64,000 bases of DNA, from contig JAIPJL010000002.1 in NCBI GenBank assembly GCA_021734165.1, forward strand, positions 1-64,000. The letters run 5' to 3'. This stretch comes from a bacterium (GTDB lineage Bacteria > Electryoneota > AABM5-125-24 > Hatepunaeales > Hatepunaeaceae). The notes beneath the pieces are model-generated. The model did not search any database and was not told the origin of the DNA. It saw only the letters and a list, made by a program, of their open reading frames with translations. A program made the position numbers and the translations under genes. Positions 1 to 64,000 of the stretch are shown piece by piece (positions within the stretch are counted from its first letter, which is position 1; every line of letters starts with the position of its first letter).

Positions 1-26
1 GATTCTTATTTTCAGGTTGTGTATTT

Positions 27-1313
27 CTATACCCAGCCTCTGTCTTTGCAAGCCTGCGCTACTCTGTTGATCGCTATGACATAAGCTGCATCGCGCATGT
101 AGAGTTTCCGCTTGCGCGCCAGTTCGCTGACCGCTTTAAAAGCTGAAGTCATCTTGAGATCGAGCTTCTGGAGGACTTCATCCTTCTCCCAGAAATAGTT
201 CATATTGCACTGCACCTGCTCGAAATAACTGCATGTTACACCGCCTGCGTTGGCAAGAAAATCAGGGATGATGAAAATGCCTTTTTCCGAGATAACAGCG
301 TCTGCTTCGGGTGTGGTCGGACCGTTGGCTCCTTCTGCAATTACTTTTACCTTAGAGGACATTTTATTAACATTTTCAGCAGTGATTTGATTCTCCATAG
401 CCGCAGGAATCAATATCTCCACATCCTGCTCAATCCATGCTTCACCGGGTAAAACTTCGTATCCAAGCCCCGGCGCTTTCGTTTTATCAATGCCACCAAA
501 GCGGTCGGTAATTTTCAGGAGTTCATCAATGTCAACACCATCTTTTTTCTTGAACGTGTATGAGGTTTGATCATTTTGATCCCAACACGCTACAGCGATT
601 ACTTTTCCGCCAAGATGGTTGTACAAACGAATGGCATACTGCGCAACGTTGCCGAATCCCTGTACGCTTGCGACACAGTTTGATGGTTTTAAGTCCAGTT
701 CCTTCAATGCTTCTCTTAGTGTGTAAATAACACCATATCCGGTTGCTTCTGTTCTGCCGAGCGAACCACCCATACCGACCGGCTTTCCAGTGATAAGCCC
801 CGGATACTTGGCTCCGTAAATGACTTCGTATTCGTCGAGCATCCATAACATGTGCTGAGCGCTGGTCATTACGTCAGGCGCCGGTACATCACGTAAGGGT
901 CCGACATCATGCGCAAGCTGGCGTATCCAACCGCGGCAGATTTTTTCCTGTTCGATAGCACTAAGGTTGTGAGGATCACAGATCACTCCTCCCTTGCTGC
1001 CTCCGAGTGGGATGTCAACCACCGCACATTTCCAGGTCATCCACATCGATAACGCACGTACAGTGTCTATCGTTTCCATTGGATGGAAGCGAATACCGCC
1101 TTTTCCCGGACCGCGCGCATCGTTATGTTGCACTCTGAATCCACGAAAAACCTCGATGTGTCCATCATCCATCCTCACTGGAATTGTGAAACTGTACTCG
1201 CGCATGGGATTTCGCAATAATTCTCTTGTGCCCTCATCAAGCGCAATTTGATCAGCAGTTTTATCAAATTGAGCTTGAGCCATCGTAAATGCATTGAAAG
1301 ATTTATCAGCCAT
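27..1313 (-). CDS. gdhA: Glu/Leu/Phe/Val family glutamate dehydrogenase
   Basis: Catalyses reversible oxidative deamination of glutamate to 2-oxoglutarate with NAD(P) in the cytoplasm. The 428-aa product has the substrate-binding 'GKGGIRFHP' segment (about residues 70-78), the catalytic-lysine loop 'PLGGSKGG' (K near 107) and the Rossmann motif 'GFGNVAQ' in the second half. Length is normal for the hexameric bacterial enzyme. The ORF track opens at a TTG at 1346. I prefer the ATG at 1313 because GGAG lies 9 nt upstream and the family normally starts close to this point. Monocistronic, with its own predicted promoter. Leucine or phenylalanine dehydrogenase is less likely given the length. Confidence 0.93.
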   Translation of the reverse strand: MADKSFNAFTMAQAQFDKTADQIALDEGTRELLRNPMREYSFTIPVRMDDGHIEVFRGFRVQHNDARGPGKGGIRFHPMETIDTVRALSMWMTWKCAVVDIPLGGSKGGVICDPHNLSAIEQEKICRGWIRQLAHDVGPLRDVPAPDVMTSAQHMLWMLDEYEVIYGAKYPGLITGKPVGMGGSLGRTEATGYGVIYTLREALKELDLKPSNCVASVQGFGNVAQYAIRLYNHLGGKVIAVACWDQNDQTSYTFKKKDGVDIDELLKITDRFGGIDKTKAPGLGYEVLPGEAWIEQDVEILIPAAMENQITAENVNKMSSKVKVIAEGANGPTTPEADAVISEKGIFIIPDFLANAGGVTCSYFEQVQCNMNYFWEKDEVLQKLDLKMTSAFKAVSELARKRKLYMRDAAYVIAINRVAQACKDRGWV

Positions 1314-1347
1314 TACTTTTATCTCCGTTGTTCCGTTAAATAACAAA

Positions 1348-1376
1348 ATATTGGATTACTACTTAAAATACGTCAA
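1348..1376 (-). promoter_or_regulatory. Predicted sigma-70 promoter of gdhA
   Basis: On the minus strand TTGACG (1371-1376) is followed by a 17-nt spacer and CAATAT (1348-1353), which would start transcription about 28 nt before the gdhA ATG. Seen by eye; no expression evidence. Confidence 0.5.
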
Positions 1377-1519
1377 ATCAGCTACTTATGATTTTCATAA
1401 GAGGATTAACGTAACATTCAAACTTTATGTTATAAATTTCACAAAATAATAGCACAAAATCAAGAGATTCTCATTTTATTGTGATAAGGCTTTCATTTTC
1501 ATCAGTTTTACTCTTTATA

Positions 1520-2416
1520 TCAACTGATGGAAGTACTTTCATCCGGGTCAACATGAACAACCAAAGAAATTGGCCAATCCAGATTTTCCTGGACTGTTTG
1601 CTCAAGATGAGTGACAATTTCATGGCTTTCGCCAACCGTAAGGTTGGCGTCGAGCATGATATGAATATCCATCACGAGTTCTCTGCCAATTCGTCTTACC
1701 CGCAGTTTATGAGGTCTTCGGACATCCTCAAGGTTGGCAACAATGTTTTCAATATTTGCGATTGTTTCAGCATCTGCGGAGCCTTCACTCAACTCAACCA
1801 GCGCTTCAAATGCCAGTTTTCCTCCAACTGCAATAATCATCACACCAACTAATAGTCCTGCTAGAGTATCTCCTTCGTTCCAGCCGACAATTGCCGCAAC
1901 ACCACCAGCGAGAATGACCACCGAACTCAATGCGTCGGATCTGTGGTGCCAGGCATTGGCTTTCAATGCAGTACTGCGGCATTTTTCAGCATTACTTAGA
2001 GTTATTCGATAAAGCCATTCTTTTACTGCAATTGAAACTATTGCAACGGAAACGACCGCCAGACCGTTAAGTTCAACGTTTTCTTTGCCGACTGAGGAGA
2101 CTGCTTTCCAGATCAAACCAATTCCAACCAGAATTAGTATTAATGAAACAAAAAGCACAGAAAATGTCTCAAACTTACCATGTCCGTATGGATGATTTTT
2201 ATCAGCAGGTTTGGAACCTATAGCCGAACCGATTATAACAGCGAAGTCGGTAACAAGATCTGACAGGGAATGAAATCCGTCAGCAATTAATCCGAGTGAG
2301 CCTGTGAGATAGCCAACGATGAGCTTTAACGCTGATAGGGTCAGATTCCAGACCATTCCAATGCGTGTTATGCGGGAAATCTGGGTGGATTCATCACTTA
2401 GGTTGATTGATTTCAT
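1520..2416 (-). CDS. Cation diffusion facilitator (CDF) family metal efflux transporter
   Basis: A 298-aa inner-membrane divalent cation/proton antiporter (Zn, Fe or Mn; substrate not predictable here). It carries the two CDF metal-site signatures, 'HSLSD' in the second membrane helix and 'HHRSD' in the fifth, then a cytoplasmic C-terminal ferredoxin-like domain ('RRPHKLRVRRIGRELVMDIH'). The track ORF begins at 2641 and runs straight through a tRNA gene, so that extension is not coding. The first ATG after the tRNA (2416) gives a family-typical N-terminus. No obvious SD. It lies 56 nt downstream of tRNA-Leu and may be co-transcribed with it. Confidence 0.9.
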   Translation of the reverse strand: MKSINLSDESTQISRITRIGMVWNLTLSALKLIVGYLTGSLGLIADGFHSLSDLVTDFAVIIGSAIGSKPADKNHPYGHGKFETFSVLFVSLILILVGIGLIWKAVSSVGKENVELNGLAVVSVAIVSIAVKEWLYRITLSNAEKCRSTALKANAWHHRSDALSSVVILAGGVAAIVGWNEGDTLAGLLVGVMIIAVGGKLAFEALVELSEGSADAETIANIENIVANLEDVRRPHKLRVRRIGRELVMDIHIMLDANLTVGESHEIVTHLEQTVQENLDWPISLVVHVDPDESTSIS

Positions 2417-2472
2417 TAAATATCTGTTTATTGCACAAATGGAAATCAAAGTGAGAACGAATGAAAAAGAAG

Positions 2473-2556
<84 letters not shown>

Positions 2557-2593
2557 ATTGATAATAGTCATTTTCAGTAAAGAGACAGATGAT

Positions 2594-2622
2594 AATATAG
2601 CTAAATGATCTCAGTCTTTCAA
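2594..2622 (-). promoter_or_regulatory. Predicted promoter of tRNA-Leu
   Basis: Minus strand TTGAAA (2617-2622), 17-nt spacer, TATATT (2594-2599), about 40 nt before the mature tRNA 5' end. Good match to the sigma-70 consensus. Confidence 0.6.
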
Positions 2623-2988
2623 TGTTAATAGGAAAAAACACGCAACTCTGAGTATTAAACAGTATTTGATTTTAGAAACCTGCTTTTAAGACTTTGAATA
2701 GTTCATCTAATTGCCTAAATTACTATAAATGCTGTGAGAAGTAAGGATTTGTGCATAAACTGATTAAAAAATAAGTAGTTAAGCAGAATTAAATAGATAA
2801 AAACACGCAATAAATTATTGATAACCATTAAGCTAACATGATAAAAAAGAACATGATTTATGGCGTTAATTCCGAACTCAGGATGAGTCAAGGTTTCGAT
2901 GTTGCGATATAACTCTTTCATGTAATCAGAAACTGAATAGAATGTTTCAAAGTAAGTACGTAACACTTAAAAATCCTGAGGCAGTAGT
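2623..2988. other. AT-rich intergenic stretch without a convincing gene
   Basis: Very AT-rich DNA between the tRNA-Leu promoter and the WD40 gene. It holds an 83-codon minus-strand ORF (2715-2966) of low-complexity hydrophobic composition with no SD, and a 27-codon plus-strand ORF from ATG 2942 that ends at 3024. I see no support for either as a gene. The 3' edge contains GAGG, 7 nt before the ATC proposed as the WD40 gene start. Confidence 0.5.
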
Positions 2989-5900
2989 ATCAGAAAAAGA
3001 TTCAGTAGAACTTACCTTTGGTTAGGCTTTAAAAATAAACCTTTTGCAGTACTTGTTATTACATTAGCACTGCTGTTGCCTTTCAATTTTCTTCAATCCG
3101 AAGTATTACCACTCGAAACGGTTATTCAGACTGGTCATTCGGGAGCGGTTCTCTCTGTCGATTTCAGTCCTGATGGTCAATATCTAATCAGTTGTGGAAC
3201 AGATAATAGTATAAAACTCTGGATCGTCGAAACCGGTCGAGAGTTGAGAACTTTTATTGGCCATTCACAGGATGTTCAATGTGTGCGTTTCAGTTCTGAT
3301 GGGAAATATATTATCAGTGGGAGTAAAGACAGAACAGCAAAATTATGGGATGTTTTAACAGGTGAAACGATAAGGACTTATGAAAAACACAGTGATGAGA
3401 TAAATGCAGTAGCATTCAGTAATGACGACGGATTCATTGGAACAGCGAGCAACGATAAAACAGCAATCTTGTGGGATACGGAAACAGGTAAGATCGTTCA
3501 TTTCTTTGAAGGTCACAAACAACCGGTAAGTTCCATAGCATTCAGTCCTGATAATCGGTATTTACTTACAGGCAGTTTTGACTATACAGCAAAGCTATGG
3601 AGTTTAGAGAATGGTAAGAATGTCCGCACTTATAAAGGAACATTCAGCAGCTTTGCAGGTGGTTTGTTCAAGGGCATATTTAGAAATATGCTTGATGGAC
3701 ACAGTGATTATGTAACCTCAGTTGATTTTAGTCCTAATGGGGAATTTGTTGCTACAGGAAGTCATGATCAAACAGTTAGGTTATGGCGAACCACAACTGG
3801 GGAAGAAATACGTGATTTTAAGGCTCGTTCAAAAAGCGGTTCATTAAAAGGCGTTACATCTATATGTTTTAATAGGGATAATGATCATATTGTCACCGGT
3901 AATCTCGATGGAACTGTAAGGATCTGGAAAACGAGCAAAAGGCGAGAGGTTCAAAGGTTTGAAGGACATACCGATTTTGTCAATTCAGTGGTCTATAGCC
4001 CTGACGGAAGATATATTGCATCCTGTGGTGGATCGGCGATACGAATGAATGACAAAACGATCAGGATTTGGAATGTTGAAGAAGGCAAGGAAATCAGAGT
4101 CCTGAGCGTTGAAGCAAGAAGCGGAATATCAGTGTGTTTTTGTCCTGACAATGATAGGATTATCACTTCTTATGGTGATGGTTCATCAAGAAGGTGGAAT
4201 TTAAGAAATGGCGGCAAAACTGAAAGTAATGAAAACGGCAGTCCGGTAATTCGATCTGATTTTGAACCTTTAAATAAATGTGTTGTAACACAATCTCTTG
4301 GAGATACAACCAGAATCTGGGATGCTGCTAATAACGAAGTGATTGATATTTTTAACGAAGAATCACATCGCGTGATTACCGCAGGACGCAGCTCAGACGG
4401 GAGATTCCTGGTTACAGGAAGTCTGGATCACACTGCGAAATTGTGGAATTGCGAAACAGGTGAAGACATCAGAACATTCTATGGTCATTTGGGAGGAGTT
4501 TTTTCGGCTGATTTCAGCCCTGATGACAGGTTTATTGTGACTGGGAGCCTTGATAATACTGCCAGATTATGGGAAGTACGGACAGGTCGTGAAATTCTGA
4601 AAATGGGAGGTCATCAATACTCGGTTGCTTCAGTTGATTATAGTCAAGATGGAAATCAGATTGTGACCGGCAGCATTGATGGACTCACAACTTTATGGGA
4701 TGTGAAATCTAACAGTAATATAGCCAAACTCATCCCAATCGACAGAAAAGACTGGATTGTTGTAACTCCTGATGGTTTCTTTGACAAATCAGACGGAATA
4801 AAGCAGAGTGTTTATTTCGTTCAGGGTATGCAGATCTGGGAATTACAGCAATTCCATAGAGATTTTTATCACCCAAATTTATTGGAGTTAATTATTAGCT
4901 CCCAGAGCGGTTTGTTACCAGACATGAGTGTTTCTGAAATGATAGAAAAATCACCTCCACCATCTGTCGAAATAATTTCACCGAAAGTCGGTGAACGACT
5001 TCTGCGTAAAACTATCGAGGTAGAGGTTGAGGCGAAAAACGAAGGTGGCGGCATTCGTGAATTTAAGTTTTTACACAATGGAAAAAGGATAGCTTTTAAT
5101 TCAGTAAGTTCGAAAAAGAAGACAGAAAGTGGTGATAGTTCAATGATCGCAACATTTACGGTTCCACTCGTATCCGGTAATAATGAATTGGCTACAACTG
5201 CATTCAGTGATGCGAAAATTGAATCATTACCTGCTAAATTGGATATTCTTTTGAAAGAGGGTGGTAGAGAAGAGATCATTATGTATGTTATTGCTGTCGG
5301 CATTGATGAATATACGGATAATAGATTCAATCTTCAGGGAGCAATTAACGGCGCTATTGATTTTGCGAATACTTTTAAGACTTTGAATAATGATATTTAT
5401 AATAAGGTTGAGGTGATAACTCTCACTGATTTTGAAGCCACGCGTGAAAATGTGTTGACAGTTCTTGATGAAATTGGTCAAGTAGCTGAACCTGAAGAAT
5501 TGATTGTATTTTATTTTGCCGGTAGAAGCATCGTTTTAGACGGTGAGTATTATTTACTCACTGTTAATAATTACAATTTCCACAATCGAGAATTACTGAA
5601 CAGCGATGCGATAAAAGTTGGTGAATTCCAGAATCGCCTTATGAATATCTGGGCGCTGGAACAGTTGATTGTAATTGACGCGCCACTCGTAGATGATGCA
5701 AGACTGGCATTTAATCTAAGAAGCGCAATTGCTGAAAAGGCTTTAAGTGATCTGGCTACCGGAAGTGGCGTCAACCTGTTTGCTTCTTCAGGGATTAACT
5801 ATACTAAAGAGGAAATTAAACTCTACGGAAAAGGGCTTTTTACCCAGGTATTCATAGAAGGTTTGCAGGGCAAAGCGGAGACAGATTCCAGCGATGGGAA

Positions 5901-6030
5901 TATTTGTATTTCCGAACTAAAAGACTATATTTCAAATGAGTTACCATTACAATCTAAAGAAGTCAGAAAACAGGTTTACTATCCTGATGTGATTACGACC
6001 GGTGTGGATTTTCCTTTGATAAGGAAGTAG
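2989..6030 (+). CDS. Exported WD40 beta-propeller protein with a catalytically dead caspase-like (peptidase C14) domain
   Basis: Order of parts: Sec-type signal (charged start RKR..., then 'PFAVLVITLALLLPF'), about 12 WD40 repeats ('FSPDG...TGS.D.TA.LW'), a linker 'DWIVVTPDGFFDKSDG', an Ig-like module, and a C-terminal caspase/metacaspase fold from about residue 735 of the track numbering. Caspase hallmarks are degraded: the catalytic His segment (family YFAGHG) reads 'YFAGRS', and the catalytic Cys segment (family DACHSG) reads 'DAPLVD'. It is therefore probably a non-proteolytic scaffold. The track starts at TTG 3076, but that cuts the signal peptide. The frame is open back to a TGA at 2977 with no ATG/GTG/TTG. 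ATC at 2989 with GAGG 7 nt upstream is my preferred start. Convergent with the ABC-F gene, 11 nt apart. Confidence 0.85.
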   Translation: MRKRFSRTYLWLGFKNKPFAVLVITLALLLPFNFLQSEVLPLETVIQTGHSGAVLSVDFSPDGQYLISCGTDNSIKLWIVETGRELRTFIGHSQDVQCVRFSSDGKYIISGSKDRTAKLWDVLTGETIRTYEKHSDEINAVAFSNDDGFIGTASNDKTAILWDTETGKIVHFFEGHKQPVSSIAFSPDNRYLLTGSFDYTAKLWSLENGKNVRTYKGTFSSFAGGLFKGIFRNMLDGHSDYVTSVDFSPNGEFVATGSHDQTVRLWRTTTGEEIRDFKARSKSGSLKGVTSICFNRDNDHIVTGNLDGTVRIWKTSKRREVQRFEGHTDFVNSVVYSPDGRYIASCGGSAIRMNDKTIRIWNVEEGKEIRVLSVEARSGISVCFCPDNDRIITSYGDGSSRRWNLRNGGKTESNENGSPVIRSDFEPLNKCVVTQSLGDTTRIWDAANNEVIDIFNEESHRVITAGRSSDGRFLVTGSLDHTAKLWNCETGEDIRTFYGHLGGVFSADFSPDDRFIVTGSLDNTARLWEVRTGREILKMGGHQYSVASVDYSQDGNQIVTGSIDGLTTLWDVKSNSNIAKLIPIDRKDWIVVTPDGFFDKSDGIKQSVYFVQGMQIWELQQFHRDFYHPNLLELIISSQSGLLPDMSVSEMIEKSPPPSVEIISPKVGERLLRKTIEVEVEAKNEGGGIREFKFLHNGKRIAFNSVSSKKKTESGDSSMIATFTVPLVSGNNELATTAFSDAKIESLPAKLDILLKEGGREEIIMYVIAVGIDEYTDNRFNLQGAINGAIDFANTFKTLNNDIYNKVEVITLTDFEATRENVLTVLDEIGQVAEPEELIVFYFAGRSIVLDGEYYLLTVNNYNFHNRELLNSDAIKVGEFQNRLMNIWALEQLIVIDAPLVDDARLAFNLRSAIAEKALSDLATGSGVNLFASSGINYTKEEIKLYGKGLFTQVFIEGLQGKAETDSSDGNICISELKDYISNELPLQSKEVRKQVYYPDVITTGVDFPLIRK

Positions 6031-6041
6031 ATTAAAAATCA

Positions 6042-7985
6042 TTACCACTTTTTCTTTTTCTCACCAAGTGTCAGCCATTCGCTGTAAAGCGCATCAAGTT
6101 TTTCATCAATACTATTCAATCTTTTTCGTCTTCTATCAGCGCGAGTATCCTTATTTTTTGCTTCAAGTTTTTCCAATTCAGCTTCTATTTCCGGTTTAAG
6201 CTCCTCCAGGCGTTTTATTTCCGCTTCAATTTTTTTAAATCGCTGCGGATCGAACTTCCGTTTCTTAATTGCCTTTTTCTTACCGGGAGCAGGTGAGTTA
6301 GTTGATTGTATTTTACGAACAACAAATCCTGAACCGCTCTTTGCTTCTGATCTATAACGCTCTCTGTTTTTCTTCCAGAAATCGCTGAAATTTCCATCAT
6401 AAGCTGTTACATCCGGAGGTGTGAAATGCAGGATACGGTCAGCGAGTTTATCGAGAAAATATCGATCATGAGAGATTATTACCAGAGTACCCGGGTATTC
6501 TTCGAGTGCATCCTCAACAGCTTCGCGAGAGTTAATATCAAGATGGTTGGTCGGCTCGTCAAGCAGCAGCATTCCTGCTCCGGACTGAACGAGAATCGCA
6601 AGCTGCAACCTTGAAAGCTCACCTCCTGATAGTACGGAGACGTACTTCTCAAGATCGTCTCTTGTGAATAAAAATCGGTGCAGCAGATCGGCAGCGCTGC
6701 CTCTGAGTAGTCCGGTATGACGCATAGCTTCTTCAACAACGGTTATGCTACGGTCAATGTTTTCACCAAGCTGTGAATAATAGCCTGTTGTGACGGATTT
6801 ACCGACACGCAGAACAGGATTCTCCCAGCGACCTTTTTCAATCACGTCTTTGATCATTGAGCTTTTACCGGTGCCGTTGTCACCTACAAACGCAACCCTT
6901 TCGCCTTGAGTGATCAGGAAGTTGACATTCTCAAGCAAAGCCGGATCCGGTTCAAATTGCTTACGATAACCTTTAGCTTCAAGCGCTATTTTGCCTTTGG
7001 GTGGTTCTGCCTGAAGTCTGAAACGCAGGTTTTTACCTTTGCCGGGTTTTTCTATTTCTTTTAGTCCTTCGACCCGCTTCTCGAATACTTTGGCTGTCTT
7101 AGCGAGCTTAGGATTATCATAAACCGAACTCCAGGCTTTCAGACGTTGAATATTAAATTCCAATCTGCGGATCTCATTTTGCGCTCTTTTAAATGCAGCT
7201 TCCTGAGCAAGCTGTCTTGTTAGTTTTTCTCTTCTGTAGTCACTGTAGTTTCCGGTGTAACTTTCAAAAACGCCTTTTTCAAGCTCCCAAATTTTAGTAC
7301 AGACCCTGTCAAGTGTATATCTGTTATGCGATACAATGATAAATGCTTTATCAGAGGACTTCAGGAAGTTTTCAAGCCATTCCAGTCCACTGAAATCAAG
7401 GTGATTTCCCGGTTCATCAAGCAGCAGCAAGTCATGATCTCCGATCAGGATACGCGCCAGTCCAACCATGTTTTTTTCACCGCCAGACAGGGAATCCATA
7501 GTGTTATTCCAGATGCGCTCAGGGATGCCCAATCCAGTCAACATTGTGGTAACTCGCGCTTTTGCGTTAGATCCACCCAACAACTCTCTGCGATCCATTA
7601 GATCTGCATAGCGGGTGAATAACTTTTCGGGATTATCTTTGCCTTCCGCTTCAGCTTTTTTGATCTGCGCTTCTATATTGCGCATATCGTCTTCAACTGT
7701 TTTAAGCTCACCAAGCCCAGCATAAACTTCTCCGAATACATCCTGATCAGGGTGATATTCCGGATTTTGCGGCAGATAACCTATCTGGTTTGACGATTGG
7801 CAGGTGATGTTACCACTTGATGGCTCCAATTGTCTGATAATTAGTCTTAGCAGAGTAGTTTTACCGACGCCGTTCGGACCCACGAGACCGATGTGGTCTC
7901 CGCGGTTAATCTGAGCGGTTATGCCGGTAAAAACCTGCTGACCGCCAAAGGCATGACTAAGGTTGTTGAGGTTGAGAATTGACAT
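6042..7985 (-). CDS. ABC-F family ATPase (Uup/EttA-like translation factor class)
   Basis: Soluble protein with two ABC ATPase domains and no membrane segments. The first has Walker A 'GPNGVGKTT', signature 'LSGGEKNM' and Walker B 'LLLLDEPGNHLD' (Gly where Thr is usual). The second has 'GDNGTGKSS', 'LSGGELSRLQ' and 'MLLLDEPTNHLD'. Between them is the charged helical linker typical of ABC-F proteins, and the C-terminus is a lysine-rich coiled coil of about 80 residues. ABC-F proteins act on the ribosome E site; which subfamily this is cannot be told by eye. The track opens at TTG 8015; ATG 7985 ('MSILNLNNLS') fits the family start better. Confidence 0.9.
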   Translation of the reverse strand: MSILNLNNLSHAFGGQQVFTGITAQINRGDHIGLVGPNGVGKTTLLRLIIRQLEPSSGNITCQSSNQIGYLPQNPEYHPDQDVFGEVYAGLGELKTVEDDMRNIEAQIKKAEAEGKDNPEKLFTRYADLMDRRELLGGSNAKARVTTMLTGLGIPERIWNNTMDSLSGGEKNMVGLARILIGDHDLLLLDEPGNHLDFSGLEWLENFLKSSDKAFIIVSHNRYTLDRVCTKIWELEKGVFESYTGNYSDYRREKLTRQLAQEAAFKRAQNEIRRLEFNIQRLKAWSSVYDNPKLAKTAKVFEKRVEGLKEIEKPGKGKNLRFRLQAEPPKGKIALEAKGYRKQFEPDPALLENVNFLITQGERVAFVGDNGTGKSSMIKDVIEKGRWENPVLRVGKSVTTGYYSQLGENIDRSITVVEEAMRHTGLLRGSAADLLHRFLFTRDDLEKYVSVLSGGELSRLQLAILVQSGAGMLLLDEPTNHLDINSREAVEDALEEYPGTLVIISHDRYFLDKLADRILHFTPPDVTAYDGNFSDFWKKNRERYRSEAKSGSGFVVRKIQSTNSPAPGKKKAIKKRKFDPQRFKKIEAEIKRLEELKPEIEAELEKLEAKNKDTRADRRRKRLNSIDEKLDALYSEWLTLGEKKKKW

Positions 7986-8036
7986 GGGAATAAGATACGG
8001 ATGAAATGCAATCAACGCAAAGCTGTTGGAATGTGA

Positions 8037-8873
8037 TTATTTGATAGTTAATACTTCCAATCGCATTTCAATATATTCTGCTGTGTTCGGAGCAGTAACT
8101 TGACCAGGTGGAGGAGCTCCATAGAAGCTCGGAACCGGACCAAAGGCTGTCGCATAAAATGTGCGAATCCGAAAAACACCGGGGACATCAGGACAGCAGA
8201 ACTTTACTGGAAGGACAAGAGTACTGTCGCCACCGACTACACCATGAAAAAGTCGGATTTCTCGATCCGGATCCCACTCACAGTAAAGACTGATGAAAAC
8301 TTCAGGTGTGCCGCCCACATAGTGAAAGGAGCATGCAAATTCCCCTATAACAGTATCTCCTATATGCACAGTGTGAGGATAGTGAAGATAGTTGAATATC
8401 ATTCCACTCCTGCTCCCTGCCCATTTATCATTCCACTCTTTCCACTCAGGAGTTATAGGATGGATTTGCGACATAGGATTGGTTATCCAATCTATCCTTG
8501 CGGACTGGGAAACGCTCCTATCATTAGAACCGTTTTTAATGTAACTGAATACGGAAAAGAAGAGAGAGACAACAATAAGCACACTAAGGAGCAGTATGAA
8601 TTTTTTAAGCTTATAAACAGGAACGGAGTTTACCTGCTCGATAGGCTCATTGTTATCACTCAATCCAAGCAAATCATCGAAGTTAATATCCAAAGTACGG
8701 CAGAGCGCTATCAAGGTCGATTCCGAGAATGAATTTCGCCTTCCTGATTCAAGGTCTTGGATAACACGCAATGACATCTTCGAGGCAATGTGTAGTTCAA
8801 GCTGGGTCATTTTCCTCGATTTGCGTGCGTTAATAAGTAACTCAACCTGTGCGGCATTTAGGTTTACAGACAT
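8037..8873 (-). CDS. Membrane-anchored XRE-type helix-turn-helix protein
   Basis: 278 aa. Residues about 8-65 form a Cro/CI-type HTH ('MTQLELHIASKMSLRVIQDLESGRR' region). One transmembrane helix follows at about 92-112 ('FILLLSVLIVVSLFF'), then an extracytoplasmic domain of about 160 residues with no family I recognise. The order HTH-TM-periplasmic domain recalls RodZ, but the outer domain is unlike RodZ and no morphogenesis genes are nearby. Start supported by GAGG 5 nt before the ATG. A signalling role from periplasm to DNA is an inference. Confidence 0.75.
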   Translation of the reverse strand: MSVNLNAAQVELLINARKSRKMTQLELHIASKMSLRVIQDLESGRRNSFSESTLIALCRTLDINFDDLLGLSDNNEPIEQVNSVPVYKLKKFILLLSVLIVVSLFFSVFSYIKNGSNDRSVSQSARIDWITNPMSQIHPITPEWKEWNDKWAGSRSGMIFNYLHYPHTVHIGDTVIGEFACSFHYVGGTPEVFISLYCEWDPDREIRLFHGVVGGDSTLVLPVKFCCPDVPGVFRIRTFYATAFGPVPSFYGAPPPGQVTAPNTAEYIEMRLEVLTIK

Positions 8874-8928
8874 AATAGCCTCTATTTAACAGATAATAAA
8901 GGAATCCACATTTATCCAAATCAAGCGT

Positions 8929-8956
8929 TTGACATACAATCATAATGATATACATT
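8929..8956 (+). promoter_or_regulatory. Possible promoter for the 9.0-11.4 kb genes
   Basis: TTGACA (8929-8934), 16-nt spacer, TACATT (8951-8956), in the divergent region between the HTH protein and the next gene. The -35 is perfect; the -10 is weak. Confidence 0.4.
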
Positions 8957-9021
8957 ACAGTTGTTAAAATCAAGACTGCTCGCTGAGATTACACTAAAAT
9001 TTAATAATTTTGGAGGAAAAA

Positions 9022-9366
9022 GTGAAAGGAAGAAAAATAACAATAGTAGTTATGTTGTCTCTATTTATCGGTTTCCTCGCGATTGTAGGTAATTCGTTTG
9101 GAGCGAAGCCTATTCCACAGATAAAACAAGAGGAAACAAAGGTGGTAATTCCACCCACCTTGGAAGAAGTGGAAGAAGCCATTCTACCTTCTCAGACAGA
9201 TTCAACTTTAAAAAGCTCTGGAATCGAAGCAGATAGTCTTATGGAAGAGAGCAAAACATGCGTAAGTCAGAAGATTATTAAGGGTTTAGGTTCTAATCCT
9301 GATGAACCAGAAGTTAAAAATCCGCCAAAAGTCAAGCGACAAAATGAAAAAAAGCCAAATAAGTAA
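9022..9366 (+). CDS. Small secreted or membrane-tethered protein, unknown function
   Basis: 114 aa from a GTG at 9022, chosen because GGAGG ends 5 nt upstream; the track TTG at 9010 overlaps that SD. The N-terminus 'KGRKITIVVMLSLFIGFLAIVG' is a signal peptide or anchor with a possible cut at NSFG-A. The rest is charged, Pro/Glu/Lys-rich and probably disordered, ending in a basic tail. No family recognised. It lies 45 nt before the large secreted protein gene and may be transcribed with it. Confidence 0.6.
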   Translation: MKGRKITIVVMLSLFIGFLAIVGNSFGAKPIPQIKQEETKVVIPPTLEEVEEAILPSQTDSTLKSSGIEADSLMEESKTCVSQKIIKGLGSNPDEPEVKNPPKVKRQNEKKPNK

Positions 9367-9411
9367 ACTAATACTGATTTCAATTCAAACTAATTTTATC
9401 AGGAGTAGAAA

Positions 9412-11454
9412 ATGACATTCAAGAAATGTATTTGTTCCCTAATAATAGCTTTTACTATTTTTGTTGCAACATCGATATCAATCTGTCAAGAGCTTATCTT
9501 TTCTGAGGATTTTGAAGGCGCATGGCCGGGTGAATGGTCTGTAGGAGATCGAGATGATAGAAATGGACGTGACTACTGGGGCGATAGCCAAGTAGCTCAC
9601 CATGGAGGTAATTGGTGTGGTTGGTGTGCAGACGAAGGCGATCAAGAGAACAACTATGACGATAGAATGCACGCCTTTATGACTCGTAGAGTAGATCTCA
9701 GAGGATTCGAAAGTTGCTGGCTGTTATACGATATTTGGCATGAGACTGAGGAAGATTATGATTGGTTTCGCATATATATCAAACCTGCCAACGATGATGA
9801 GTGGGATTTTTTAAGTGATCGCTATACAGGTGATAGTGAAGGTTGGTTAGCTAATAGAAGAGTTGATATTCCTGAAGATTTTGTTGACGCAATCGTGGAT
9901 ATCGAATTTATATTTCACTCAGATGAAAGTGTACATAATTATTGGGGTGTAGTCTTAGATGATATTCGATTATATGGTGATGAAGAAGAAGGAGAACCTG
10001 ATATTGATGCTGATCCTAACGTATTGGATTATGGGAATGTTGATGTAGAAGAAGAAGCAAGTGGGCTTACTTATATCAGAAATGTTGGAAATGCAGTATT
10101 AGAAGTTCGCAGTGTTAGGCTAGATAACGAAAATGATTTCAGAATCAATAATAATCCTGTTAATTTCAATTTAGATCCAAATCAAAGACGAGGAATAAAT
10201 GTTTATTTTCGCCCTCAGAGAGCTGGTCAAATTGAATCAAGATTAAGGATGGAAACAAATGATCCTGATGAAGACCCTTTTACTGTTCGCTTAATTGGAA
10301 CTGGTATTGGAGGAGGGCTTCCTGACTTAGTTGCTGACCGTGCGACAATTGGATGGATGAATGATGATGAGATAGTAGAACTTGATGATTTTGAAGATAT
10401 TCGTATTGATGAACATCAACGATGGGCGGTATGTCTACATTATCGAAATACTGGAGAAGTCCCTGCAAGTCCTGTTAATTTCTACACGGAGGTTCCTGAA
10501 GCTGAATGGGATAGATATTCGAATGATTACAATGTTCCTGCTGACTATTCAAGTAGATTTTCTTTGATCAATTTTCAAAATGATCATGTGATCTTTTCTC
10601 CTGGTCATCATACAATAGGTTGGTACATAGATCCTGGTCATAGAGTCGATGAATCGAATGAGAATAATAATCTTCGGACATTGCAATACTCTGTATTCGG
10701 CGGTGGGCACCAGGGTATTGATCTTGCAGCTGGTGACGCTTATGTCGCCATACTAGATAATGATGGAATTTTTCAACGCATTCCTGATGAGGATATTCCT
10801 GAACTATGGGACAATGAAATAGACAGTCTTTATTTCATGTTAGAGTATTCAAATCAAGGGAATCAAGACGCTAATAACTGGGCTCTTCAGGCAGAAATTA
10901 GTGATAGAGGAGGTGTAGTGTATTCTGCTGAAACTGATGAAGATTGGGATAGACTAGCTGGAACAAATGCTCGAGCTTGGTGGGGTCCTTTTAATATTAC
11001 AGTAAATGGAGGAAGTGCGCGACTTTGGTGGGGGGATAATCGAGGAAGAGGTGAGTATTTTAATCCTCATTCAATTGAATGGACTCTTGATTACTCCGAT
11101 GTGTTAGATGAGACAAATGAGGGAAATAACCAATCTTCCTTCCGATGGAGTTCAACTAATGATGTAAAAGAACAACCTATGAATGTTATTGAAGACTTTG
11201 AATTACTTGTTGTTTATCCAAATCCATTCAATGCAGTAACGAATATATCGTATACACTCCCTATTCCATCCCTCATTTCGCTTAAGGTCTATGATGTTTC
11301 AGGACGCTTAATAGATTCCATTATTGAGGGTAATCAACAGATTGGTTATCATACGGCTGTTTGGAACGCGAAATCTTCTGAAGCCGGTATTTATTTCATT
11401 AAACTTGAAGCTGAGGAATTTAGAGCAATCAAGAAGGTTGTTTTGGTAAAATGA
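9412..11454 (+). CDS. Secreted multidomain protein with T9SS type A sorting domain
   Basis: 680 aa. Signal peptide (cut near ISICQ-E), a jelly-roll/MAM-like N-terminal domain ('FSEDFEGAWPGEW', acidic, Trp-rich), an ASH/choice-of-anchor Ig-like domain (about 200-300, 'LDYGNVDVEEEASG'), two CARDB-like domains ('DLVADRATIGWM', 'DESNENNNLRTL'), and the C-terminal sorting module 'VVYPNPFNAVTNISYTLP...VVLVK'. Such proteins cross the outer membrane by the type IX system and are displayed or released. AGGAG lies 6 nt upstream of the ATG. No catalytic residues recognised; adhesion or binding is an inference. Confidence 0.85.
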   Translation: MTFKKCICSLIIAFTIFVATSISICQELIFSEDFEGAWPGEWSVGDRDDRNGRDYWGDSQVAHHGGNWCGWCADEGDQENNYDDRMHAFMTRRVDLRGFESCWLLYDIWHETEEDYDWFRIYIKPANDDEWDFLSDRYTGDSEGWLANRRVDIPEDFVDAIVDIEFIFHSDESVHNYWGVVLDDIRLYGDEEEGEPDIDADPNVLDYGNVDVEEEASGLTYIRNVGNAVLEVRSVRLDNENDFRINNNPVNFNLDPNQRRGINVYFRPQRAGQIESRLRMETNDPDEDPFTVRLIGTGIGGGLPDLVADRATIGWMNDDEIVELDDFEDIRIDEHQRWAVCLHYRNTGEVPASPVNFYTEVPEAEWDRYSNDYNVPADYSSRFSLINFQNDHVIFSPGHHTIGWYIDPGHRVDESNENNNLRTLQYSVFGGGHQGIDLAAGDAYVAILDNDGIFQRIPDEDIPELWDNEIDSLYFMLEYSNQGNQDANNWALQAEISDRGGVVYSAETDEDWDRLAGTNARAWWGPFNITVNGGSARLWWGDNRGRGEYFNPHSIEWTLDYSDVLDETNEGNNQSSFRWSSTNDVKEQPMNVIEDFELLVVYPNPFNAVTNISYTLPIPSLISLKVYDVSGRLIDSIIEGNQQIGYHTAVWNAKSSEAGIYFIKLEAEEFRAIKKVVLVK

Positions 11455-11475
11455 GTACTAAGGAAGCTATCGATC

Positions 11476-11667
11476 TCAATTATCAGTCTTTTCACTGAGA
11501 TTGTCATCGGTGGCTTCTTCCCCATCCCATTCACACGGATTATTCTTATAGACCAGCCTTTTCAGCTTCTCACAGTAGAGGGCAGTGAAGGTCATGCATG
11601 ACTTTGCGCCATCGGCGAGTTTGTCGGGCCAACGGGCGTATTCGCAGGTGTTGTCACAATATTTCAT
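11476..11667 (-). CDS. Small cysteine-rich conserved hypothetical protein
   Basis: 63 aa from ATG 11667 ('MKYCDNTCEYARWPDK'). The track start at 11703 adds residues from a low-complexity repeat and is unlikely. Five cysteines (C4, C8 and three more in 'SCMTF', 'YCEKL' and 'PCEWD') suggest metal binding or disulphides. The pattern resembles small Cys proteins I have seen in other anaerobe genomes, but I cannot name a family. The acidic C-terminus is probably disordered. Confidence 0.55.
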   Translation of the reverse strand: MKYCDNTCEYARWPDKLADGAKSCMTFTALYCEKLKRLVYKNNPCEWDGEEATDDNLSEKTDN

Positions 11668-11670
11668 AAA

Positions 11671-11760
11671 AGTGAGCAAGTGATCAAGTGAGCAAGGAAG
11701 CAAGTAAAGAATATTCTTGTTTGATCACTTGCTTCCTTTCTCCCTTTCTTACTTGCTTCC
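11671..11760. repeat. Intergenic cluster of GCAAG/CTTGC words with inverted repeats
   Basis: Plus-strand text repeats 'GTGAGCAAG' and 'GGAAGCAAGT', then their complements 'ACTTGCTTCC' at 11727-11736 and 11751-11760. GGAAGCAAGT (11696-11705) pairs with either copy, and AGAATATTCT lies in the loop. It sits between two minus-strand genes and can fold strongly; a termination or RNA-processing role is possible. Confidence 0.6.
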
Positions 11761-12264
11761 TCCCGGAAAATAGACTATCACCGCTAATGTGTTTTCCTTC
11801 GCCTTTATAGTAACATCCTCCATTAGATCAATATAAATATTATCTCCCTGAACGGCTTCTAATACCCTTTCACCGGCAGTTGCTTTGAAGCGACCAAAAA
11901 CAAGATGTACTGCAATAATCTGACCGGGATCCTTAGGAAAATTCCGTTCACATCCTTCGCAAAGCTCCAGTCTTTCTATTCGTCCTAAACCCGATAAAGC
12001 AACACTCTTTTTTCGTTTGCTATCAAATTCCGTATCATGGCGCTGAACAAAAAAAAGACTTTTAGGTCCGGGTGAAATGAAATTGCTCAGAGGTGTTTCA
12101 AGGGCGTGACAAAGGTCAAGAAGCGTTGAGATTTTTGGCTCGTAAATGCCTTTTTCGATATTGTGAACTGTAACTGATGAGACTTTGGTTAGCAATGCGA
12201 GCTGACTGAGCGTCAACCCGCGTTTTTGCCGCATCCTGCGGACTTTTTCACCCAGTTCAAGCAT
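11749..12264 (-). CDS. XRE-family regulator with C-terminal cupin domain
   Basis: 171 aa. HTH at about residues 4-58 ('RRMRQKRGLTLSQLALLTKVSS'), then a cupin-like beta-barrel ('IIAVHLVFGRFKATAGERVLEAVQGDNIYI'). This arrangement occurs in regulators that sense a small ligand through the cupin. ATG 12264 is chosen over the track start at 12330, which would overlap ftsB by 50 nt. A 'CEGCERNFP' segment supplies two extra cysteines. It lies downstream of eno and ftsB in the same direction, 16 nt after ftsB, so is likely co-transcribed. Confidence 0.8.
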   Translation of the reverse strand: MLELGEKVRRMRQKRGLTLSQLALLTKVSSVTVHNIEKGIYEPKISTLLDLCHALETPLSNFISPGPKSLFFVQRHDTEFDSKRKKSVALSGLGRIERLELCEGCERNFPKDPGQIIAVHLVFGRFKATAGERVLEAVQGDNIYIDLMEDVTIKAKENTLAVIVYFPGGSK

Positions 12265-12280
12265 GTGATTACTATATTTC

Positions 12281-12592
12281 CTACTTGTCGGAGCCTTCGT
12301 TTTTTGAGCGCAGCAGATAAACCTTTTCACCAGGTTTGATCATACCGTGACTGCGCGCTTCTTCCTCAATTACCCTCAGATCTTCGCTGGATAACGCTTT
12401 AATATGCTCTCTCATTTTCCGGTTAACTTCTTCGAGTGAATCGACTTTGGTTTCGAGTTTAGTGACGCGATTTTGAAGCACCAGCGTATTCCAGAGACTG
12501 TTTCCACCGAAAAAGAAAAACAGGATCATCAAAAGGATAATCCCGCCAGCTAACCAGAATATTTTTCGATTAGCTGAACGGTCTTTATTCAT
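12281..12592 (-). CDS. ftsB: FtsB/DivIC-type septum formation initiator
   Basis: 103 aa. Short cytoplasmic tail, one TM helix ('IFWLAGGIILLMILFFFFGG'), then a periplasmic coiled coil ('NRVTKLETKVDSLEEVNRKM') and the closing segment 'IEEEARSHGMIKPGEKVYLL', as in FtsB, where the 'ARxxxGMIKPGE' region is typical. It forms a complex with FtsL and FtsQ at the division septum. The position 19 nt after enolase matches the widespread eno-ftsB pair. Confidence 0.88.
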   Translation of the reverse strand: MNKDRSANRKIFWLAGGIILLMILFFFFGGNSLWNTLVLQNRVTKLETKVDSLEEVNRKMREHIKALSSEDLRVIEEEARSHGMIKPGEKVYLLRSKNEGSDK

Positions 12593-12611
12593 GGTTCTTC
12601 TGCATCAATAA

Positions 12612-14293
<1,682 letters not shown>

Positions 14294-14476
14294 ATATCAA
14301 CCGTTCCAGAATTTTAGGAGTTAATATCAACCTTCAATATTTGATATTGAAAACTAACTATCATTTTATACTCTTATATTCAAAAAGGCAAGTACTGAAT
14401 CAATTATATGCAAAATTTTTAAGCTAATATTACATTAGATTCGATGTGATTTAACTCAGCGCAGACATTCTATTAC
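14294..14476. other. AT-rich divergent intergenic region
   Basis: Non-coding spacer between the divergent zinc-ribbon and lipoprotein genes, leading into a strong plus-strand promoter at 14477. No other structure noticed. Confidence 0.4.
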
Positions 14477-14505
14477 TTGACACTATACAGATTGTAAGAT
14501 ATATT
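14477..14505 (+). promoter_or_regulatory. Strong predicted sigma-70 promoter
   Basis: TTGACA (14477-14482), 17-nt spacer, TATATT (14500-14505). It would drive the lipoprotein, sigma-54 activator and kinase genes. A small palindrome CGAGAGTCTCG lies at 14539-14549, just before the TTG start. Confidence 0.65.
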
Positions 14506-14550
14506 AACGTACTAACTAATGTTGTTTTATCAGGAGTTCGAGAGTCTCGT

Positions 14551-15357
14551 TTGACATTTCAATTGTTAAAATTAACTGGCAATCTTAGAAATAACTACCT
14601 GCTGGCAGCTTATAGGCGCTTGTTATTTCTTATGGTGATACTTGTTTCATCATGTGAAGCGCCTCATGATAATCCTTTTGATCCACTCAGTCCTGACTAC
14701 GAGACACCTGATACTCCGGATACAACAACCACTGTTGAAGTTACAGCCCGAGCTATCAATTATGACAGTTACGGACCTCTCGCAGTTCATGCACTCGATA
14801 TTGAAGCAGTGATTATAGATTCTAACGGTGTAGATCATGTCTGGGTGAGACTTGATACAATAGAGATAGGCACTCTTCAATCAGGCGCTACACTACACAG
14901 GTGGTTCAAACGTATCGATGAAACTTTATTACCTAACAATGGTTTGGGCGACCTGATAGGTTATCCTCTCACTCTTTTCTATGTTAACGGTAATGGAAGG
15001 GTAAGTGATGGTGTAGAGTTTCAACTCTACAGAGTGATTTATGATGTACCTCAGACTTTCTTTCCAAATAATGATACGCTACTCAATATTAATCAACCAG
15101 AGCTGATATGGGAGCCTTATGATGCTGATTTCAGTTTTACATATTCAGTTAATATTTTACATATTGCAGAAGGATCCACTGAAGGAATCCCTGTTTATTC
15201 CTATGATGAAATTCCAATGGATTCTACAAGCCATAAAGTCGAAAACAACTTGACAAGCGCTCCATATTTTTTAGTGTGGACTGTAACCGTTATTGATGAA
15301 TTTGGTAATGAAGCACGTTCTTTGACTGCAAACTTCAGGATCGACAGTGATGAGTAG
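14551..15357 (+). CDS. Predicted lipoprotein, unknown function
   Basis: 268 aa from TTG 14551. Signal 'LLFLMVILVSSC' ends in a lipobox (VSSC), so the mature protein is lipid-anchored, followed by a Pro/Thr-rich linker ('YETPDTPDTTTTVEV') and beta-rich Ig-like domains. No ATG exists in frame near the signal. CAGGAG lies 14 nt upstream, rather far. The 3' end overlaps the sigma-54 activator by 8 nt, suggesting translational coupling and a shared envelope-related role. Confidence 0.75.
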   Translation: MTFQLLKLTGNLRNNYLLAAYRRLLFLMVILVSSCEAPHDNPFDPLSPDYETPDTPDTTTTVEVTARAINYDSYGPLAVHALDIEAVIIDSNGVDHVWVRLDTIEIGTLQSGATLHRWFKRIDETLLPNNGLGDLIGYPLTLFYVNGNGRVSDGVEFQLYRVIYDVPQTFFPNNDTLLNINQPELIWEPYDADFSFTYSVNILHIAEGSTEGIPVYSYDEIPMDSTSHKVENNLTSAPYFLVWTVTVIDEFGNEARSLTANFRIDSDE

Positions 15358-16831
15358 AATTGAAAAAATCTCAAAATCAGGTCTCGAATTACTCTATGAG
15401 GCAGCGAGCGCACTGCTCGAAGTGACCGATCTGGAAAAACTTCTGCAAAGACTTCTCGATAAAGCCTTTGAAGTCAGTGGTGCCGATAGGGGTTATATAC
15501 TTCTGCGAGATGAACATGGTGATATGAAACCCATTTCATCGAGAGGAATTGAACCGGGCTCGTTACCTGAAGGGGATCCATCTTTTTCAGTAATCAGCAC
15601 AGCGTTAAAAGAAAGACGACCGGTTCTTTCGCAAAATGCTTCACGCGATCCACGTTTTAGCGGATCCAGCTCATTGATTATCAGAGGGATTAGATTTGCC
15701 TGCTGTATTCCACTTGAAGCTCGCGGCAGCCGGGTAGGCGCTTTATATTTGGATACTACCGTAACAGGCAAGCTGACCGATGATCAGTTGCCACTGCTTG
15801 AAGCATTTGGTTCATTGGCTGCCCTGTCTCTTTCACATTCTCTCGAATTAAAGAGCGCTCGTCAAGCGCTTCAAGTCAGCCATCAAACGCGCTTTCCCGG
15901 TATTCTTGGTGATTCGGGCGTGATGAATCGTCTATACGATCGTATGGAACGTATCGCAGCCGCTGATCTGCCGGTCTTGATTAGCGGTGAAAGTGGTACA
16001 GGGAAAGAATTAATTGCCCGTGCACTTCATCAAACAGGCTCACGTAAGGATAAACCTTTCCGCGCTGTTTTTTGTGGCAATCTCACAGCCGAACTGTTAG
16101 AGAGTGAACTTTTTGGCTATCGGAAGGGAGCCTTCACAGGCGCCGTGACTGACAAGCCGGGATTACTTGACCTGGCAGATAAAGGTGTTTTGTTTTTGGA
16201 TGAGATCGCCGATGTGCCAGGTCCCATTCAGACCAAACTACTCAGATTTTTACAGGATGGCGAATACCAGCGTCTTGGTGATGCACAGCCACGTCATGCT
16301 GACGTAAGAGTTTTTTCAGCTTCCAATAAATCACTTCCGGATGAAATTAAAGCGGGTAATTTCAGAGAAGACCTTTATTATCGCTTGAATGTTCTTGCGA
16401 TAGAGGCTCCGCCTCTACGTGAAAGGAAGGACGATATCCCTTTGCTTGCCGGCGCTTTTTTGACCAAAATCGCTGCGAGGACAGGACAGCCGCATAAATA
16501 TATTTCTAATGGCGCTCTTAAGATGCTTACCAATCATCCCTGGCAAGGTAATGTTCGCGAGCTTGAGAATGTCCTGGCGAGAGCGGCAGTGCTTGCGGTA
16601 AATGAGATACTTGAACCGGAGGATTTCGATATTTCAGGAACGGAAGTAGAAGATCAGATGCCGGAGGATGAACAATTAGACTTGCAAAGTACGATTGATG
16701 CACATTTACTGAAAATACTAAAGATGACTGATGGCAATCGAAGTGAAGCGGCTCGGATTCTTGGAGTCAGTCGCCGTTACCTACAGAAAACTCTCGCAAA
16801 ATGGCGTGATGAGAATAAAACTGAACAGTGA
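15350..16831 (+). CDS. Sigma-54-dependent activator with GAF domain
   Basis: 493 aa. GAF sensor (about 10-165, 'GADRGYILLRDEHGD'), then an AAA+ domain with Walker A 'GESGTGKE', sigma-54 contact loop 'GAFTGA' intact, Walker B 'VLFLDEIADV', arginine-finger region 'REDLYYRLN', and a C-terminal Fis-type HTH ('NRSEAARILGVSRRYLQKTL'). It opens sigma-54 promoters in response to a ligand bound by the GAF domain. ATG 15350 preferred over GTG 15347. Followed 8 nt later by a Ser/Thr kinase, so phosphorylation cross-talk is plausible. Confidence 0.92.
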   Translation: MSRIEKISKSGLELLYEAASALLEVTDLEKLLQRLLDKAFEVSGADRGYILLRDEHGDMKPISSRGIEPGSLPEGDPSFSVISTALKERRPVLSQNASRDPRFSGSSSLIIRGIRFACCIPLEARGSRVGALYLDTTVTGKLTDDQLPLLEAFGSLAALSLSHSLELKSARQALQVSHQTRFPGILGDSGVMNRLYDRMERIAAADLPVLISGESGTGKELIARALHQTGSRKDKPFRAVFCGNLTAELLESELFGYRKGAFTGAVTDKPGLLDLADKGVLFLDEIADVPGPIQTKLLRFLQDGEYQRLGDAQPRHADVRVFSASNKSLPDEIKAGNFREDLYYRLNVLAIEAPPLRERKDDIPLLAGAFLTKIAARTGQPHKYISNGALKMLTNHPWQGNVRELENVLARAAVLAVNEILEPEDFDISGTEVEDQMPEDEQLDLQSTIDAHLLKILKMTDGNRSEAARILGVSRRYLQKTLAKWRDENKTEQ

Positions 16832-16839
16832 TATAATCC

Positions 16840-18396
16840 TTGTCCCTCGAAGACAACTATGAAATAGAAAGTCCGTTGTATGTCGGACAGGTTGCAACGG
16901 CATATCCGGCAATTGAGAAAGCTCTCGGGCGTAAAGTTCTGCTTAAAGTCATGCACTCGCATTGGGCGCAGGACGAGGAATTACTTGAAAGATTCAAGCG
17001 TGAAGGGCAAGCGCTTGCTAAAATTGAACATCCGAATATTGTAAAAGCATTCAGTTTTTTCATAGAAGATGGACTACCATGTCTTACGCTTGAGTGGATT
17101 GAGGGTGGAACATTAGCCGATAGCATAAAGTCTGGACCACTGTCATCAACTGAAGTTAAACGGATCGCTGAAGCTGTATTATCCGGTCTATCAGCAGTTC
17201 ATAACCATGGTCTTTTACATCGTGATCTTAAACCGGATAATATCCTGCTCGGTAAGGATGGACGGATTGTACTTGCAGATTTTTCTCTCGCAGGTTTTGA
17301 AAATCTCAAGGGTTTAACCGGACATGGCGCTTTGGTAGGATCACCTGCATACATGGCGCCGGAACTTATTGAAGGAAAGGATGCGTCTCAGCAGAGTGAC
17401 CTTTGGGGACTTGGGATCATTCTGCTTGAAGCGCTTACAGGTTCAAATCCCTATGCTGCTGATGATCCCTTAATAAGTCTGGAGAAACTGCGTACAATCG
17501 ATCCACTAAAGCTTCAAGGTCGCACAAGTATCGACAGCTATTTAGCCGGATTGATTGACGCATTGCTGCAACGCAATCCTGAGCTAAGACCTAAAGATGC
17601 TGCTGAAGCAGGCGCAATACTTAGAGGTGAAATTCAACCATCTGTAGTTACGGAAAGCCTTTCTGTTGAGATTTCGGAATCAGATGAGACTAAGAAACAG
17701 CGCAATAAACGGATTTATATACCTGTATTTGTAGTATTTATATTAATTATAATATCAGCGATTTTCATTTTGAAATATAGCACACAAACAAATGAACAAA
17801 CTCCTTATTTAGTAATAGGACAAAGCGAAAAAGATAAGATGTCCGATAGCAGCATGACTAAGGAATATACGGATAACGGTAGAGCTGTTTCAGAGGTAAA
17901 ATCTCATATAATACCCCAAGCGATTCTTGATTCATCGGTTATACAGGATAAAGTGAAATCTGCATTTCTGACGCTAATTGTTCTACCTTGGGCGTATGTG
18001 GCGATTGATGGGGAGGAGGTTGGAGTGACGCCTCTCGGAACACTTGAGCTTGAAGCCGGTGACCATGAATTGATGTTTTCACATACGAGCTATCCGCAGC
18101 TTAAAAGAAATATTAATCTTGTGATTGATGAACGTGATACGCTTAGAATTGACATGAGCGCTGAGGCTGTTCAATTAAATATTACAGCGATTCCCTGGGG
18201 TTATCTTTGGATTGACAGCGATTCGATTGGAATATTGCCGCGAAATGAAGCAATCTGGACACTGCCTGGAAAACATCAGATTGTTGTAATACATCCGAAG
18301 TACAAAAATCTGATGGATTCGTTATATTTTGAGAAGGATAGGAAGTTAGAGGTCAGAGCAGACTTTATTAACGGCACGATGGTTGCGATTGAATGA
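16840..18396 (+). CDS. Transmembrane Ser/Thr protein kinase with PEGA domains
   Basis: 518 aa from TTG 16840, the only start after an in-frame stop. Kinase domain about 5-265 with Lys in 'LLKVM', catalytic 'HRDLKPDN' (D129) and 'APE' intact. The Mg-binding DFG is 'DFS' (S149) and the Gly-rich loop is degenerate ('YVGQVATAY'), so activity may be atypical. TM helix at about 288-308 ('IPVFVVFILIIISAIFIL'), then two extracytoplasmic PEGA-type repeats ('LPWAYVAIDGEEVGVTP', 'IPWGYLWIDSDSIG'). Likely senses the envelope and acts with the upstream activator. Confidence 0.88.
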   Translation: MSLEDNYEIESPLYVGQVATAYPAIEKALGRKVLLKVMHSHWAQDEELLERFKREGQALAKIEHPNIVKAFSFFIEDGLPCLTLEWIEGGTLADSIKSGPLSSTEVKRIAEAVLSGLSAVHNHGLLHRDLKPDNILLGKDGRIVLADFSLAGFENLKGLTGHGALVGSPAYMAPELIEGKDASQQSDLWGLGIILLEALTGSNPYAADDPLISLEKLRTIDPLKLQGRTSIDSYLAGLIDALLQRNPELRPKDAAEAGAILRGEIQPSVVTESLSVEISESDETKKQRNKRIYIPVFVVFILIIISAIFILKYSTQTNEQTPYLVIGQSEKDKMSDSSMTKEYTDNGRAVSEVKSHIIPQAILDSSVIQDKVKSAFLTLIVLPWAYVAIDGEEVGVTPLGTLELEAGDHELMFSHTSYPQLKRNINLVIDERDTLRIDMSAEAVQLNITAIPWGYLWIDSDSIGILPRNEAIWTLPGKHQIVVIHPKYKNLMDSLYFEKDRKLEVRADFINGTMVAIE

Positions 18397-18454
18397 AAGG
18401 TAAGAGCATCTTCATCCGTTTTACAGCGAATGATTGAAAACAATACTTACGTAT

Positions 18455-18528
18455 CAGGCGAGGACGCCTAACACCATTATTTGATTTGATTTAAAGGAAT
18501 GAGTGCAGTCAGGCGCTTCACGCCTGAC
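18455..18528. repeat. Two GC-rich stem-loops between kinase and kelch genes
   Basis: AGGCG-agga-CGCCT (18456-18469) and a perfect 8-bp stem GTCAGGCG-cttca-CGCCTGAC (18508-18528). No U-tract follows, so these are more likely REP-like palindromes or RNA processing sites than rho-independent terminators. Confidence 0.55.
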
Positions 18529-18569
18529 CGATCAATGAGTTCAAGAGATTGATTTAACATAATAGAACA

Positions 18570-19781
18570 ATGAAAAGACTACTTCAAATATCCGGCTTGA
18601 TTCTGTTGATGAGTACAACTGCTTTCTGTGAGTATAGCTGGCATGAAGCGCCATCAATGAACCAGGCGCGCTCTGATTTCATGGCTGCTGCTGTAAATGG
18701 TAACATATACGTTTTCGGTGGCATCGGAAGTGATCGCAGGGACATTTTAAGCTCTACAGAGGTATTTTCATCGGAAAATAACCAATGGAGAACTCTGTCA
18801 GAAATGCCTACTCCACTTTTCAGGGCAAGCGCTGTCAGTGTAAATGAGAATATCTATATAATTGGAGGATATACTAATAACAACAATTTCAATGCAGGGG
18901 TGTTCCTGTACAATACAACACGGGATACATTTATAACCGTAGCGCGCATGCCGGAGCCATATCGATTCAGTCATTCAGCGGTTCTCGTTGGTGACAGAAT
19001 ACTGGTTATGGGCGGAATCACTGAAAATGACGCCAGGTTGAATACCGGTATGTGGTTCTCGCCACGCACTCAACGCTGGGAAGATGGGCCTCAATTGAGG
19101 ACTCCGGCAGTAAATTTTGGTATGGTTGAGAAAGATGGTGATGTGTATCTTGCAGGAGGCGTTTTCTATGTTCCGCTGGATCGTCTTGAAATATTAAGTG
19201 GTGATCGGTGGACTGCCGGAGCGTCTATGCCTATAGGTAGAAATGGTCTAGGATTAGCATTTCTTGGTGACACTTTATATGCAGCAGGTGGCAGGACAAA
19301 TTCACGTCCTGATATTACGACAAGGGTAGATCATTATTTGCCACAGCGAGACGCCTGGTTTGGGACGTCAGATATGCAAAACCCGCGAGTTGATTTCCAA
19401 CTTGTTTCGGTGAATAGGAGGCTTTATGCGATTGGAGGTCATGTTCCAGGTCATCAGGGAGTCTTAGCTTCAGCGAGCGTAGAAGTTTATTACTATACTA
19501 ACGGTATAGAAGGGAACGATTCACCTTCAAATCCTGTTTTAATGCCCTATGCATTCCCAAATCCTTGTAATGGTCCGGTAAATTTCACTTTTCCACCTGT
19601 TCAAGCGAATTTGACTCTTTATGATCTGAATGGCAGGATTTTAAGAGAGTATTTAGTTTCATCTGCTGGAGGAACCTGGAGCTGGAATACCGGCAATCAC
19701 CCGGCAGGCATTTACTTTTATAGATATTCACCCTTGAATCCATCCGAATCTGTCATTGGCAGTGTAACGGTTGTGAAATAA
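18570..19781 (+). CDS. Secreted kelch-repeat beta-propeller protein with T9SS sorting domain
   Basis: 403 aa. Signal peptide cut near TAFC-E, then about six kelch blades ('AAVNGNIYVFGGIGS', 'VSVNENIYIIGGYTN', 'ADGDTLYAAGGR'-like), and a C-terminal T9SS domain ('AFPNPCNGPVNFTF...GIYFYRY...VTVVK'). Kelch propellers bind partners or carbohydrate; no active site seen. Only 2 nt precede the next gene, so the two form an operon. Confidence 0.85.
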   Translation: MKRLLQISGLILLMSTTAFCEYSWHEAPSMNQARSDFMAAAVNGNIYVFGGIGSDRRDILSSTEVFSSENNQWRTLSEMPTPLFRASAVSVNENIYIIGGYTNNNNFNAGVFLYNTTRDTFITVARMPEPYRFSHSAVLVGDRILVMGGITENDARLNTGMWFSPRTQRWEDGPQLRTPAVNFGMVEKDGDVYLAGGVFYVPLDRLEILSGDRWTAGASMPIGRNGLGLAFLGDTLYAAGGRTNSRPDITTRVDHYLPQRDAWFGTSDMQNPRVDFQLVSVNRRLYAIGGHVPGHQGVLASASVEVYYYTNGIEGNDSPSNPVLMPYAFPNPCNGPVNFTFPPVQANLTLYDLNGRILREYLVSSAGGTWSWNTGNHPAGIYFYRYSPLNPSESVIGSVTVVK

Positions 19782-19783
19782 AT

Positions 19784-20566
19784 ATGAAGATGATTCATTT
19801 TATATTGATTGGTTGTCTATTACCTCTGGCTCTTTTCGCAGACTCAAAAGATAGCGTTAATATTACAGATAAAGCCTGGGAAGCCTACCTGAGAGGAGAT
19901 TTTGCGTCTGTAGAACAACTTGTAATGGATGCAGTTTTAGATAACAGAGTCAGTTCTGAACAGTTAGCAAGATTGTACTTAACTCTTGGTTGTGCGGATG
20001 CAATGCGAGGCAGGAGCGTTGCAGCGACAACATCGTTTGAGATGGCTTTAATTAACGATCCTACACTGGATCCGTCATCGCTTGAACTGCCACCGCCTGT
20101 CTGGAGCCTGTTCAAACCGGTTCGCGATAGAATGCCTCGTTATATTAATAATGAAAAAGAAATATTCATTACGGATTCAATAGAAATAACAAAACCTGTT
20201 TACCGAAAACGCTCTAACGTGTTGCGTTCTTTCGCTTTTCCTGGCTGGGGTCACCTTTCAGAGGATAGAAATAGCGGTTTGATTTACGCCGGATTAGAAA
20301 TTGTCTCTGTTACCGGACTTATAATTTCAGCAGTAAATATGACCAATGCCAGTAAAGATTATCACTCAGCTCGAGATGCAGTAGTTATTGCTGATAGATA
20401 TGATACTTACAACCTTTATTATCAGTTGACCTGGGGTTTCATTTGTTTGACCGCTGTGAATTATCTTGCTGCCCAGATTGATTTCTTCTCAACTCCACCA
20501 CCCATTGTTTTAAGCTATGATGAGGGACAGTCAAAGCTTAGGATAAGCTATTCTTTCAAACTGTGA
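19784..20566 (+). CDS. TPR-containing membrane protein, unknown function
   Basis: 260 aa. Signal peptide, a TPR-like helical part (about 28-105, 'LYLTLGCADAMRGRSVAATTSFEMAL'), then a membrane module starting 'RSFAFPGWGHLSEDRNSGLIYAGLE', which resembles the DUF5683-type domain common in FCB bacteria, with two hydrophobic helices. Co-transcribed with the kelch gene. Function unknown; the PGWGHL motif supports envelope location. Confidence 0.65.
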   Translation: MKMIHFILIGCLLPLALFADSKDSVNITDKAWEAYLRGDFASVEQLVMDAVLDNRVSSEQLARLYLTLGCADAMRGRSVAATTSFEMALINDPTLDPSSLELPPPVWSLFKPVRDRMPRYINNEKEIFITDSIEITKPVYRKRSNVLRSFAFPGWGHLSEDRNSGLIYAGLEIVSVTGLIISAVNMTNASKDYHSARDAVVIADRYDTYNLYYQLTWGFICLTAVNYLAAQIDFFSTPPPIVLSYDEGQSKLRISYSFKL

Positions 20567-20918
20567 ATCCTACGCACAGTCAGTGCGAATATTGGACGCA
20601 TATAAGTTTTAAAAACCAACGTTTTAACCTTTCTTATGGTTTAATCATTGATTTGTATAATTGTGCAATTCTACACAATTATAACATAATGTTGTAAACT
20701 TGTCTAAGTATGAGTTTTAGTGAAGATTGTAGTATTCTGAATAGATTATTATATCGTCTTTGTACGTATGAGTTTGACTTCATGTTGCATCTATTCAATT
20801 ACATTTGTAACTTTACTCGTAACATTTATACAAAGGTTAAAGAAATACTACTATATTTCAATCCATCAAAATGGGATTTGAAATATGAAAGTTGAACAAC
20901 TAAAATCAGGAAAATTAA
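20567..20918. other. 352-bp AT-rich intergenic region with palindromes
   Basis: Starts with a small hairpin CGCAC-agtca-GTGCG just after the stop codon, then a 28-bp palindrome (listed separately) and AT-rich sequence. The 61-codon ORF at 20710-20895 has no SD and biased composition, so I do not call it. An FmdB-type gene follows. Confidence 0.5.
20656..20683. promoter_or_regulatory. 28-bp palindrome, possible operator
   Basis: Perfect 10-bp inverted repeat TATAATTGTG / CACAATTATA separated by 8 nt. The half-sites resemble a dimeric repressor operator and each contains a -10-like TATAAT. It lies 236 nt before the fmdB-like gene. Role inferred only from symmetry. Confidence 0.45.
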
Positions 20919-21140
20919 ATGCCGATATATGAGTTTATATGCAGCAAGTGCAATGCTGAATTCGATAAACTAACATCTTTTGACTGGAAATCCGCAGGCG
21001 TAAGTTGTCCTAAATGCGGATCCGCTGAATTAACCCGTGTTGTATCTCGTGTTGGAGTTAAAAGCGGAGGTAAGATGCTTAGCTCAGACTCGGAAGCTTG
21101 CACCTCCTGCTCAAGTGGTACTTGTAGCACCTGTCATTAA
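20919..21140 (+). CDS. FmdB-family zinc-ribbon protein
   Basis: 73 aa. 'MPIYEFICSKCNAEFD' and 'VSCPKCGSAELTRVVSR' form the FmdB/CxxC zinc ribbon (putative regulatory protein family). The tail is rich in Ser and Cys ('CTSCSSGTCSTCH'), as is common in this family. Close upstream of hpt, which starts 16 nt after its stop. Confidence 0.85.
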   Translation: MPIYEFICSKCNAEFDKLTSFDWKSAGVSCPKCGSAELTRVVSRVGVKSGGKMLSSDSEACTSCSSGTCSTCH

Positions 21141-21156
21141 ATTCAAGCATAGACTA

Positions 21157-21717
21157 TTGTCTCAAAGTAAAAGTTTAGAAAGCGCCAGCTCAACAAGTCC
21201 ACTTTTCACAGAACTGCAAATACGTCATAGAACTGCCGAATTAGCGCAACAAATTGCTAACGACTATCGAGGTAAAGATGTTATAATTGCAATCGTGCTT
21301 AAGGGCGCTTTCATGTTTGCATCAGATTTGCTGCGCAGGTTGTTTGATGCAGGATTGACTCCGGGCGTTGATTTTTTACGCGCTCAGAGTTATCACAATA
21401 AAAGCGAATCCAGTGGAACCGTTGAAGTCAATTTTGATTTATCCTTAGACGTAAAGGGTAAATCATTACTTCTGGTTGACGATATTATTGATACGGGACT
21501 GACGCTTGCACATTTAGATAAACATATAAAAGCGAAGGGCGCTCTTGAAGTCAGGAGTTGTGTGCTTCTTGACAAACCTTCTAAACGAGTAGTTGAATAT
21601 AAACCTGATTATACCGGGTTTATAATTGAGAATCTATTTGTTGTTGGGTATGGACTTGATTATGCCGAGAGTTTTCGCTATCTGCCATATATTACAATCG
21701 TCGATGTATCTGATTGA
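21157..21717 (+). CDS. hpt: Hypoxanthine(-guanine) phosphoribosyltransferase
   Basis: About 186 aa. Purine salvage enzyme joining hypoxanthine or guanine to PRPP. PRPP-binding motif 'LLLVDDIIDTGLTL' and pyrophosphate loop 'LKGAFMFASDLLRRL' are intact, and the C-terminal 'YAESFRYLPYI' closes the fold. The track ORF begins inside fmdB at 21037; TTG 21157 gives the normal family length and avoids the overlap. SD is poor, suggesting coupling to fmdB. Confidence 0.92.
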   Translation: MSQSKSLESASSTSPLFTELQIRHRTAELAQQIANDYRGKDVIIAIVLKGAFMFASDLLRRLFDAGLTPGVDFLRAQSYHNKSESSGTVEVNFDLSLDVKGKSLLLVDDIIDTGLTLAHLDKHIKAKGALEVRSCVLLDKPSKRVVEYKPDYTGFIIENLFVVGYGLDYAESFRYLPYITIVDVSD

Positions 21718-21753
21718 AAAAAGTTTCAATTAGGCTTAATTTTTAAAGGTGCA

Positions 21754-22434
21754 ATGCCGAATAATATTATAGAAGCTCGCGGACTGGTTAAAACCTACAA
21801 TCATCACAGACGTATAGTGGAAGTGCTTCAGGGAGTTAATTTATCGCTCTCTGTTGGTGAAAGTGCAGCGATTACAGGACCTTCCGGTTCGGGTAAATCG
21901 ACCTTGTTATATCTGCTGGGATTACTCGAACCTTTAACGGATGGTACTCTTTTTTTTAATGGTGAAGATGTTAACTCATTAAGTGATCGTGATAGATCTC
22001 TTATTCGATTATCACGTATCGGTTTTATTTTCCAATTTCACCACCTCCTTCCTGAACTTACTTCACTCGAAAACGTCATGCTTCCCGGTCTTATTGCGGG
22101 AAAACAGATGAAAACATGCAAGGTTCGTGCAAATCAACTTCTTGATCAGGTTGGTCTCGGTAATCGTACTCAGCATAAACCGGGTGAATTATCCGGCGGA
22201 GAGCAGCAGCGTACGGCTTTTGCCAGAGCAATGATGAATTCACCGGATTTACTATTAGCGGATGAACCGACCGGTAATCTTGATAGTGAAGCTTCCACAA
22301 ATTTGCAGGATTTACTGAAGAAAACCTGTCAAAATCAGCAAACAGCGCTTCTAATTGTGACTCATAATGTCAAATTAGCGCACAGTGCTGAGCGTGTGTT
22401 TCAACTAACGAACGGGCTTCTCAGACCTGCATAA
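21754..22434 (+). CDS. lolD: Lipoprotein-releasing ABC transporter ATP-binding protein
   Basis: 226 aa. Walker A 'GPSGSGKST', signature 'LSGGEQQRTAFARAM', Walker B 'LLLADEPTGNLD' and H-loop 'VTHNV'. The 'IFQFHHLLPELTSLENVMLP' stretch is typical of LolD/MacB-class ATPases, which power release of lipoproteins from the inner membrane with LolC/E permeases (not in this window). Starts at ATG 21754. Confidence 0.88.
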   Translation: MPNNIIEARGLVKTYNHHRRIVEVLQGVNLSLSVGESAAITGPSGSGKSTLLYLLGLLEPLTDGTLFFNGEDVNSLSDRDRSLIRLSRIGFIFQFHHLLPELTSLENVMLPGLIAGKQMKTCKVRANQLLDQVGLGNRTQHKPGELSGGEQQRTAFARAMMNSPDLLLADEPTGNLDSEASTNLQDLLKKTCQNQQTALLIVTHNVKLAHSAERVFQLTNGLLRPA

Positions 22435-22442
22435 TTAGAATC

Positions 22443-22471
22443 TTGACTCAACATGATAAGTAGTGTATATT
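22443..22471 (+). promoter_or_regulatory. Predicted clpC promoter
   Basis: TTGACT (22443-22448), 17-nt spacer, TATATT (22466-22471), placing the transcript start about 70 nt before the clpC ATG. No CtsR- or HrcA-like operator noticed. Confidence 0.6.
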
Positions 22472-22550
22472 ATTATGATACATTTGATTTTTTTTGTTCC
22501 AAGCTAATCTAAACTTCTGCTTTAATGCAGACCATGATAGAAGGTGAAGT

Positions 22551-25034
22551 ATGACAAACAGACTTTCCTTCCGAGTACAACAGGTACTTCGTTATTCACG
22601 TGAAGAGGCTCTTCGTCTGGGACATGATACAATCGGCACCGAACACCTGCTGATGGGTATTATGAGACTTGGTGAGGGACTTGCGATTCGAATTATTTCC
22701 AATCTCGGCTGCGATCTCGATGATCTGCGTGAAACACTTGAAGAAACAGTTGGTCCAGCATCAACATCGGTTAAAATTGCTGATATTCCGTTTACAAAAA
22801 GGGCTGAACGCGTACTAAGGATGTCGTATCTCGAAGGCAAACAGTACAACAGTGAATTGATCGGCACCGAGCATTTATTGTTATCTTTAGCAAAGGATGA
22901 AGATGGTATTGCCAGTCAGGTATTAGCTGGGTTCAATATTCGATATGATAACGTTAAGAACGAGCTTGAAGGATTATTGAGGGAAGGTTTAAATGATCCT
23001 AAACGCAATAAAGTCGGCGCTGATGTTAGTAGTGAGAAAAAGAGCAAAACCGCTGTGCTTGATCATTACAGCCGCGATTTAACTGCCCTTGCACGAGAGA
23101 AAGAGTTAGATCCGGTCATTGGCAGAGACAAGGAGATCGAGAGAGTCGCTCAGATTTTATCGCGGAGGAAGAAAAATAATCCTGTTTTAATTGGTGATCC
23201 CGGAGTCGGAAAAACAGCGATTGTAGAAGGCTTAGCGTTAAGAATAGTACAACAGAAAGTTTCTCCAATACTTTTCAACAAACGCGTTGTTATGCTTGAT
23301 CTTGGTTCGCTTGTAGCAGGAACAAAATATCGTGGTCAGTTTGAAGAGCGCATCAAGGCAATTATTGCAGAACTTGCTAAGAATAAACAGGTTATAATTT
23401 TCCTTGATGAGATGCACACTATTGTAGGGGCTGGTTCAGCATCCGGTTCACTCGACGCTTCAAACATGTTCAAACCTGCTCTTGCGAGAGGCGAACTACA
23501 GTGTATTGGGGCGACTACTCTTAATGAATATCGTCAATATATCGAAAAAGACGGAGCGCTTGAACGTCGATTCCAGAAGGTGCTTATTGAAGCTCCCACA
23601 GTTGAAGAAACCGTTGATATATTAAATGGTCTTAAGGAACGTTACGAGCAGCACCACAGTGTTATTTATACTCCGGAGGCTATTACTACGGCTGTAACAC
23701 TTTCTGATCGTTACATAACTGATCGCTTTTTACCGGATAAAGCTCTTGATGTAATGGATGAAACAGGATCCAGAGCAAGATTACAGAATATTAAAATACC
23801 TGATGACTTGGTTGATCTGGAAAAAGAATCTGAAAGACTTTCATGTTCAAAAGAAACTCTCGTTAAAAACCAGGAATATGAAAAAGCGGCTAAGGTCAGA
23901 GATCAAAAACGCCGGCTTGATGAATTACTGAAAATTAAAAGAGATAATTGGGAAAGCTCTACACGGGAAAAACCAATCGAGCTTCATGCAGATCATGTTG
24001 CTGAAGTGGTAGCAATGATGACCGGTATTCCGGTAACGCGGGTCGTTGTATCTGAATCTGAGCGTTTGCTCAGAATAGAAGAAGAGATTTCCAAGAGCAT
24101 TATCGGTCAGGATGATGCAATAGTGGCAATAGCACGTTCTATCAGACGTAATCGCGCCGGTTTATATAAGCGAAATCGTCCAATTGGTTCATTTATATTT
24201 CTGGGACCATCCGGAGTAGGGAAGACTGAAACAGCTAAAATACTTGCTGAATTCCTGTTTGAAGACGCCAATGCCCTGATTAGAGTTGATATGTCTGAAT
24301 ATATGGAAAAATTCAACGTGTCACGTTTAATTGGAGCGCCTCCGGGATATGTTGGATATGATGAAGGCGGTCAATTATCAGAGCGAGTCCGGCGTAAACC
24401 TTATTCCATAGTACTTCTTGATGAAATAGAAAAAGCGCATCAGGATATTTTTAATGTTCTTTTACAGGTGCTTGACAACGGCTCATTAACGGATGGTACA
24501 GGTAGGATAGTTGATTTCAAGAATACCATTCTAATAATGACTTCAAATCTGGGTACTCGCGAAGCAAATAAATCTAAGAGTTTTGGCTTTTCAGATACAA
24601 GTGAAAGTACCGATCAGAATTACAAGAGAATGTCCGATAAGATGACGACTCTGATGAAGGAAGTATTTCCACCGGAGTTTATCAATCGAATTGATAATAC
24701 TGTTGTGTTTCATAGACTTTCACGAGATAATGCTTCTGATATTGCGGACATTTACATTAAGGAAGTTGAGGAGAGACTTGCCGAGCAGAATGTGATTCTG
24801 AACATAACTCCTGAAGTTAAAGAAGAGATACTCAATGAAGGTTTCAGTATTGAAACCGGAGCGCGCACATTAAGAAGAACCGTCGAAAGGATTATTGAGG
24901 ATAAACTCGCAGAAAGAATGCTTAAAGGCAAGATTAATTCAGGATCAAAAGTTACAGCATCAATGCTTAAGGATAAGGTTGTTTTTAACGTAGCAGATGC
25001 AGTAACCGTACAAGAAGAGATTGAAAAAATCTGA
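22551..25034 (+). CDS. clpC: ClpC-type AAA+ unfoldase of the Clp protease
   Basis: 827 aa. Two N-terminal Clp_N repeats (1-145), AAA1 with Walker A 'GDPGVGKT' and 'FLDEMHT', a UVR-type middle region ('[18 protein letters not shown]') that marks ClpC rather than ClpA, AAA2 with 'GPSGVGKTE' and '[14 protein letters not shown]', and a C-terminal D2-small domain. It unfolds substrates for ClpP. ClpP is not in the window. Ends at a strong terminator, just upstream of a proteasome-like Ntn-hydrolase gene. Confidence 0.95.
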
Positions 25035-25065
25035 AGTTTGCTTTGATTTTATATTTGTTTAATTG

Positions 25066-25094
25066 AAAGGGATGGTCAAGAAACCATCCCTTTT
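25066..25094 (+). terminator. Rho-independent terminator of clpC
   Basis: Perfect 11-bp stem AAAGGGATGGT/ACCATCCCTTT with 6-nt loop, followed by T-rich DNA. It separates clpC from the next cassette. Confidence 0.85.
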
Positions 25095-25158
25095 CTACTT
25101 GATTTATATTTGTGTTATTATTAACTTAAATTAACAAACATTTATGGAGTTGTATTTT

Positions 25159-25950
25159 ATGAGTTTAACAATCTCATTACTAATCCCTGATGGAATTGTA
25201 TTAGCTGCTGACAGCCTTGCTGCTACAAAAAGCGGTTTTCAATTCATTGGAGATTTAGATGTAAAATGTCCAGAGTGCAATAAGGAATTTCCAATAGAAA
25301 ATCTCCAATTGCCACCTCTTCCTGTAACAAGCTCTACAATGATTGTTCAGAAAATGACATCTTTAATTACTGAAGACGAAAAACACTCTATTGGCATTGC
25401 AACATATGGGATTGGTATTTTAAATGAAATGACAATATACAATCATATCAGAATCCTTAACAAGAAAATACTGTTTAGAAGTATTACAGATGCTATTGAC
25501 AAGATTATTGAATATTTCTCCGGTCAATTAGAAAAACATTTTGGAGATCTAAGTAATCTACCCGATGATTTTTATCCAATTGGATTTCATATAGTTGGAT
25601 ATGAAGATGACAACCCAAGAACATTTTTAGTACATATAGGAAAAGAGGTGAGAACAGAAGTTATTGATAAGATTGGCTGCACTTATGGCGGGCAGGGCTT
25701 CTTGATTGAAAAAATTTGGGAATTACATAAACAAACACCACAACTTCAGATCATATACGAGAGTTTATCCCTACAGGATGCTATTGATCTTGCCGAGTAT
25801 CTAATAAATGCAACGGGTGATTTCTATCGTTTTTCTAACATGATACCTGAAGTAGGTGGTGATGTTGATGTTGCATTGGTTACGAAATACTCAGGCTTTA
25901 AGTGGATTAAATGTAAAACTTTAACAAAAGTAATTGAAGCGGATCGATAA
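25159..25950 (+). CDS. Proteasome/HslV-like Ntn-hydrolase with predicted Ser1 nucleophile and CPEC insert
   Basis: 263 aa from ATG 25159, preferred over ATG 25144 because GGAG lies 9 nt upstream of it. After Met removal the chain begins Ser-Leu-Thr. Asp falls exactly at position 17 in 'GIVLAAD', as in proteasome beta/HslV. A Lys in 'MIVQKMTSL' (about 64) can match Lys33 if an insert of about 31 residues, carrying 'VKCPECNKEF', is allowed. The C-terminal 'VGGDVDVALVT' also resembles proteasome-like subunits. Likely a self-compartmentalising or small oligomeric peptidase. It opens a tight operon with a 72-aa protein and a Doc toxin. Fold assignment is inferred from motifs; the active nucleophile is not proven. 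Confidence 0.7.
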   Translation: MSLTISLLIPDGIVLAADSLAATKSGFQFIGDLDVKCPECNKEFPIENLQLPPLPVTSSTMIVQKMTSLITEDEKHSIGIATYGIGILNEMTIYNHIRILNKKILFRSITDAIDKIIEYFSGQLEKHFGDLSNLPDDFYPIGFHIVGYEDDNPRTFLVHIGKEVRTEVIDKIGCTYGGQGFLIEKIWELHKQTPQLQIIYESLSLQDAIDLAEYLINATGDFYRFSNMIPEVGGDVDVALVTKYSGFKWIKCKTLTKVIEADR

Positions 25951-25960
25951 GGAGAAAGAA

Positions 25961-26179
25961 ATGGAATTAAAACAGAATAACACAAAATACAATCTCCATA
26001 TTCCTGAAGTGCAGATGAAGACTATCAGGATATTGCAGTCACGTCCAGTTTTGGAGTATTCTGGATCTGATTATACACTGGAAGGAAGAACCGGTAATAA
26101 TACGAATCAGCCTAAATCTCTAATAGATAAGATAATGGATCGTTACAAAGATACTTGGGAAACATTAGCAAAATTATGA
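25961..26179 (+). CDS. 72-aa protein linking Ntn-hydrolase and Doc genes, candidate antitoxin or adaptor
   Basis: ATG 25961 follows AAGGAG by 7 nt; the track start at 25934 overlaps the upstream gene. The N-terminal half is polar without a recognisable DNA-binding fold. The C-terminal 'LIDKIMDRYKDTWETLAKL' is an amphipathic helix like the toxin-wrapping tails of Phd-type antitoxins. Its stop overlaps the doc start (ATGA). Position immediately before doc is the usual antitoxin place; a substrate or adaptor for the Ntn-hydrolase is the alternative. Confidence 0.6.
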   Translation: MELKQNNTKYNLHIPEVQMKTIRILQSRPVLEYSGSDYTLEGRTGNNTNQPKSLIDKIMDRYKDTWETLAKL

Positions 26180-26583
26180 TCAAGTATCCCACGCGAGAGG
26201 TTATTATTGAATTAAATAGAAAAATGACCCTCAAACACGGGGGTCATTGCTCTTTTCATGACGATAATCTTCTTAATCTAAATTCCTTTGAATTCCTGTT
26301 AGATGCTCCTCGATCTGAGTATTTTGGAGAGGAGATGTATCCTGATATTTTTCAGAAAGCTGCTGTTTACTGCTACTTCATCATCAAGGATCATGTGTTT
26401 CACGACGGGAATAAGCGAACTGGAATAAGTGTTACAATATGGTTATTGGAAGAGAATAACTATAGGGCTCAACCTTCACTAACGAAAGATGTTTTAATTG
26501 AGTTAGCCATCTCAATTGCTAACAATAAACTGGAAATTCCTGACATTGTAGACACCCTTAAGCAGCATTTCAAGCAAGTCTGA
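26176..26583 (+). CDS. doc: Doc/Fic family (death-on-curing) toxin
   Basis: 135 aa from ATG 26176, overlapping the previous stop as ATGA. Core motif 'HVFHDGNKRTG' matches the Doc signature HxFx(D/N)GNKRT. Upstream 'GGHCSFHDDNLL' and 'MYPDIFQKAAVYCYFI' match the conserved Doc N-terminal segments. Doc of phage P1 phosphorylates EF-Tu and blocks translation; all motif residues are present, so the toxin looks intact. Last gene of the three-gene cassette, convergent with lpxB 6 nt away. Confidence 0.85.
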   Translation: MIKYPTREVIIELNRKMTLKHGGHCSFHDDNLLNLNSFEFLLDAPRSEYFGEEMYPDIFQKAAVYCYFIIKDHVFHDGNKRTGISVTIWLLEENNYRAQPSLTKDVLIELAISIANNKLEIPDIVDTLKQHFKQV

Positions 26584-26589
26584 CAAGTT

Positions 26590-27711
26590 CTAATCCATCA
26601 TTCCCAGTGCTAATTCAGCAACTCTGACCGTAGCGCCTCCTTCTCCAAGCGACTCTTTAACAGCTCTATAACCATTCTGAATTTCTGATTTCTTCTCAGA
26701 AGAGTGTAAAATTTGATTTAAAGAATTTACCAGATTTTGAGCTGTCAAATCGTGCTGGATAAGTTCCGGTACAATCTTCTTTCCTGCAGTAACATTCACT
26801 AATGCGATATTTTTCAGCTTGATCAGTCGTTTAGCAAGGATGTAATTTAAGGTGGACGTTCGATATACTACAACCTGAGGAATATTTAACAAAGCCGCTT
26901 CAAGCGTTGCTGTTCCGGAACATACTGCTGCAATTGACGCCTGTTTTAGTAATTGTTTGCTATCATTAAACAAAATAAGTCTCTCATGTTCTCTGACAAA
27001 TGTTTTATATAAACTGGATTTAATTTCAGGAGCGCAACCTATACCAACAGACAGATTAGTATCCTTGCTTAAAAGCATTTCAGCAGCCTTTATCATGATA
27101 GGTAAATGACGACGGATTTCCTGCTCACGGCTGCCAGGCAGCAATGCGAGTAAATTTGCTTTATCATTATTAACCTCTGTATCAGAAGAATACTTACTAA
27201 GCTCATCAATCAATGGATGACCCACAAATTCTACATCCACTCCACCCCTGCGGAAAATGTCCAACTCGAACGGGAAAACAACTGCCATTTTATCAATGAT
27301 GCGCTTAATAAGTTTTATCCTTCCCGCTCGCCATGCCCAGACCTGCGGAGCGATATAATGCAGTATTTTAGGTGGATTATTAAGTTTCTTAAGCGCTCCG
27401 GCAAGATTGAGATTGAAGCCAGGGTAATCAACAAGTATCACGAGACGAACATTGTGTGATTTGACAAATTTAAGTATTGATTTTTTCAGTTTAATGAGCT
27501 TAGGCAGCATCTGAATGATTCCACTGAAACCCATTACCGCTAATTCATCTATATCAGCGAGGAGATGAACTCCTTCATTGCTCATCTGAGGCCCACCTGT
27601 GCCTGTGAAGGTAAGATTAGGATTTAACTTTTTCATCTCGGCAACAACCGGCGCAGCATGGAGATCACCCGAAACTTCACCGGCAATGATCAATATTTCT
27701 TCAGTTTGCAT
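26590..27711 (-). CDS. lpxB: Lipid-A-disaccharide synthase
   Basis: 373 aa. GT19 family enzyme joining UDP-2,3-diacylglucosamine and lipid X in lipid A synthesis at the inner membrane. Signatures: N-terminal 'ILIIAGEVSGDLHAA', 'VLLVDYPGFNLNLA'-like segment, 'YIAPQVWAWRAGR', 'LALLPGSREQEIRRHLP' and 'CSGTATLEAAL'. Shows that the organism makes LPS. Heads toward the doc cassette; 4 nt after the methyltransferase gene. Confidence 0.95.
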   Translation of the reverse strand: MQTEEILIIAGEVSGDLHAAPVVAEMKKLNPNLTFTGTGGPQMSNEGVHLLADIDELAVMGFSGIIQMLPKLIKLKKSILKFVKSHNVRLVILVDYPGFNLNLAGALKKLNNPPKILHYIAPQVWAWRAGRIKLIKRIIDKMAVVFPFELDIFRRGGVDVEFVGHPLIDELSKYSSDTEVNNDKANLLALLPGSREQEIRRHLPIMIKAAEMLLSKDTNLSVGIGCAPEIKSSLYKTFVREHERLILFNDSKQLLKQASIAAVCSGTATLEAALLNIPQVVVYRTSTLNYILAKRLIKLKNIALVNVTAGKKIVPELIQHDLTAQNLVNSLNQILHSSEKKSEIQNGYRAVKESLGEGGATVRVAELALGMMD

Positions 27712-27715
27712 AATT

Positions 27716-28285
27716 CTAAAGGAAATATAACCGTAAGATTAATAATATCCAGACAAGAATCAGACTCTGTAATGAGCGTTTCTCAAGTTTCAGAGCTTCT
27801 GAGAAAGGTCTTCCGTTTTTAACTTCACCGTAGCGTTGGTGAAATCCCGGAAACAGGCGTGGTACATGTTTGCAGTATTCTTTGTATTCAGCGCTAAATA
27901 ATTCGTTTAACTTTAACTCCTCAAGTGATATTATTAACGCATATTGTATCGTGAAGAATAAAAAGGTAATAATTGGCAGCCATGGAAAAATTGCGCCGGA
28001 CCCCAAAGAAAAACCAGTGTAGATCATCATATTTGCAAGGTAAAGAGGATTGCGAATATAACCGTAAGGACCACTGGTAATCAGAGATGGAGCACCGACA
28101 TTACGTGTTCGTGTTGCGCCTCCTGCATGACTGTTTGACCATAAACGCAGCCATTCACCACATATTCCAAGTAATAATCCAACTGCAATATACACAGGAT
28201 TTAGCTCTGCATAAAGAATGGCTGCAATAAGAAATGGAATTGGAGTGTAGCTCCGGATTTTGAACACTATATTGGCAAACGACAA
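27716..28285 (-). CDS. Isoprenylcysteine/phospholipid methyltransferase-family membrane protein
   Basis: 189 aa with about four membrane helices. 'TSGPYGYIRNPLYLANMMI' is the conserved SAM-binding GPY.xRHPxY-type motif of the ICMT/PEMT superfamily, and 'FSAEYKEYCKHVPRLFPGF' is the usual C-terminal Glu/Arg segment. Substrate unknown. It sits between lpxB and a sugar oxidoreductase with no gaps, so a lipid or LPS substrate is likely. Confidence 0.75.
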   Translation of the reverse strand: MSFANIVFKIRSYTPIPFLIAAILYAELNPVYIAVGLLLGICGEWLRLWSNSHAGGATRTRNVGAPSLITSGPYGYIRNPLYLANMMIYTGFSLGSGAIFPWLPIITFLFFTIQYALIISLEELKLNELFSAEYKEYCKHVPRLFPGFHQRYGEVKNGRPFSEALKLEKRSLQSLILVWILLILRLYFL

Positions 28286-29260
28286 CTAACTCTCTCCGAT
28301 TTTATCAACTATCAATTCAGCCAATTCAAGCGCTCTTAATCCATCAGCGCCTGTTACCAAAGGTTCAGTACCTGATAGGACTGCATCACGGAAACTTTGC
28401 AATTCAAGAAACATAGCGTCTCCTTCTTCTACATCAGGTTGACGCTGATATAATACACGCATGTTTGATCCCACCCCAACTTCACCGATAGCTTGGGAAT
28501 TAGGAGGCAGCTCATCGGCATTAACCGAAGCGCCGAAATATTCACATGTTCCTTTACTAAGATCAAGAGCGATGTATTCGTTGCTGCCAAACATTCTCAG
28601 TTTACGCATCTGTTTAAGCGAAATCCGGCTTGCGGTTACATTAGCGACCAAGCTGGATTTAAACTTGAGTCGAGCATTTGCAATATCAACTGTTTCACTG
28701 ACAACAGCGACACCGCTGGCATGAATCTCTACTGGTAATTCGTTTGTTAACGATAAGATGAGGTCGAGATCGTGTATCATTAAATCATGAACTACCGCAA
28801 CATCAACTCCTCGTGGATTCCAGAATGCCAGACGATGAACTTCTATAAAGCCAGGTTGTACTTCGATACCTTTTAAAGCGCGAAAAGCACGGTTGAAACG
28901 CTCAATATGCCCCACTTGTATCGGTATATTTGACAATTTAGCTTTATTAACTAATTCTCTTCCTTCATCAGCAGTTGCACAGATTGGTTTCTCTATAAAA
29001 ACTGGTAAACCTGAGTTGATTGCCCTTGTTGCTGCTTCGAAATGGGTGGATGTTGGCGTCACAATGTCAAGGGCGTCTGATACTTCAATCAATTCTTCGT
29101 AGTCGATTGTTGTGTGAACACCGAAATCATCTCTCGCAGCTTTTCTTGCGGTGGGATCGCTATCCCAAACGCCAACAACTCTGACGTTCTCCATATTCAT
29201 CAGGTGTTTCAAATGACGCCTACCGAGATACCCATATCCTGTTAAGCCAATTTTAAGCAA
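28286..29260 (-). CDS. Gfo/Idh/MocA-family oxidoreductase, possibly GnnA-like
   Basis: 324 aa. Rossmann N-terminus 'IGLTGYGYLGRRHLKHL', catalytic-lysine motif 'FIEKPI', and 'QVGHIERFNRAFRAL'. The GHIERFN motif is common in UDP-sugar 3-dehydrogenases such as WlbA and GnnA. GnnA acts with GnnB to make the 2,3-diamino sugar of some lipid A, so its position abutting the methyltransferase and lpxB supports a lipid A role. No GnnB-like aminotransferase is in the window. Substrate is inferred. Confidence 0.75.
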   Translation of the reverse strand: MLKIGLTGYGYLGRRHLKHLMNMENVRVVGVWDSDPTARKAARDDFGVHTTIDYEELIEVSDALDIVTPTSTHFEAATRAINSGLPVFIEKPICATADEGRELVNKAKLSNIPIQVGHIERFNRAFRALKGIEVQPGFIEVHRLAFWNPRGVDVAVVHDLMIHDLDLILSLTNELPVEIHASGVAVVSETVDIANARLKFKSSLVANVTASRISLKQMRKLRMFGSNEYIALDLSKGTCEYFGASVNADELPPNSQAIGEVGVGSNMRVLYQRQPDVEEGDAMFLELQSFRDAVLSGTEPLVTGADGLRALELAELIVDKIGES

Positions 29261-29320
29261 TTTCTAAAGTCCTATTAAATATTTTTAGATCACTGGCTAT
29301 AAGCTAATATCTCAATTCGC

Positions 29321-29354
29321 AAAAAAAAAGGGTCAGTCTAAATAACTGACCCTT
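29321..29354 (-). terminator. Rho-independent terminator of rpoD
   Basis: On the minus strand AAGGGTCAGT-loop-ACTGACCCTT is followed by an uninterrupted T-run, 25 nt after the rpoD stop. Confidence 0.9.
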
Positions 29355-29378
29355 AATCAAGGTTAAACACAATTTTTA

Positions 29379-30290
29379 CTAACCGAGATACATCCGCAAA
29401 GCCTTTGAGCGTGATGGATGATTCAACTTGCGTATCGCTTTTTCTTTGATTTGACGGACTCGTTCTCTCGTCAATTTGAATTCAACGCCGATTTCTTCGA
29501 GAGTTTTCTGATCCCTATCTATACCAAAGTAATAACGAATGACTTCCGCTTCGCGTTTTGTTAAAGTTGCAAGCGCACGTTTGACTTCACGTCTAAGGGA
29601 TTCATCCATAAGGTGCGAGTCGGGCGCCGGTTGCATTTCATTACGCAGAATATCAAGCAGTCGATTATCTTCTCCCTGACAGAAAGGAGCATCCATAGAG
29701 AGATGCCTGCCTGCCATTTTAAGTGTATCAGTTACTTCAGTGATGGTCATCTCTAATTCATCGGCGATTTCTTCAGGAGACGGTTCTCTCTCGTACTCCT
29801 GTTCGAGTGTATTAAACACTTTGCCTATTTTGTTAAGGGCACCAACACGGTTCAACGGTAGTCTAACAACCCGTGATTGCTCAGCTAAAGCCTGCAGAAT
29901 GGATTGTCTGATCCACCAGACAGCATAAGAAATAAACTTAAAACCGCGTGTTTCGTCGAATCGTTGAGCGGCTTTGATGAGTCCCAGGTTTCCTTCATTG
30001 ATAAGGTCACCAAGAGATAAGCCCTGGTTTTGATATTGCTTAGCCACCGATACTACAAAGCGAAGATTGGCTTTAACAAGTTTCTCCAACGCTATACATT
30101 GCTCACGTGAACTGAATTTTGGCGTATCGCCATTCTGTGATTCGGGGTCGTTATCACAATTGTAATTGATAACGCGTGCCAGATTGATTTCCTCGTCTGC
30201 ACTAAGCAGTTCAACTTCACCGATCTCCTGAAGGTAGCGCTCAAGTGACTGGTTTGTGCGAATATTTGGTTTCTGGGTAATCTTACTCAT
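29379..30290 (-). CDS. rpoD: Primary RNA polymerase sigma factor (sigma-70/RpoD, short form)
   Basis: 303 aa, lacking region 1.1 and the long non-conserved insert, as in Bacteroidota and relatives. Region 1.2 '[19 protein letters not shown]', region 2 '[27 protein letters not shown]' with '[14 protein letters not shown]', region 3 '[13 protein letters not shown]', region 4 '[23 protein letters not shown]'. An extra acidic stretch ('[18 protein letters not shown]') splits region 1.2 from 2. Single-gene transcript with a consensus promoter and terminator. Confidence 0.94.
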
Positions 30291-30422
30291 TTTGCCGATT
30301 GTTAGTTGAGTGGAAGTTTCTCAAAAAAAATACTGTATGTAGTTGATTTGAAGTGGTTCGAATCTTAGAACCGGAATGATTATCCGCATTACGATTTAAC
30401 TTTTACTTAAATATAACTACGT

Positions 30423-30450
30423 ATTATAATAAATATCGTTTGAAAGTCAA
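30423..30450 (-). promoter_or_regulatory. Predicted rpoD promoter
   Basis: Minus strand TTGACT (30445-30450), 16-nt spacer, perfect TATAAT (30423-30428); leader of about 125 nt before the ATG. Confidence 0.65.
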
Positions 30451-30483
30451 TAGTTTTATACAATGTTTGCATATTTTTAAAAG

Positions 30484-30531
30484 AAACGATTCTGATTCGC
30501 TAATTAATTTAATCAGGAATCAGAATCGTTT
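30484..30531 (-). terminator. Terminator hairpin with 15-bp perfect stem
   Basis: AAACGATTCTGATTC and GAATCAGAATCGTTT enclose an 18-nt AT-rich loop. Read on the minus strand it is followed by TTTCTTTT and lies about 55 nt after the stop of the 144-aa gene. Confidence 0.75.
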
Positions 30532-30586
30532 TAATGGATTGCCTTTACGTTTGTTAGAATTTATCCAAAATAAACAAAAACTACTA

Positions 30587-31021
30587 TCAATTTACTTCAT
30601 CTCTTAATTCCAGCATGAAACCCGAAAGACGTACCACATCATCTTTTAATTTAGCTAAAGCAGTGCCTGGATCATTATAAAAATCTGTGCGGGTTTTCAG
30701 GAATTCGGCCGGAGTTCTTGAGCCTGTTATGTACTGATAATGGCTCATTGATCTTATGTTTGCTCGTTTGACAATCTCATCCCGACTGATGCTGCCGTCT
30801 TTAAGCAAAGATTTCCAAAGTAGATCTGTAGAGATAAGATAGCCCTCTACACGCATCAGTAATGTTTTATGCTGCATTTTATTAATGGGTAAAATCTCAT
30901 TAAGTTTTGTCAGCAGTTCCTGTGGTGTTAAATCAGTTTCTCCTCTGGTAAACTGATCTATAATTTCATTAACTTGCTGAGACATTTCGGTATTAATGTA
31001 GTGCAGTTCTTTTTCCGCCAT
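30587..31021 (-). CDS. Conserved hypothetical helical protein
   Basis: 144 aa from ATG 31021, where GGAG lies 6 nt upstream; the track start at 31105 is rejected. All-helical, charged, no signal peptide or membrane segment ('ELLTKLNEILPINKMQHKTLLMRVEGYLI'). I do not recognise the family. Stands alone with its own terminator. Confidence 0.65.
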   Translation of the reverse strand: MAEKELHYINTEMSQQVNEIIDQFTRGETDLTPQELLTKLNEILPINKMQHKTLLMRVEGYLISTDLLWKSLLKDGSISRDEIVKRANIRSMSHYQYITGSRTPAEFLKTRTDFYNDPGTALAKLKDDVVRLSGFMLELRDEVN

Positions 31022-31385
31022 TTTAAACTCCGTACTATTATTACATAATTGTAGAATTACTGTTTCTGTAAGCCTACTACAGCGTAAGGCGTCAATCTGC
31101 ATCAAATGTTTGCTGCTAAAAATAAGATTCGGTTAGAAAACGTAGAAAGTAGAAACCAGATTTACCGGAACAGAATGACATCTGACTGAATGGTTCTGAT
31201 AGAAATTGAATTGAAACGCGACGAACAGTATGAATTATCGGAATTATCAAACATTTAGCTTGATTACCGATAATGTATGTCTTATTTTCTATATGATAAT
31301 GAATAATAAAAACAAAAGCAAGTTTCGCACTCATTAAAATAATTTTTTAAGAGAGCGAAACACTACTGACACTAAGGAGGTATCT
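31022..31385. other. 364-bp intergenic region, 5' of a secreted protein gene
   Basis: AT-rich divergent spacer. The only feature I can support is a strong SD, AAGGAGGT, ending 5 nt before the ATG at 31386. A TTGATT near 31260 has no well-spaced -10. No small gene seen; the 72-codon minus-strand ORF at 31116 has no SD. Confidence 0.5.
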
Positions 31386-34169
31386 ATGAAGTGGTACGTA
31401 AGTTTACTCATTTTATCGGTCGTACTGCTGATTCCGGTTGCAACTTTCGCAGTTCCGGTTCCTGTTGTTGCTGCAATCGACGATAACATTGTGCGAGTTC
31501 ACTACTCGCCTGTTCCTGACAGGGACGATGCAGATGAAGACAGCGTCGTTTATGAATACGGATTTGAGGAAGGGTGGGGTGACTGGACAACCAAGGATTT
31601 AACAGATGCAGGATTAACGTGGCATATCACCGAATCACACGCCTGGGACAATGGTAGTAGCTGGTGGTGCGGTGATGAGGATATCAATGGTTATGACAAT
31701 CATTGGCTTCAATACCTTATGACACCGTCGCTCAACCTTAGCGACCAGGAGAACCTTACACTCACATTTAAGCTCTACTACAATTGTGAGGATCCTGATT
31801 CGCTTGCACCACCTGCTGACTCTCTCGGTTATGATGGCTGGGATGGTTGTAATGTCTGGATTTCAACCGATGGAGGTGAGGAGTGGGAAGTTATAACACC
31901 CACAGCGCCGGAATACGACTACGAAGACCTATACAGCTTCGGTGAAGAATGGGGTATGGGTTTTGGTATCCCAGGCTGGGCAGGTTTCAACGATGAATGG
32001 TTCGATGCTGAATTTGACCTTAGCGACTATGCTCAGGAAAATGTTATGATCAGGTGGGCTTTCTGCAGCGATCCTGCCTGGGCTACTGGAGATGATGGTG
32101 ATCCCGACGGTGCGGCTATTGGTATGCTTGTCGATGAGATGCAGGTTTTAGCCGGTGATCAAGTTCTCTGGGAAAACCATGGTAATGAAGTAAATGAGAT
32201 GTCAATAGGATCTGGTGAAACATCCGGTGATCATTGGGAGATATCAGATGAAAGCGGTCATGAGAGCGATCATTCCGCTCACTGTTCCATTGCAGTGAGT
32301 CTGGTCAATGCTCTGATTACACCACCTTTGCAGATTCCAGAAGAAGGATTTTATACCTATTTTGATTTTTGGATGATCTGCAACACCGCAATGTCTAACT
32401 CTAATCCCGACGTAGATAACTTTCTCGATGATTATTTCCGGGTTGAATACTCAACTGATGAAGGTGTGAATTGGGAGGACTTCTTTTACGATTATGGAGA
32501 CCCTGCTCGTGCAGATCATCCGGAGTGGTATGATGAATGGTCATATTATGGTCCGGATTCATGGTTTAAAATAGACGAACCTGAATGGAAACTTAAACTC
32601 AACCTGACTCAATTTGCAGGTGAGACCATCCAACTTCGTTGGGTAATGAAAACTGATGATGTTATGGATGGTGAACAAGGTACGGGACTTTGGATTGATG
32701 ACTTCAGGCTTTTAACGACATCGAGAAGTGAGAATGACGTCGGTATCAGCTACATGAATATTGGTTATCCTATAGGTATGGGCGTAACAACTGACTGCCA
32801 GATAATAGTGAAAAACTTCGGCATGTCAACTCAGAATAATGTCAGGAAATTTTTTCAGATTAACGATGGACGCGCTACGCCGATCACACCTTGGCAGGGT
32901 ACACTCGAACCTGATTCAAGCCTGGTATATAATTTCAGATTACAGAATCTTGGTTTTGCCGGTGGCGCTACGATTACAGCCTGGACCGATCTCAATGGTG
33001 ATGAGGAAGAACAAAACAATACAGGACAATTTAATGTGACTGTATTTCCTGAAGGCATGTACAAACTGGGTTATGACTCACGTCAAGGCAGGGATGAAAT
33101 CCGTTTCGCTATAGACAACGGTCCCGCAGTTCTTTATACACCTACCGACGATGGTGTACAGGGAAATTATGATATACTTGCTGTTGATGTAACCTGGGGA
33201 GCAGAAGAGCAGGAAGAAAATGCGACAACTACTCTTGCTATCTATGCTGATAGGCGAGGTGCTCCAGGTGATTTGTTGTATTCAAGAGAGATTACGGTTA
33301 CGGTGAATGATCTCTTTCCAAATAAGCAACATATCAGCTTGGAAGATGTGGATCAACTGAAGAATCTGGATTCAGATTTTTGGGTTTATTTCAATATTGG
33401 TGATCAATCCCAACTGCCTAAACCCTATGGCAGGCAAATAGTTGGTAACGAACCTAATCTTGGTCAAGGTCATTATTTTGTATCTAATGGTCAGCAGGCA
33501 CAGGAAGAAGCAATTGAATACCTTATTCAGGCATATATCATTAAAACTGAAGCACACGGAGGTGTTCTTTTACCAGAGAAGCCGGAAGTAGATTTTGATA
33601 TTGTCGATCCCGACAGCGTGGCTGAGATAATTGTACCGGTATTTGGTTCGTCACCTGAGCCTGTTACTATTACAGGTGTTGAGACCGATGGCGATATATT
33701 CAGCGCTGAAGCGGCTGAGCAGCTTCCTTTTGAACTTAAAACCGGTGAATACACTAACATAATCGTTACGTTTACACCACAAGGCGTTGAGGATCGTTGG
33801 GAAACGAATCTGACAATCAGTTGCGGTGATGATGTTGAGCCGATTGTGATCAGGATAAAGGGACGTTCAACGGACAGCGTTTCCGATAAGGATAGTGTAA
33901 TACCTCAGAAATTTGCGCTTGGAGACGCTTATCCGAATCCGTTTAACTCAACGACAGTTATTCCGTTTGCAATGCCTCAGGCTGCTGACGTAAGTCTTGC
34001 ACTGTATGACCTCGAGGGCAGAATGGTTACGGAATTGATTTCCGGCAGGATGTCCGTTGGAAATCACAGTGTTGTACTCGAAGCTGGTGATCTCACTGCC
34101 GGCATTTACATCTGCAGGTTAGAGAGCGCAGAATTCAGCGCTGTCAGGAAAGTCGTTCTCGTTAAGTGA
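31386..34169 (+). CDS. Large secreted T9SS-cargo protein with MAM/jelly-roll domains
   Basis: 927 aa. Signal peptide (cut near TFAVP), two jelly-roll domains ('YEYGFEEGWGDW...', 'LWENHGNEVNE...'), each ending in 'GxGLWIDDFRLL'-type segments like those of immune-inhibitor-A peptidases but without any protease domain, a CARDB-like domain (about 455-555), a carbohydrate-module-like part and an ASH-like domain. It ends in the T9SS module 'AYPNPFNSTTVIPFAMP...VVLVK'. Strongly acidic and Trp-rich. Strong SD. Likely surface-displayed; ligand unknown. Confidence 0.85.
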   Translation: MKWYVSLLILSVVLLIPVATFAVPVPVVAAIDDNIVRVHYSPVPDRDDADEDSVVYEYGFEEGWGDWTTKDLTDAGLTWHITESHAWDNGSSWWCGDEDINGYDNHWLQYLMTPSLNLSDQENLTLTFKLYYNCEDPDSLAPPADSLGYDGWDGCNVWISTDGGEEWEVITPTAPEYDYEDLYSFGEEWGMGFGIPGWAGFNDEWFDAEFDLSDYAQENVMIRWAFCSDPAWATGDDGDPDGAAIGMLVDEMQVLAGDQVLWENHGNEVNEMSIGSGETSGDHWEISDESGHESDHSAHCSIAVSLVNALITPPLQIPEEGFYTYFDFWMICNTAMSNSNPDVDNFLDDYFRVEYSTDEGVNWEDFFYDYGDPARADHPEWYDEWSYYGPDSWFKIDEPEWKLKLNLTQFAGETIQLRWVMKTDDVMDGEQGTGLWIDDFRLLTTSRSENDVGISYMNIGYPIGMGVTTDCQIIVKNFGMSTQNNVRKFFQINDGRATPITPWQGTLEPDSSLVYNFRLQNLGFAGGATITAWTDLNGDEEEQNNTGQFNVTVFPEGMYKLGYDSRQGRDEIRFAIDNGPAVLYTPTDDGVQGNYDILAVDVTWGAEEQEENATTTLAIYADRRGAPGDLLYSREITVTVNDLFPNKQHISLEDVDQLKNLDSDFWVYFNIGDQSQLPKPYGRQIVGNEPNLGQGHYFVSNGQQAQEEAIEYLIQAYIIKTEAHGGVLLPEKPEVDFDIVDPDSVAEIIVPVFGSSPEPVTITGVETDGDIFSAEAAEQLPFELKTGEYTNIIVTFTPQGVEDRWETNLTISCGDDVEPIVIRIKGRSTDSVSDKDSVIPQKFALGDAYPNPFNSTTVIPFAMPQAADVSLALYDLEGRMVTELISGRMSVGNHSVVLEAGDLTAGIYICRLESAEFSAVRKVVLVK

Positions 34170-34201
34170 GATAGAGGTTAGATCTTGATTAGTTTGAAAT
34201 T

Positions 34202-34228
34202 ATCCCCCCGCTTTGCGGGGGGATTTAT
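34202..34228 (+). terminator. Rho-independent terminator after the 927-aa secreted protein
   Basis: Perfect 10-bp stem ATCCCCCCGC-ttt-GCGGGGGGAT followed by TTTATTT, 32 nt after the stop codon. The track ORF 34185-34910 reads through it, which argues against that ORF's upstream start. Confidence 0.88.
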
Positions 34229-34337
34229 TTACATCTTAAGTTTGACTGTTATTTCTTATACAGCAATCTTGATCATTCTATACAATTGTGCTGAAGCGCA
34301 AACCAATTTGTCTAACATTAACTCGAAGGAGAGTAAA

Positions 34338-34910
34338 ATGTCGTGTTGTAAACAATCCGGTTCCGATACATGCTGTGAATTGAATTTTGGACAAGCAGCG
34401 CCGGATTTCAATCTGCCAGGAGTTGACGGCAGAAACTGGAGTCTTGCTGATTTTAAGGATAAGAAAGCCTTAGTTGTAATATTCTCATGTAATCATTGTC
34501 CTTATGTGATCAAATCAGAAGAACGTATGATTGAACTGGGTAAGGAATATCAACCCAAAGGCATCGGATTTGTGTTGATTTCTGCTAACTACATCGTAAC
34601 CCATCCTCAGGACAGCCCTGAGAACATGAAAAAGCGGGCTGAGCAGAAAGGCTATCCATTTCCATATCTATATAATGAGGATCAGAAGGTTGCGTGTAAC
34701 TATGGCGCTCAGGTAACACCTCATATATTCCTGTTTGATTCCGAGATGAAACTTTGCTATCGGGGCGCAATTGATGATAATATCAACGATTCTGAGGCTG
34801 TAAAGATTAACTACTTGAGAGATGCAATAGAAGCGATACTTGCTGGAACTCCGGAAAAGATTACAAATCAGGAAACAAAACCTGTCGGTTGTTCGATTAA
34901 ATGGAAATAA
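34338..34910 (+). CDS. Thioredoxin-like/peroxiredoxin-like redox protein
   Basis: 190 aa from ATG 34338 ('MSCCKQSGSDTCCE'), with GGAG 6 nt upstream. Thioredoxin fold with active site 'CNHCPYV', N-terminal 'GQAAPDFNLPGVDG', cis-Pro region 'QVTPHIFLFD'. The length matches the AhpC/TSA-type thioredoxin family with CxxCP. The frame is open upstream and encodes a hydrophobic stretch ending 'LYNCAEAQ', which could be a lipoprotein signal, but that reading needs a start next to the terminator and lacks charged residues. The N-terminal Cys cluster is unusual. Confidence 0.82.
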   Translation: MSCCKQSGSDTCCELNFGQAAPDFNLPGVDGRNWSLADFKDKKALVVIFSCNHCPYVIKSEERMIELGKEYQPKGIGFVLISANYIVTHPQDSPENMKKRAEQKGYPFPYLYNEDQKVACNYGAQVTPHIFLFDSEMKLCYRGAIDDNINDSEAVKINYLRDAIEAILAGTPEKITNQETKPVGCSIKWK

Positions 34911-35015
34911 GACTTTTGAAGTATTGAATTTTAAGTGATGAGTTATGAATGTCTGTGTCAGCTAAAAAGGACACATGACACCACTCTGCAAATTCAAAAT
35001 AATATGAATTAGATA

Positions 35016-36287
35016 ATGAGATACCCTCGATTTACTTTTGTAATTTTTGCAGTGCTTTTCAGTACCGTTTGTTTGTACGCGGCTCCAAAGATGCTGATTC
35101 CGATGGACTTGTCGCAGCGTGATCACCTGAAAGCCTACGGGATTGCTTACTGGACTGTGAAGCAGGGAGGTAAGGCCGAATGGCTGCTTAATTATCGCGG
35201 TGGATCATTCCTTTGTGATCATTACGAGCAGCTTGAGCGTCTTTGCCGGATCAGGGGTGTGAGTTTTGAATCTACTTCGGCAACTGATGCAGCGCGTATC
35301 TATGCAGAAATCGAAGGCGCTAATATGGAAGTCGTGCCGCTTGAAAAGGCGCCTAAGATTGCGGTGTATGCTCCTTCTCATTACCAGCCCTGGGATGATG
35401 CTGTCTTAATGGCGTTGACTTATGCAGAGATTCCTTACGACAGGATTTACGATGAAGAGGTGTTGCGAGGTCAACTCTCGGAATACGACTGGCTGCATCT
35501 GCATCACGAGGATTTCACCGGACAGTATGGCAAGTTCTTCAGATCATATAAGAATGCTGACTGGTATCGTGAGGAACAAGCTGATAATGAAGCCCGCGCC
35601 AAACAATGGGGTTATGCAAGTGTCAGTGAGATGAAAAAGGGCGTCGCTCGCGAGATCAAATCTTATGTTGGCAAAGGCGGATTTCTGTTTGCGATGTGTT
35701 CAGGGACAGACAGTTACGATGTTGCCTTAGCTGCAGAAGGTGTGGATATCGTTGATGTGCCTTTCGACGGTGATCCGCCAGACAAGGATGCTCAGGCGCG
35801 ATTGGATTATAACAAATGTCTGGCGTTTCAGAATTTCAAGCTGATAACCGATCCTAATGTTTATGAGTTTTCAGATATTGATATGACTCAGGAGTCGGGG
35901 AGAGGATACAAGGGTGAAGCGGGGGATTATTTCACTTTGTTTGAATTCTCGGCTAAATACGATCCGGTTCCATCGATGCTGACTCAGGATCATACGTCGG
36001 TAGTGAAGGGCTTTATGGGGCAGACAACCTCGTACAGACGTTCGCTGATCAAGCCATCGATTACGATAATGGGGGATTATGTCGGGCGCGAAGAGGTTAA
36101 GTACATTCACGGCAACTTCGGGGATGGCTCATGGACGTTCTACGGAGGGCACGACCCGGAGGACTATCGCCATCTTGTCGGCGACCCACCAACCAACCTC
36201 GAATTGCATAAAAACTCTCCAGGCTACAGGCTGATACTCAACAATGTTCTTTTTCCTGCTGCTAAGAAGAAGAAGTTGAAGACGTGA
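35016..36287 (+). CDS. Conserved exported protein, 'asparagine synthetase B'-labelled family of FCB bacteria
   Basis: 423 aa. Signal peptide cut near LYAAP, then 'KMLIPMDLSQRDHLKAYGIAYW', 'WLLNYRGGSF', 'HHEDFTGQYGKF' and a GATase-like segment 'GGFLFAMCSGTDSYDVALAAEGVDI'. I recall this family from FCB genomes under the label asparagine synthetase B, but it lacks the N-terminal nucleophile and ATP-binding parts of AsnB, so the label is doubtful. The Cys in 'AMCSGTD' may be catalytic. Function unknown. Confidence 0.75.
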   Translation: MRYPRFTFVIFAVLFSTVCLYAAPKMLIPMDLSQRDHLKAYGIAYWTVKQGGKAEWLLNYRGGSFLCDHYEQLERLCRIRGVSFESTSATDAARIYAEIEGANMEVVPLEKAPKIAVYAPSHYQPWDDAVLMALTYAEIPYDRIYDEEVLRGQLSEYDWLHLHHEDFTGQYGKFFRSYKNADWYREEQADNEARAKQWGYASVSEMKKGVAREIKSYVGKGGFLFAMCSGTDSYDVALAAEGVDIVDVPFDGDPPDKDAQARLDYNKCLAFQNFKLITDPNVYEFSDIDMTQESGRGYKGEAGDYFTLFEFSAKYDPVPSMLTQDHTSVVKGFMGQTTSYRRSLIKPSITIMGDYVGREEVKYIHGNFGDGSWTFYGGHDPEDYRHLVGDPPTNLELHKNSPGYRLILNNVLFPAAKKKKLKT

Positions 36288-36324
36288 CGGATTGCTCTGG
36301 AAATCTCGTAACTCGTACTGCTAA

Positions 36325-36357
36325 AAAATCCCCTACCAATTAATGACAGGGTATTTT
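36325..36357 (+). terminator. Imperfect terminator hairpin after the 423-aa gene
   Basis: AAAATCCCCT...AGGGTATTTT with one mismatch around 'ACCAATTAATGAC', ending in TTTT. Its sequence closely resembles the terminator at 36559-36590. Confidence 0.55.
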
Positions 36358-36558
36358 GAAAATAATGCATATAATGGATATTTAATGTTGCTTTTTGGCA
36401 CATTATGTCGTATATTGCCGCCAAGTGTATGTAAAATATGCGTCACTTCGTCACCGAATCGGCGGTATGCCTTGCCGGATAAGGGCTGGAGTGGGTGACG
36501 GAAATGTGACGGAACGTGATCGAAGTTTGAAAGTTTGAAAGTTTGAAAGTGAGAAAGA

Positions 36559-36590
36559 AAATCCCCCGCCAATTACCGGCAGGGGATTGT
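36559..36590 (-). terminator. Terminator of the short minus-strand transcript
   Basis: Minus strand: AATCCCCTGCC-GGTAAT-TGGCGGGGGATT followed by TTCTTTC. Stem about 11 bp. Lies directly after the two small ORFs. Confidence 0.7.
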
Positions 36591-36594
36591 TAAT

Positions 36595-36678
36595 TTATCG
36601 AAAACCAGCCTCTACGAGAGCCACGAGTTGTACGAAGCCTGCGTATGTTAAGGACTGGTCTGCAGAAAATGTTTTCAT
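36595..36678 (-). CDS. Possible 27-aa peptide gene, second in short transcript
   Basis: ATG 36678 starts 'MKTFSADQSLTYAGFVQLVA', with AAGG about 8 nt upstream and a stop 5 nt before the terminator. An overlapping frame holds a Cys-containing sequence ('DECPGLEEGFNDENIFC') but has no start codon. Coding status uncertain. Confidence 0.35.
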   Translation of the reverse strand: MKTFSADQSLTYAGFVQLVALVEAGFR

Positions 36679-36707
36679 CGTTGAAACCTTCTTCAAGACC
36701 GGGACAC

Positions 36708-36794
36708 TCATCTACCCATATCTAATTTGAAGTCAGCGCCGGAAAGGTAATTAATAATACCCTCGACATACTGGTAGGTGTAAGTTGTAGCCAT
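36708..36794 (-). CDS. Possible 28-aa peptide gene, first in short transcript
   Basis: ATG 36794 is preceded by AAAGGAG at 7 nt, encodes 'MATTYTYQYVEGIINYLSGA...', and stops at 36708. It sits about 40 nt downstream of a consensus promoter. A one-base shift near 'GGGTAGAT' would join it to the Cys-containing frame to make about 65 residues, so it may be the start of a frameshifted gene. No homologue known to me. Confidence 0.45.
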   Translation of the reverse strand: MATTYTYQYVEGIINYLSGADFKLDMGR

Positions 36795-36840
36795 AATCCT
36801 GCTCCTTTGATTTGATTGTGATAATCTTATTGATTATCGC

Positions 36841-36869
36841 GGTATATTCTCAATTTGTGAGAATGTCAA
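36841..36869 (-). promoter_or_regulatory. Sigma-70 promoter with operator palindrome in its spacer
   Basis: Minus strand TTGACA (36864-36869), 17-nt spacer, TATACC (36841-36846). The spacer is itself a palindrome, TTCTCA-caaat-TGAGAA, so a dimeric regulator bound there would block RNA polymerase. Drives the short transcript ending at 36559. Confidence 0.65.
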
Positions 36870-36957
36870 GCATTTATTTCTTGATCCGAATAAAGTCATT
36901 ATTGATAATTCTACATACTTAAGTTATGAAAAAAAAAAAGTTACATGCAACTCTTTA

Positions 36958-36986
36958 TTGCAAAAAATATATTGCGCTGTTATATT
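36958..36986 (+). promoter_or_regulatory. Predicted promoter of the LVIVD/ASH giant protein
   Basis: TTGCAA (36958-36963), 17-nt spacer, TATATT (36981-36986), 33 nt before the ATG at 37019, which has CGGAGG as SD. Confidence 0.55.
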
Positions 36987-37018
36987 TATGTTATAAATAA
37001 CTAGAAACGGAGGATAAA

Positions 37019-40000
37019 ATGAAAAGAATAATATCTATAGCTATAATCACAGGGTTTTGGATTGTTACGCTTCACGCTGAAATCACAGAAGTTGGTAGTT
37101 GCGAAACACCCGGACAAGCAGATAGAGTTTCTATCTCTCGTAATTATGCTTTCTTAAGTAATAGAGATAGTGGCTTACGTATAATTGATATATCCAATCC
37201 GGAAGAGCCTGATGAGGTAGGGGTGTATGATCCAAACGGAGTGAGTATTTGGAGTGTGTATGTTCGTGATGATCTTGCCTATCTCACAGCTTTTGGTTCT
37301 GGATTTTATATTGTCGATGTTTCAAATCCGGAAGAACCGGAGGAACTTGGACACTGCAACACACCAGATGATGATTTTGATGTCTTCATTTCAGGCAATT
37401 ATGCGTATATCGGTTGCGATGAAGCCGGTTTAAGGATTGTTAATATTTCTGATCCGGAAAATCCTGAGGAAATCGGACGTTTTAATACGAATGGTAATGC
37501 GACTAATTTAACCGTATCAGGAAACTATGCTTTCGTTTGCGATAGAGGTTCTGGTTTGCGGATCATCGATGTCTCCAATCCGGAAGAGCCTGATGAAGTC
37601 GGTTCCTACGTTCGCAATGACTGCTGGGTTTTGGCTTGTTTTGTTCGTGATGATATAGCTTATGTTACCGATGCCAGGCAGGGGCTTTGTATTGTTAATG
37701 TATCCAATCCGGAGGATCCTGAGGAAATAGGTAGGCTTGGAAACTTAAGATCTCCACGTGGAGTGGTTATAGTAGGTGACTATGCATTTGTTTCAGATGA
37801 TCTTGCTGGAGTTAGAGTAATTGATGTATCAAATCCGAATAACCCACGGTTAGTTGAGACATATGAACCAAATTACGCTACACAACACATCGTAATTGTC
37901 AGAAATTTCGCTTATGTTGCGGATCAGAACGGTGATCTTATCATTCTCGATGTATCGGATTATGCTATCACTGGACCGATGATCGAAATATCTGATGAAG
38001 AACTGGATTTTGAAGGAGTTGGACTTGGGTTGAGCGGTGAACTTCCTTTAACTATCTCTAATATCGGTATGGAAAACCTGGTAATTTCTAATATAGCGGT
38101 TGAAGGAGATTATTTCAGCACAAACTTCGAGGATGAAATTACACTTGAACCGGAAGAAGATAGAGAAATTACAGTAACGTTTTCACCGGAGGAACGGGGC
38201 GAGTTTGAAGGTTCATTGACCATTACATCCAACGATGAAGAAAACGATGAAATCCAGGTTACTTTGCTTGGTGAAGGAGTAGGTCCGGTTTTTTATGTTC
38301 ATCCGCGAGCGCTGGACTTCGGCGTGGTTGGAATTGACGAAAGCGCTGAAATAACAATCAGCTTCCGCAACCAGGGATTGCTTGATCTTATTATGTCCGG
38401 TTTCAGCAATAATAACGAAGCTTTCACTTTTGATATTGAAGATGAAGTCACCTTAGAGCCCGACGAGAATTACGGTCTGACAGTAACCTTTACTCCCGCC
38501 GATGGAATTGTTTACCTTGACACACTGATATTTACTACTAACGATCCTGATAAAGAAACCGTCACTATCCCCATGAGCGGTAGAGGTATGGGAGCGGTCA
38601 TCATCGCAAATCCCGATACTGTCAGGTTTGGAGAAGTAGGCAGAAATCGCAGCTCGGAAAGAGTAGTCACTATCCGCAACGAAGGCGAGATCGACCTCGA
38701 AATTTCCGAGATATTCGTCGAAGGACGCTTCTTCAGCATCGACCTTGATTCTATTTACGTTATCGAACCGGAAGGCGCTCTTGAATGCGCTGTCACGTTC
38801 GCACCCGAAGAAATCGGTGATTTCAGAGCAACGCTGTTTATATCCAGCAATGACAGAGAGCGTGAAGAGGTAAACATTCCGCTATTCGGTACAGGCAAGG
38901 GACCGGAAATTGTTGTTGACAGCGATTCGCTCGACTTTGGATTATTGCGGGTAGGCGAAAATACGCAACTCACTTTGACCATCAGCGCTGTTGGACTGAC
39001 CGATCTGACTGTTACTGATGTTGAAGTCCGGGGAGCGCCGACATTCTTGTCGGCGTTAGAAGACGAAGTCTTTATAGAGTTGAATAACAGCTTCGAGCTT
39101 CCGATCAGTTTCAACCCCAGCAATGACGGTTTCCTAAGCGGTTCTTTAATTATTCACTCTGACGATCCCGAAAACGGTGAATTAGAGATTTCTTTAACCG
39201 GATGCGCTCATCGAGGTGTTATGATAGACACGCTTGGCACAGTCTCAGACTTAACCGTTGTAAATGATCTTGTATATCTGGTTGTACAAAATGGTTTGGT
39301 GGTTATTGACGTTTCCAATCCGGAAGCTCCTGTAATAGCAGGTACTTACAATAACGAAGAAGTGAATGCGCTCAGTGTATTCGTTGATGGTAATTATGCT
39401 TATATGGCTGCTGGAGAGAACGGATTTACCATTGTTGATATTTCCGTTGTTGATTCGATGCAATTCGTAAGTACTTATGATACGGAAGGTTTCTCACACG
39501 ACGTAGCTGTCAGGGATGGCTATGCTTTTGTTGCTGACGGTGAAACCGGTTTGCGGGTGATTGACCTTTACGAGCCGGAGTCACCTTTTGAGGTGAACCA
39601 CGTTGACACGCCGGGCGAGGCTTATGCGGTAACATTAGACGGTGATTACGCTTATGTGGCTGATTACGTTCATGGCTTAAGGATTATTGACATTTCCAAT
39701 CCGCAATTACCTGCAGAAATTGGCTTTTACGATACGCGTGGCATGTCGATGGATGTTGCTGTTTCTGGTAACTTTGTTTACGTTGCAGACGAACGATACG
39801 GGCTTAGAATTATTGACGTTACCGATCCTGCAAATCCTGAAGAGATCGGTTTTTACGACACGGATGGTTACGCTTTCGGTGTAAGTATTGCCGGAGATCA
39901 TGCTTACGTTGCGGATGGCGAAGGCGGGATGTGTATGTTGGATGTTTCCATTCCTGAGAGTCCTTATCCGGCTAAGATATTTTACACACCGGGATTGGCA

Positions 40001-40378
40001 CTGTCAGTAGAAATATTTGATAATTATGCTTTTATCGCAGACCAGGATGACATACTGATTATTGACGTCACAGATTTCCTGCCAGTTGATGAACCGAACG
40101 CGCAAGTCATCCCCAATGTATTCATTTTACAGCCTGCTTTTCCGAATCCTTTCAATGCTACTACGACCATTTCGTATGATCTGCCGTTTAGTTCAGAAGT
40201 GGTTGTTGGAGTTTACGACTTATCAGGTCGTAGCATAACTACATTAGTCAGCAATTATCAGTCACCCGGCAAATATGCCACAGTTTGGAATGCTGAAGGC
40301 ATTGCAACGGGAATATACTTAATCAGGCTGTCAACTCCCGAACATGTGATTATTAGCAAGGTTGCGCTGGTGAAGTGA
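37019..40378 (+). CDS. Giant secreted LVIVD-repeat and ASH-domain protein with T9SS sorting domain
   Basis: 1119 aa. Signal peptide (cut near LHAEI), a first set of about seven LVIVD-type propeller repeats ('[17 protein letters not shown]'), four tandem ASH/choice-of-anchor Ig-like domains (about 320-735, '[16 protein letters not shown]'), a second propeller set of about six LVIVD repeats, and the T9SS tail '[17 protein letters not shown]...VALVK'. LVIVD propellers are found in surface proteins; ligand unknown. The third and fourth ASH domains look richer in GC than the flanks. Confidence 0.88.
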
Positions 40379-40403
40379 TGTTTGGATATGATTTTTATTA
40401 ATA

Positions 40404-40436
40404 AAAAAAGCTGGCGATGATGTCGTCAGCTTTTAT
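40404..40436 (+). terminator. Rho-independent terminator of the LVIVD gene
   Basis: AAAAGCTGGCGA-tgatg-TCGTCAGCTTTT (one G-T pair), 26 nt after the stop, ending in TTTT. Confidence 0.8.
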
Positions 40437-40532
40437 AGCAACGCTTGTAAGTATTTTCGTATGAGCAAAACTGAGAGTTGATTTAGACTAAGGAAACCCC
40501 CCTTTTATGAGAGACTGACGCTTCGCTTAGTG

Positions 40533-40553
40533 CCCCTCTACTATGTAGGGGGG
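40533..40553. repeat. GC-rich stem-loop between convergent genes
   Basis: CCCCTCTAC-tat-GTAGGGGGG, 9-bp stem with one wobble. It lies between the convergent LVIVD and purL genes and has no U-tract; probably an intergenic palindromic repeat. Confidence 0.5.
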
Positions 40554-40626
40554 AAGGCAACTTATAAGGTTGTTTGAATGCGAAAATACTTTTGAACCGT
40601 GTTATAATTTGAATATTGAAAATCGT

Positions 40627-42879
40627 TTAGCCCCCCATCAACCTCGGAATCGCTTCATAATACTCGCTTGCAATCTGGTTTATTGACAGGTCGAAGGTGT
40701 TTTTCCATGTAAAGTTATTACCTCCAGTGGAGCCGATCTTGCGTATAGGTACACCGGAAGTTTTTGCAGTTTGCTCGAATACATTTACATTTTCCGGTTT
40801 AACTGAAACAACAACTCTGCCGGGAGCTTCTCCGAATAGGTGTGCAGCGGATGAACCTTCCACCGGGAAGTCAATCGAAACTCCGATCATCTTCTTGCGA
40901 TCCATCATGCAGCACTCAGCGATGCAAACAGCCAGTCCGCCGTCGGAAACGTCGTGAGCGGACTGGATTAAGCCTTTATCTACCAGTTTGATTAGTAGAT
41001 CGATTAACCGCTTTTCGTCGTTCATATCTACAGGTGTTAAGGCTCCGGCGTTCATGTCGTGAATGATGTTGAGATAACTGCTACCACCAAGTCCGTGTCC
41101 TTTTGCCTCTCCGAGCAGATAGACAGAATCGCCCTCGTTTTTGAATGTTGAACCGACGTTCTTTGAAACATCCTCGATCAGTCCCAGCATTCCAATCACG
41201 GGCGTCGGCAGCACAGCCTTTCCGTTGGTTTCATTATAGAAAGATACGTTTCCACCCGTTACCGGTGTATCGAATGCCCGGCAGGCTTCACCCATACCAG
41301 CAACAGCTTCATGGAAGAAGTAGTAGATCTCCGGTTTGTAGGGATGTCCGAAGTTCAGGCAGTTTGTGATCGCCACCGGACGCGCTCCTGTGCAGGCAAC
41401 ATTGCGCGCAGCTTCTGTGACCGCCAGCATCGCTCCCATGCGAGGATTAAGCCTGACATATCTGGCGTTGCAATCGGTTTTAACAGCCAAACCCTTGTCA
41501 GTACCCTCAACACGGACAACTGCCGCATCACCGAAGCCCGGCTCGATAGCGGTATTGGTTCGTACTGAGCAGTCGTATTGATTATGCACCCAGGCTTTGG
41601 ACGCTATGTCCGGTGTAGATAACAGTTTTAATAGCACATCAGCGGGATTGTCCGTATCCGGCAGTGACAGTGGATCGAATGCTTCCAGCTTGTCCAGCTC
41701 AGTAGGACGTTTGTATTCACGCTTATATTGAGGCGCACCACCGCCGAGTACTAAATGCCATGGAGGGATATCTGCAACCAGTCGCCCCTTGTGATGTATC
41801 TTCAACCTGTCTTCGTCTATAACCTTGCCGATTTCGACCGCTTCAAGCTCCCATTTGTCAAATACACGGCGTACTTCGTCTTCACGTCCTTTTTCAGCTA
41901 TCAACAGCATCCGCTCCTGCGATTCGGAAAGCATGATCTCCCACGGATCGATGTCTGCTTCGCGGAGTGGTACTTTATCAAGGTCTATATCCATACCAAG
42001 TCCTCCTGCAGCGGACATCTCGCTTGACGAGCAGGTCAGTCCTGCCGCTCCCATGTCCTGAATAGCAGCAACAGCACCAGTTTCCGACAGTTCCAGTGTT
42101 GCTTCGAGCAGCAGTTTTTCAGCAAAAGGATCGCCAACTTGCACGGTAGGTCGTTTGGCTTCATCGTCACCCGACAGCTCCCGCGATGCAAGCACCGATG
42201 CGCCGTGTATGCCGTCTCTGCCGGTTCTTGAGCCAACATAGAAAACTGAGTTTCCGACTCCCTTGGCTTTGGCGCTCATGACGTTTTCGACTTTGACTAC
42301 ACCGACAGCCATAGCATTGATTAGTGGATTGCCTGTGTAGGACGGATCGAACTGTACTTCACCCGCGACAGTGGGGACTCCGAAACAGTTGCCGTAATGA
42401 CCGATACCTTTAACTACACCATCGAGCAGGAAGCGGTTGTGTGGATCTTTCAGGTCACCAAAGCGCAGTGAGTCCAGCGCTGCAATTGGTCTGGCGCCCA
42501 TGGTGAAGATATCGCGCAGGATGCCTCCGACTCCGGTAGCAGCGCCCTGGAACGGCTCAACCGCTGAAGGATGATTATGGCTCTCAATTTTGAAGGCAAC
42601 CGCATAACCGTTACCTATGTCAACCAGTCCGGCATTTTCTTCACCTGCATCAACAAGCAGACGACCACCTGACCGTGGCAGCGTTTTAAGTTCGAGGATG
42701 GAGTTTTTGTATGAACAGTGCTCCGACCACATCACAGCGATGATAGCAAGCTCGGTTACATTCGGTACACGTCCGAGGATTTCGCAGATACGCGCGAATT
42801 CCTCTTCGTTCATGGTCTGATCGAGCGCCTCTTGCAATGTGCCCGGGCGCGTGGGGTCGTGAGTGGGTGTATTTGTCAT
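40627..42879 (-). CDS. purL: Phosphoribosylformylglycinamidine synthase subunit PurL
   Basis: 750 aa, the small-type PurL used with separate PurQ and PurS. Converts FGAR to FGAM in purine synthesis. Signatures: '[12 protein letters not shown]' near the N-terminus, '[20 protein letters not shown]', '[13 protein letters not shown]', '[14 protein letters not shown]' and C-terminal '[15 protein letters not shown]'. ATG 42879 chosen; the track start lies next to the upstream toxin stop. purQ and purS are not in the window. Confidence 0.96.
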
Positions 42880-42915
42880 GTTAATTTTGTTATTAATGAT
42901 GCTGTGAAAAACCAC

Positions 42916-43184
42916 TTATTTATTAGAATAAGCATCTCCGCGGTGCCTGACTGACCAAACAATAATTTCTTGATTGTCTGAATCAAGTGTATAAAAGATG
43001 CGCCAATCCCCAATTCTCAATCTGAAATATCCTTTTAGTCTATTACTTTTAAGCGCTATATGCTTAAACAGATAAGGATCCTCAGACATTAAGATGAGCT
43101 TTGCTCTGATTCTCGTTTTGATCGATTCCGGAATGTTTTTAGCTCTTTTCCTACTCTTCGATCAACTCTAATTGTCCAGTTCAA
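42916..43184 (-). pseudogene. RelE/ParE-type toxin, frameshifted in an A5 tract
   Basis: Missed by the ORF track. Frame 1 gives 'NWTIRVDRRVGKELK' from a TTG overlapping the antitoxin stop (TTGA). After AAAAA at 43136-43140 a second frame continues 'NIPESIKTRIRAKLILM...' to 'IIVWSVRHRGDAYSNK'. Restoring one A gives an 89-aa RelE-fold toxin with the family's 'KELKNIPES', 'RLRIGDWRIFYT' and 'RHRGDAY' motifs. Either an inactivated toxin, a sequencing indel, or slippage-controlled expression. Paired with the antitoxin directly upstream. Confidence 0.85.
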
Positions 43185-43375
43185 TCTGACCAAACCTCGT
43201 CTATTGCAACCAGATCAGGTTGGTTTTTTCGTTTCAGGAGTTTCTCAATGAAATCATCGCGGAGTTCTCCATCCGGATCAAGTAAAGTACTGATTCGCTG
43301 GTCGATAATGTCCGTTATTAAGGCAGTAAACTCATCAACCGTCAAATCAGATATTCTTTTGTCTGTCTTGCTCAT
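43181..43375 (-). CDS. Antitoxin of the RelE-type pair
   Basis: 64 aa from ATG 43375 (AAGGA 7 nt upstream; the track TTG at 43378 is one codon earlier). 'KRISDLTVDEFTALITDII' is the usual N-terminal motif of small RelB-like antitoxins, and the C-terminal part ('LLKRKNQPDLVAIDEVWSD') would bind the toxin. Stop overlaps the toxin start. Confidence 0.8.
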   Translation of the reverse strand: MSKTDKRISDLTVDEFTALITDIIDQRISTLLDPDGELRDDFIEKLLKRKNQPDLVAIDEVWSD

Positions 43376-43436
43376 CAAATATTCCTTTCATTTAACTAAC
43401 AAAAGCAGGATGCAAATGCTCTACTAAATAGACCAA

Positions 43437-44237
43437 CTAAAGCTTTAAGCCTAAAGAAAATGATGGTATTGTATTTCTACCAATTTGCTTAGATTGAATA
43501 CTTAATGCAAACCTATGTTCAATTTTCTTGTATCTAAAATGTGTGATAATAAGATCCACAAAGAAAGCTGATTGAACTATACCTGATGCAAGCATTAACT
43601 TTTTATCTGTTTCTTGACCCTCATAATATCCTTGCGCCCCAATTTGATCAATTGTTGTGAACGGTCCGATAACAGGAATTAAACTCCCAGCAAATATATC
43701 ATCGCCAACTGAAGCATCACCAAGAAGTGTAAGTAAATAAACGATATATAAACCCCAGCAATCAATTTTCTCTCTCATTTCAAGGTTGCTAAGTTTATAT
43801 CCGATGCCGATAAATTCAGGACTTGGTTCTATAGGATCACCTGGATTCAAAATTCTTATAGCATAGCCAGTTAATCCCTTTTGAGCTCCAAATCCAGCGT
43901 ATGTACCATATGAATTGCTGGACATATAACCTTGCAAGTCTTTATCAGAGTGTGTAATAACCAGTGCATTCGCACCATATTTTGCAGATTGTTTCTGCAT
44001 TGCTTCAATCAAATCAGACCAATCATGTAACGGTTGACCATAAAGTGAACCGCTTTTCGATGAAACGATTCCAATTTCTCTATATCTAATTGAATCAGGA
44101 GGAGTTTCCAGTACTTTTACAGGTCCAAAATGTCTTGGATATCTGTAGTCCGTCAACGTAAGTTTAGAACTTGCGCAGGATACTAACAGACTACTCAGAT
44201 AGCAAATAATCATACTTACAAAGAATTTACGTAACAT
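43437..44237 (-). CDS. Predicted lipoprotein, unknown function
   Basis: 266 aa. Signal 'FFVSMIICYLSSLLVSC' with lipobox LVSC. The first half ('YGANALVITHSDKDLQGY') resembles small envelope lipoprotein domains that contain a 'GANALV' motif. The second half has hydrophobic stretches ('LYIVYLLTLLGDASV', 'AGSLIPVIGPF'). Lies between two toxin-antitoxin pairs without obvious connection to either. Confidence 0.65.
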   Translation of the reverse strand: MLRKFFVSMIICYLSSLLVSCASSKLTLTDYRYPRHFGPVKVLETPPDSIRYREIGIVSSKSGSLYGQPLHDWSDLIEAMQKQSAKYGANALVITHSDKDLQGYMSSNSYGTYAGFGAQKGLTGYAIRILNPGDPIEPSPEFIGIGYKLSNLEMREKIDCWGLYIVYLLTLLGDASVGDDIFAGSLIPVIGPFTTIDQIGAQGYYEGQETDKKLMLASGIVQSAFFVDLIITHFRYKKIEHRFALSIQSKQIGRNTIPSFSLGLKL

Positions 44238-44265
44238 ACAATTTCTCCTTTAGATTATTGTTCTA

Positions 44266-44610
44266 TCACGAAATCGCTTTTCCTTTGAGGACTGCAATCA
44301 CTTTGTTTATAATGTTTTCAAGAATATTTGATTTTAACAAACCAACTTTGCTATGAAAAAGTGTGATATTTGCTGTAAACAGCTTCACTGGACGCGCATA
44401 ACTGATTTTTTCTAAGCTCCCATTCTGAAAAGCTTCTTCAGTAAGTTCAATAGCTCGATTATCTGCGTAAGGATTGCTTGTTATCTGACATAGTATCCAA
44501 TCGTCTTTTTCGGCAGATGCAAGTACTACTGCAGGACGAAGCTTAGCTTGTGATAAATCTGAAAATGGAAAAGGTACTAAGACTACCGATCCGGCTGAAG
44601 GTGTGACCAC
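44266..44610 (-). CDS. MazF/PemK-type endoribonuclease toxin
   Basis: 114 aa from GTG 44610. 'GSVVLVPFPFSDLSQAKLRPAVVL' and 'ILCQITSN' are the classic MazF/PemK beta-barrel motifs, including the conserved Arg-Pro pair. Such toxins cut mRNA at short sites. Start overlaps the antitoxin gene by 28 nt. Intact. Confidence 0.9.
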   Translation of the reverse strand: MVTPSAGSVVLVPFPFSDLSQAKLRPAVVLASAEKDDWILCQITSNPYADNRAIELTEEAFQNGSLEKISYARPVKLFTANITLFHSKVGLLKSNILENIINKVIAVLKGKAIS

Positions 44611-44807
44611 GCTTCGTCTTCCTCCTTTCGGTTCCAGTCTTTTGCGAGAGCTTCTTCACTAAGAAGTGTGATCTCATCAGTTTCAGGGAAATCCACATCT
44701 TCATCAAGTATCGTAACGATAGCCCTTCGAGACTTTTCTAAACGAATCTTATCCTTTAGTTTAATTCTGCCATCCTTATAGATGACAGCTTCTATTGATT
44801 TTAACAT
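44583..44807 (-). CDS. Antitoxin of the MazF-type pair
   Basis: 74 aa. N-terminal beta-rich part 'IEAVIYKDGRIKLKDKIRL' as in small DNA-binding antitoxins, then an acidic tail 'LLSEEALAKDWNRKEEDEAW', a segment often seen in MazF partners. AAAGGAG lies just before the ATG. Likely autoregulates the pair. Confidence 0.82.
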   Translation of the reverse strand: MLKSIEAVIYKDGRIKLKDKIRLEKSRRAIVTILDEDVDFPETDEITLLSEEALAKDWNRKEEDEAWSHLQPDR

Positions 44808-44835
44808 ATTTTATCTCCTTTGTATTGAAAAATAA

Positions 44836-44898
44836 GTTTAGAGTTCATGCTTCAGCATGTTTGTGAATCTACTACAACCTGAAGGTTGAACTCTAAAC
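44836..44898. repeat. Cloverleaf-like composite palindrome
   Basis: A perfect 12-bp outer inverted repeat, GTTTAGAGTTCA / TGAACTCTAAAC, encloses two inner hairpins, CATGC-ttca-GCATG and CAACCT-ga-AGGTTG. Located 7 nt downstream of the accD stop. Similar architecture to the larger elements at 46248 and 63454. Confidence 0.7.
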
Positions 44899-44905
44899 CA
44901 AATTT

Positions 44906-45760
44906 TCAACTACTGCTTCTCCCGTCCAACAATCCCAACAACGTCACAATCCGCTTTTTTAGTTCTTTTCGTTCAACAATCATATCCATGAAGCCATGCT
45001 CCATCACGAAATCGGAACTCTGGAAACCCTCAGGCAGATCCTGTCCGATGGTCTGCTTGATAACACGCGGTCCGGCAAAACCGATCAACGCTCCCGGCTC
45101 TGCTATGTTGATGTCACCGAGCATAGCAAAAGAGGCTGTTGTTCCACCCGTGGTCGGATTGGTTAGTATGGATATGTATGGCTGCTTAATAGCGCTCAAC
45201 TTGGTTAGTATAGCCGAGGATTTTGCCATCTGCATCAGCGAGAATATGCCCTCCTGCATACGCATTCCGCCGGAACAGGAAACCGCTACCATCGGACAAG
45301 GAGCTTCCACCGCACGCAGTACAGCCCTGCAAAATTTTTCACCGACAACCGAACCTACACTGCCTCCCATGAAAGCAAAGTCCATAACCGCAAGCTGCAC
45401 CAATATGCCATCCATGCTGCCGCTGAAGCAGCGTATTGCGTCTTTGAACCCGGATTTCCTGGTATATTTTACGATCCGATCCGAGTACTTGATCGAATCC
45501 TTGAATTTCAATATATCCGTAGATTTAAGTCCCGCATCATGTTCATCAACGCTGCCTTCGTCAAGAAGTATTTCAATATATTCATTGGACGAAATCCTGA
45601 AATGATTGCCGCATTTTGGACATACGCTGAGGTTTCTTTCAAGCTCTTTCTTGAAGAGACTCTCGCTGCAGGATTCACATTTTATCCAGACTCCATCGGG
45701 AATGCTTTTCCTTGTTTTGGGCTGTAATCCATCGGTTGTTCTCTTAAACCAGTCAGGCAT
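44906..45760 (-). CDS. accD: Acetyl-CoA carboxylase carboxyltransferase subunit beta
   Basis: 284 aa. N-terminal zinc finger 'IKCESCSESLFKKELERNLS VCPKC' region (CxxC and CxxC), then the crotonase-fold carboxyltransferase with 'DFAFMGGSVGSVVGEK', 'SCSGGMRMQEGIFSLMQMAK' and 'NPTTGGTTASFAMLGDI', oxyanion 'ALIGFAGPRVI'. Works with AccA, AccB and AccC in fatty-acid synthesis. Overlaps rimI by 8 nt. Confidence 0.96.
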   Translation of the reverse strand: MPDWFKRTTDGLQPKTRKSIPDGVWIKCESCSESLFKKELERNLSVCPKCGNHFRISSNEYIEILLDEGSVDEHDAGLKSTDILKFKDSIKYSDRIVKYTRKSGFKDAIRCFSGSMDGILVQLAVMDFAFMGGSVGSVVGEKFCRAVLRAVEAPCPMVAVSCSGGMRMQEGIFSLMQMAKSSAILTKLSAIKQPYISILTNPTTGGTTASFAMLGDINIAEPGALIGFAGPRVIKQTIGQDLPEGFQSSDFVMEHGFMDMIVERKELKKRIVTLLGLLDGRSSS

Positions 45761-46211
45761 AAGTCGTCAATTCCTTTCTAAAAACCAGCGCATCCTCCAC
45801 GCCTTGGTAATAACCAATTCTTTCGTCAACAAGCAGAAATCCTTCGCTAATATAAAAATCAATAGCAGTTAGATTTGATCTTCTTACTTCGAGTGAAATA
45901 TATTCAATCTTACTTTGTAAAGCGGTTTTGTAGAGCTTTCTTAGAAGAGACTTTGCAATTCCCTTTCGTCTAAAATCAGCTTTCACAGCGATATTAACAA
46001 GGTGAAGCGTATCTTCATCCCAAACAGCGAATAAATATGCGATTAGTTTCTTGTCAATATACACCCCCCATGAGATTTCATCAGAAAGAATGAAAGCCTC
46101 AAACCAATTATCAGTCCAGGGATCAATGAAACACTGATTTTCGATTTCAACGATCTGACGAATATGACCTGTGAATAGGTTTTTTATAATTACTGAGTCA
46201 GAGATACCCAT
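45753..46211 (-). CDS. rimI: RimI-type GNAT N-acetyltransferase
   Basis: 152 aa from ATG 46211. GNAT fold with acetyl-CoA loop 'VKADFRRKGIAKSLL', 'EYISLEVRRSNLTAIDFYISEGF' and C-terminal 'YYQGVEDALVFRKEL', matching ribosomal-protein-S18-alanine acetyltransferase RimI. The track start at 46268 adds 19 residues encoded by one arm of a palindromic repeat, so it is rejected. Translationally coupled to accD. Confidence 0.85.
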   Translation of the reverse strand: MGISDSVIIKNLFTGHIRQIVEIENQCFIDPWTDNWFEAFILSDEISWGVYIDKKLIAYLFAVWDEDTLHLVNIAVKADFRRKGIAKSLLRKLYKTALQSKIEYISLEVRRSNLTAIDFYISEGFLLVDERIGYYQGVEDALVFRKELTTYA

Positions 46212-46247
46212 CACATAAAGCTCTTTGTTTTTTTCGTCATGCGAGGA

Positions 46248-46402
46248 CGAGACCTTTGAAATATTCATAAAAGTATGCTGTCATTCCTGCGAAGGCAGGA
46301 ATCCAGAAAGGTTAAGTGCTTAATAATGGATATGTTATGGATTCCGGCTTTCGCCGGAATGACACACTTTAGGCATTAACATCGAATATTTCAAAGGTCT
46401 CG
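46248..46402. repeat. Composite palindromic repeat element, copy 1 (MITE/REP-like)
   Basis: Perfect 19-bp terminal inverted repeats (CGAGACCTTTGAAATATTC) at 46248-46266 and 46384-46402 enclose two hairpins: ATTCCTGC-gaag-GCAGGAAT and ATTCCGGC-tttc-GCCGGAAT, which are also complementary to each other. A second copy is at 63454-63611, including the flank 'CGTGAC(G/A)GCACTC'. Confidence 0.85.
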
Positions 46403-46436
46403 AAGACACGTGACGGCACTCTCGTTGTTTGGATTA

Positions 46437-47294
46437 TCAACTATAAACCAATTCATCAACAACTTTCAAAGCATCAGCTACTGCCTTAACATCATGCACT
46501 CTCACAACGTCAGCGCCATACATCACACTGCAAACTACCGAAGCTAAAGTTCCTGCCAGTCTGTTTTTTACATCTCTACCAGTAAGCAATCCAATGAATG
46601 ATTTACGTGATGTGCCTATCAATGTCCCCGCTGCAATTTCACGAAATTCAGCTATATTCCTGATCAGTTCGAGATTATGCTCAAGGTTTTTGCCAAAGCC
46701 AATTCCCGGATCAACAAGTATAGATTCACGTGAGACGCCTGCATCTTCAAATCGCTTAACAGCATTCTTTAAGTATTCTTTAATTTCCCCAACTACATCA
46801 TCGTACAACGGATTTTGCTGCATGTTGCGAGGTGTGCCTTTGATGTGCATCAGTATTACTCCAGCGCTGTGATCTGCAGCAACTCCAGTTATTTGCTTGT
46901 CGAAACTACCGGCGCTAATGTCGTTAATGATGTGAGCGCCCGAGTTAAGAGCTTCCCTTGCAACCTCAGATTTGTTGGTATCAATTGATATGCAGACATT
47001 TGACTGCTTTGAGATTTCTTCAATCAGAGGTATTACTCGACGCATTTCTTCATCAGCAAGTACAGGCAGGCTTCCCGGTCTGGTCGATTCACCGCCGATG
47101 TCGATTATATCAGCGCCGTTTTCAATCATCTCAAGCGCTTTTCTAAGAGCTGCATCCTGACCGAAGGTTTCACCACCGTTTGAAAACGAATCAGGAGTTA
47201 CGTTGAGAATACCCATTATCAACGTTCTTGAACCGATTGTCAGTTCAAGGTTGCGAGCTTTAAAAATTCGTGTTGATCTAACCGTGTTACTCAT
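46437..47294 (-). CDS. folP: Dihydropteroate synthase
   Basis: 285 aa. Folate pathway enzyme joining p-aminobenzoate to dihydropterin pyrophosphate. Signatures 'LIMGILNVTPDSFSNGG', 'GADIIDIGGESTRPGS', 'INDISAG', 'ILVDPGIGFGKNLEHN' and 'LIGTSRKSFIG' are complete. Lies 2 nt after the upstream outer-membrane protein gene. Confidence 0.96.
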   Translation of the reverse strand: MSNTVRSTRIFKARNLELTIGSRTLIMGILNVTPDSFSNGGETFGQDAALRKALEMIENGADIIDIGGESTRPGSLPVLADEEMRRVIPLIEEISKQSNVCISIDTNKSEVAREALNSGAHIINDISAGSFDKQITGVAADHSAGVILMHIKGTPRNMQQNPLYDDVVGEIKEYLKNAVKRFEDAGVSRESILVDPGIGFGKNLEHNLELIRNIAEFREIAAGTLIGTSRKSFIGLLTGRDVKNRLAGTLASVVCSVMYGADVVRVHDVKAVADALKVVDELVYS

Positions 47295-47296
47295 AC

Positions 47297-48067
47297 CTAA
47301 AGATGCTCAACATAACTGATGCGGATTTCGCGACCGAAATTCTTACCACGTTGTATAGTCTTGTTATTCTGATTAATGAGCATACCTCTAAGATGGATGT
47401 CGATAGCGAGTCTTTCAGCAAATGTCCAGCGGAAGCCGACGTTAAGGTATCCCTTGCCCTGTCCGATGGAAGCGTTATCATTGTCATTCATAGCTGCCGA
47501 GTATTCAAGAATTACTGCAAGTTGTTCCGTCATACGATAATCGACGGCTGCAAAGAAATCGAGTGAGCCTTCGTCATCATCAACCATCGGATTTGAGTTG
47601 ACGCCAAAATGACCCCCAAACTCGCCCAATGATCCGATAAGGAAGTTTTTGCCGACAACACCGTAAAAACCTTTTGCCTTGAATTGGTAACGATTCAGAT
47701 TGTCAATCCAGGTTCCGTAGCCTTGATTGTTGAAACCAACACTTAGCGCAGGTAAGGCAACACTCTCGTTGATAATACGATAGGAAACCTTTACTCCGGG
47801 TTGCGGATTCCAGTTGGGATTGTCATAACCTATAACGCCTGTGCCTCCGTACGACAAACCCAATGCAAACCTGTTGATCAAACCAATTGTAAATGCTGCA
47901 AGGACTCCGCCACCTGGATAAGCGCGTAACTCAAAATCATAGCTGCCTTTCTCGGGACCACCCGCAGATGGACAATCGATCAGTTTTTGCAGTGGACGCT
48001 CTGAAAAGTCCTGCGCTCCGGAAGATGATGCAATGCAAAGCGCTAATATAACTGTTAATAATCTCAT
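47297..48067 (-). CDS. Predicted outer-membrane beta-barrel protein
   Basis: 256 aa. Signal peptide cut near SSGAQ-D, then alternating aromatic/glycine strands ('FALGLSYGGTGVIGYDN', 'GKGYLNVGFRWTFAERLAIDIHL') typical of YjbH-like or small outer-membrane barrels in FCB bacteria. 'KGSYDFELRAYPGGGVLAAFTIGL' opens the barrel. Shares a transcript with folP (2-nt gap). Substrate unknown. Confidence 0.7.
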   Translation of the reverse strand: MRLLTVILALCIASSSGAQDFSERPLQKLIDCPSAGGPEKGSYDFELRAYPGGGVLAAFTIGLINRFALGLSYGGTGVIGYDNPNWNPQPGVKVSYRIINESVALPALSVGFNNQGYGTWIDNLNRYQFKAKGFYGVVGKNFLIGSLGEFGGHFGVNSNPMVDDDEGSLDFFAAVDYRMTEQLAVILEYSAAMNDNDNASIGQGKGYLNVGFRWTFAERLAIDIHLRGMLINQNNKTIQRGKNFGREIRISYVEHL

Positions 48068-48079
48068 AGTTTTTCTATG

Positions 48080-48508
48080 TTAAACCTGTTGTTTTTCGAA
48101 AGTTAGAATGATAGTATCCTCATTGCCATCACTATTATAATCATATAGTAATGTTGTGATGCAGCAGTTTCCCGTAACGGAGTATTCCATTTCAATAGTT
48201 TCATTATTTTCATTTGAAATTTTCAGTATGTTGCCATTGACCGACCAATTAAATGGTCCAGATGATGGGTATGGTATCATATAGTTGTCAATATCAGCAT
48301 TTCCAGTTCCATCATCGTTAAACGTCATAATCCATTCTGGGATTAATGATCCACCGTAAATCATACCGTTTACATTTAACTCAACTAACTGCCATGTTCC
48401 ATGAAGCTCTGAACCCGGAGCCGGGTCGCTCTCATCGTCAGTTAAACAGCCTGATATCAATACTAAAGATAGTAAGACTACAGGCAGTAATTTCCAGGTT
48501 GACTGCAT
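48080..48508 (-). CDS. Small lipocalin-like lipoprotein
   Basis: 142 aa from ATG 48508 (GGAG 7 nt upstream). Lipobox 'LVLISGC', then 'LHGTWQLVELNVNG' and repeated beta strands ending 'DTIILTFEKQQV', like lipocalin-type stress lipoproteins. Track start at 48559 rejected. Similar in plan to the next gene upstream, perhaps a duplicate. Confidence 0.7.
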   Translation of the reverse strand: MQSTWKLLPVVLLSLVLISGCLTDDESDPAPGSELHGTWQLVELNVNGMIYGGSLIPEWIMTFNDDGTGNADIDNYMIPYPSSGPFNWSVNGNILKISNENNETIEMEYSVTGNCCITTLLYDYNSDGNEDTIILTFEKQQV

Positions 48509-48589
48509 TTGGAATCTCCGATGTTTTTCCAAATTGAGGATTAATGTCCGATGCTTCAAGGGACAAGTAACATTCTTTCTCTTATTCCT

Positions 48590-48973
48590 TTAGTACTGCT
48601 TAGTGAAAACCTGAGTGATAGTGTAATCTTCCTCACCAAAGGTGTAAGTAATAGTATTATCAGTTACTACGCCAGCATATACCCATATACTGCTGTTTAT
48701 CTGATTATTGATCAGCGACCACTCGAAAGGAGTAGCAAGTCCCTGATAATACTGAATACCGACGCCTTCATCAGCAAATTCAAGTCTGTAATTTGGAATT
48801 ATATCTTCCGGAGTTTCTATGGTATCGGTTGTAACTCCAGTTAATTTCCAGGTTCCTACAATATCGTTTTCAGTAATCCCGGTAGGAGCGCTATGGTTGA
48901 CATTATCGGCGCAGCTCACGAAAAGGAAGTCGGCAATTATAACTGACAGTAGAATGGTTATGGTTGACTTCAT
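48590..48973 (-). CDS. Small lipocalin-like lipoprotein, paralogue of neighbour
   Basis: 127 aa. Lipobox 'LFVSC', then 'DIVGTWKLTGVTTDTIETPE' and 'FEWSLINNQINSSI', parallel to 'GTWQLVELNVNG' and 'FNWSVNGNILKIS' in the adjacent lipoprotein. AAGGAG lies before the ATG. Function unknown. Confidence 0.7.
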   Translation of the reverse strand: MKSTITILLSVIIADFLFVSCADNVNHSAPTGITENDIVGTWKLTGVTTDTIETPEDIIPNYRLEFADEGVGIQYYQGLATPFEWSLINNQINSSIWVYAGVVTDNTITYTFGEEDYTITQVFTKQY

Positions 48974-49620
48974 GATGATTCTCCTTAAGGTGAAATTTTA
49001 TCCTTTTCCCATCACTCCTGCAACGAAAGTGATTCCTAAAAACAGCACGAATATAAACAACAATATAGTAGTAATTTAGGCGCTTATTGACAGGTACTTG
49101 AAGCCTTTTCTCGATTCTGCAAGAAAGTATCCGACTTTCAATGAAAAACTGTAAATAGAACCATGAAAATACTACAGGTTTTCAAGATAACTAACAACTT
49201 TGCAACTGTCAACTGTTTAACCTCTGCAGATAGTTTTTATCTTAAGAGTGCATAAAAAACATGATAATTATGTGGAATTTTGTTACATTTATCAAAGTAA
49301 AACTTATATAAGATGAGTGACGTCCGTATTTAAGTGATAATATAATTATAATCAACTACCGATTAACTATTTGGAGTTTAGTAAGGTTAATTTTTTATTT
49401 TGAAAGATTCAAAATTTGTTCTTCTTTTTTACAATCAAAATTGCATACAGGGTTTTTTCAATACTATATTATACCATTGATGCATTATGCTGAAATGCAG
49501 CATGAATTACTTATAATAAAAAAGGCTTTTCTTAAGGTTGAACTTAATAGCATCCGGAACAGGGAAATTCCATTAAAGGAATTAGCTTCAAAATTTATAG
49601 TAAATTAACGGATAAGCAAG
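48974..49620. other. AT-rich intergenic region upstream of cheD
   Basis: About 650 bp with no ORF over 60 codons that looks real. Holds a possible promoter (TTGCAT at 49441, 18-nt spacer, TATATT at 49465) and a 42-codon ORF at 49480-49608 ('MHYAEMQHELLIIKKAFLKV...') ending 12 nt before the proposed cheD start; it could be a leader ORF or chance. Confidence 0.4.
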
Positions 49621-50109
49621 ATAGATACAACAATCTACATAGGCATAGGTGATTGTAAAGTAAGTAAATCACCAAATGAAGTCTTGAAGACCATGGCATT
49701 AGGATCATGTGTTGCAGTGATTATGCTCGATCCTAAGAATCAATCTGTAGGATTGCTTCATGCGGTACTACCTGATTCATCTATAAACAGAAGAATAATT
49801 CTGGAAAAACCAGGTATGTTTATAGATACAGGAATTCCAATTTTAATTAACAAAATGATGGCTCTTGGATATGATGGAAAATCTCACATGGTAATTAAGA
49901 TAGCCGGAGCTGCATCTGTTGCGGATCCGAACCAGACGTTCAATATTGGAAACAAAAATGTAATTGCAGCAAAGAAAACGCTTTCAGCCCATAGAATGAT
50001 CATCACTGCTGAGGATGTTGGTGGAACAATCAACCGTACCGTGACAATTGGTTTAGATAATGATAAGGTTGTTGTTTCATCCCCAGGACGCGAACCATGG
50101 AATCTGTGA
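49621..50109 (+). CDS. cheD: CheD chemoreceptor glutamine deamidase
   Basis: 162 aa if started at ATA 49621. Motifs 'IYIGIGDCKV', catalytic-Cys 'LGSCVAVIM', His in 'GLLHAVLPDS' and 'KIAGAASV', with 'NIGNKNVIAAKKTL', are complete for CheD, which deamidates receptors and binds CheC. The track starts at TTG 49684, which removes the conserved first strand 'IYIGIGDCKVSKSPNEV'. The frame stays open upstream to TAA 49606 with no ATG/GTG/TTG, so an AUA start is likely. Followed by an HDOD gene. No other chemotaxis genes in the window. Confidence 0.88.
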   Translation: MDTTIYIGIGDCKVSKSPNEVLKTMALGSCVAVIMLDPKNQSVGLLHAVLPDSSINRRIILEKPGMFIDTGIPILINKMMALGYDGKSHMVIKIAGAASVADPNQTFNIGNKNVIAAKKTLSAHRMIITAEDVGGTINRTVTIGLDNDKVVVSSPGREPWNL

Positions 50110-50243
50110 ACAAAGATAAAATAGATATGGCAATCAGCGCTGACGTTCTATGCATACAGAAAGTGATTTCAGCAGCTTGTATTTCATTTACTGACAATAT
50201 TAATCAATTTAATATGGAATATAAATGGAAAAATCTCAAATAA
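50097..50243 (+). CDS. Possible 48-aa protein overlapping cheD and the HDOD gene
   Basis: ATG 50097 lies inside the cheD end (13-nt overlap) and the stop lies inside the HDOD start (19-nt overlap), filling the gap exactly. Sequence 'MESVNKDKIDMAISADVLCI...' is not low-complexity. Could be a coupling ORF. No homologue recognised. Confidence 0.35.
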   Translation: MESVNKDKIDMAISADVLCIQKVISAACISFTDNINQFNMEYKWKNLK

Positions 50244-51100
50244 AAGATACTATTATAGCACGAGTTGAAGACTTCGGAGTTCCTCCCGATATAATTCTGC
50301 GTCTTATTGCGGTGATTCAGGATAAAACGCATACAATTCATAATGTTGTAGATATTATTCAAAGCGATCCATCATTAACAGCGCGAATACTCCGTGTTGC
50401 AAATTCCGCTGCATTTTGTAGAAAAACCCCTATAAACACGTTATCCCGTGCAGTTATTCAGATGGGTGAGAGGATCGTCACCGGAATCGCATTAGATTTT
50501 TGTATGAAACAGGTTTATGAAAAAAATTTAACAGGATATAATTGCTCAAGTGAGGATTTCTGGGCGCACTCTTTGATGACAGCTATCGCTGCCAGGGAAA
50601 TCAGCAGACATACAAATAATAATATTTCTCCTGACATTGCTTATACTGCCGGAATACTGCATGATATTGGAAAAGCAATAATTTCAGAGTTTATTGTCGA
50701 TAATAATACTTTGATGCAGGATTGGCTTGATAAAGGCGAAGTTGGTGATTTCCTGGCAGCAGAAAAACAACTTGTTGATACTGATCATGCGGAAGTTGGT
50801 TGGATGATGGCAAGTAAATGGAAATTTCCTGAAGAGCTTCTTAATGCAATACGTTATCATCACAATCCAAACAATGTTGAAGAAAAATTCAGAGATATAG
50901 TTTTCTGTATTCATCTCGCTGATATTACTGCTATGATTGCCGGTAAAGGAACAGGAATTGATTCATTTATTTACGATCTTGATAGCAATTATGTTAATTA
51001 TATAGATCTGGGCGAGAATGAGTTATCATTTATACTTCTTAAGATCCAGGAGGAGTTTGTTCAAATAATTGAGTCAATCAGGGTAGTTAAGGAAACCTAA
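50225..51100 (+). CDS. HDOD domain signalling protein
   Basis: 291 aa. HDOD domain spanning most of the protein: 'LPPxx'-like start ('FGVPPDIILRLIAVIQD'), 'IIQSDPSLTARILRVANSAAF', 'ILHDIGKAIISEF' (HD pair retained) and 'IRYHHNP'. HDOD proteins relay signals in motility and nucleotide second-messenger systems. Next to cheD, so a role in chemotaxis or cell-surface signalling is likely. Confidence 0.85.
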   Translation: MEKSQIKDTIIARVEDFGVPPDIILRLIAVIQDKTHTIHNVVDIIQSDPSLTARILRVANSAAFCRKTPINTLSRAVIQMGERIVTGIALDFCMKQVYEKNLTGYNCSSEDFWAHSLMTAIAAREISRHTNNNISPDIAYTAGILHDIGKAIISEFIVDNNTLMQDWLDKGEVGDFLAAEKQLVDTDHAEVGWMMASKWKFPEELLNAIRYHHNPNNVEEKFRDIVFCIHLADITAMIAGKGTGIDSFIYDLDSNYVNYIDLGENELSFILLKIQEEFVQIIESIRVVKET

Positions 51101-51151
51101 TCGTATTAGTATCTGTGTAGTTAGATTTGTACAAATCCAACTGCGGAGGGA

Positions 51152-51173
51152 AGTTATATATCCTTATATAACT
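51152..51173. terminator. AT-rich hairpin between convergent genes
   Basis: Perfect 9-bp stem AGTTATATA-tcct-TATATAACT between the HDOD and TonB-receptor ends. No U-tract; possible bidirectional terminator. GATTTGTACAAATC, a 14-bp palindrome, lies nearby at 51124. Confidence 0.4.
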
Positions 51174-51183
51174 GAGAATTAAG

Positions 51184-53577
51184 CTAAAAATCCAATCTTA
51201 CACCACCTACAAAGAAAAACCTCCACTGATATACTGTATCTACCACATCATCATCAGCATAGATATATTCAGCGACATTTTTCCGATCAAGCAGGTTTTG
51301 AATCTCAAGAAAGACAACAGTTGAGCGATAACCGAAAAACCACTTGCTGTCCCAGCGAATATCCCAGCGGATATAATCCGGATAACGTTTACTGTTTGGA
51401 TCAGCAATGTCTTCCCAGTGCGGATCCGCTTCCATTCCTATTGTTGTCCATTCTTTGGGCGTATAAGGTCTTCCTGAGACATATCGCAGCCTGGTTGAGA
51501 TTGTCAATTCATCACCATTGATCGGCATTACATAAGTCCACCGCCAATACCACTTTTTCTGGAAATCACGCATCCGAAGCCCGTTGAACTTATAACCAAG
51601 CGCTAAGGTGCTGATGTGGCGATAATCGTAGTCGGAAGGATAGGATTCTATCGAATCATCGAACTTTGAATTGCCATAAGAATAGCTGAACGTTCCATAC
51701 CAATTAGTGGTAAATTTACGCTGGGCAAACAGTTCCATTCCCCAGGACTCCTTTGTTCCAACAGCGAGGTAGCGCCATGATCTTAGTACCGGATTATAGT
51801 AATGCAGCAGTTTCTGCTCCGAAACCGGAAGCTTTTCGTAGTTTTTATAGTATCCTTCTACGCTGAGGATAGTTGCATCGGTTAGGAGGTATGACAAGCC
51901 GAGCACATATTGATACGCTTTGCTGTGAGGCAGGTTTTTATTGGCGCCGTTCGGATCGGACGTGTAAATCAAGAGTGGCTGAGCTTGATAATAAATTCCC
52001 CAAGCGGATTTCATTGTTAAACGAGGCTTTATCTCCCAACTTGCAGACAGTCTTGGAGCTAATGTTACTTCATTCGAATACTGAAAACCGTCCAGTCGCA
52101 AACCGCCTATTAACGTGAGATTGCTCAACGGACGCCATCGATATTGTGCGAAACTGCCGTACTTTAACGTAGTTGTCGATTCGTTAATTACCATTTCAGG
52201 TCTGATCACAACCGTATCAACACCATTAATGTTATAATTTGTTGTGTCATCCTCAAGCCAGAACTCATGCGAAAATGAAATGGGTTTGAGACTTAAACCA
52301 AATGAAAGCTCATCGGTATCTCTAAGTTTTTGTGTTCTGTTCAGATGGATTTGATTGGTAGTTTCTGTGCTTATAGCTTTATAAAACTGGCGTTTGATCA
52401 AGTTGTTCGAAGCGTCTTTATTAACTTCAAACACGTCATATTTATAATTAATTTCAGTCATTGCAAGCGTCATATCCGAATATCCGTTTCCCCATATCTT
52501 TCGCCATGTTCCACCAAGAGCGGAAGTGGATCCGCTTGCTTTAAATGCTTCCGCTCCCCGTGACCAGGCATCCGCATCTTCCTGCTCAACTTCGATTAGA
52601 TCGTCACCATAAAGACCGATAATTGATAGTTTATCATAAGGTGACAGGTCATAAGCAACCTTTAACTGCGTATCCCAATATTTTGGTGTGGCAGTTAAAC
52701 CGATAGCGCCTTTAACAAATTCGAGATAACTTTTACGGTATGCGACAAGGTAGGAGCCTCTTTTCGCTGCAAAACCTCCCTCGCAATTAACGCCGATACC
52801 TGCCATGGAGAAAGTTAGTTGTCCGGAGAAGCGATCACGATTACCCTCACGCAGATCAAGATCAAGTACGCTGGAGAGCCTGTCACCATACCTTGCAGAG
52901 AAGCCACCGCTGGCAAACGTAACCTCTTTTAGAAATTCGGGATTAACAAGTCCAATAGGTCCTCCGGAACTTGCCTGCTCAGGGAAGTGATTGATATTGT
53001 CTATCTCGACGCCATCCATAATTAGAAGGTTTTCGGAAGGACTGCCGCCTCTGACGATTATTTCATTGGTTTGATCGTTGCTTGAGGCTATACTTGGCAG
53101 CGCTTGAATGGCGCGCTGAACATCCTCTGCCGATCCCGGTGAGCGACGCACTTCTTCATAACTCAAAGACCGGGATGATGTTACCAAATCCGGTTTCTGC
53201 CTGAAGAATCCAGCCACAACAACCGCTTCTTCACCCTCAATCACTGTTGGTTCAAGAAGGAATTCCAATTCAGCAGGACGACCCGGTTTCAGCAGCACTT
53301 CACTCTTAATATCTGGTAGATAACCGAGTGCGCTGGCTTTAAGGTTATACACAGCCGGTTTAAGTCCGTGGATAATGAATTTTCCCTCAATATCAGCCGC
53401 AGCGCCGAATTCAGTGTTAAGCACGACCACATTGGCATTTGCTACTGGGCTGCGAGTAGATTGATCAAGCACAACTCCTTTGACTGTGCAGGTTTTGATT
53501 TCGGCAAAGGAGCATGTACAGTAGGTTATTGCAAGGAAGAGTATCAGGTTGTGTTTGAAATATAGTTTACTATTTAT
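51184..53577 (-). CDS. TonB-dependent outer-membrane receptor with carboxypeptidase-like regulatory domain
   Basis: 797 aa if started at ATA 53577. Signal peptide 'LILFLAITYCTCSFA', CarboxypepD_reg-like domain ('GVVLDQSTRSPVANANVVV'), plug with 'DVQRAIQALPSIASSNDQTNEIIVRGGSPSENLLIMDGVEID', then a 22-strand-type barrel ending 'WRFFFVGGVRLDF'. Imports a siderophore, vitamin or glycan with TonB energy; substrate unknown. The track start GTG 53472 removes the signal peptide, without which the protein could not reach the outer membrane. AAGGGAG lies 4 nt before ATA 53577, and no ATG/GTG/TTG occurs in that frame back to the TAA. Confidence 0.88.
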   Translation of the reverse strand: MNSKLYFKHNLILFLAITYCTCSFAEIKTCTVKGVVLDQSTRSPVANANVVVLNTEFGAAADIEGKFIIHGLKPAVYNLKASALGYLPDIKSEVLLKPGRPAELEFLLEPTVIEGEEAVVVAGFFRQKPDLVTSSRSLSYEEVRRSPGSAEDVQRAIQALPSIASSNDQTNEIIVRGGSPSENLLIMDGVEIDNINHFPEQASSGGPIGLVNPEFLKEVTFASGGFSARYGDRLSSVLDLDLREGNRDRFSGQLTFSMAGIGVNCEGGFAAKRGSYLVAYRKSYLEFVKGAIGLTATPKYWDTQLKVAYDLSPYDKLSIIGLYGDDLIEVEQEDADAWSRGAEAFKASGSTSALGGTWRKIWGNGYSDMTLAMTEINYKYDVFEVNKDASNNLIKRQFYKAISTETTNQIHLNRTQKLRDTDELSFGLSLKPISFSHEFWLEDDTTNYNINGVDTVVIRPEMVINESTTTLKYGSFAQYRWRPLSNLTLIGGLRLDGFQYSNEVTLAPRLSASWEIKPRLTMKSAWGIYYQAQPLLIYTSDPNGANKNLPHSKAYQYVLGLSYLLTDATILSVEGYYKNYEKLPVSEQKLLHYYNPVLRSWRYLAVGTKESWGMELFAQRKFTTNWYGTFSYSYGNSKFDDSIESYPSDYDYRHISTLALGYKFNGLRMRDFQKKWYWRWTYVMPINGDELTISTRLRYVSGRPYTPKEWTTIGMEADPHWEDIADPNSKRYPDYIRWDIRWDSKWFFGYRSTVVFLEIQNLLDRKNVAEYIYADDDVVDTVYQWRFFFVGGVRLDF

Positions 53578-53698
53578 CAGACTCCCTTATTTAGAGTTGA
53601 AATGAGTTAGCAGAACAAGGTAGTGATGCTGTGAACAGGTTGACTCAGTGAATATTAACAATTATTTTACATAATTCAACATTTTTAAGAAAACTTTT

Positions 53699-54661
53699 AT
53701 GGTTAGAATCTTAATCATACTTTCTTTTTATATTATAGCGTCTGTATCCAGCTCGCTTTTTGCCGAAACAGGGAACGCTGATTTAAGATTGGTCATTACC
53801 GGCGATCTTAAGGGAGCCGTCAGGGAATGCGCCTGTCTTTACGGTCAACCGGGTGGACTTGCGCGTCGAAAAAACATTTTCGATCAGATCAGGCGAGAGA
53901 TGTCCGAAGCACTTTTCATTGAATACGGCAATCTGACCAACGAACAGACAAATCCGCTTTTGTTAAAAGACCTTTTCAATAAGCTCAAATATGATCTAAT
54001 CTGTCCTTATATGATTGATTATGATAGATTACAGGATGACTTAGGCGATAGTGTTAATTCGCAGAAGTTACCTTTTTATTTTAGTAATTTGAAGGAAAAT
54101 AACTGTGATAGCTTTGTATCATGTAATCTAAGTTGTATCATCCGTGATGTTGGTTTTGAGAAAAAACCGACAACATATTCGAAAAATGAGTTGTTAATAA
54201 TATCATTTACAAGTCTCTATAATAAAGCAGAAACAGACACGACTCCTAAAATGTATAACTATAATCTAATGGACTGGGATGAAACAATCGGTAGGTTTCG
54301 TAATACCATAAAAGAGTTTAAAGGAATTTCAGTATTGATATGCAACTGGGATTATGCGAATCTGGATATGCAAACAGTTCCTGAGAGTATAGATATAGAT
54401 TTACCTGGTCTGGATGTTATAATCATCGGAGGCAGTGGATATGTTGAGCCCGAGGTGAGAGAGGAGTGTGGGGTACTATCAGTTTACACGGGTAACTATG
54501 GTGAATATATTATGGTACTGGATTTATGGAAGAATACAAGCAGCGGCGTCAGTAAATACGAATGGCAGGCGATCCCAACGGAAATCGCTGAGCCGGATAG
54601 TTTATTCTCGAAAGAGATAGAGAAATTTTACAAATTGGAAACAAAAACAATTGAAAGATAG
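53699..54661 (+). CDS. Periplasmic UshA-like metallophosphoesterase fold, metal sites degraded
   Basis: 320 aa. Signal peptide cut near LFAET. 'VITGDLKGAVRECACLYGQPGGLARRKNI' matches the start of periplasmic proteins related to UshA/calcineurin phosphoesterases, which often show 'CGC...GGLARR'. The usual metal ligands (NDxHG, GNHE) are not visible. The C-terminal 'LDVIIIGGSGY' replaces the normal GGH-containing motif. Probably non-catalytic. The 3' end overlaps mltG by 11 nt. Confidence 0.65.
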   Translation: MVRILIILSFYIIASVSSSLFAETGNADLRLVITGDLKGAVRECACLYGQPGGLARRKNIFDQIRREMSEALFIEYGNLTNEQTNPLLLKDLFNKLKYDLICPYMIDYDRLQDDLGDSVNSQKLPFYFSNLKENNCDSFVSCNLSCIIRDVGFEKKPTTYSKNELLIISFTSLYNKAETDTTPKMYNYNLMDWDETIGRFRNTIKEFKGISVLICNWDYANLDMQTVPESIDIDLPGLDVIIIGGSGYVEPEVREECGVLSVYTGNYGEYIMVLDLWKNTSSGVSKYEWQAIPTEIAEPDSLFSKEIEKFYKLETKTIER

Positions 54662-55709
54662 AAAAGTCAACAAAACTCTCTGGGCAGCATTAGTTATTAT
54701 CATTATTCTGTCCTTCATTGCGATGTGGCTGCACAGAGTATTGAACAAACCGATGGAGTTTGAAGGAAGCAGTAATATAGAAGTTGTTATCGAAAAGGGC
54801 ATGAATCTATCCCAGGTTTCATCAATACTGCAAGAAAAAGGTTTGATAAAAAGCCGCTCCGATTTTCGATGGGCAGCTTGGTTGATGCAAGCGGAATCGA
54901 AGATTCAACCCGGACGTTTTCTGCTTCCTATGGGCGTAAGTAATTCGGATATAATTCGGTTTCTATTGAAACCCGGAATACTAACAAGGGATGTAACAAT
55001 TCCAGAGGGATTAACGGTCAGGCAGATTGCGGGAATATTTAAACATGAGCTTCAGATAGATTCTGTTGAGTTTATCAGTCTTTGTGAAGACAGCGCCTTC
55101 GCTGTCGGCTTGGGATTAAATGCAGGGGGACTTGAAGGATACCTGTTCCCAGATACTTACAACTTCTATATGTCGAGCAGCTCAAGTGAAATCATCAGCC
55201 GTATGGTTGACCACTTTTTCAATGTTTTTAATGACAGCCTTCAGAATAAAGCGACAAAGGTCGGTTTAAACCTGCATAAAGCAGTTATATTAGCTTCAAT
55301 TATTCAGGGTGAAGTAATGATCGCTGAGGAAGCACCGTTGGTTTCGGCTGTTTATCATAATAGATTGAAGAGAGGCATTGCACTCGGAGCGGATCCGACA
55401 ATTCAGTACATATTGAAAGATGGACCTCGTAGATTGCTTAACAAAGACCTTGAAATAGACAGCCCTTACAATACATATAAACGTAGAGGATTACCTCCCG
55501 GACCGGTTAATAATCCCGGAACGGTTGCGCTTAAAGCGGCAGTTAATCCTGCTGACGTCAAGTATATATACTTTGTCGCTAAAGGAGATGGTTCACATTC
55601 TTTTAACACATCACATGAGGGTCATCAGCGCGATAAAGCAAAATTCCAGCAAGTCAGGCGTAAAGTTGCGAGAGAGAAAAGGAATGCAAGATTAAAAGGA
55701 GGTGAGTAG
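54651..55709 (+). CDS. mltG: Endolytic murein transglycosylase MltG
   Basis: 352 aa from TTG 54651, overlapping the previous gene. One N-terminal TM helix ('LWAALVIIIILSFIAMWL'), LysM-like region, then the YceG domain with 'ILASIIQGEV', 'SAVYHNRLKRGIALGADPTIQY', 'SPYNTYKRRGLPPGPVNNPG' and 'YFVAKGDGSHSFNTSHEGH'. MltG cuts nascent glycan strands. The catalytic Glu region reads QGE instead of the commoner EKE; one Glu remains. Confidence 0.93.
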   Translation: MKDRKVNKTLWAALVIIIILSFIAMWLHRVLNKPMEFEGSSNIEVVIEKGMNLSQVSSILQEKGLIKSRSDFRWAAWLMQAESKIQPGRFLLPMGVSNSDIIRFLLKPGILTRDVTIPEGLTVRQIAGIFKHELQIDSVEFISLCEDSAFAVGLGLNAGGLEGYLFPDTYNFYMSSSSSEIISRMVDHFFNVFNDSLQNKATKVGLNLHKAVILASIIQGEVMIAEEAPLVSAVYHNRLKRGIALGADPTIQYILKDGPRRLLNKDLEIDSPYNTYKRRGLPPGPVNNPGTVALKAAVNPADVKYIYFVAKGDGSHSFNTSHEGHQRDKAKFQQVRRKVAREKRNARLKGGE

Positions 55710-55718
55710 GTTTAGCGT

Positions 55719-55751
55719 GTTCAAACAGTCTGAAGGCTGTGTACTCTGAAC
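55719..55751. repeat. Small nested palindrome between mltG and pcrA
   Basis: GTTCA/TGAAC outer arms around ACAGTC-tgaa-GGCTGT. Same CTGAAGG-type core as the 44836 element. T-rich sequence follows, so attenuation is possible. Confidence 0.4.
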
Positions 55752-55788
55752 AGTCTTTTCTTCCTTACAGGACTTTTATAGAAGTTTA

Positions 55789-58023
55789 ATGAAACAACAA
55801 CCTAAAATAGAACTTAATCCACAGCAACGTGAAGCTGTCGAACATCCCGAAGGACCGCTGCTGATCCTTGCCGGTGCAGGTTCTGGTAAAACGCGTGTAC
55901 TTGCCGCCAGAGCCGCTCATCTTGTTCATATCGGTAAAGCGCGTCCATGGCAGATACTGGCATTAACTTTTACTAATAAAGCAGCGGCAGAACTTCGTGA
56001 ACGATGCATGGGAATGATTGGTGATCAAGGTGAGGCAATCTATGCAGGAACGTTTCATTCTATATTCGCTAAGCTTATGAGACGTGAAGGTTTAAACATT
56101 GATGTTGATCCACACTTCACTATTATTGACGCCGATGACAGCAGAAGACTGATAAAGACTATTATGAAGGAGCATTTGATACCAAGCGGTACGATTACTC
56201 CAGTTCAGATTTCATGGATAATCAGTAAAGCTAAGAATTCGCTTATCAGTCCGGAAGAACTTAAAAAGAATGCCAGAGGTAATGAATATCAGATTGCAGC
56301 CAAAGTTTATGAGATTTATGAAAGAAGGCTCATTCGTATCAAAGGAATGGATTTCGATGACCTGCTCAGCAGACCACTCAAAGCGTTCAAGGCTTTCCCG
56401 TATTTCCTTGAGAGGTTACAGAATCGCTTTAGCCATATTCTCGTTGATGAGTTTCAGGATACCAACCGTGTACAATACAAGCTCGTAAATGAGATTGCCA
56501 GAGTTCATCGTAATCTCTGCGTGGTTGGTGACGATGATCAATCAATTTATGGTTTTCGAGGCGCTACGATTGAAAATATCCTCGAATTTGAACGCGACTG
56601 GCATGATGCTAAGATTATCAGGCTTGAGCAGAACTACAGATCATGTAAACCGATACTCGATGCCGCCTGGTCAGTAATCAAGAATAACAGCCAGCGTCGT
56701 CCAAAGAAGTTGTGGACCGAGAAGGAGGGTGGTCAGAAGATAGATTTGATCGAGACTTCCGGAGATGATGATGAAGCGTTGCGGATTGTTTCTTCAATTG
56801 AAGATGAACATAACCGAAATAAAAGACCGTATAGCAACATTGCAGTTCTTTACAGAACCAATGCACAATCGCTTGCCTTTGAAAGAGCGCTTAGAGCAGC
56901 TCAGATTCCATACAAGGTATTGGGTGGGCTCAGGTTTTATGAACGTAAAGAGATAAAGGATGTACTTGCTTATTTGCGTCTGATAGTTAATCCGGATGAT
57001 GACGTGAGTTTTCTAAGGGTAGTGAATTATCCACCACGCGGTATTGGTGAAGCGATCATAACGGAGTTGCTGTTTCGCGTTTCCAAAGAGAAGGGATCTT
57101 TTAATCAAATTGTTGATGAATTGATGGAAGACGCAGACCTGTCCGCGCGCAGGCGTAGTTCATTGAAAGGATTCGTTGAGTTAATTAATGGATTCAGAGA
57201 TTTAGCTAAAAACGTAGATTTTCAGGATTTGGTTAGAGAAGTCATCACGCAGACCGGTTTACGAGAACGGCTTCAGAAGGAAGAAAAGGATGATCCATCA
57301 AGAGCTGAATCGAAAATTGCCAATCTCGATGCATTGATATATGACATTGGCAAATACATTGATTATGATTCCGAGGTTACCATTGAATCGTTCTTAGAGG
57401 AAGTTTCACTCGTTACAGAGATGGATAATACCGATTTGAATGAAGGTGGCGTAAATTTACTTACATTACATAGCGCCAAGGGTCTGGAGTTTGAAGTTGT
57501 CTGCATAGTAGGACTTGAGGAGGGGCTGTTACCACTTGAACCTCGCGACAGAGATCGTTATGAAAGTGAAATCGAAGAAGAGCGGCGTTTATTCTATGTT
57601 GGCGCTACAAGAGCTATGGAACGTCTCATTTTAACCTATGCTGTAAATCGTTTTCGTTGGGGGAATTACACTGGAGGATCACCTTCACGTTTCCTGTCTG
57701 AGATACCGGGTGATTTGCTAAATTTGGGTAAAAAAAGCAGTTACAGATTCCACAACACAAGACAGAGTGTTTTCCTTGACACTCGGACATACCGGAAAAT
57801 AGAATCTAAACCTATACAACCAACTATTTCTGCTGACGGAAACAGACTGCTTTCATCCGATGAACTTCGCAGAGGTTTACTGGTTAATCATCCAAAATTC
57901 GGGCTCGGTGTTGTAGTCGATTTCTTAAAAAGAGGGGCGGAGAGTAAAATTCATGTTGATTTTGATGATGTTGGAATGAAGATACTGATACATAAATACG
58001 CAAGATTAGAGGTTATGAAATGA
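55789..58023 (+). CDS. pcrA: UvrD/PcrA-type superfamily 1 DNA helicase
   Basis: 744 aa. Motif I 'AGAGSGKT', Ia 'LALTFTNKAA', II 'LVDEFQDTN', III 'DDDQSIYGFRGA', IV 'LEQNYRS', V 'LTLHSAKGLEFEVV', VI 'VGATRAMERL', and a C-terminal Tudor-like tail ('VNHPKFGLGVVVDF') typical of PcrA/UvrD. 3'-5' helicase in repair and replication-fork processing. The stop overlaps the next start (ATGA). Confidence 0.95.
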   Translation: MKQQPKIELNPQQREAVEHPEGPLLILAGAGSGKTRVLAARAAHLVHIGKARPWQILALTFTNKAAAELRERCMGMIGDQGEAIYAGTFHSIFAKLMRREGLNIDVDPHFTIIDADDSRRLIKTIMKEHLIPSGTITPVQISWIISKAKNSLISPEELKKNARGNEYQIAAKVYEIYERRLIRIKGMDFDDLLSRPLKAFKAFPYFLERLQNRFSHILVDEFQDTNRVQYKLVNEIARVHRNLCVVGDDDQSIYGFRGATIENILEFERDWHDAKIIRLEQNYRSCKPILDAAWSVIKNNSQRRPKKLWTEKEGGQKIDLIETSGDDDEALRIVSSIEDEHNRNKRPYSNIAVLYRTNAQSLAFERALRAAQIPYKVLGGLRFYERKEIKDVLAYLRLIVNPDDDVSFLRVVNYPPRGIGEAIITELLFRVSKEKGSFNQIVDELMEDADLSARRRSSLKGFVELINGFRDLAKNVDFQDLVREVITQTGLRERLQKEEKDDPSRAESKIANLDALIYDIGKYIDYDSEVTIESFLEEVSLVTEMDNTDLNEGGVNLLTLHSAKGLEFEVVCIVGLEEGLLPLEPRDRDRYESEIEEERRLFYVGATRAMERLILTYAVNRFRWGNYTGGSPSRFLSEIPGDLLNLGKKSSYRFHNTRQSVFLDTRTYRKIESKPIQPTISADGNRLLSSDELRRGLLVNHPKFGLGVVVDFLKRGAESKIHVDFDDVGMKILIHKYARLEVMK

Positions 58024-61000
58024 ATAGTATTATCAGAGTGAACTTCACTTTATTTACCGTTGTATTTTTCATTCTACAGTCAGTAAATGCTTATGCTGCC
58101 GAGCCGGGTTACGACGAATACTTATATGCGCGAAAACTATTTGATGAAAAATACTATGACTTAGCTGCCGATCAACTTGAGCGGGTGTTGCGGGACTTTC
58201 CTAATCTAACAGAAAAGGAAGAAGCCCAATTCCTGCTTGGAGAAGCTTATTTATATTCAAACGAATATGAAGGTGCACGCGCTGCTTTTCTACGATTAGC
58301 GATTACATACCCTAAATCACCCCGTGCTGCTGAAGCTTTATTCAATGTTGGTGTTGTTCTTGAAAAAAGTGAAGATTCTCCGGGCGCTGCTGAGGCTTAC
58401 GCAAGAGTATTCGGGTTTTATCCTAAAGATAGATACTCGCCGATTGGCTTGAAGCGATCTGCTGATATTTATATTGAAATAGGCGATACTGTTGCAGCGG
58501 AAGTGAAGATGGATCAGCTTATTGAGAATTTCCCTGGCTCTGAGGTTGCTGATTGTGCCAGACTGCAACGCGCTTTGATGATGATGGGGAAGACAGACCG
58601 CTTAGCAACTCGAAGGCATCTCGAATGGATTGCTGAAAGAGCTGGTTCTGATTCGATAGCAGCAGTAGCATCACTTGAACTTGGAAAATTACACAGAGAA
58701 AACCATGAACTTGACGCCGCTGCTGTATCTTTCAGGAAACCAATAGATAAATTTCCGGGAACTGAATTAGCAGCACTGGCGTCTGTGGAACTGGCAGATC
58801 TGCTTAATTATCGCGGTCTGATGACTGAAGCGCTTGAAGTTCTGACACCAGCGCTTCTTATTCAGAACAAAGATATATTAACTAAAGCTCGTATTAAAGC
58901 CGGTGATGCTTATTATCGTCTTAATGATTACAAAAACGCACTCGCTTATTACAGCCAGACAGTTGATGATAATCCGGAAGGAGCGGTAAAAACTGCCTGG
59001 ACAATGGAAAAATTGGGATCAAAGAGTCAAGCTTTTTCAAGATATATTCAAATTAGCAGTACTAAATCGAAATATGCATCCGAAGCCTGTCGAAGAGCAG
59101 CAATATTGTCAGGTGAGTTCGGTCAATGGGATAAAGCAGCACAACTCTGGGCAAAGCTCCTGAATAACTCTGAGTATCCGGATCCTGACGGAATAATCAA
59201 CTTTGAATTAGTCAAAGCCAGAGCAAAATCGGGTGAATCTATCCGCGGCGCTGCTCAACGGGCAATAGCACGATATAAACAAAGCCCATATCTTGATGAA
59301 ATTGCATATCTTAATTACGCTGAAGAACTTTCTGTTAGTCTTGAAGGTAATCTTGAAGATTTACAGGATCCGTTCACTGCTATGAAGTCGTTTCCTGCAT
59401 CGGAATGGCTCGACTCAGCTATTGTTCTTAATAAGTTCTTTATTAACCACAAAGTTAAAAGCAGAAATCTCATGGAGCGAATGGCGGAACTGTCATCTCG
59501 ATCACAGAATTCCGTCAGCAAGGCGAAATGGGCGATGGACTGGGGAGATTTTTATTTGGACGAGTTTAAAGATCCGATCAAAGCGCTTGATCAATACAGC
59601 TCTGTGCTTGATCAGATTATTGTTACACCTGAAGATCTTCTATACAGCTATCGGAGTATATTAGAAGCTTATATGTACCTTTACGAGGAAGCAATCTGGG
59701 AGGTTGATACATTTTCTGTAGAGATGTATGGAGATAGCTGCTATAGCTGGTTAGGACAATTAAATGAAATAGATCCTGGCAGCGATGATACCCGAAAAGT
59801 TATAACACAACTCCGGCGGCTTGATTTGAGAGCTGTAAAGGATGATCCTTTTTTATATAATAATGTACTTGATAGTATTGAAGCAGATATTGCAGCTTAT
59901 GGAATAGAACGCATTCCTGTTGATATTATAGCGGAGTATTTATCCGGTAAACTTAACAGCGGACAAATAAATACCGAAGATTTGAATGATCTTATTGCAA
60001 TGGTTAAATCTGCCATAGACTACTCACATGACAAGCGTTTGACTGCCAAGTTGACTCATATTAAAGTAATCCTGATGGAGATGAATGGTGAGAAGGAGCT
60101 TGCTTTAGAAACAGGTCGCAAATTGTCGCTTGAATATCCAAATACTGAAGGTGGGGCGGAGGCGCTCGGCGGGATGATTGAAAATCCTTTGCTTAGTGTA
60201 GAAGAACGATATAAAACTTACGAACAGTTTACGTCTCTATATCCTTATCTTGTAATTCCAGTGATTCACTTCCAGATTGCTGCGGTATTGCTTGATTCAA
60301 TGAATTTCCCGCTTGAAGCTCTGACAGCTCGTAAACGCTGGAAAGCAGCCGTCGAATGGGAACAGCCACGTCTTGATATATTTGAAATGTCAGATGAAGC
60401 AAGTATCTACTACCAGGCGAGAAGCTATCAGAAAGCATCGCAATTGTTGGATGCTCAAGAGCAATACAGGGCGCTTCTTAATTTAAATCCGCAGGGGAAA
60501 TTCTCAGCAGCCTGTTATCTTCATCTTGCGGAACTCAAATTTAGTCTTGGGAGTATTCAGCTTGCTGTCGCCTATGTAGATACTCTGGCGCTTAAATTTC
60601 CCAACTCTTTAGAATATCAATCCGGTATGCGGATGTTACCTGTTTTATTAATGGAGATAGAGGATTATGAAAAAGCGCTACATGACTGGGGGCAGTTAAG
60701 CTTAGTTGAAATCAATCCTGATAGTACTTTAAAATATCAGGTTCAATCGGTTGTATGTCTGTACAGACTTGGGAAGTCAGAGGAAGCGCGTCTTAGGGCA
60801 AAGGAGCTCTATAAACAATACAAAGATAACGCTGATCTCGATCAGTATAAGGCTTTATTCTATCTTGAGAAAGGTCTCGCTCTTGATAAAGCCGGTAACC
60901 ATGAAAACGCACGTAAACAGTATGAGACTATTATCGAGAGTTATTCGCTCTCTGAATGGTCGGATGATGCTGCTTTTAGTATGGGTAGATCTCTAATAAT

Positions 61001-61676
61001 GGAAAATAAAGTTGAAGAAGGGATCGCCGAATTAAAAAAATTCACGGAGAATTTTCCTGACAGCAGTTTAGCGATTGATGCACTGTTAACAATCGGATTA
61101 ACGGCTTTCAGAGAGGGTGACTTTAGTGAGTCGGTATCCGCTTTAAAAAAGGTATGGGAATGGAAAAAAGGCGAACGACTCTGGAAGACAGCTTTTGAAT
61201 CTCTGATCAGCGTATATAAAGCAGCACGGTTTTGGGATGCCGCTGTTCAATTGACGAGGGATTATATAGATCGTTTTCCCGATGCTACTGATTTACTTAA
61301 CCGTCAGATGGACCTTGGCTGGTTTATGCTTCAACTCGGACAGTGGGAAGTTGCAATAGATCAATATCGGTCATTGTTACCCATTGCAGATGCTGAAAAA
61401 GAGGCTGAAGTGCAATTCTATATCGGTGAAGCTTATATGAATGCAGGTAATTATCGCATGGCTATTCTTGAGTATTTGAAAGTAAAGGTTCTTGGACGAA
61501 AAACGAAGTTAGATTGGGGCGTTACTGCAATTTATAAGTCGGGATTGTGTTATGAAGCTCTCAATGAACCGGAAGGCGCTGCACGCATGTATCGAATGAT
61601 TATTGCAGAAAGAGGGGAGACCAGCAACTATGGAATGACTGCCAAGAAGCGTCTCAATGAATTAAAGAAGGAATGA
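58020..61676 (+). CDS. Giant periplasmic TPR-repeat protein
   Basis: 1218 aa. Signal peptide cut near AYAAE, then tetratricopeptide-like repeats across the whole length ('YDLAADQLERVLRDFP', 'AQFLLGEAYLYSNEYEGA', 'AEVQFYIGEAYMNAGNYRMA'), about 20 or more. Resembles the YbgF/Tol-Pal-type or gliding-scaffold TPR proteins in repeat spacing, but no known partner domain is visible. Coupled to pcrA by a 4-nt overlap. Probably an envelope scaffold. Confidence 0.8.
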   Translation: MNSIIRVNFTLFTVVFFILQSVNAYAAEPGYDEYLYARKLFDEKYYDLAADQLERVLRDFPNLTEKEEAQFLLGEAYLYSNEYEGARAAFLRLAITYPKSPRAAEALFNVGVVLEKSEDSPGAAEAYARVFGFYPKDRYSPIGLKRSADIYIEIGDTVAAEVKMDQLIENFPGSEVADCARLQRALMMMGKTDRLATRRHLEWIAERAGSDSIAAVASLELGKLHRENHELDAAAVSFRKPIDKFPGTELAALASVELADLLNYRGLMTEALEVLTPALLIQNKDILTKARIKAGDAYYRLNDYKNALAYYSQTVDDNPEGAVKTAWTMEKLGSKSQAFSRYIQISSTKSKYASEACRRAAILSGEFGQWDKAAQLWAKLLNNSEYPDPDGIINFELVKARAKSGESIRGAAQRAIARYKQSPYLDEIAYLNYAEELSVSLEGNLEDLQDPFTAMKSFPASEWLDSAIVLNKFFINHKVKSRNLMERMAELSSRSQNSVSKAKWAMDWGDFYLDEFKDPIKALDQYSSVLDQIIVTPEDLLYSYRSILEAYMYLYEEAIWEVDTFSVEMYGDSCYSWLGQLNEIDPGSDDTRKVITQLRRLDLRAVKDDPFLYNNVLDSIEADIAAYGIERIPVDIIAEYLSGKLNSGQINTEDLNDLIAMVKSAIDYSHDKRLTAKLTHIKVILMEMNGEKELALETGRKLSLEYPNTEGGAEALGGMIENPLLSVEERYKTYEQFTSLYPYLVIPVIHFQIAAVLLDSMNFPLEALTARKRWKAAVEWEQPRLDIFEMSDEASIYYQARSYQKASQLLDAQEQYRALLNLNPQGKFSAACYLHLAELKFSLGSIQLAVAYVDTLALKFPNSLEYQSGMRMLPVLLMEIEDYEKALHDWGQLSLVEINPDSTLKYQVQSVVCLYRLGKSEEARLRAKELYKQYKDNADLDQYKALFYLEKGLALDKAGNHENARKQYETIIESYSLSEWSDDAAFSMGRSLIMENKVEEGIAELKKFTENFPDSSLAIDALLTIGLTAFREGDFSESVSALKKVWEWKKGERLWKTAFESLISVYKAARFWDAAVQLTRDYIDRFPDATDLLNRQMDLGWFMLQLGQWEVAIDQYRSLLPIADAEKEAEVQFYIGEAYMNAGNYRMAILEYLKVKVLGRKTKLDWGVTAIYKSGLCYEALNEPEGAARMYRMIIAERGETSNYGMTAKKRLNELKKE

Positions 61677-61683
61677 GGCTATA

Positions 61684-62808
61684 ATGGAAAAAGGTATTCT
61701 GATTGCTACGCTTGTCACCGGAGCTTCAGTCGTACTTGCTAAACTATTTAAAGGAAAGCTGAATTTCGGATCCACAAAGGATCCCTCCGTTTTCAAACTA
61801 AAAAGCAAAGATAACGGCACTTATCAGGGTGTAGAATACAATTATAAATACACCAGCGGTAGTCAGCATAACAGCTCGTCGTTTCGTCTATCAGTGGAAT
61901 GCCCTTGCGAAGGTTCTTTTAAGCTAACCAAACTTACAGGTTTTGATCGTTTTTTTATAAGGTTAGGTTTCAGTAAAGACATTCGCACCGGTTATGCAGA
62001 TTTCGACGATAAGTTTCTCATAGCTACAGACAGTGAGGAATTTACCGAAGCATACTTCACGCCGGCTGTAAAACGGCAGGCTGCTATTGAAATATATGAC
62101 ATGGATTTTGAGGAAATAAAATGTGATGGGAAGATTATTACCGTCACAAAAACACCTGTAAAAAAGAAATCTGAAGTTGATGAAGCGCTAATAGAACAGA
62201 TTATGCAGCGATTGATTCTCCTGATAAAGGATGTCCCACAAGATGTAATTACAAGAGTTGAAGTCAGATCAAATTATAAATTTAAACGTGTTGCGCTATA
62301 TGTAATATCATTGTTTTTTATAGTAGCCGGTTTTATGGCGTTTATCTTTGGGCTATTATTACACAAACCACTCGATGTGTTACCAATATTTCTGGAATCA
62401 TTGAAGTTCAGTGTTCCCGGAGCGCTTTTTATGATTTGGTTTTCAGCGAAGCTGCTGAAAGGTAAATCTACTTCTCACAGGGATTTTGCAGCAATATCTG
62501 CTTTATTTCTGGCAGGTTCTCTGTTCGTATGTTTTGGTGGGGAGTTATTTCTAAACGGATACCTTGATGATGGCTTAGTATCTAAACACAACACAGTTAT
62601 AACCAGAAAATATACATCTTCAAACAAGAATGGAAAAGAGTATAAAGTATTAGTTGAATCGTGGCGTGAAAACAGGACAAGTGAAAAGTTTGAAGTAAAA
62701 AAGAAGATTTATAAACGAATTAGAGTACTTGAATCAGAGATGATTGTAACAACCAAACCCGGAAGATTTGGATTTGAGTGGGTAGTGGAGAAGAGATTGA
62801 AAGATTAA
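61684..62808 (+). CDS. Membrane protein, unknown function
   Basis: 374 aa. An N-terminal anchor ('ILIATLVTGASVVLAKLF'), a soluble beta-rich domain (about 35-165), then three hydrophobic helices ('YVISLFFIVAGFMAFIFGLLL', 'SVPGALFMIWFSA', 'AAISALFLAGSLFVCFGG') and a basic C-terminal domain. Family unknown. Starts 7 nt after the TPR gene, so part of that operon. Confidence 0.65.
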   Translation: MEKGILIATLVTGASVVLAKLFKGKLNFGSTKDPSVFKLKSKDNGTYQGVEYNYKYTSGSQHNSSSFRLSVECPCEGSFKLTKLTGFDRFFIRLGFSKDIRTGYADFDDKFLIATDSEEFTEAYFTPAVKRQAAIEIYDMDFEEIKCDGKIITVTKTPVKKKSEVDEALIEQIMQRLILLIKDVPQDVITRVEVRSNYKFKRVALYVISLFFIVAGFMAFIFGLLLHKPLDVLPIFLESLKFSVPGALFMIWFSAKLLKGKSTSHRDFAAISALFLAGSLFVCFGGELFLNGYLDDGLVSKHNTVITRKYTSSNKNGKEYKVLVESWRENRTSEKFEVKKKIYKRIRVLESEMIVTTKPGRFGFEWVVEKRLKD

Positions 62809-62918
62809 CGTTATTACTACATTAGTAGCAATAAATAGACAATAATGAAATGACGATGCGAGAGTAATTAACTTGCAAAGCAAGAATTTGTTGTCAACAT
62901 AAAATTTTGAGGTATGAA

Positions 62919-63401
62919 ATGCAATCTTTTGTTGTGACTCCAATCTACGATAAACATCGTGATTGGACTGTAATGATATTGAAAGAATGGTGGTCATCTA
63001 CGCGGATAGTTTCAAGAGGTAAAATACATTACGCAGATCAATTGCCAGGTTTCATCGCTTTAAGGGATGAATTCCCGATAGGTTTCATAACTTTCAATAT
63101 CACCGATGACGGTTGTGAAATCGTCTGTCTTAACAGTATCCGAAAGGGAATCGGTGTTGGGCAAGCCTTAATTGATGCGGTAAGGAATGAAGCGCTAAAA
63201 GATGGTTGCAGGCGACTGTGGCTTATAACGACCAACGATAATCTGAAAGCAATTCGTTTCTATCAGAAACAAGGTTTCAGATTATTTGCAGTTCATCAAA
63301 ACGCCATAGAGGAATCCAGAAAACTGAAACCGGAAATTCCTTTGATTGGCTCTGATGGTATCCCGATCAGAGATGAAATAGAAATAGAAATGCTGATCTG
63401 A
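62919..63401 (+). CDS. GNAT family N-acetyltransferase
   Basis: 160 aa from ATG 62919 (GAGG 6 nt upstream; TTG 62907 rejected). Acetyl-CoA loop 'RKGIGVGQALIDAV' and 'LWLITTNDNLKAIRFYQKQGF' identify the fold; the C-terminal 'IPLIGSDGIPIRDEIEIEM' is typical of a subfamily of unknown substrate. Confidence 0.85.
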   Translation: MQSFVVTPIYDKHRDWTVMILKEWWSSTRIVSRGKIHYADQLPGFIALRDEFPIGFITFNITDDGCEIVCLNSIRKGIGVGQALIDAVRNEALKDGCRRLWLITTNDNLKAIRFYQKQGFRLFAVHQNAIEESRKLKPEIPLIGSDGIPIRDEIEIEMLI

Positions 63402-63453
63402 ATCAGAATTAGTAAAGTGTGGCACGGTCAGCCACGTTTGGGGTGCAATCACA

Positions 63454-63611
63454 TGATGACGAGTTCTTTGAAGTATTGCCTTTTAAGTGTCATACCTGCG
63501 AAGGCAGGTATCTAAAGATGTTTTATATTTAAGTACTTAGCTCTTTTAGATTCCTGCCTACGCAGGAATGACAGGTTCGATTTCCGGTTATTTCAAAGGA
63601 CTCGTCATTAC
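63454..63611. repeat. Composite palindromic repeat element, copy 2
   Basis: Terminal arms TGACGAGTTCTTTGAAGTA and TATTTCAAAGGACTCGTCA (few mismatches) enclose ATACCTGC-gaag-GCAGGTAT and ATTCCTGC-ctac-GCAGGAAT, in the same order and spacing as copy 1 at 46248. Flank 'CGTGACAGCACTC' is shared with copy 1. Confidence 0.8.
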
Positions 63612-63763
63612 GTGACAGCACTCGGTTCAGTATTTTGAGCGTACATCCTAAACCACAAGATTCTTACCATTTTTCTTAAATACTTAAAATCCATGCAACC
63701 AATCAATACACCCATGCGTCATATTAGTAGTTCATTACCGGTAATGCAAAAATTTGGATCAAT

Positions 63764-64000
63764 TTGAACTTTGAACAATCACTAAAGACCTGCTACGACG
63801 ATGCTGTCAGGTTTGCGCGCAGTCTATCCGGCTCAAAGGAGAACGGTGACGACCTCCTCCAGGAAGCCCTGATAAAAGCCTGGCGCGCGTATCCTCAACT
63901 GAAAGATCAGGATCGTTTTAAGCAGTGGCTGCTAACAATCATCAGCAACACTCACCGTTCGCTTCGGCGAACCTGGTGGGTGAAGCGGGTGATAGGTCTG
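63764..64000 (+). CDS. ECF-type RNA polymerase sigma factor, cut by the window end
   Basis: First 79 residues only, from TTG 63764 ('NFEQSLKTCYDDAVRFARSL'). Region 2 motif 'DDLLQEALIKAWRAYPQLKD' and 'FKQWLLTIISNTHRS' are those of sigma-70-family ECF factors. Region 4 lies beyond the window. An anti-sigma gene would be expected downstream. Confidence 0.85.
   Translation, partial: MNFEQSLKTCYDDAVRFARSLSGSKENGDDLLQEALIKAWRAYPQLKDQDRFKQWLLTIISNTHRSLRRTWWVKRVIGL

Follow-up and report, generated by a model that had tools for sequence, protein, structure and literature searches.

The cheD gene of the window, that is, of the whole 64,000-nucleotide stretch analysed here, is probably initiated at an AUA codon at position 49621. 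The window comprises positions 1-64,000 of contig JAIPJL010000002.1 from a single MAG (assembly GCA_021734165.1, genome 86% complete). Starts at AUA, AUU or AUC (AUH) are an established kind; what makes this case interesting is that they recur in cheD and that the gene is an orphan. The features are collected in Table 1.

Table 1. Features of the window and candidate AUH starts in the window genome (G000) and in G005
Feature	Location	Strand	Remarks
Sigma-70-like promoter CTGAAA-16-TATAAT	49490..49517	+	Upstream of cheD; consensus match only; 10 found vs 5.7 expected, weak
TAA closing the cheD frame on the upstream side	49606..49608	+	In frame
GGA, weak Shine-Dalgarno-like core	49610..49612	+	8 nt 5' of ATA 49621; -3.3 kcal/mol
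ATA, most likely initiation codon of cheD	49621..49623	+	Met1 column of 13 homologues; Met1 of 2F9Z; ATG of L011
cheD CDS, counted from ATA	49621..50109	+	162 codons plus TGA; Pfam, NCBIfam, alignment
TTG, first canonical start codon of cheD	49684..49686	+	Initiation here would delete the first beta strand
HDOD-domain protein gene, 3' of cheD	50225..51100	+	Pfam HDOD 3.6e-51; ordinary ATG start
TonB-dependent-receptor-like gene	51184-53577	-	Domain matches
ATA, probable start of the TonB-dependent-receptor-like gene	53575..53577	-	Shine-Dalgarno AAGGGAG, -7.2 kcal/mol, good spacing
infC	G000		AUC/AUA start, appears to be of the AUH type
dusB	G000		Model position 1 falls on ATA; APMAG contains the first canonical codon
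Heptosyltransferase-like gene	G000		Candidate AUC or CUG after GGGGAGG
lgt	G005, L136 17630-19736		AUC exactly opposite AUG of G003; Shine-Dalgarno AGGAG
rsmI	G005, L136 17630-19736		Adjoins lgt; also without canonical start
carB	G005		ATA at model position 1
Prenyl synthetase	G005		ATA opposite GTG of G000
HAD phosphatase, glyoxalase-like gene, infC	G005		Putative AUH starts

The start of cheD

The protein encoded in the window belongs to the CheD family (Pfam PF03975, E 5e-22, 78.6 bits against a curated cut-off of 25; NCBIfam NF041119, E 2.5e-33). It is the only CheD of the genome and is 55% identical to its closest relative. The Thr-Cys-His pattern is intact in the alignment (KTMALGSC, GLLHAVLP), and we take these residues to be the catalytic ones. 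The reading frame runs TAA (49606-49608) CGG ATA (49612) AGC AAG ATA (49621) GAT ACA ACA ATC TAC ATA GGC and continues ATA GGT GAT TGT AAA ... GTC TTG (49684) AAG ACC ATG (49693) GCA. As claimed in the initial annotation, it contains no ATG, GTG or TTG codons between the TAA and TTG 49684; indeed, none of these codons occurs in any frame from 49539 to 49648. Within a gene, twenty codons without a canonical start are nothing exceptional (P about 0.40), but here the gap is unusual, because it covers the conserved N-terminus at the 5' end. The alignment also bears out that the conserved first strand of CheD lies in frame upstream of TTG 49684 (IYIGIGDCKVSKSPNEVLKTMALGSC against IYVGIGEFAVSRNPNHVLKTMALGSC).

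Several comparisons place the N-terminus at or next to ATA 49621. In an alignment of 14 sequences, Met1 of all 13 homologues falls in the column of this codon. At the codon level, the ATG of the phylum relative L011 is exactly opposite ATA 49621, and Met1 of most other homologues is opposite the next codon, GAT 49624. The alignment with CheD orthologues proposed in the initial annotation thus places the start on the ATA or one codon further. Among the 80 CheD loci taken from named genomes, 49 have ATG at residue 6, the codon after ATA 49621. Chain residue 6 of the Thermotoga maritima CheD (2F9Z) corresponds to query residue 10, so that its Met1 corresponds to query residue 5, that is, to ATA 49621; the NCBIfam models place the start of CheD at query residues 5-7. 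The cheD gene of G003, a genome of the same family, starts with ATG. If ATA 49621 is used, the predicted N-terminus is fMet/Met-DTTIYIGIGDCK. On the other hand, ATA accounts for 2.2% and AUH for 7.8% of codons, frequencies at which chance could plausibly place an AUH close to the expected start.

The predicted Shine-Dalgarno duplex at ATA 49621 has an energy of -3.3 kcal/mol. This is the best value among the in-frame options (+0.6 for ATA 49612, -0.8 for TTG 49684, -0.9 kcal/mol for ATG 49693), yet it is close to the background, as the median is -3.1 kcal/mol for random positions and -4.1 kcal/mol for the ATG starts of the genome. The strong or extended Shine-Dalgarno box typical of AUH-started genes was not observed at this codon. 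The initial proposal that AUA is the likely initiator is backed by the placement on or near the homologous Met1, by the best in-frame pairing and by the AUH precedents described below, whereas the strength of this pairing, which does not exceed the background, counts against it. Overall, we consider initiation at AUA 49621 probable.

The region upstream contains a 42-codon ORF in the frame of cheD, ending at TAA 49606, with the stop 12 nt before ATA 49621. Its peptide matched neither CheB nor any Pfam family. A segment resembling the C-terminus of CheB ('NREIPLKELASKFIVN') was considered as a remnant of cheB and rejected: the real region reached 1.6 bits against a profile of 70 CheB ends, a score equalled or exceeded by 95 of 200 shuffled regions. 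No match to Rfam was found in the cheD region, the fold of 49570-49690 showed no clear RNA structure (z -1.7), and a single-sequence scan of the sequence collection produced no match.

An orphan cheD next to an HDOD gene

In relatives, cheD belongs to an operon cheA-cheW-(MCP)-cheR-cheB-cheD-HDOD-response regulator-CheX/CheY, where profiles were used only for CheD, HDOD, CheB, CheR, CheW and MCP, and the names were otherwise assigned from position, similarity and recognisable sequence. The cheD-HDOD neighbourhood is kept in these relatives, and in the window and in G003 the cheD-HDOD pair alone is left of the operon. Searches of the 86% complete assembly found no MCP signalling domain (PF00015), CheW domain, CheB methylesterase or CheR; since there is no CheW domain, a typical CheA is not expected either. 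The same partners are absent from G003 (91% complete). Absence of four separate families by chance alone is unlikely in an assembly of 86% completeness, and the chemotaxis adaptation system is apparently missing altogether from the window genome. Thus it is doubtful that CheD performs its usual function on MCPs in this organism, although its membership in the sequence family stands. The CheD tree puts the window organism near KSB1 and similar FCB lineages.

Other loci contain variants of this arrangement. In the phylum relative G016, a CheD domain and, after it, an HDOD-like region are joined in one protein (L026). G003 has a second frame with CheD, a long one (C246, 6387-6776). The fusion and this frame suggest that CheD and HDOD act together, and, given the fusion in L026, the pair is likely to have an independent role. 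In the G003 cheD (L007), the catalytic Thr is replaced by Ala and His by Asn, with the frame still open; judging by these replacements, the orphan CheD of G003 is a probable pseudoenzyme. The cheB-less cheD-HDOD locus L207 of Zixiibacteriota has a TTG start and a CheD branch of 0.92, and rapid evolution of CheD may more widely accompany loss of the chemotaxis operon. A literature search on CheD together with HDOD found no paper in the collection searched. The enzymatic activity of CheD in Bacillus subtilis was reported not to decide its role (PMC3513319), which makes a non-receptor role of orphan CheD conceivable.

AUU-started cheD genes in other genomes

The start codon is canonical in 76 of the 80 named CheD loci, with L208 set aside as AUU. 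In the remaining four, all Thermodesulfobacteriota-like (L194, L204, L208, L253), the codon where the start must be is ATT. These loci form one clade (support 100/100), unrelated to the window organism, with paths of about 0.25-0.6 changes per site, and the AUU is conserved across the four genomes. The Shine-Dalgarno pairing is strong in all of them (-7.3 to -10 kcal/mol). In L204, L208 and L253, an in-frame stop is followed by 5 to 11 codons without a canonical start and then by the ATT; in L204, a canonical codon next occurs 41 codons after the ATT, past the catalytic Cys. An in-frame ATG precedes the ATT in L194, and a TTG follows it three codons later in L208, neither locus being decisive alone.

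Neither cheB nor cheR was found upstream of these four genes, and the window cheD likewise has no cheB. AUU starts were observed in 4 of 13 loci without upstream cheB/cheR and in 0 of 67 loci with them (Fisher P 0.0005), where the four loci, forming one clade, are effectively one event and the window AUA without cheB is the second. As a control, 614 genes flanking the control loci, filtered against antisense ORFs, were analysed in the same respect. Six genes were flagged, three of them cheD. The other three have no AUH at the expected position and, by inspection, appear to be fused or wrong-frame ORFs. Thus, apart from cheD, no tested gene in these flanks has an AUH replacing its start.

Candidate AUH-started genes of the family other than cheD

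We combined a survey of coding potential in 1.2 Mb of the window genome and 0.8 Mb of G005 with comparison of orthologs. The resulting candidates (Table 1) are unequally firm, and several stand on one comparison. In the window, the initial annotation had treated cheD as a second, independent case; the other is probably the TonB-dependent-receptor-like gene. Its ATA 53577-53575 does precede the first GTG, and the sequence upstream of that GTG resembles a signal peptide. The CTG just before this ATA is an alternative start, and the relative in G005 has TTG opposite the CTG. Elsewhere in the window, the hydrophobic leader of a WD40-like repeat protein (2980-6030, plus strand) begins upstream of the first canonical codon, TTG 3076, and this gene is possibly another non-canonical or mis-started one.

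The rnpA gene was considered as an AUA-started gene and rejected, as its true frame opens upstream at an ATG and shifts at a T9 run. Thus a frameshift can imitate the pattern of an AUH start. This T9 run (AAAGTTTTTTTTT) is where the frame of the RNase P protein gene changes in two genera of the family, in contig C10 of the window genome (L064, complement) and in contig C1 of G005, the protein reading NGKYLKVFF before the change and FFLPDGKPFRIGINTPRSAG after it. Either a site of slippage or frameshifting is conserved here, or both assemblies contain the same error.

Under a strict homology test, one true AUH start was found among 138 genes of the window genome, two or three among 118 genes of G005, and none among 67 genes from other stretches of the phylum. 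As these counts are small, an elevated rate of AUH starts in the family is suggested, but not established.

Alternative explanations

The main rival to initiation at AUA 49621 is very recent inactivation of cheD: with chemotaxis lost, the gene would have lost its purpose, and its start codon would already be destroyed, with no damage to the frame yet. This is a serious alternative, since MCP, CheW/CheA, CheB and CheR were not found in the assembly, and since the window CheD has the longest terminal branch in the tree (0.93; G003, 0.71; median, 0.17) and since no other proteins deviate at as many conserved columns as it and the G003 orphan do (9 of 52 and 8 of 53, respectively). These branches and deviations point to relaxed or changed constraint on both proteins, and the average Shine-Dalgarno pairing at ATA 49621 also fits a dead gene. 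However, the frame is undamaged, the catalytic Thr, Cys and His are all present, the cheD-HDOD pair is preserved, and G003, although partnerless, still has an open cheD with ATG. The tree pairs the window and G003 proteins as sisters, if only with a support of 87/59, and hence the gene apparently survived the losses of its partners. A neutral frame of the length of cheD would have about a 1% chance of acquiring no stop or frameshift after 0.1 substitutions per site, given the assumed indel rate, so that the frame was under selection until recently at least. Inactivation is therefore compatible only with a loss of the start so recent that no more than a few percent or so of neutral divergence has followed, and we consider it unlikely, while still the most plausible of the alternatives.

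The remaining readings concern the codon itself. The ATA comes from a single MAG and differs by a one-base transition from ATG, and thus could reflect an error of sequencing or assembly or a mixture of strains. Substitution errors are rare in short-read consensus sequences, which counts against this reading, as do the further AUH-started genes in the same genome and family and the AUU-started cheD of other genomes; we regard it as improbable. About as improbable is another non-canonical route, via ATA 49612 or a near-cognate codon, or by reinitiation or readthrough from the 42-codon ORF, which shares the frame of cheD and stops shortly before the ATA. ATA 49612 has no Shine-Dalgarno box, the upstream peptide is not recognisable as CheB or as a member of any Pfam family, and a transcript from the weak promoter-like TATAAT (49512-49517) would begin after the start codon of the upstream ORF. 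Least probable in our estimate, by a small margin, is initiation at TTG 49684 or ATG 49693 with the first strand absent. Both codons are canonical, and a protein starting at 49684 would retain all of the catalytic Thr, Cys and His, but the Shine-Dalgarno pairing is poor at both and the conservation of IYIGIGD...VLK would be left unexplained, as homologues including the solved 2F9Z keep this strand.

Discussion

The simplest history consistent with initiation at AUA 49621 is that the ancestral cheD began with AUG and a G-to-A substitution at 49623 produced AUA. The codon would be read as fMet by the ordinary initiator tRNA with a mismatch in the third position. As initiation factor 3 (IF3) rejects AUH codons, acceptance would be poor and the level of CheD presumably low. 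The gene may have left the cheB-coupled chemotaxis operon, its product now working with the HDOD protein, and such an exit could explain why a weak start has been tolerated or selected.

Such starts have precedents. The infC gene starts with ATT in Escherichia coli and with ATC in Streptomyces and is subject to autoregulation by IF3 (PMC5472188). A weak AUH start discriminated against by IF3 is what we propose for the window cheD, but in infC it serves autoregulation, whereas CheD has no known role in initiation. In Staphylococcus aureus, ribosome profiling identified AUA starts of infC, ccpN and citZ and an AUU start of cvfC1; an extended Shine-Dalgarno box was described for infC, cvfC1 and ccpN, and the non-canonical sites tested with reporters yielded about 10% of AUG, ccpN reaching up to 30% in rich medium (PMC13009471). 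The AUH starts of ccpN, citZ and cvfC1, with reduced yield, resemble that of the window cheD, but they are proved by profiling and reporters, whereas the cheD start is predicted from sequence and its Shine-Dalgarno box is average. Rare starts also limit the amount of protein in E. coli pcnB (AUU, according to a title cited in PMC13009471) and Streptomyces sigR (GTC), which differ in gene and codon and were tested experimentally. As to the protein, the receptor deamidase CheD of T. maritima (2F9Z) and B. subtilis belongs to the same family and has the same catalytic residues and N-terminal strand, but the window assembly has no recognisable receptor, CheA/CheW, CheB or CheR, and its cheD has an AUA start. 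Our literature searches, in which AUH starts of cheD were not targeted directly as a pair, found nothing on them.

If the relaxed use of start codons is real, standard gene finders would mis-start or miss such genes. As most of them allow only ATG, GTG and TTG, cheD, lgt, carB and infC would be given wrong N-termini, and mis-started genes often lose a structural strand or a signal peptide. Tentatively, AUA, AUU or AUC may start about 1% of the genes of this family (FCB, near LCP-89/KSB1), and cheD freed from cheB may have acquired a weak AUH start at least twice independently, keeping a CheD-HDOD module at a low level; we hold this combined scenario to be possible rather than likely. If AUH recurs in cheD across phyla, this gene would make it possible to test whether selection favours weak starts as a limit on the amount of protein, and the family of the window organism could serve to test how stringently IF3 controls initiation. 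Finally, the CheD-HDOD pair in an apparently receptor-less genome raises the question of what CheD does outside chemotaxis.
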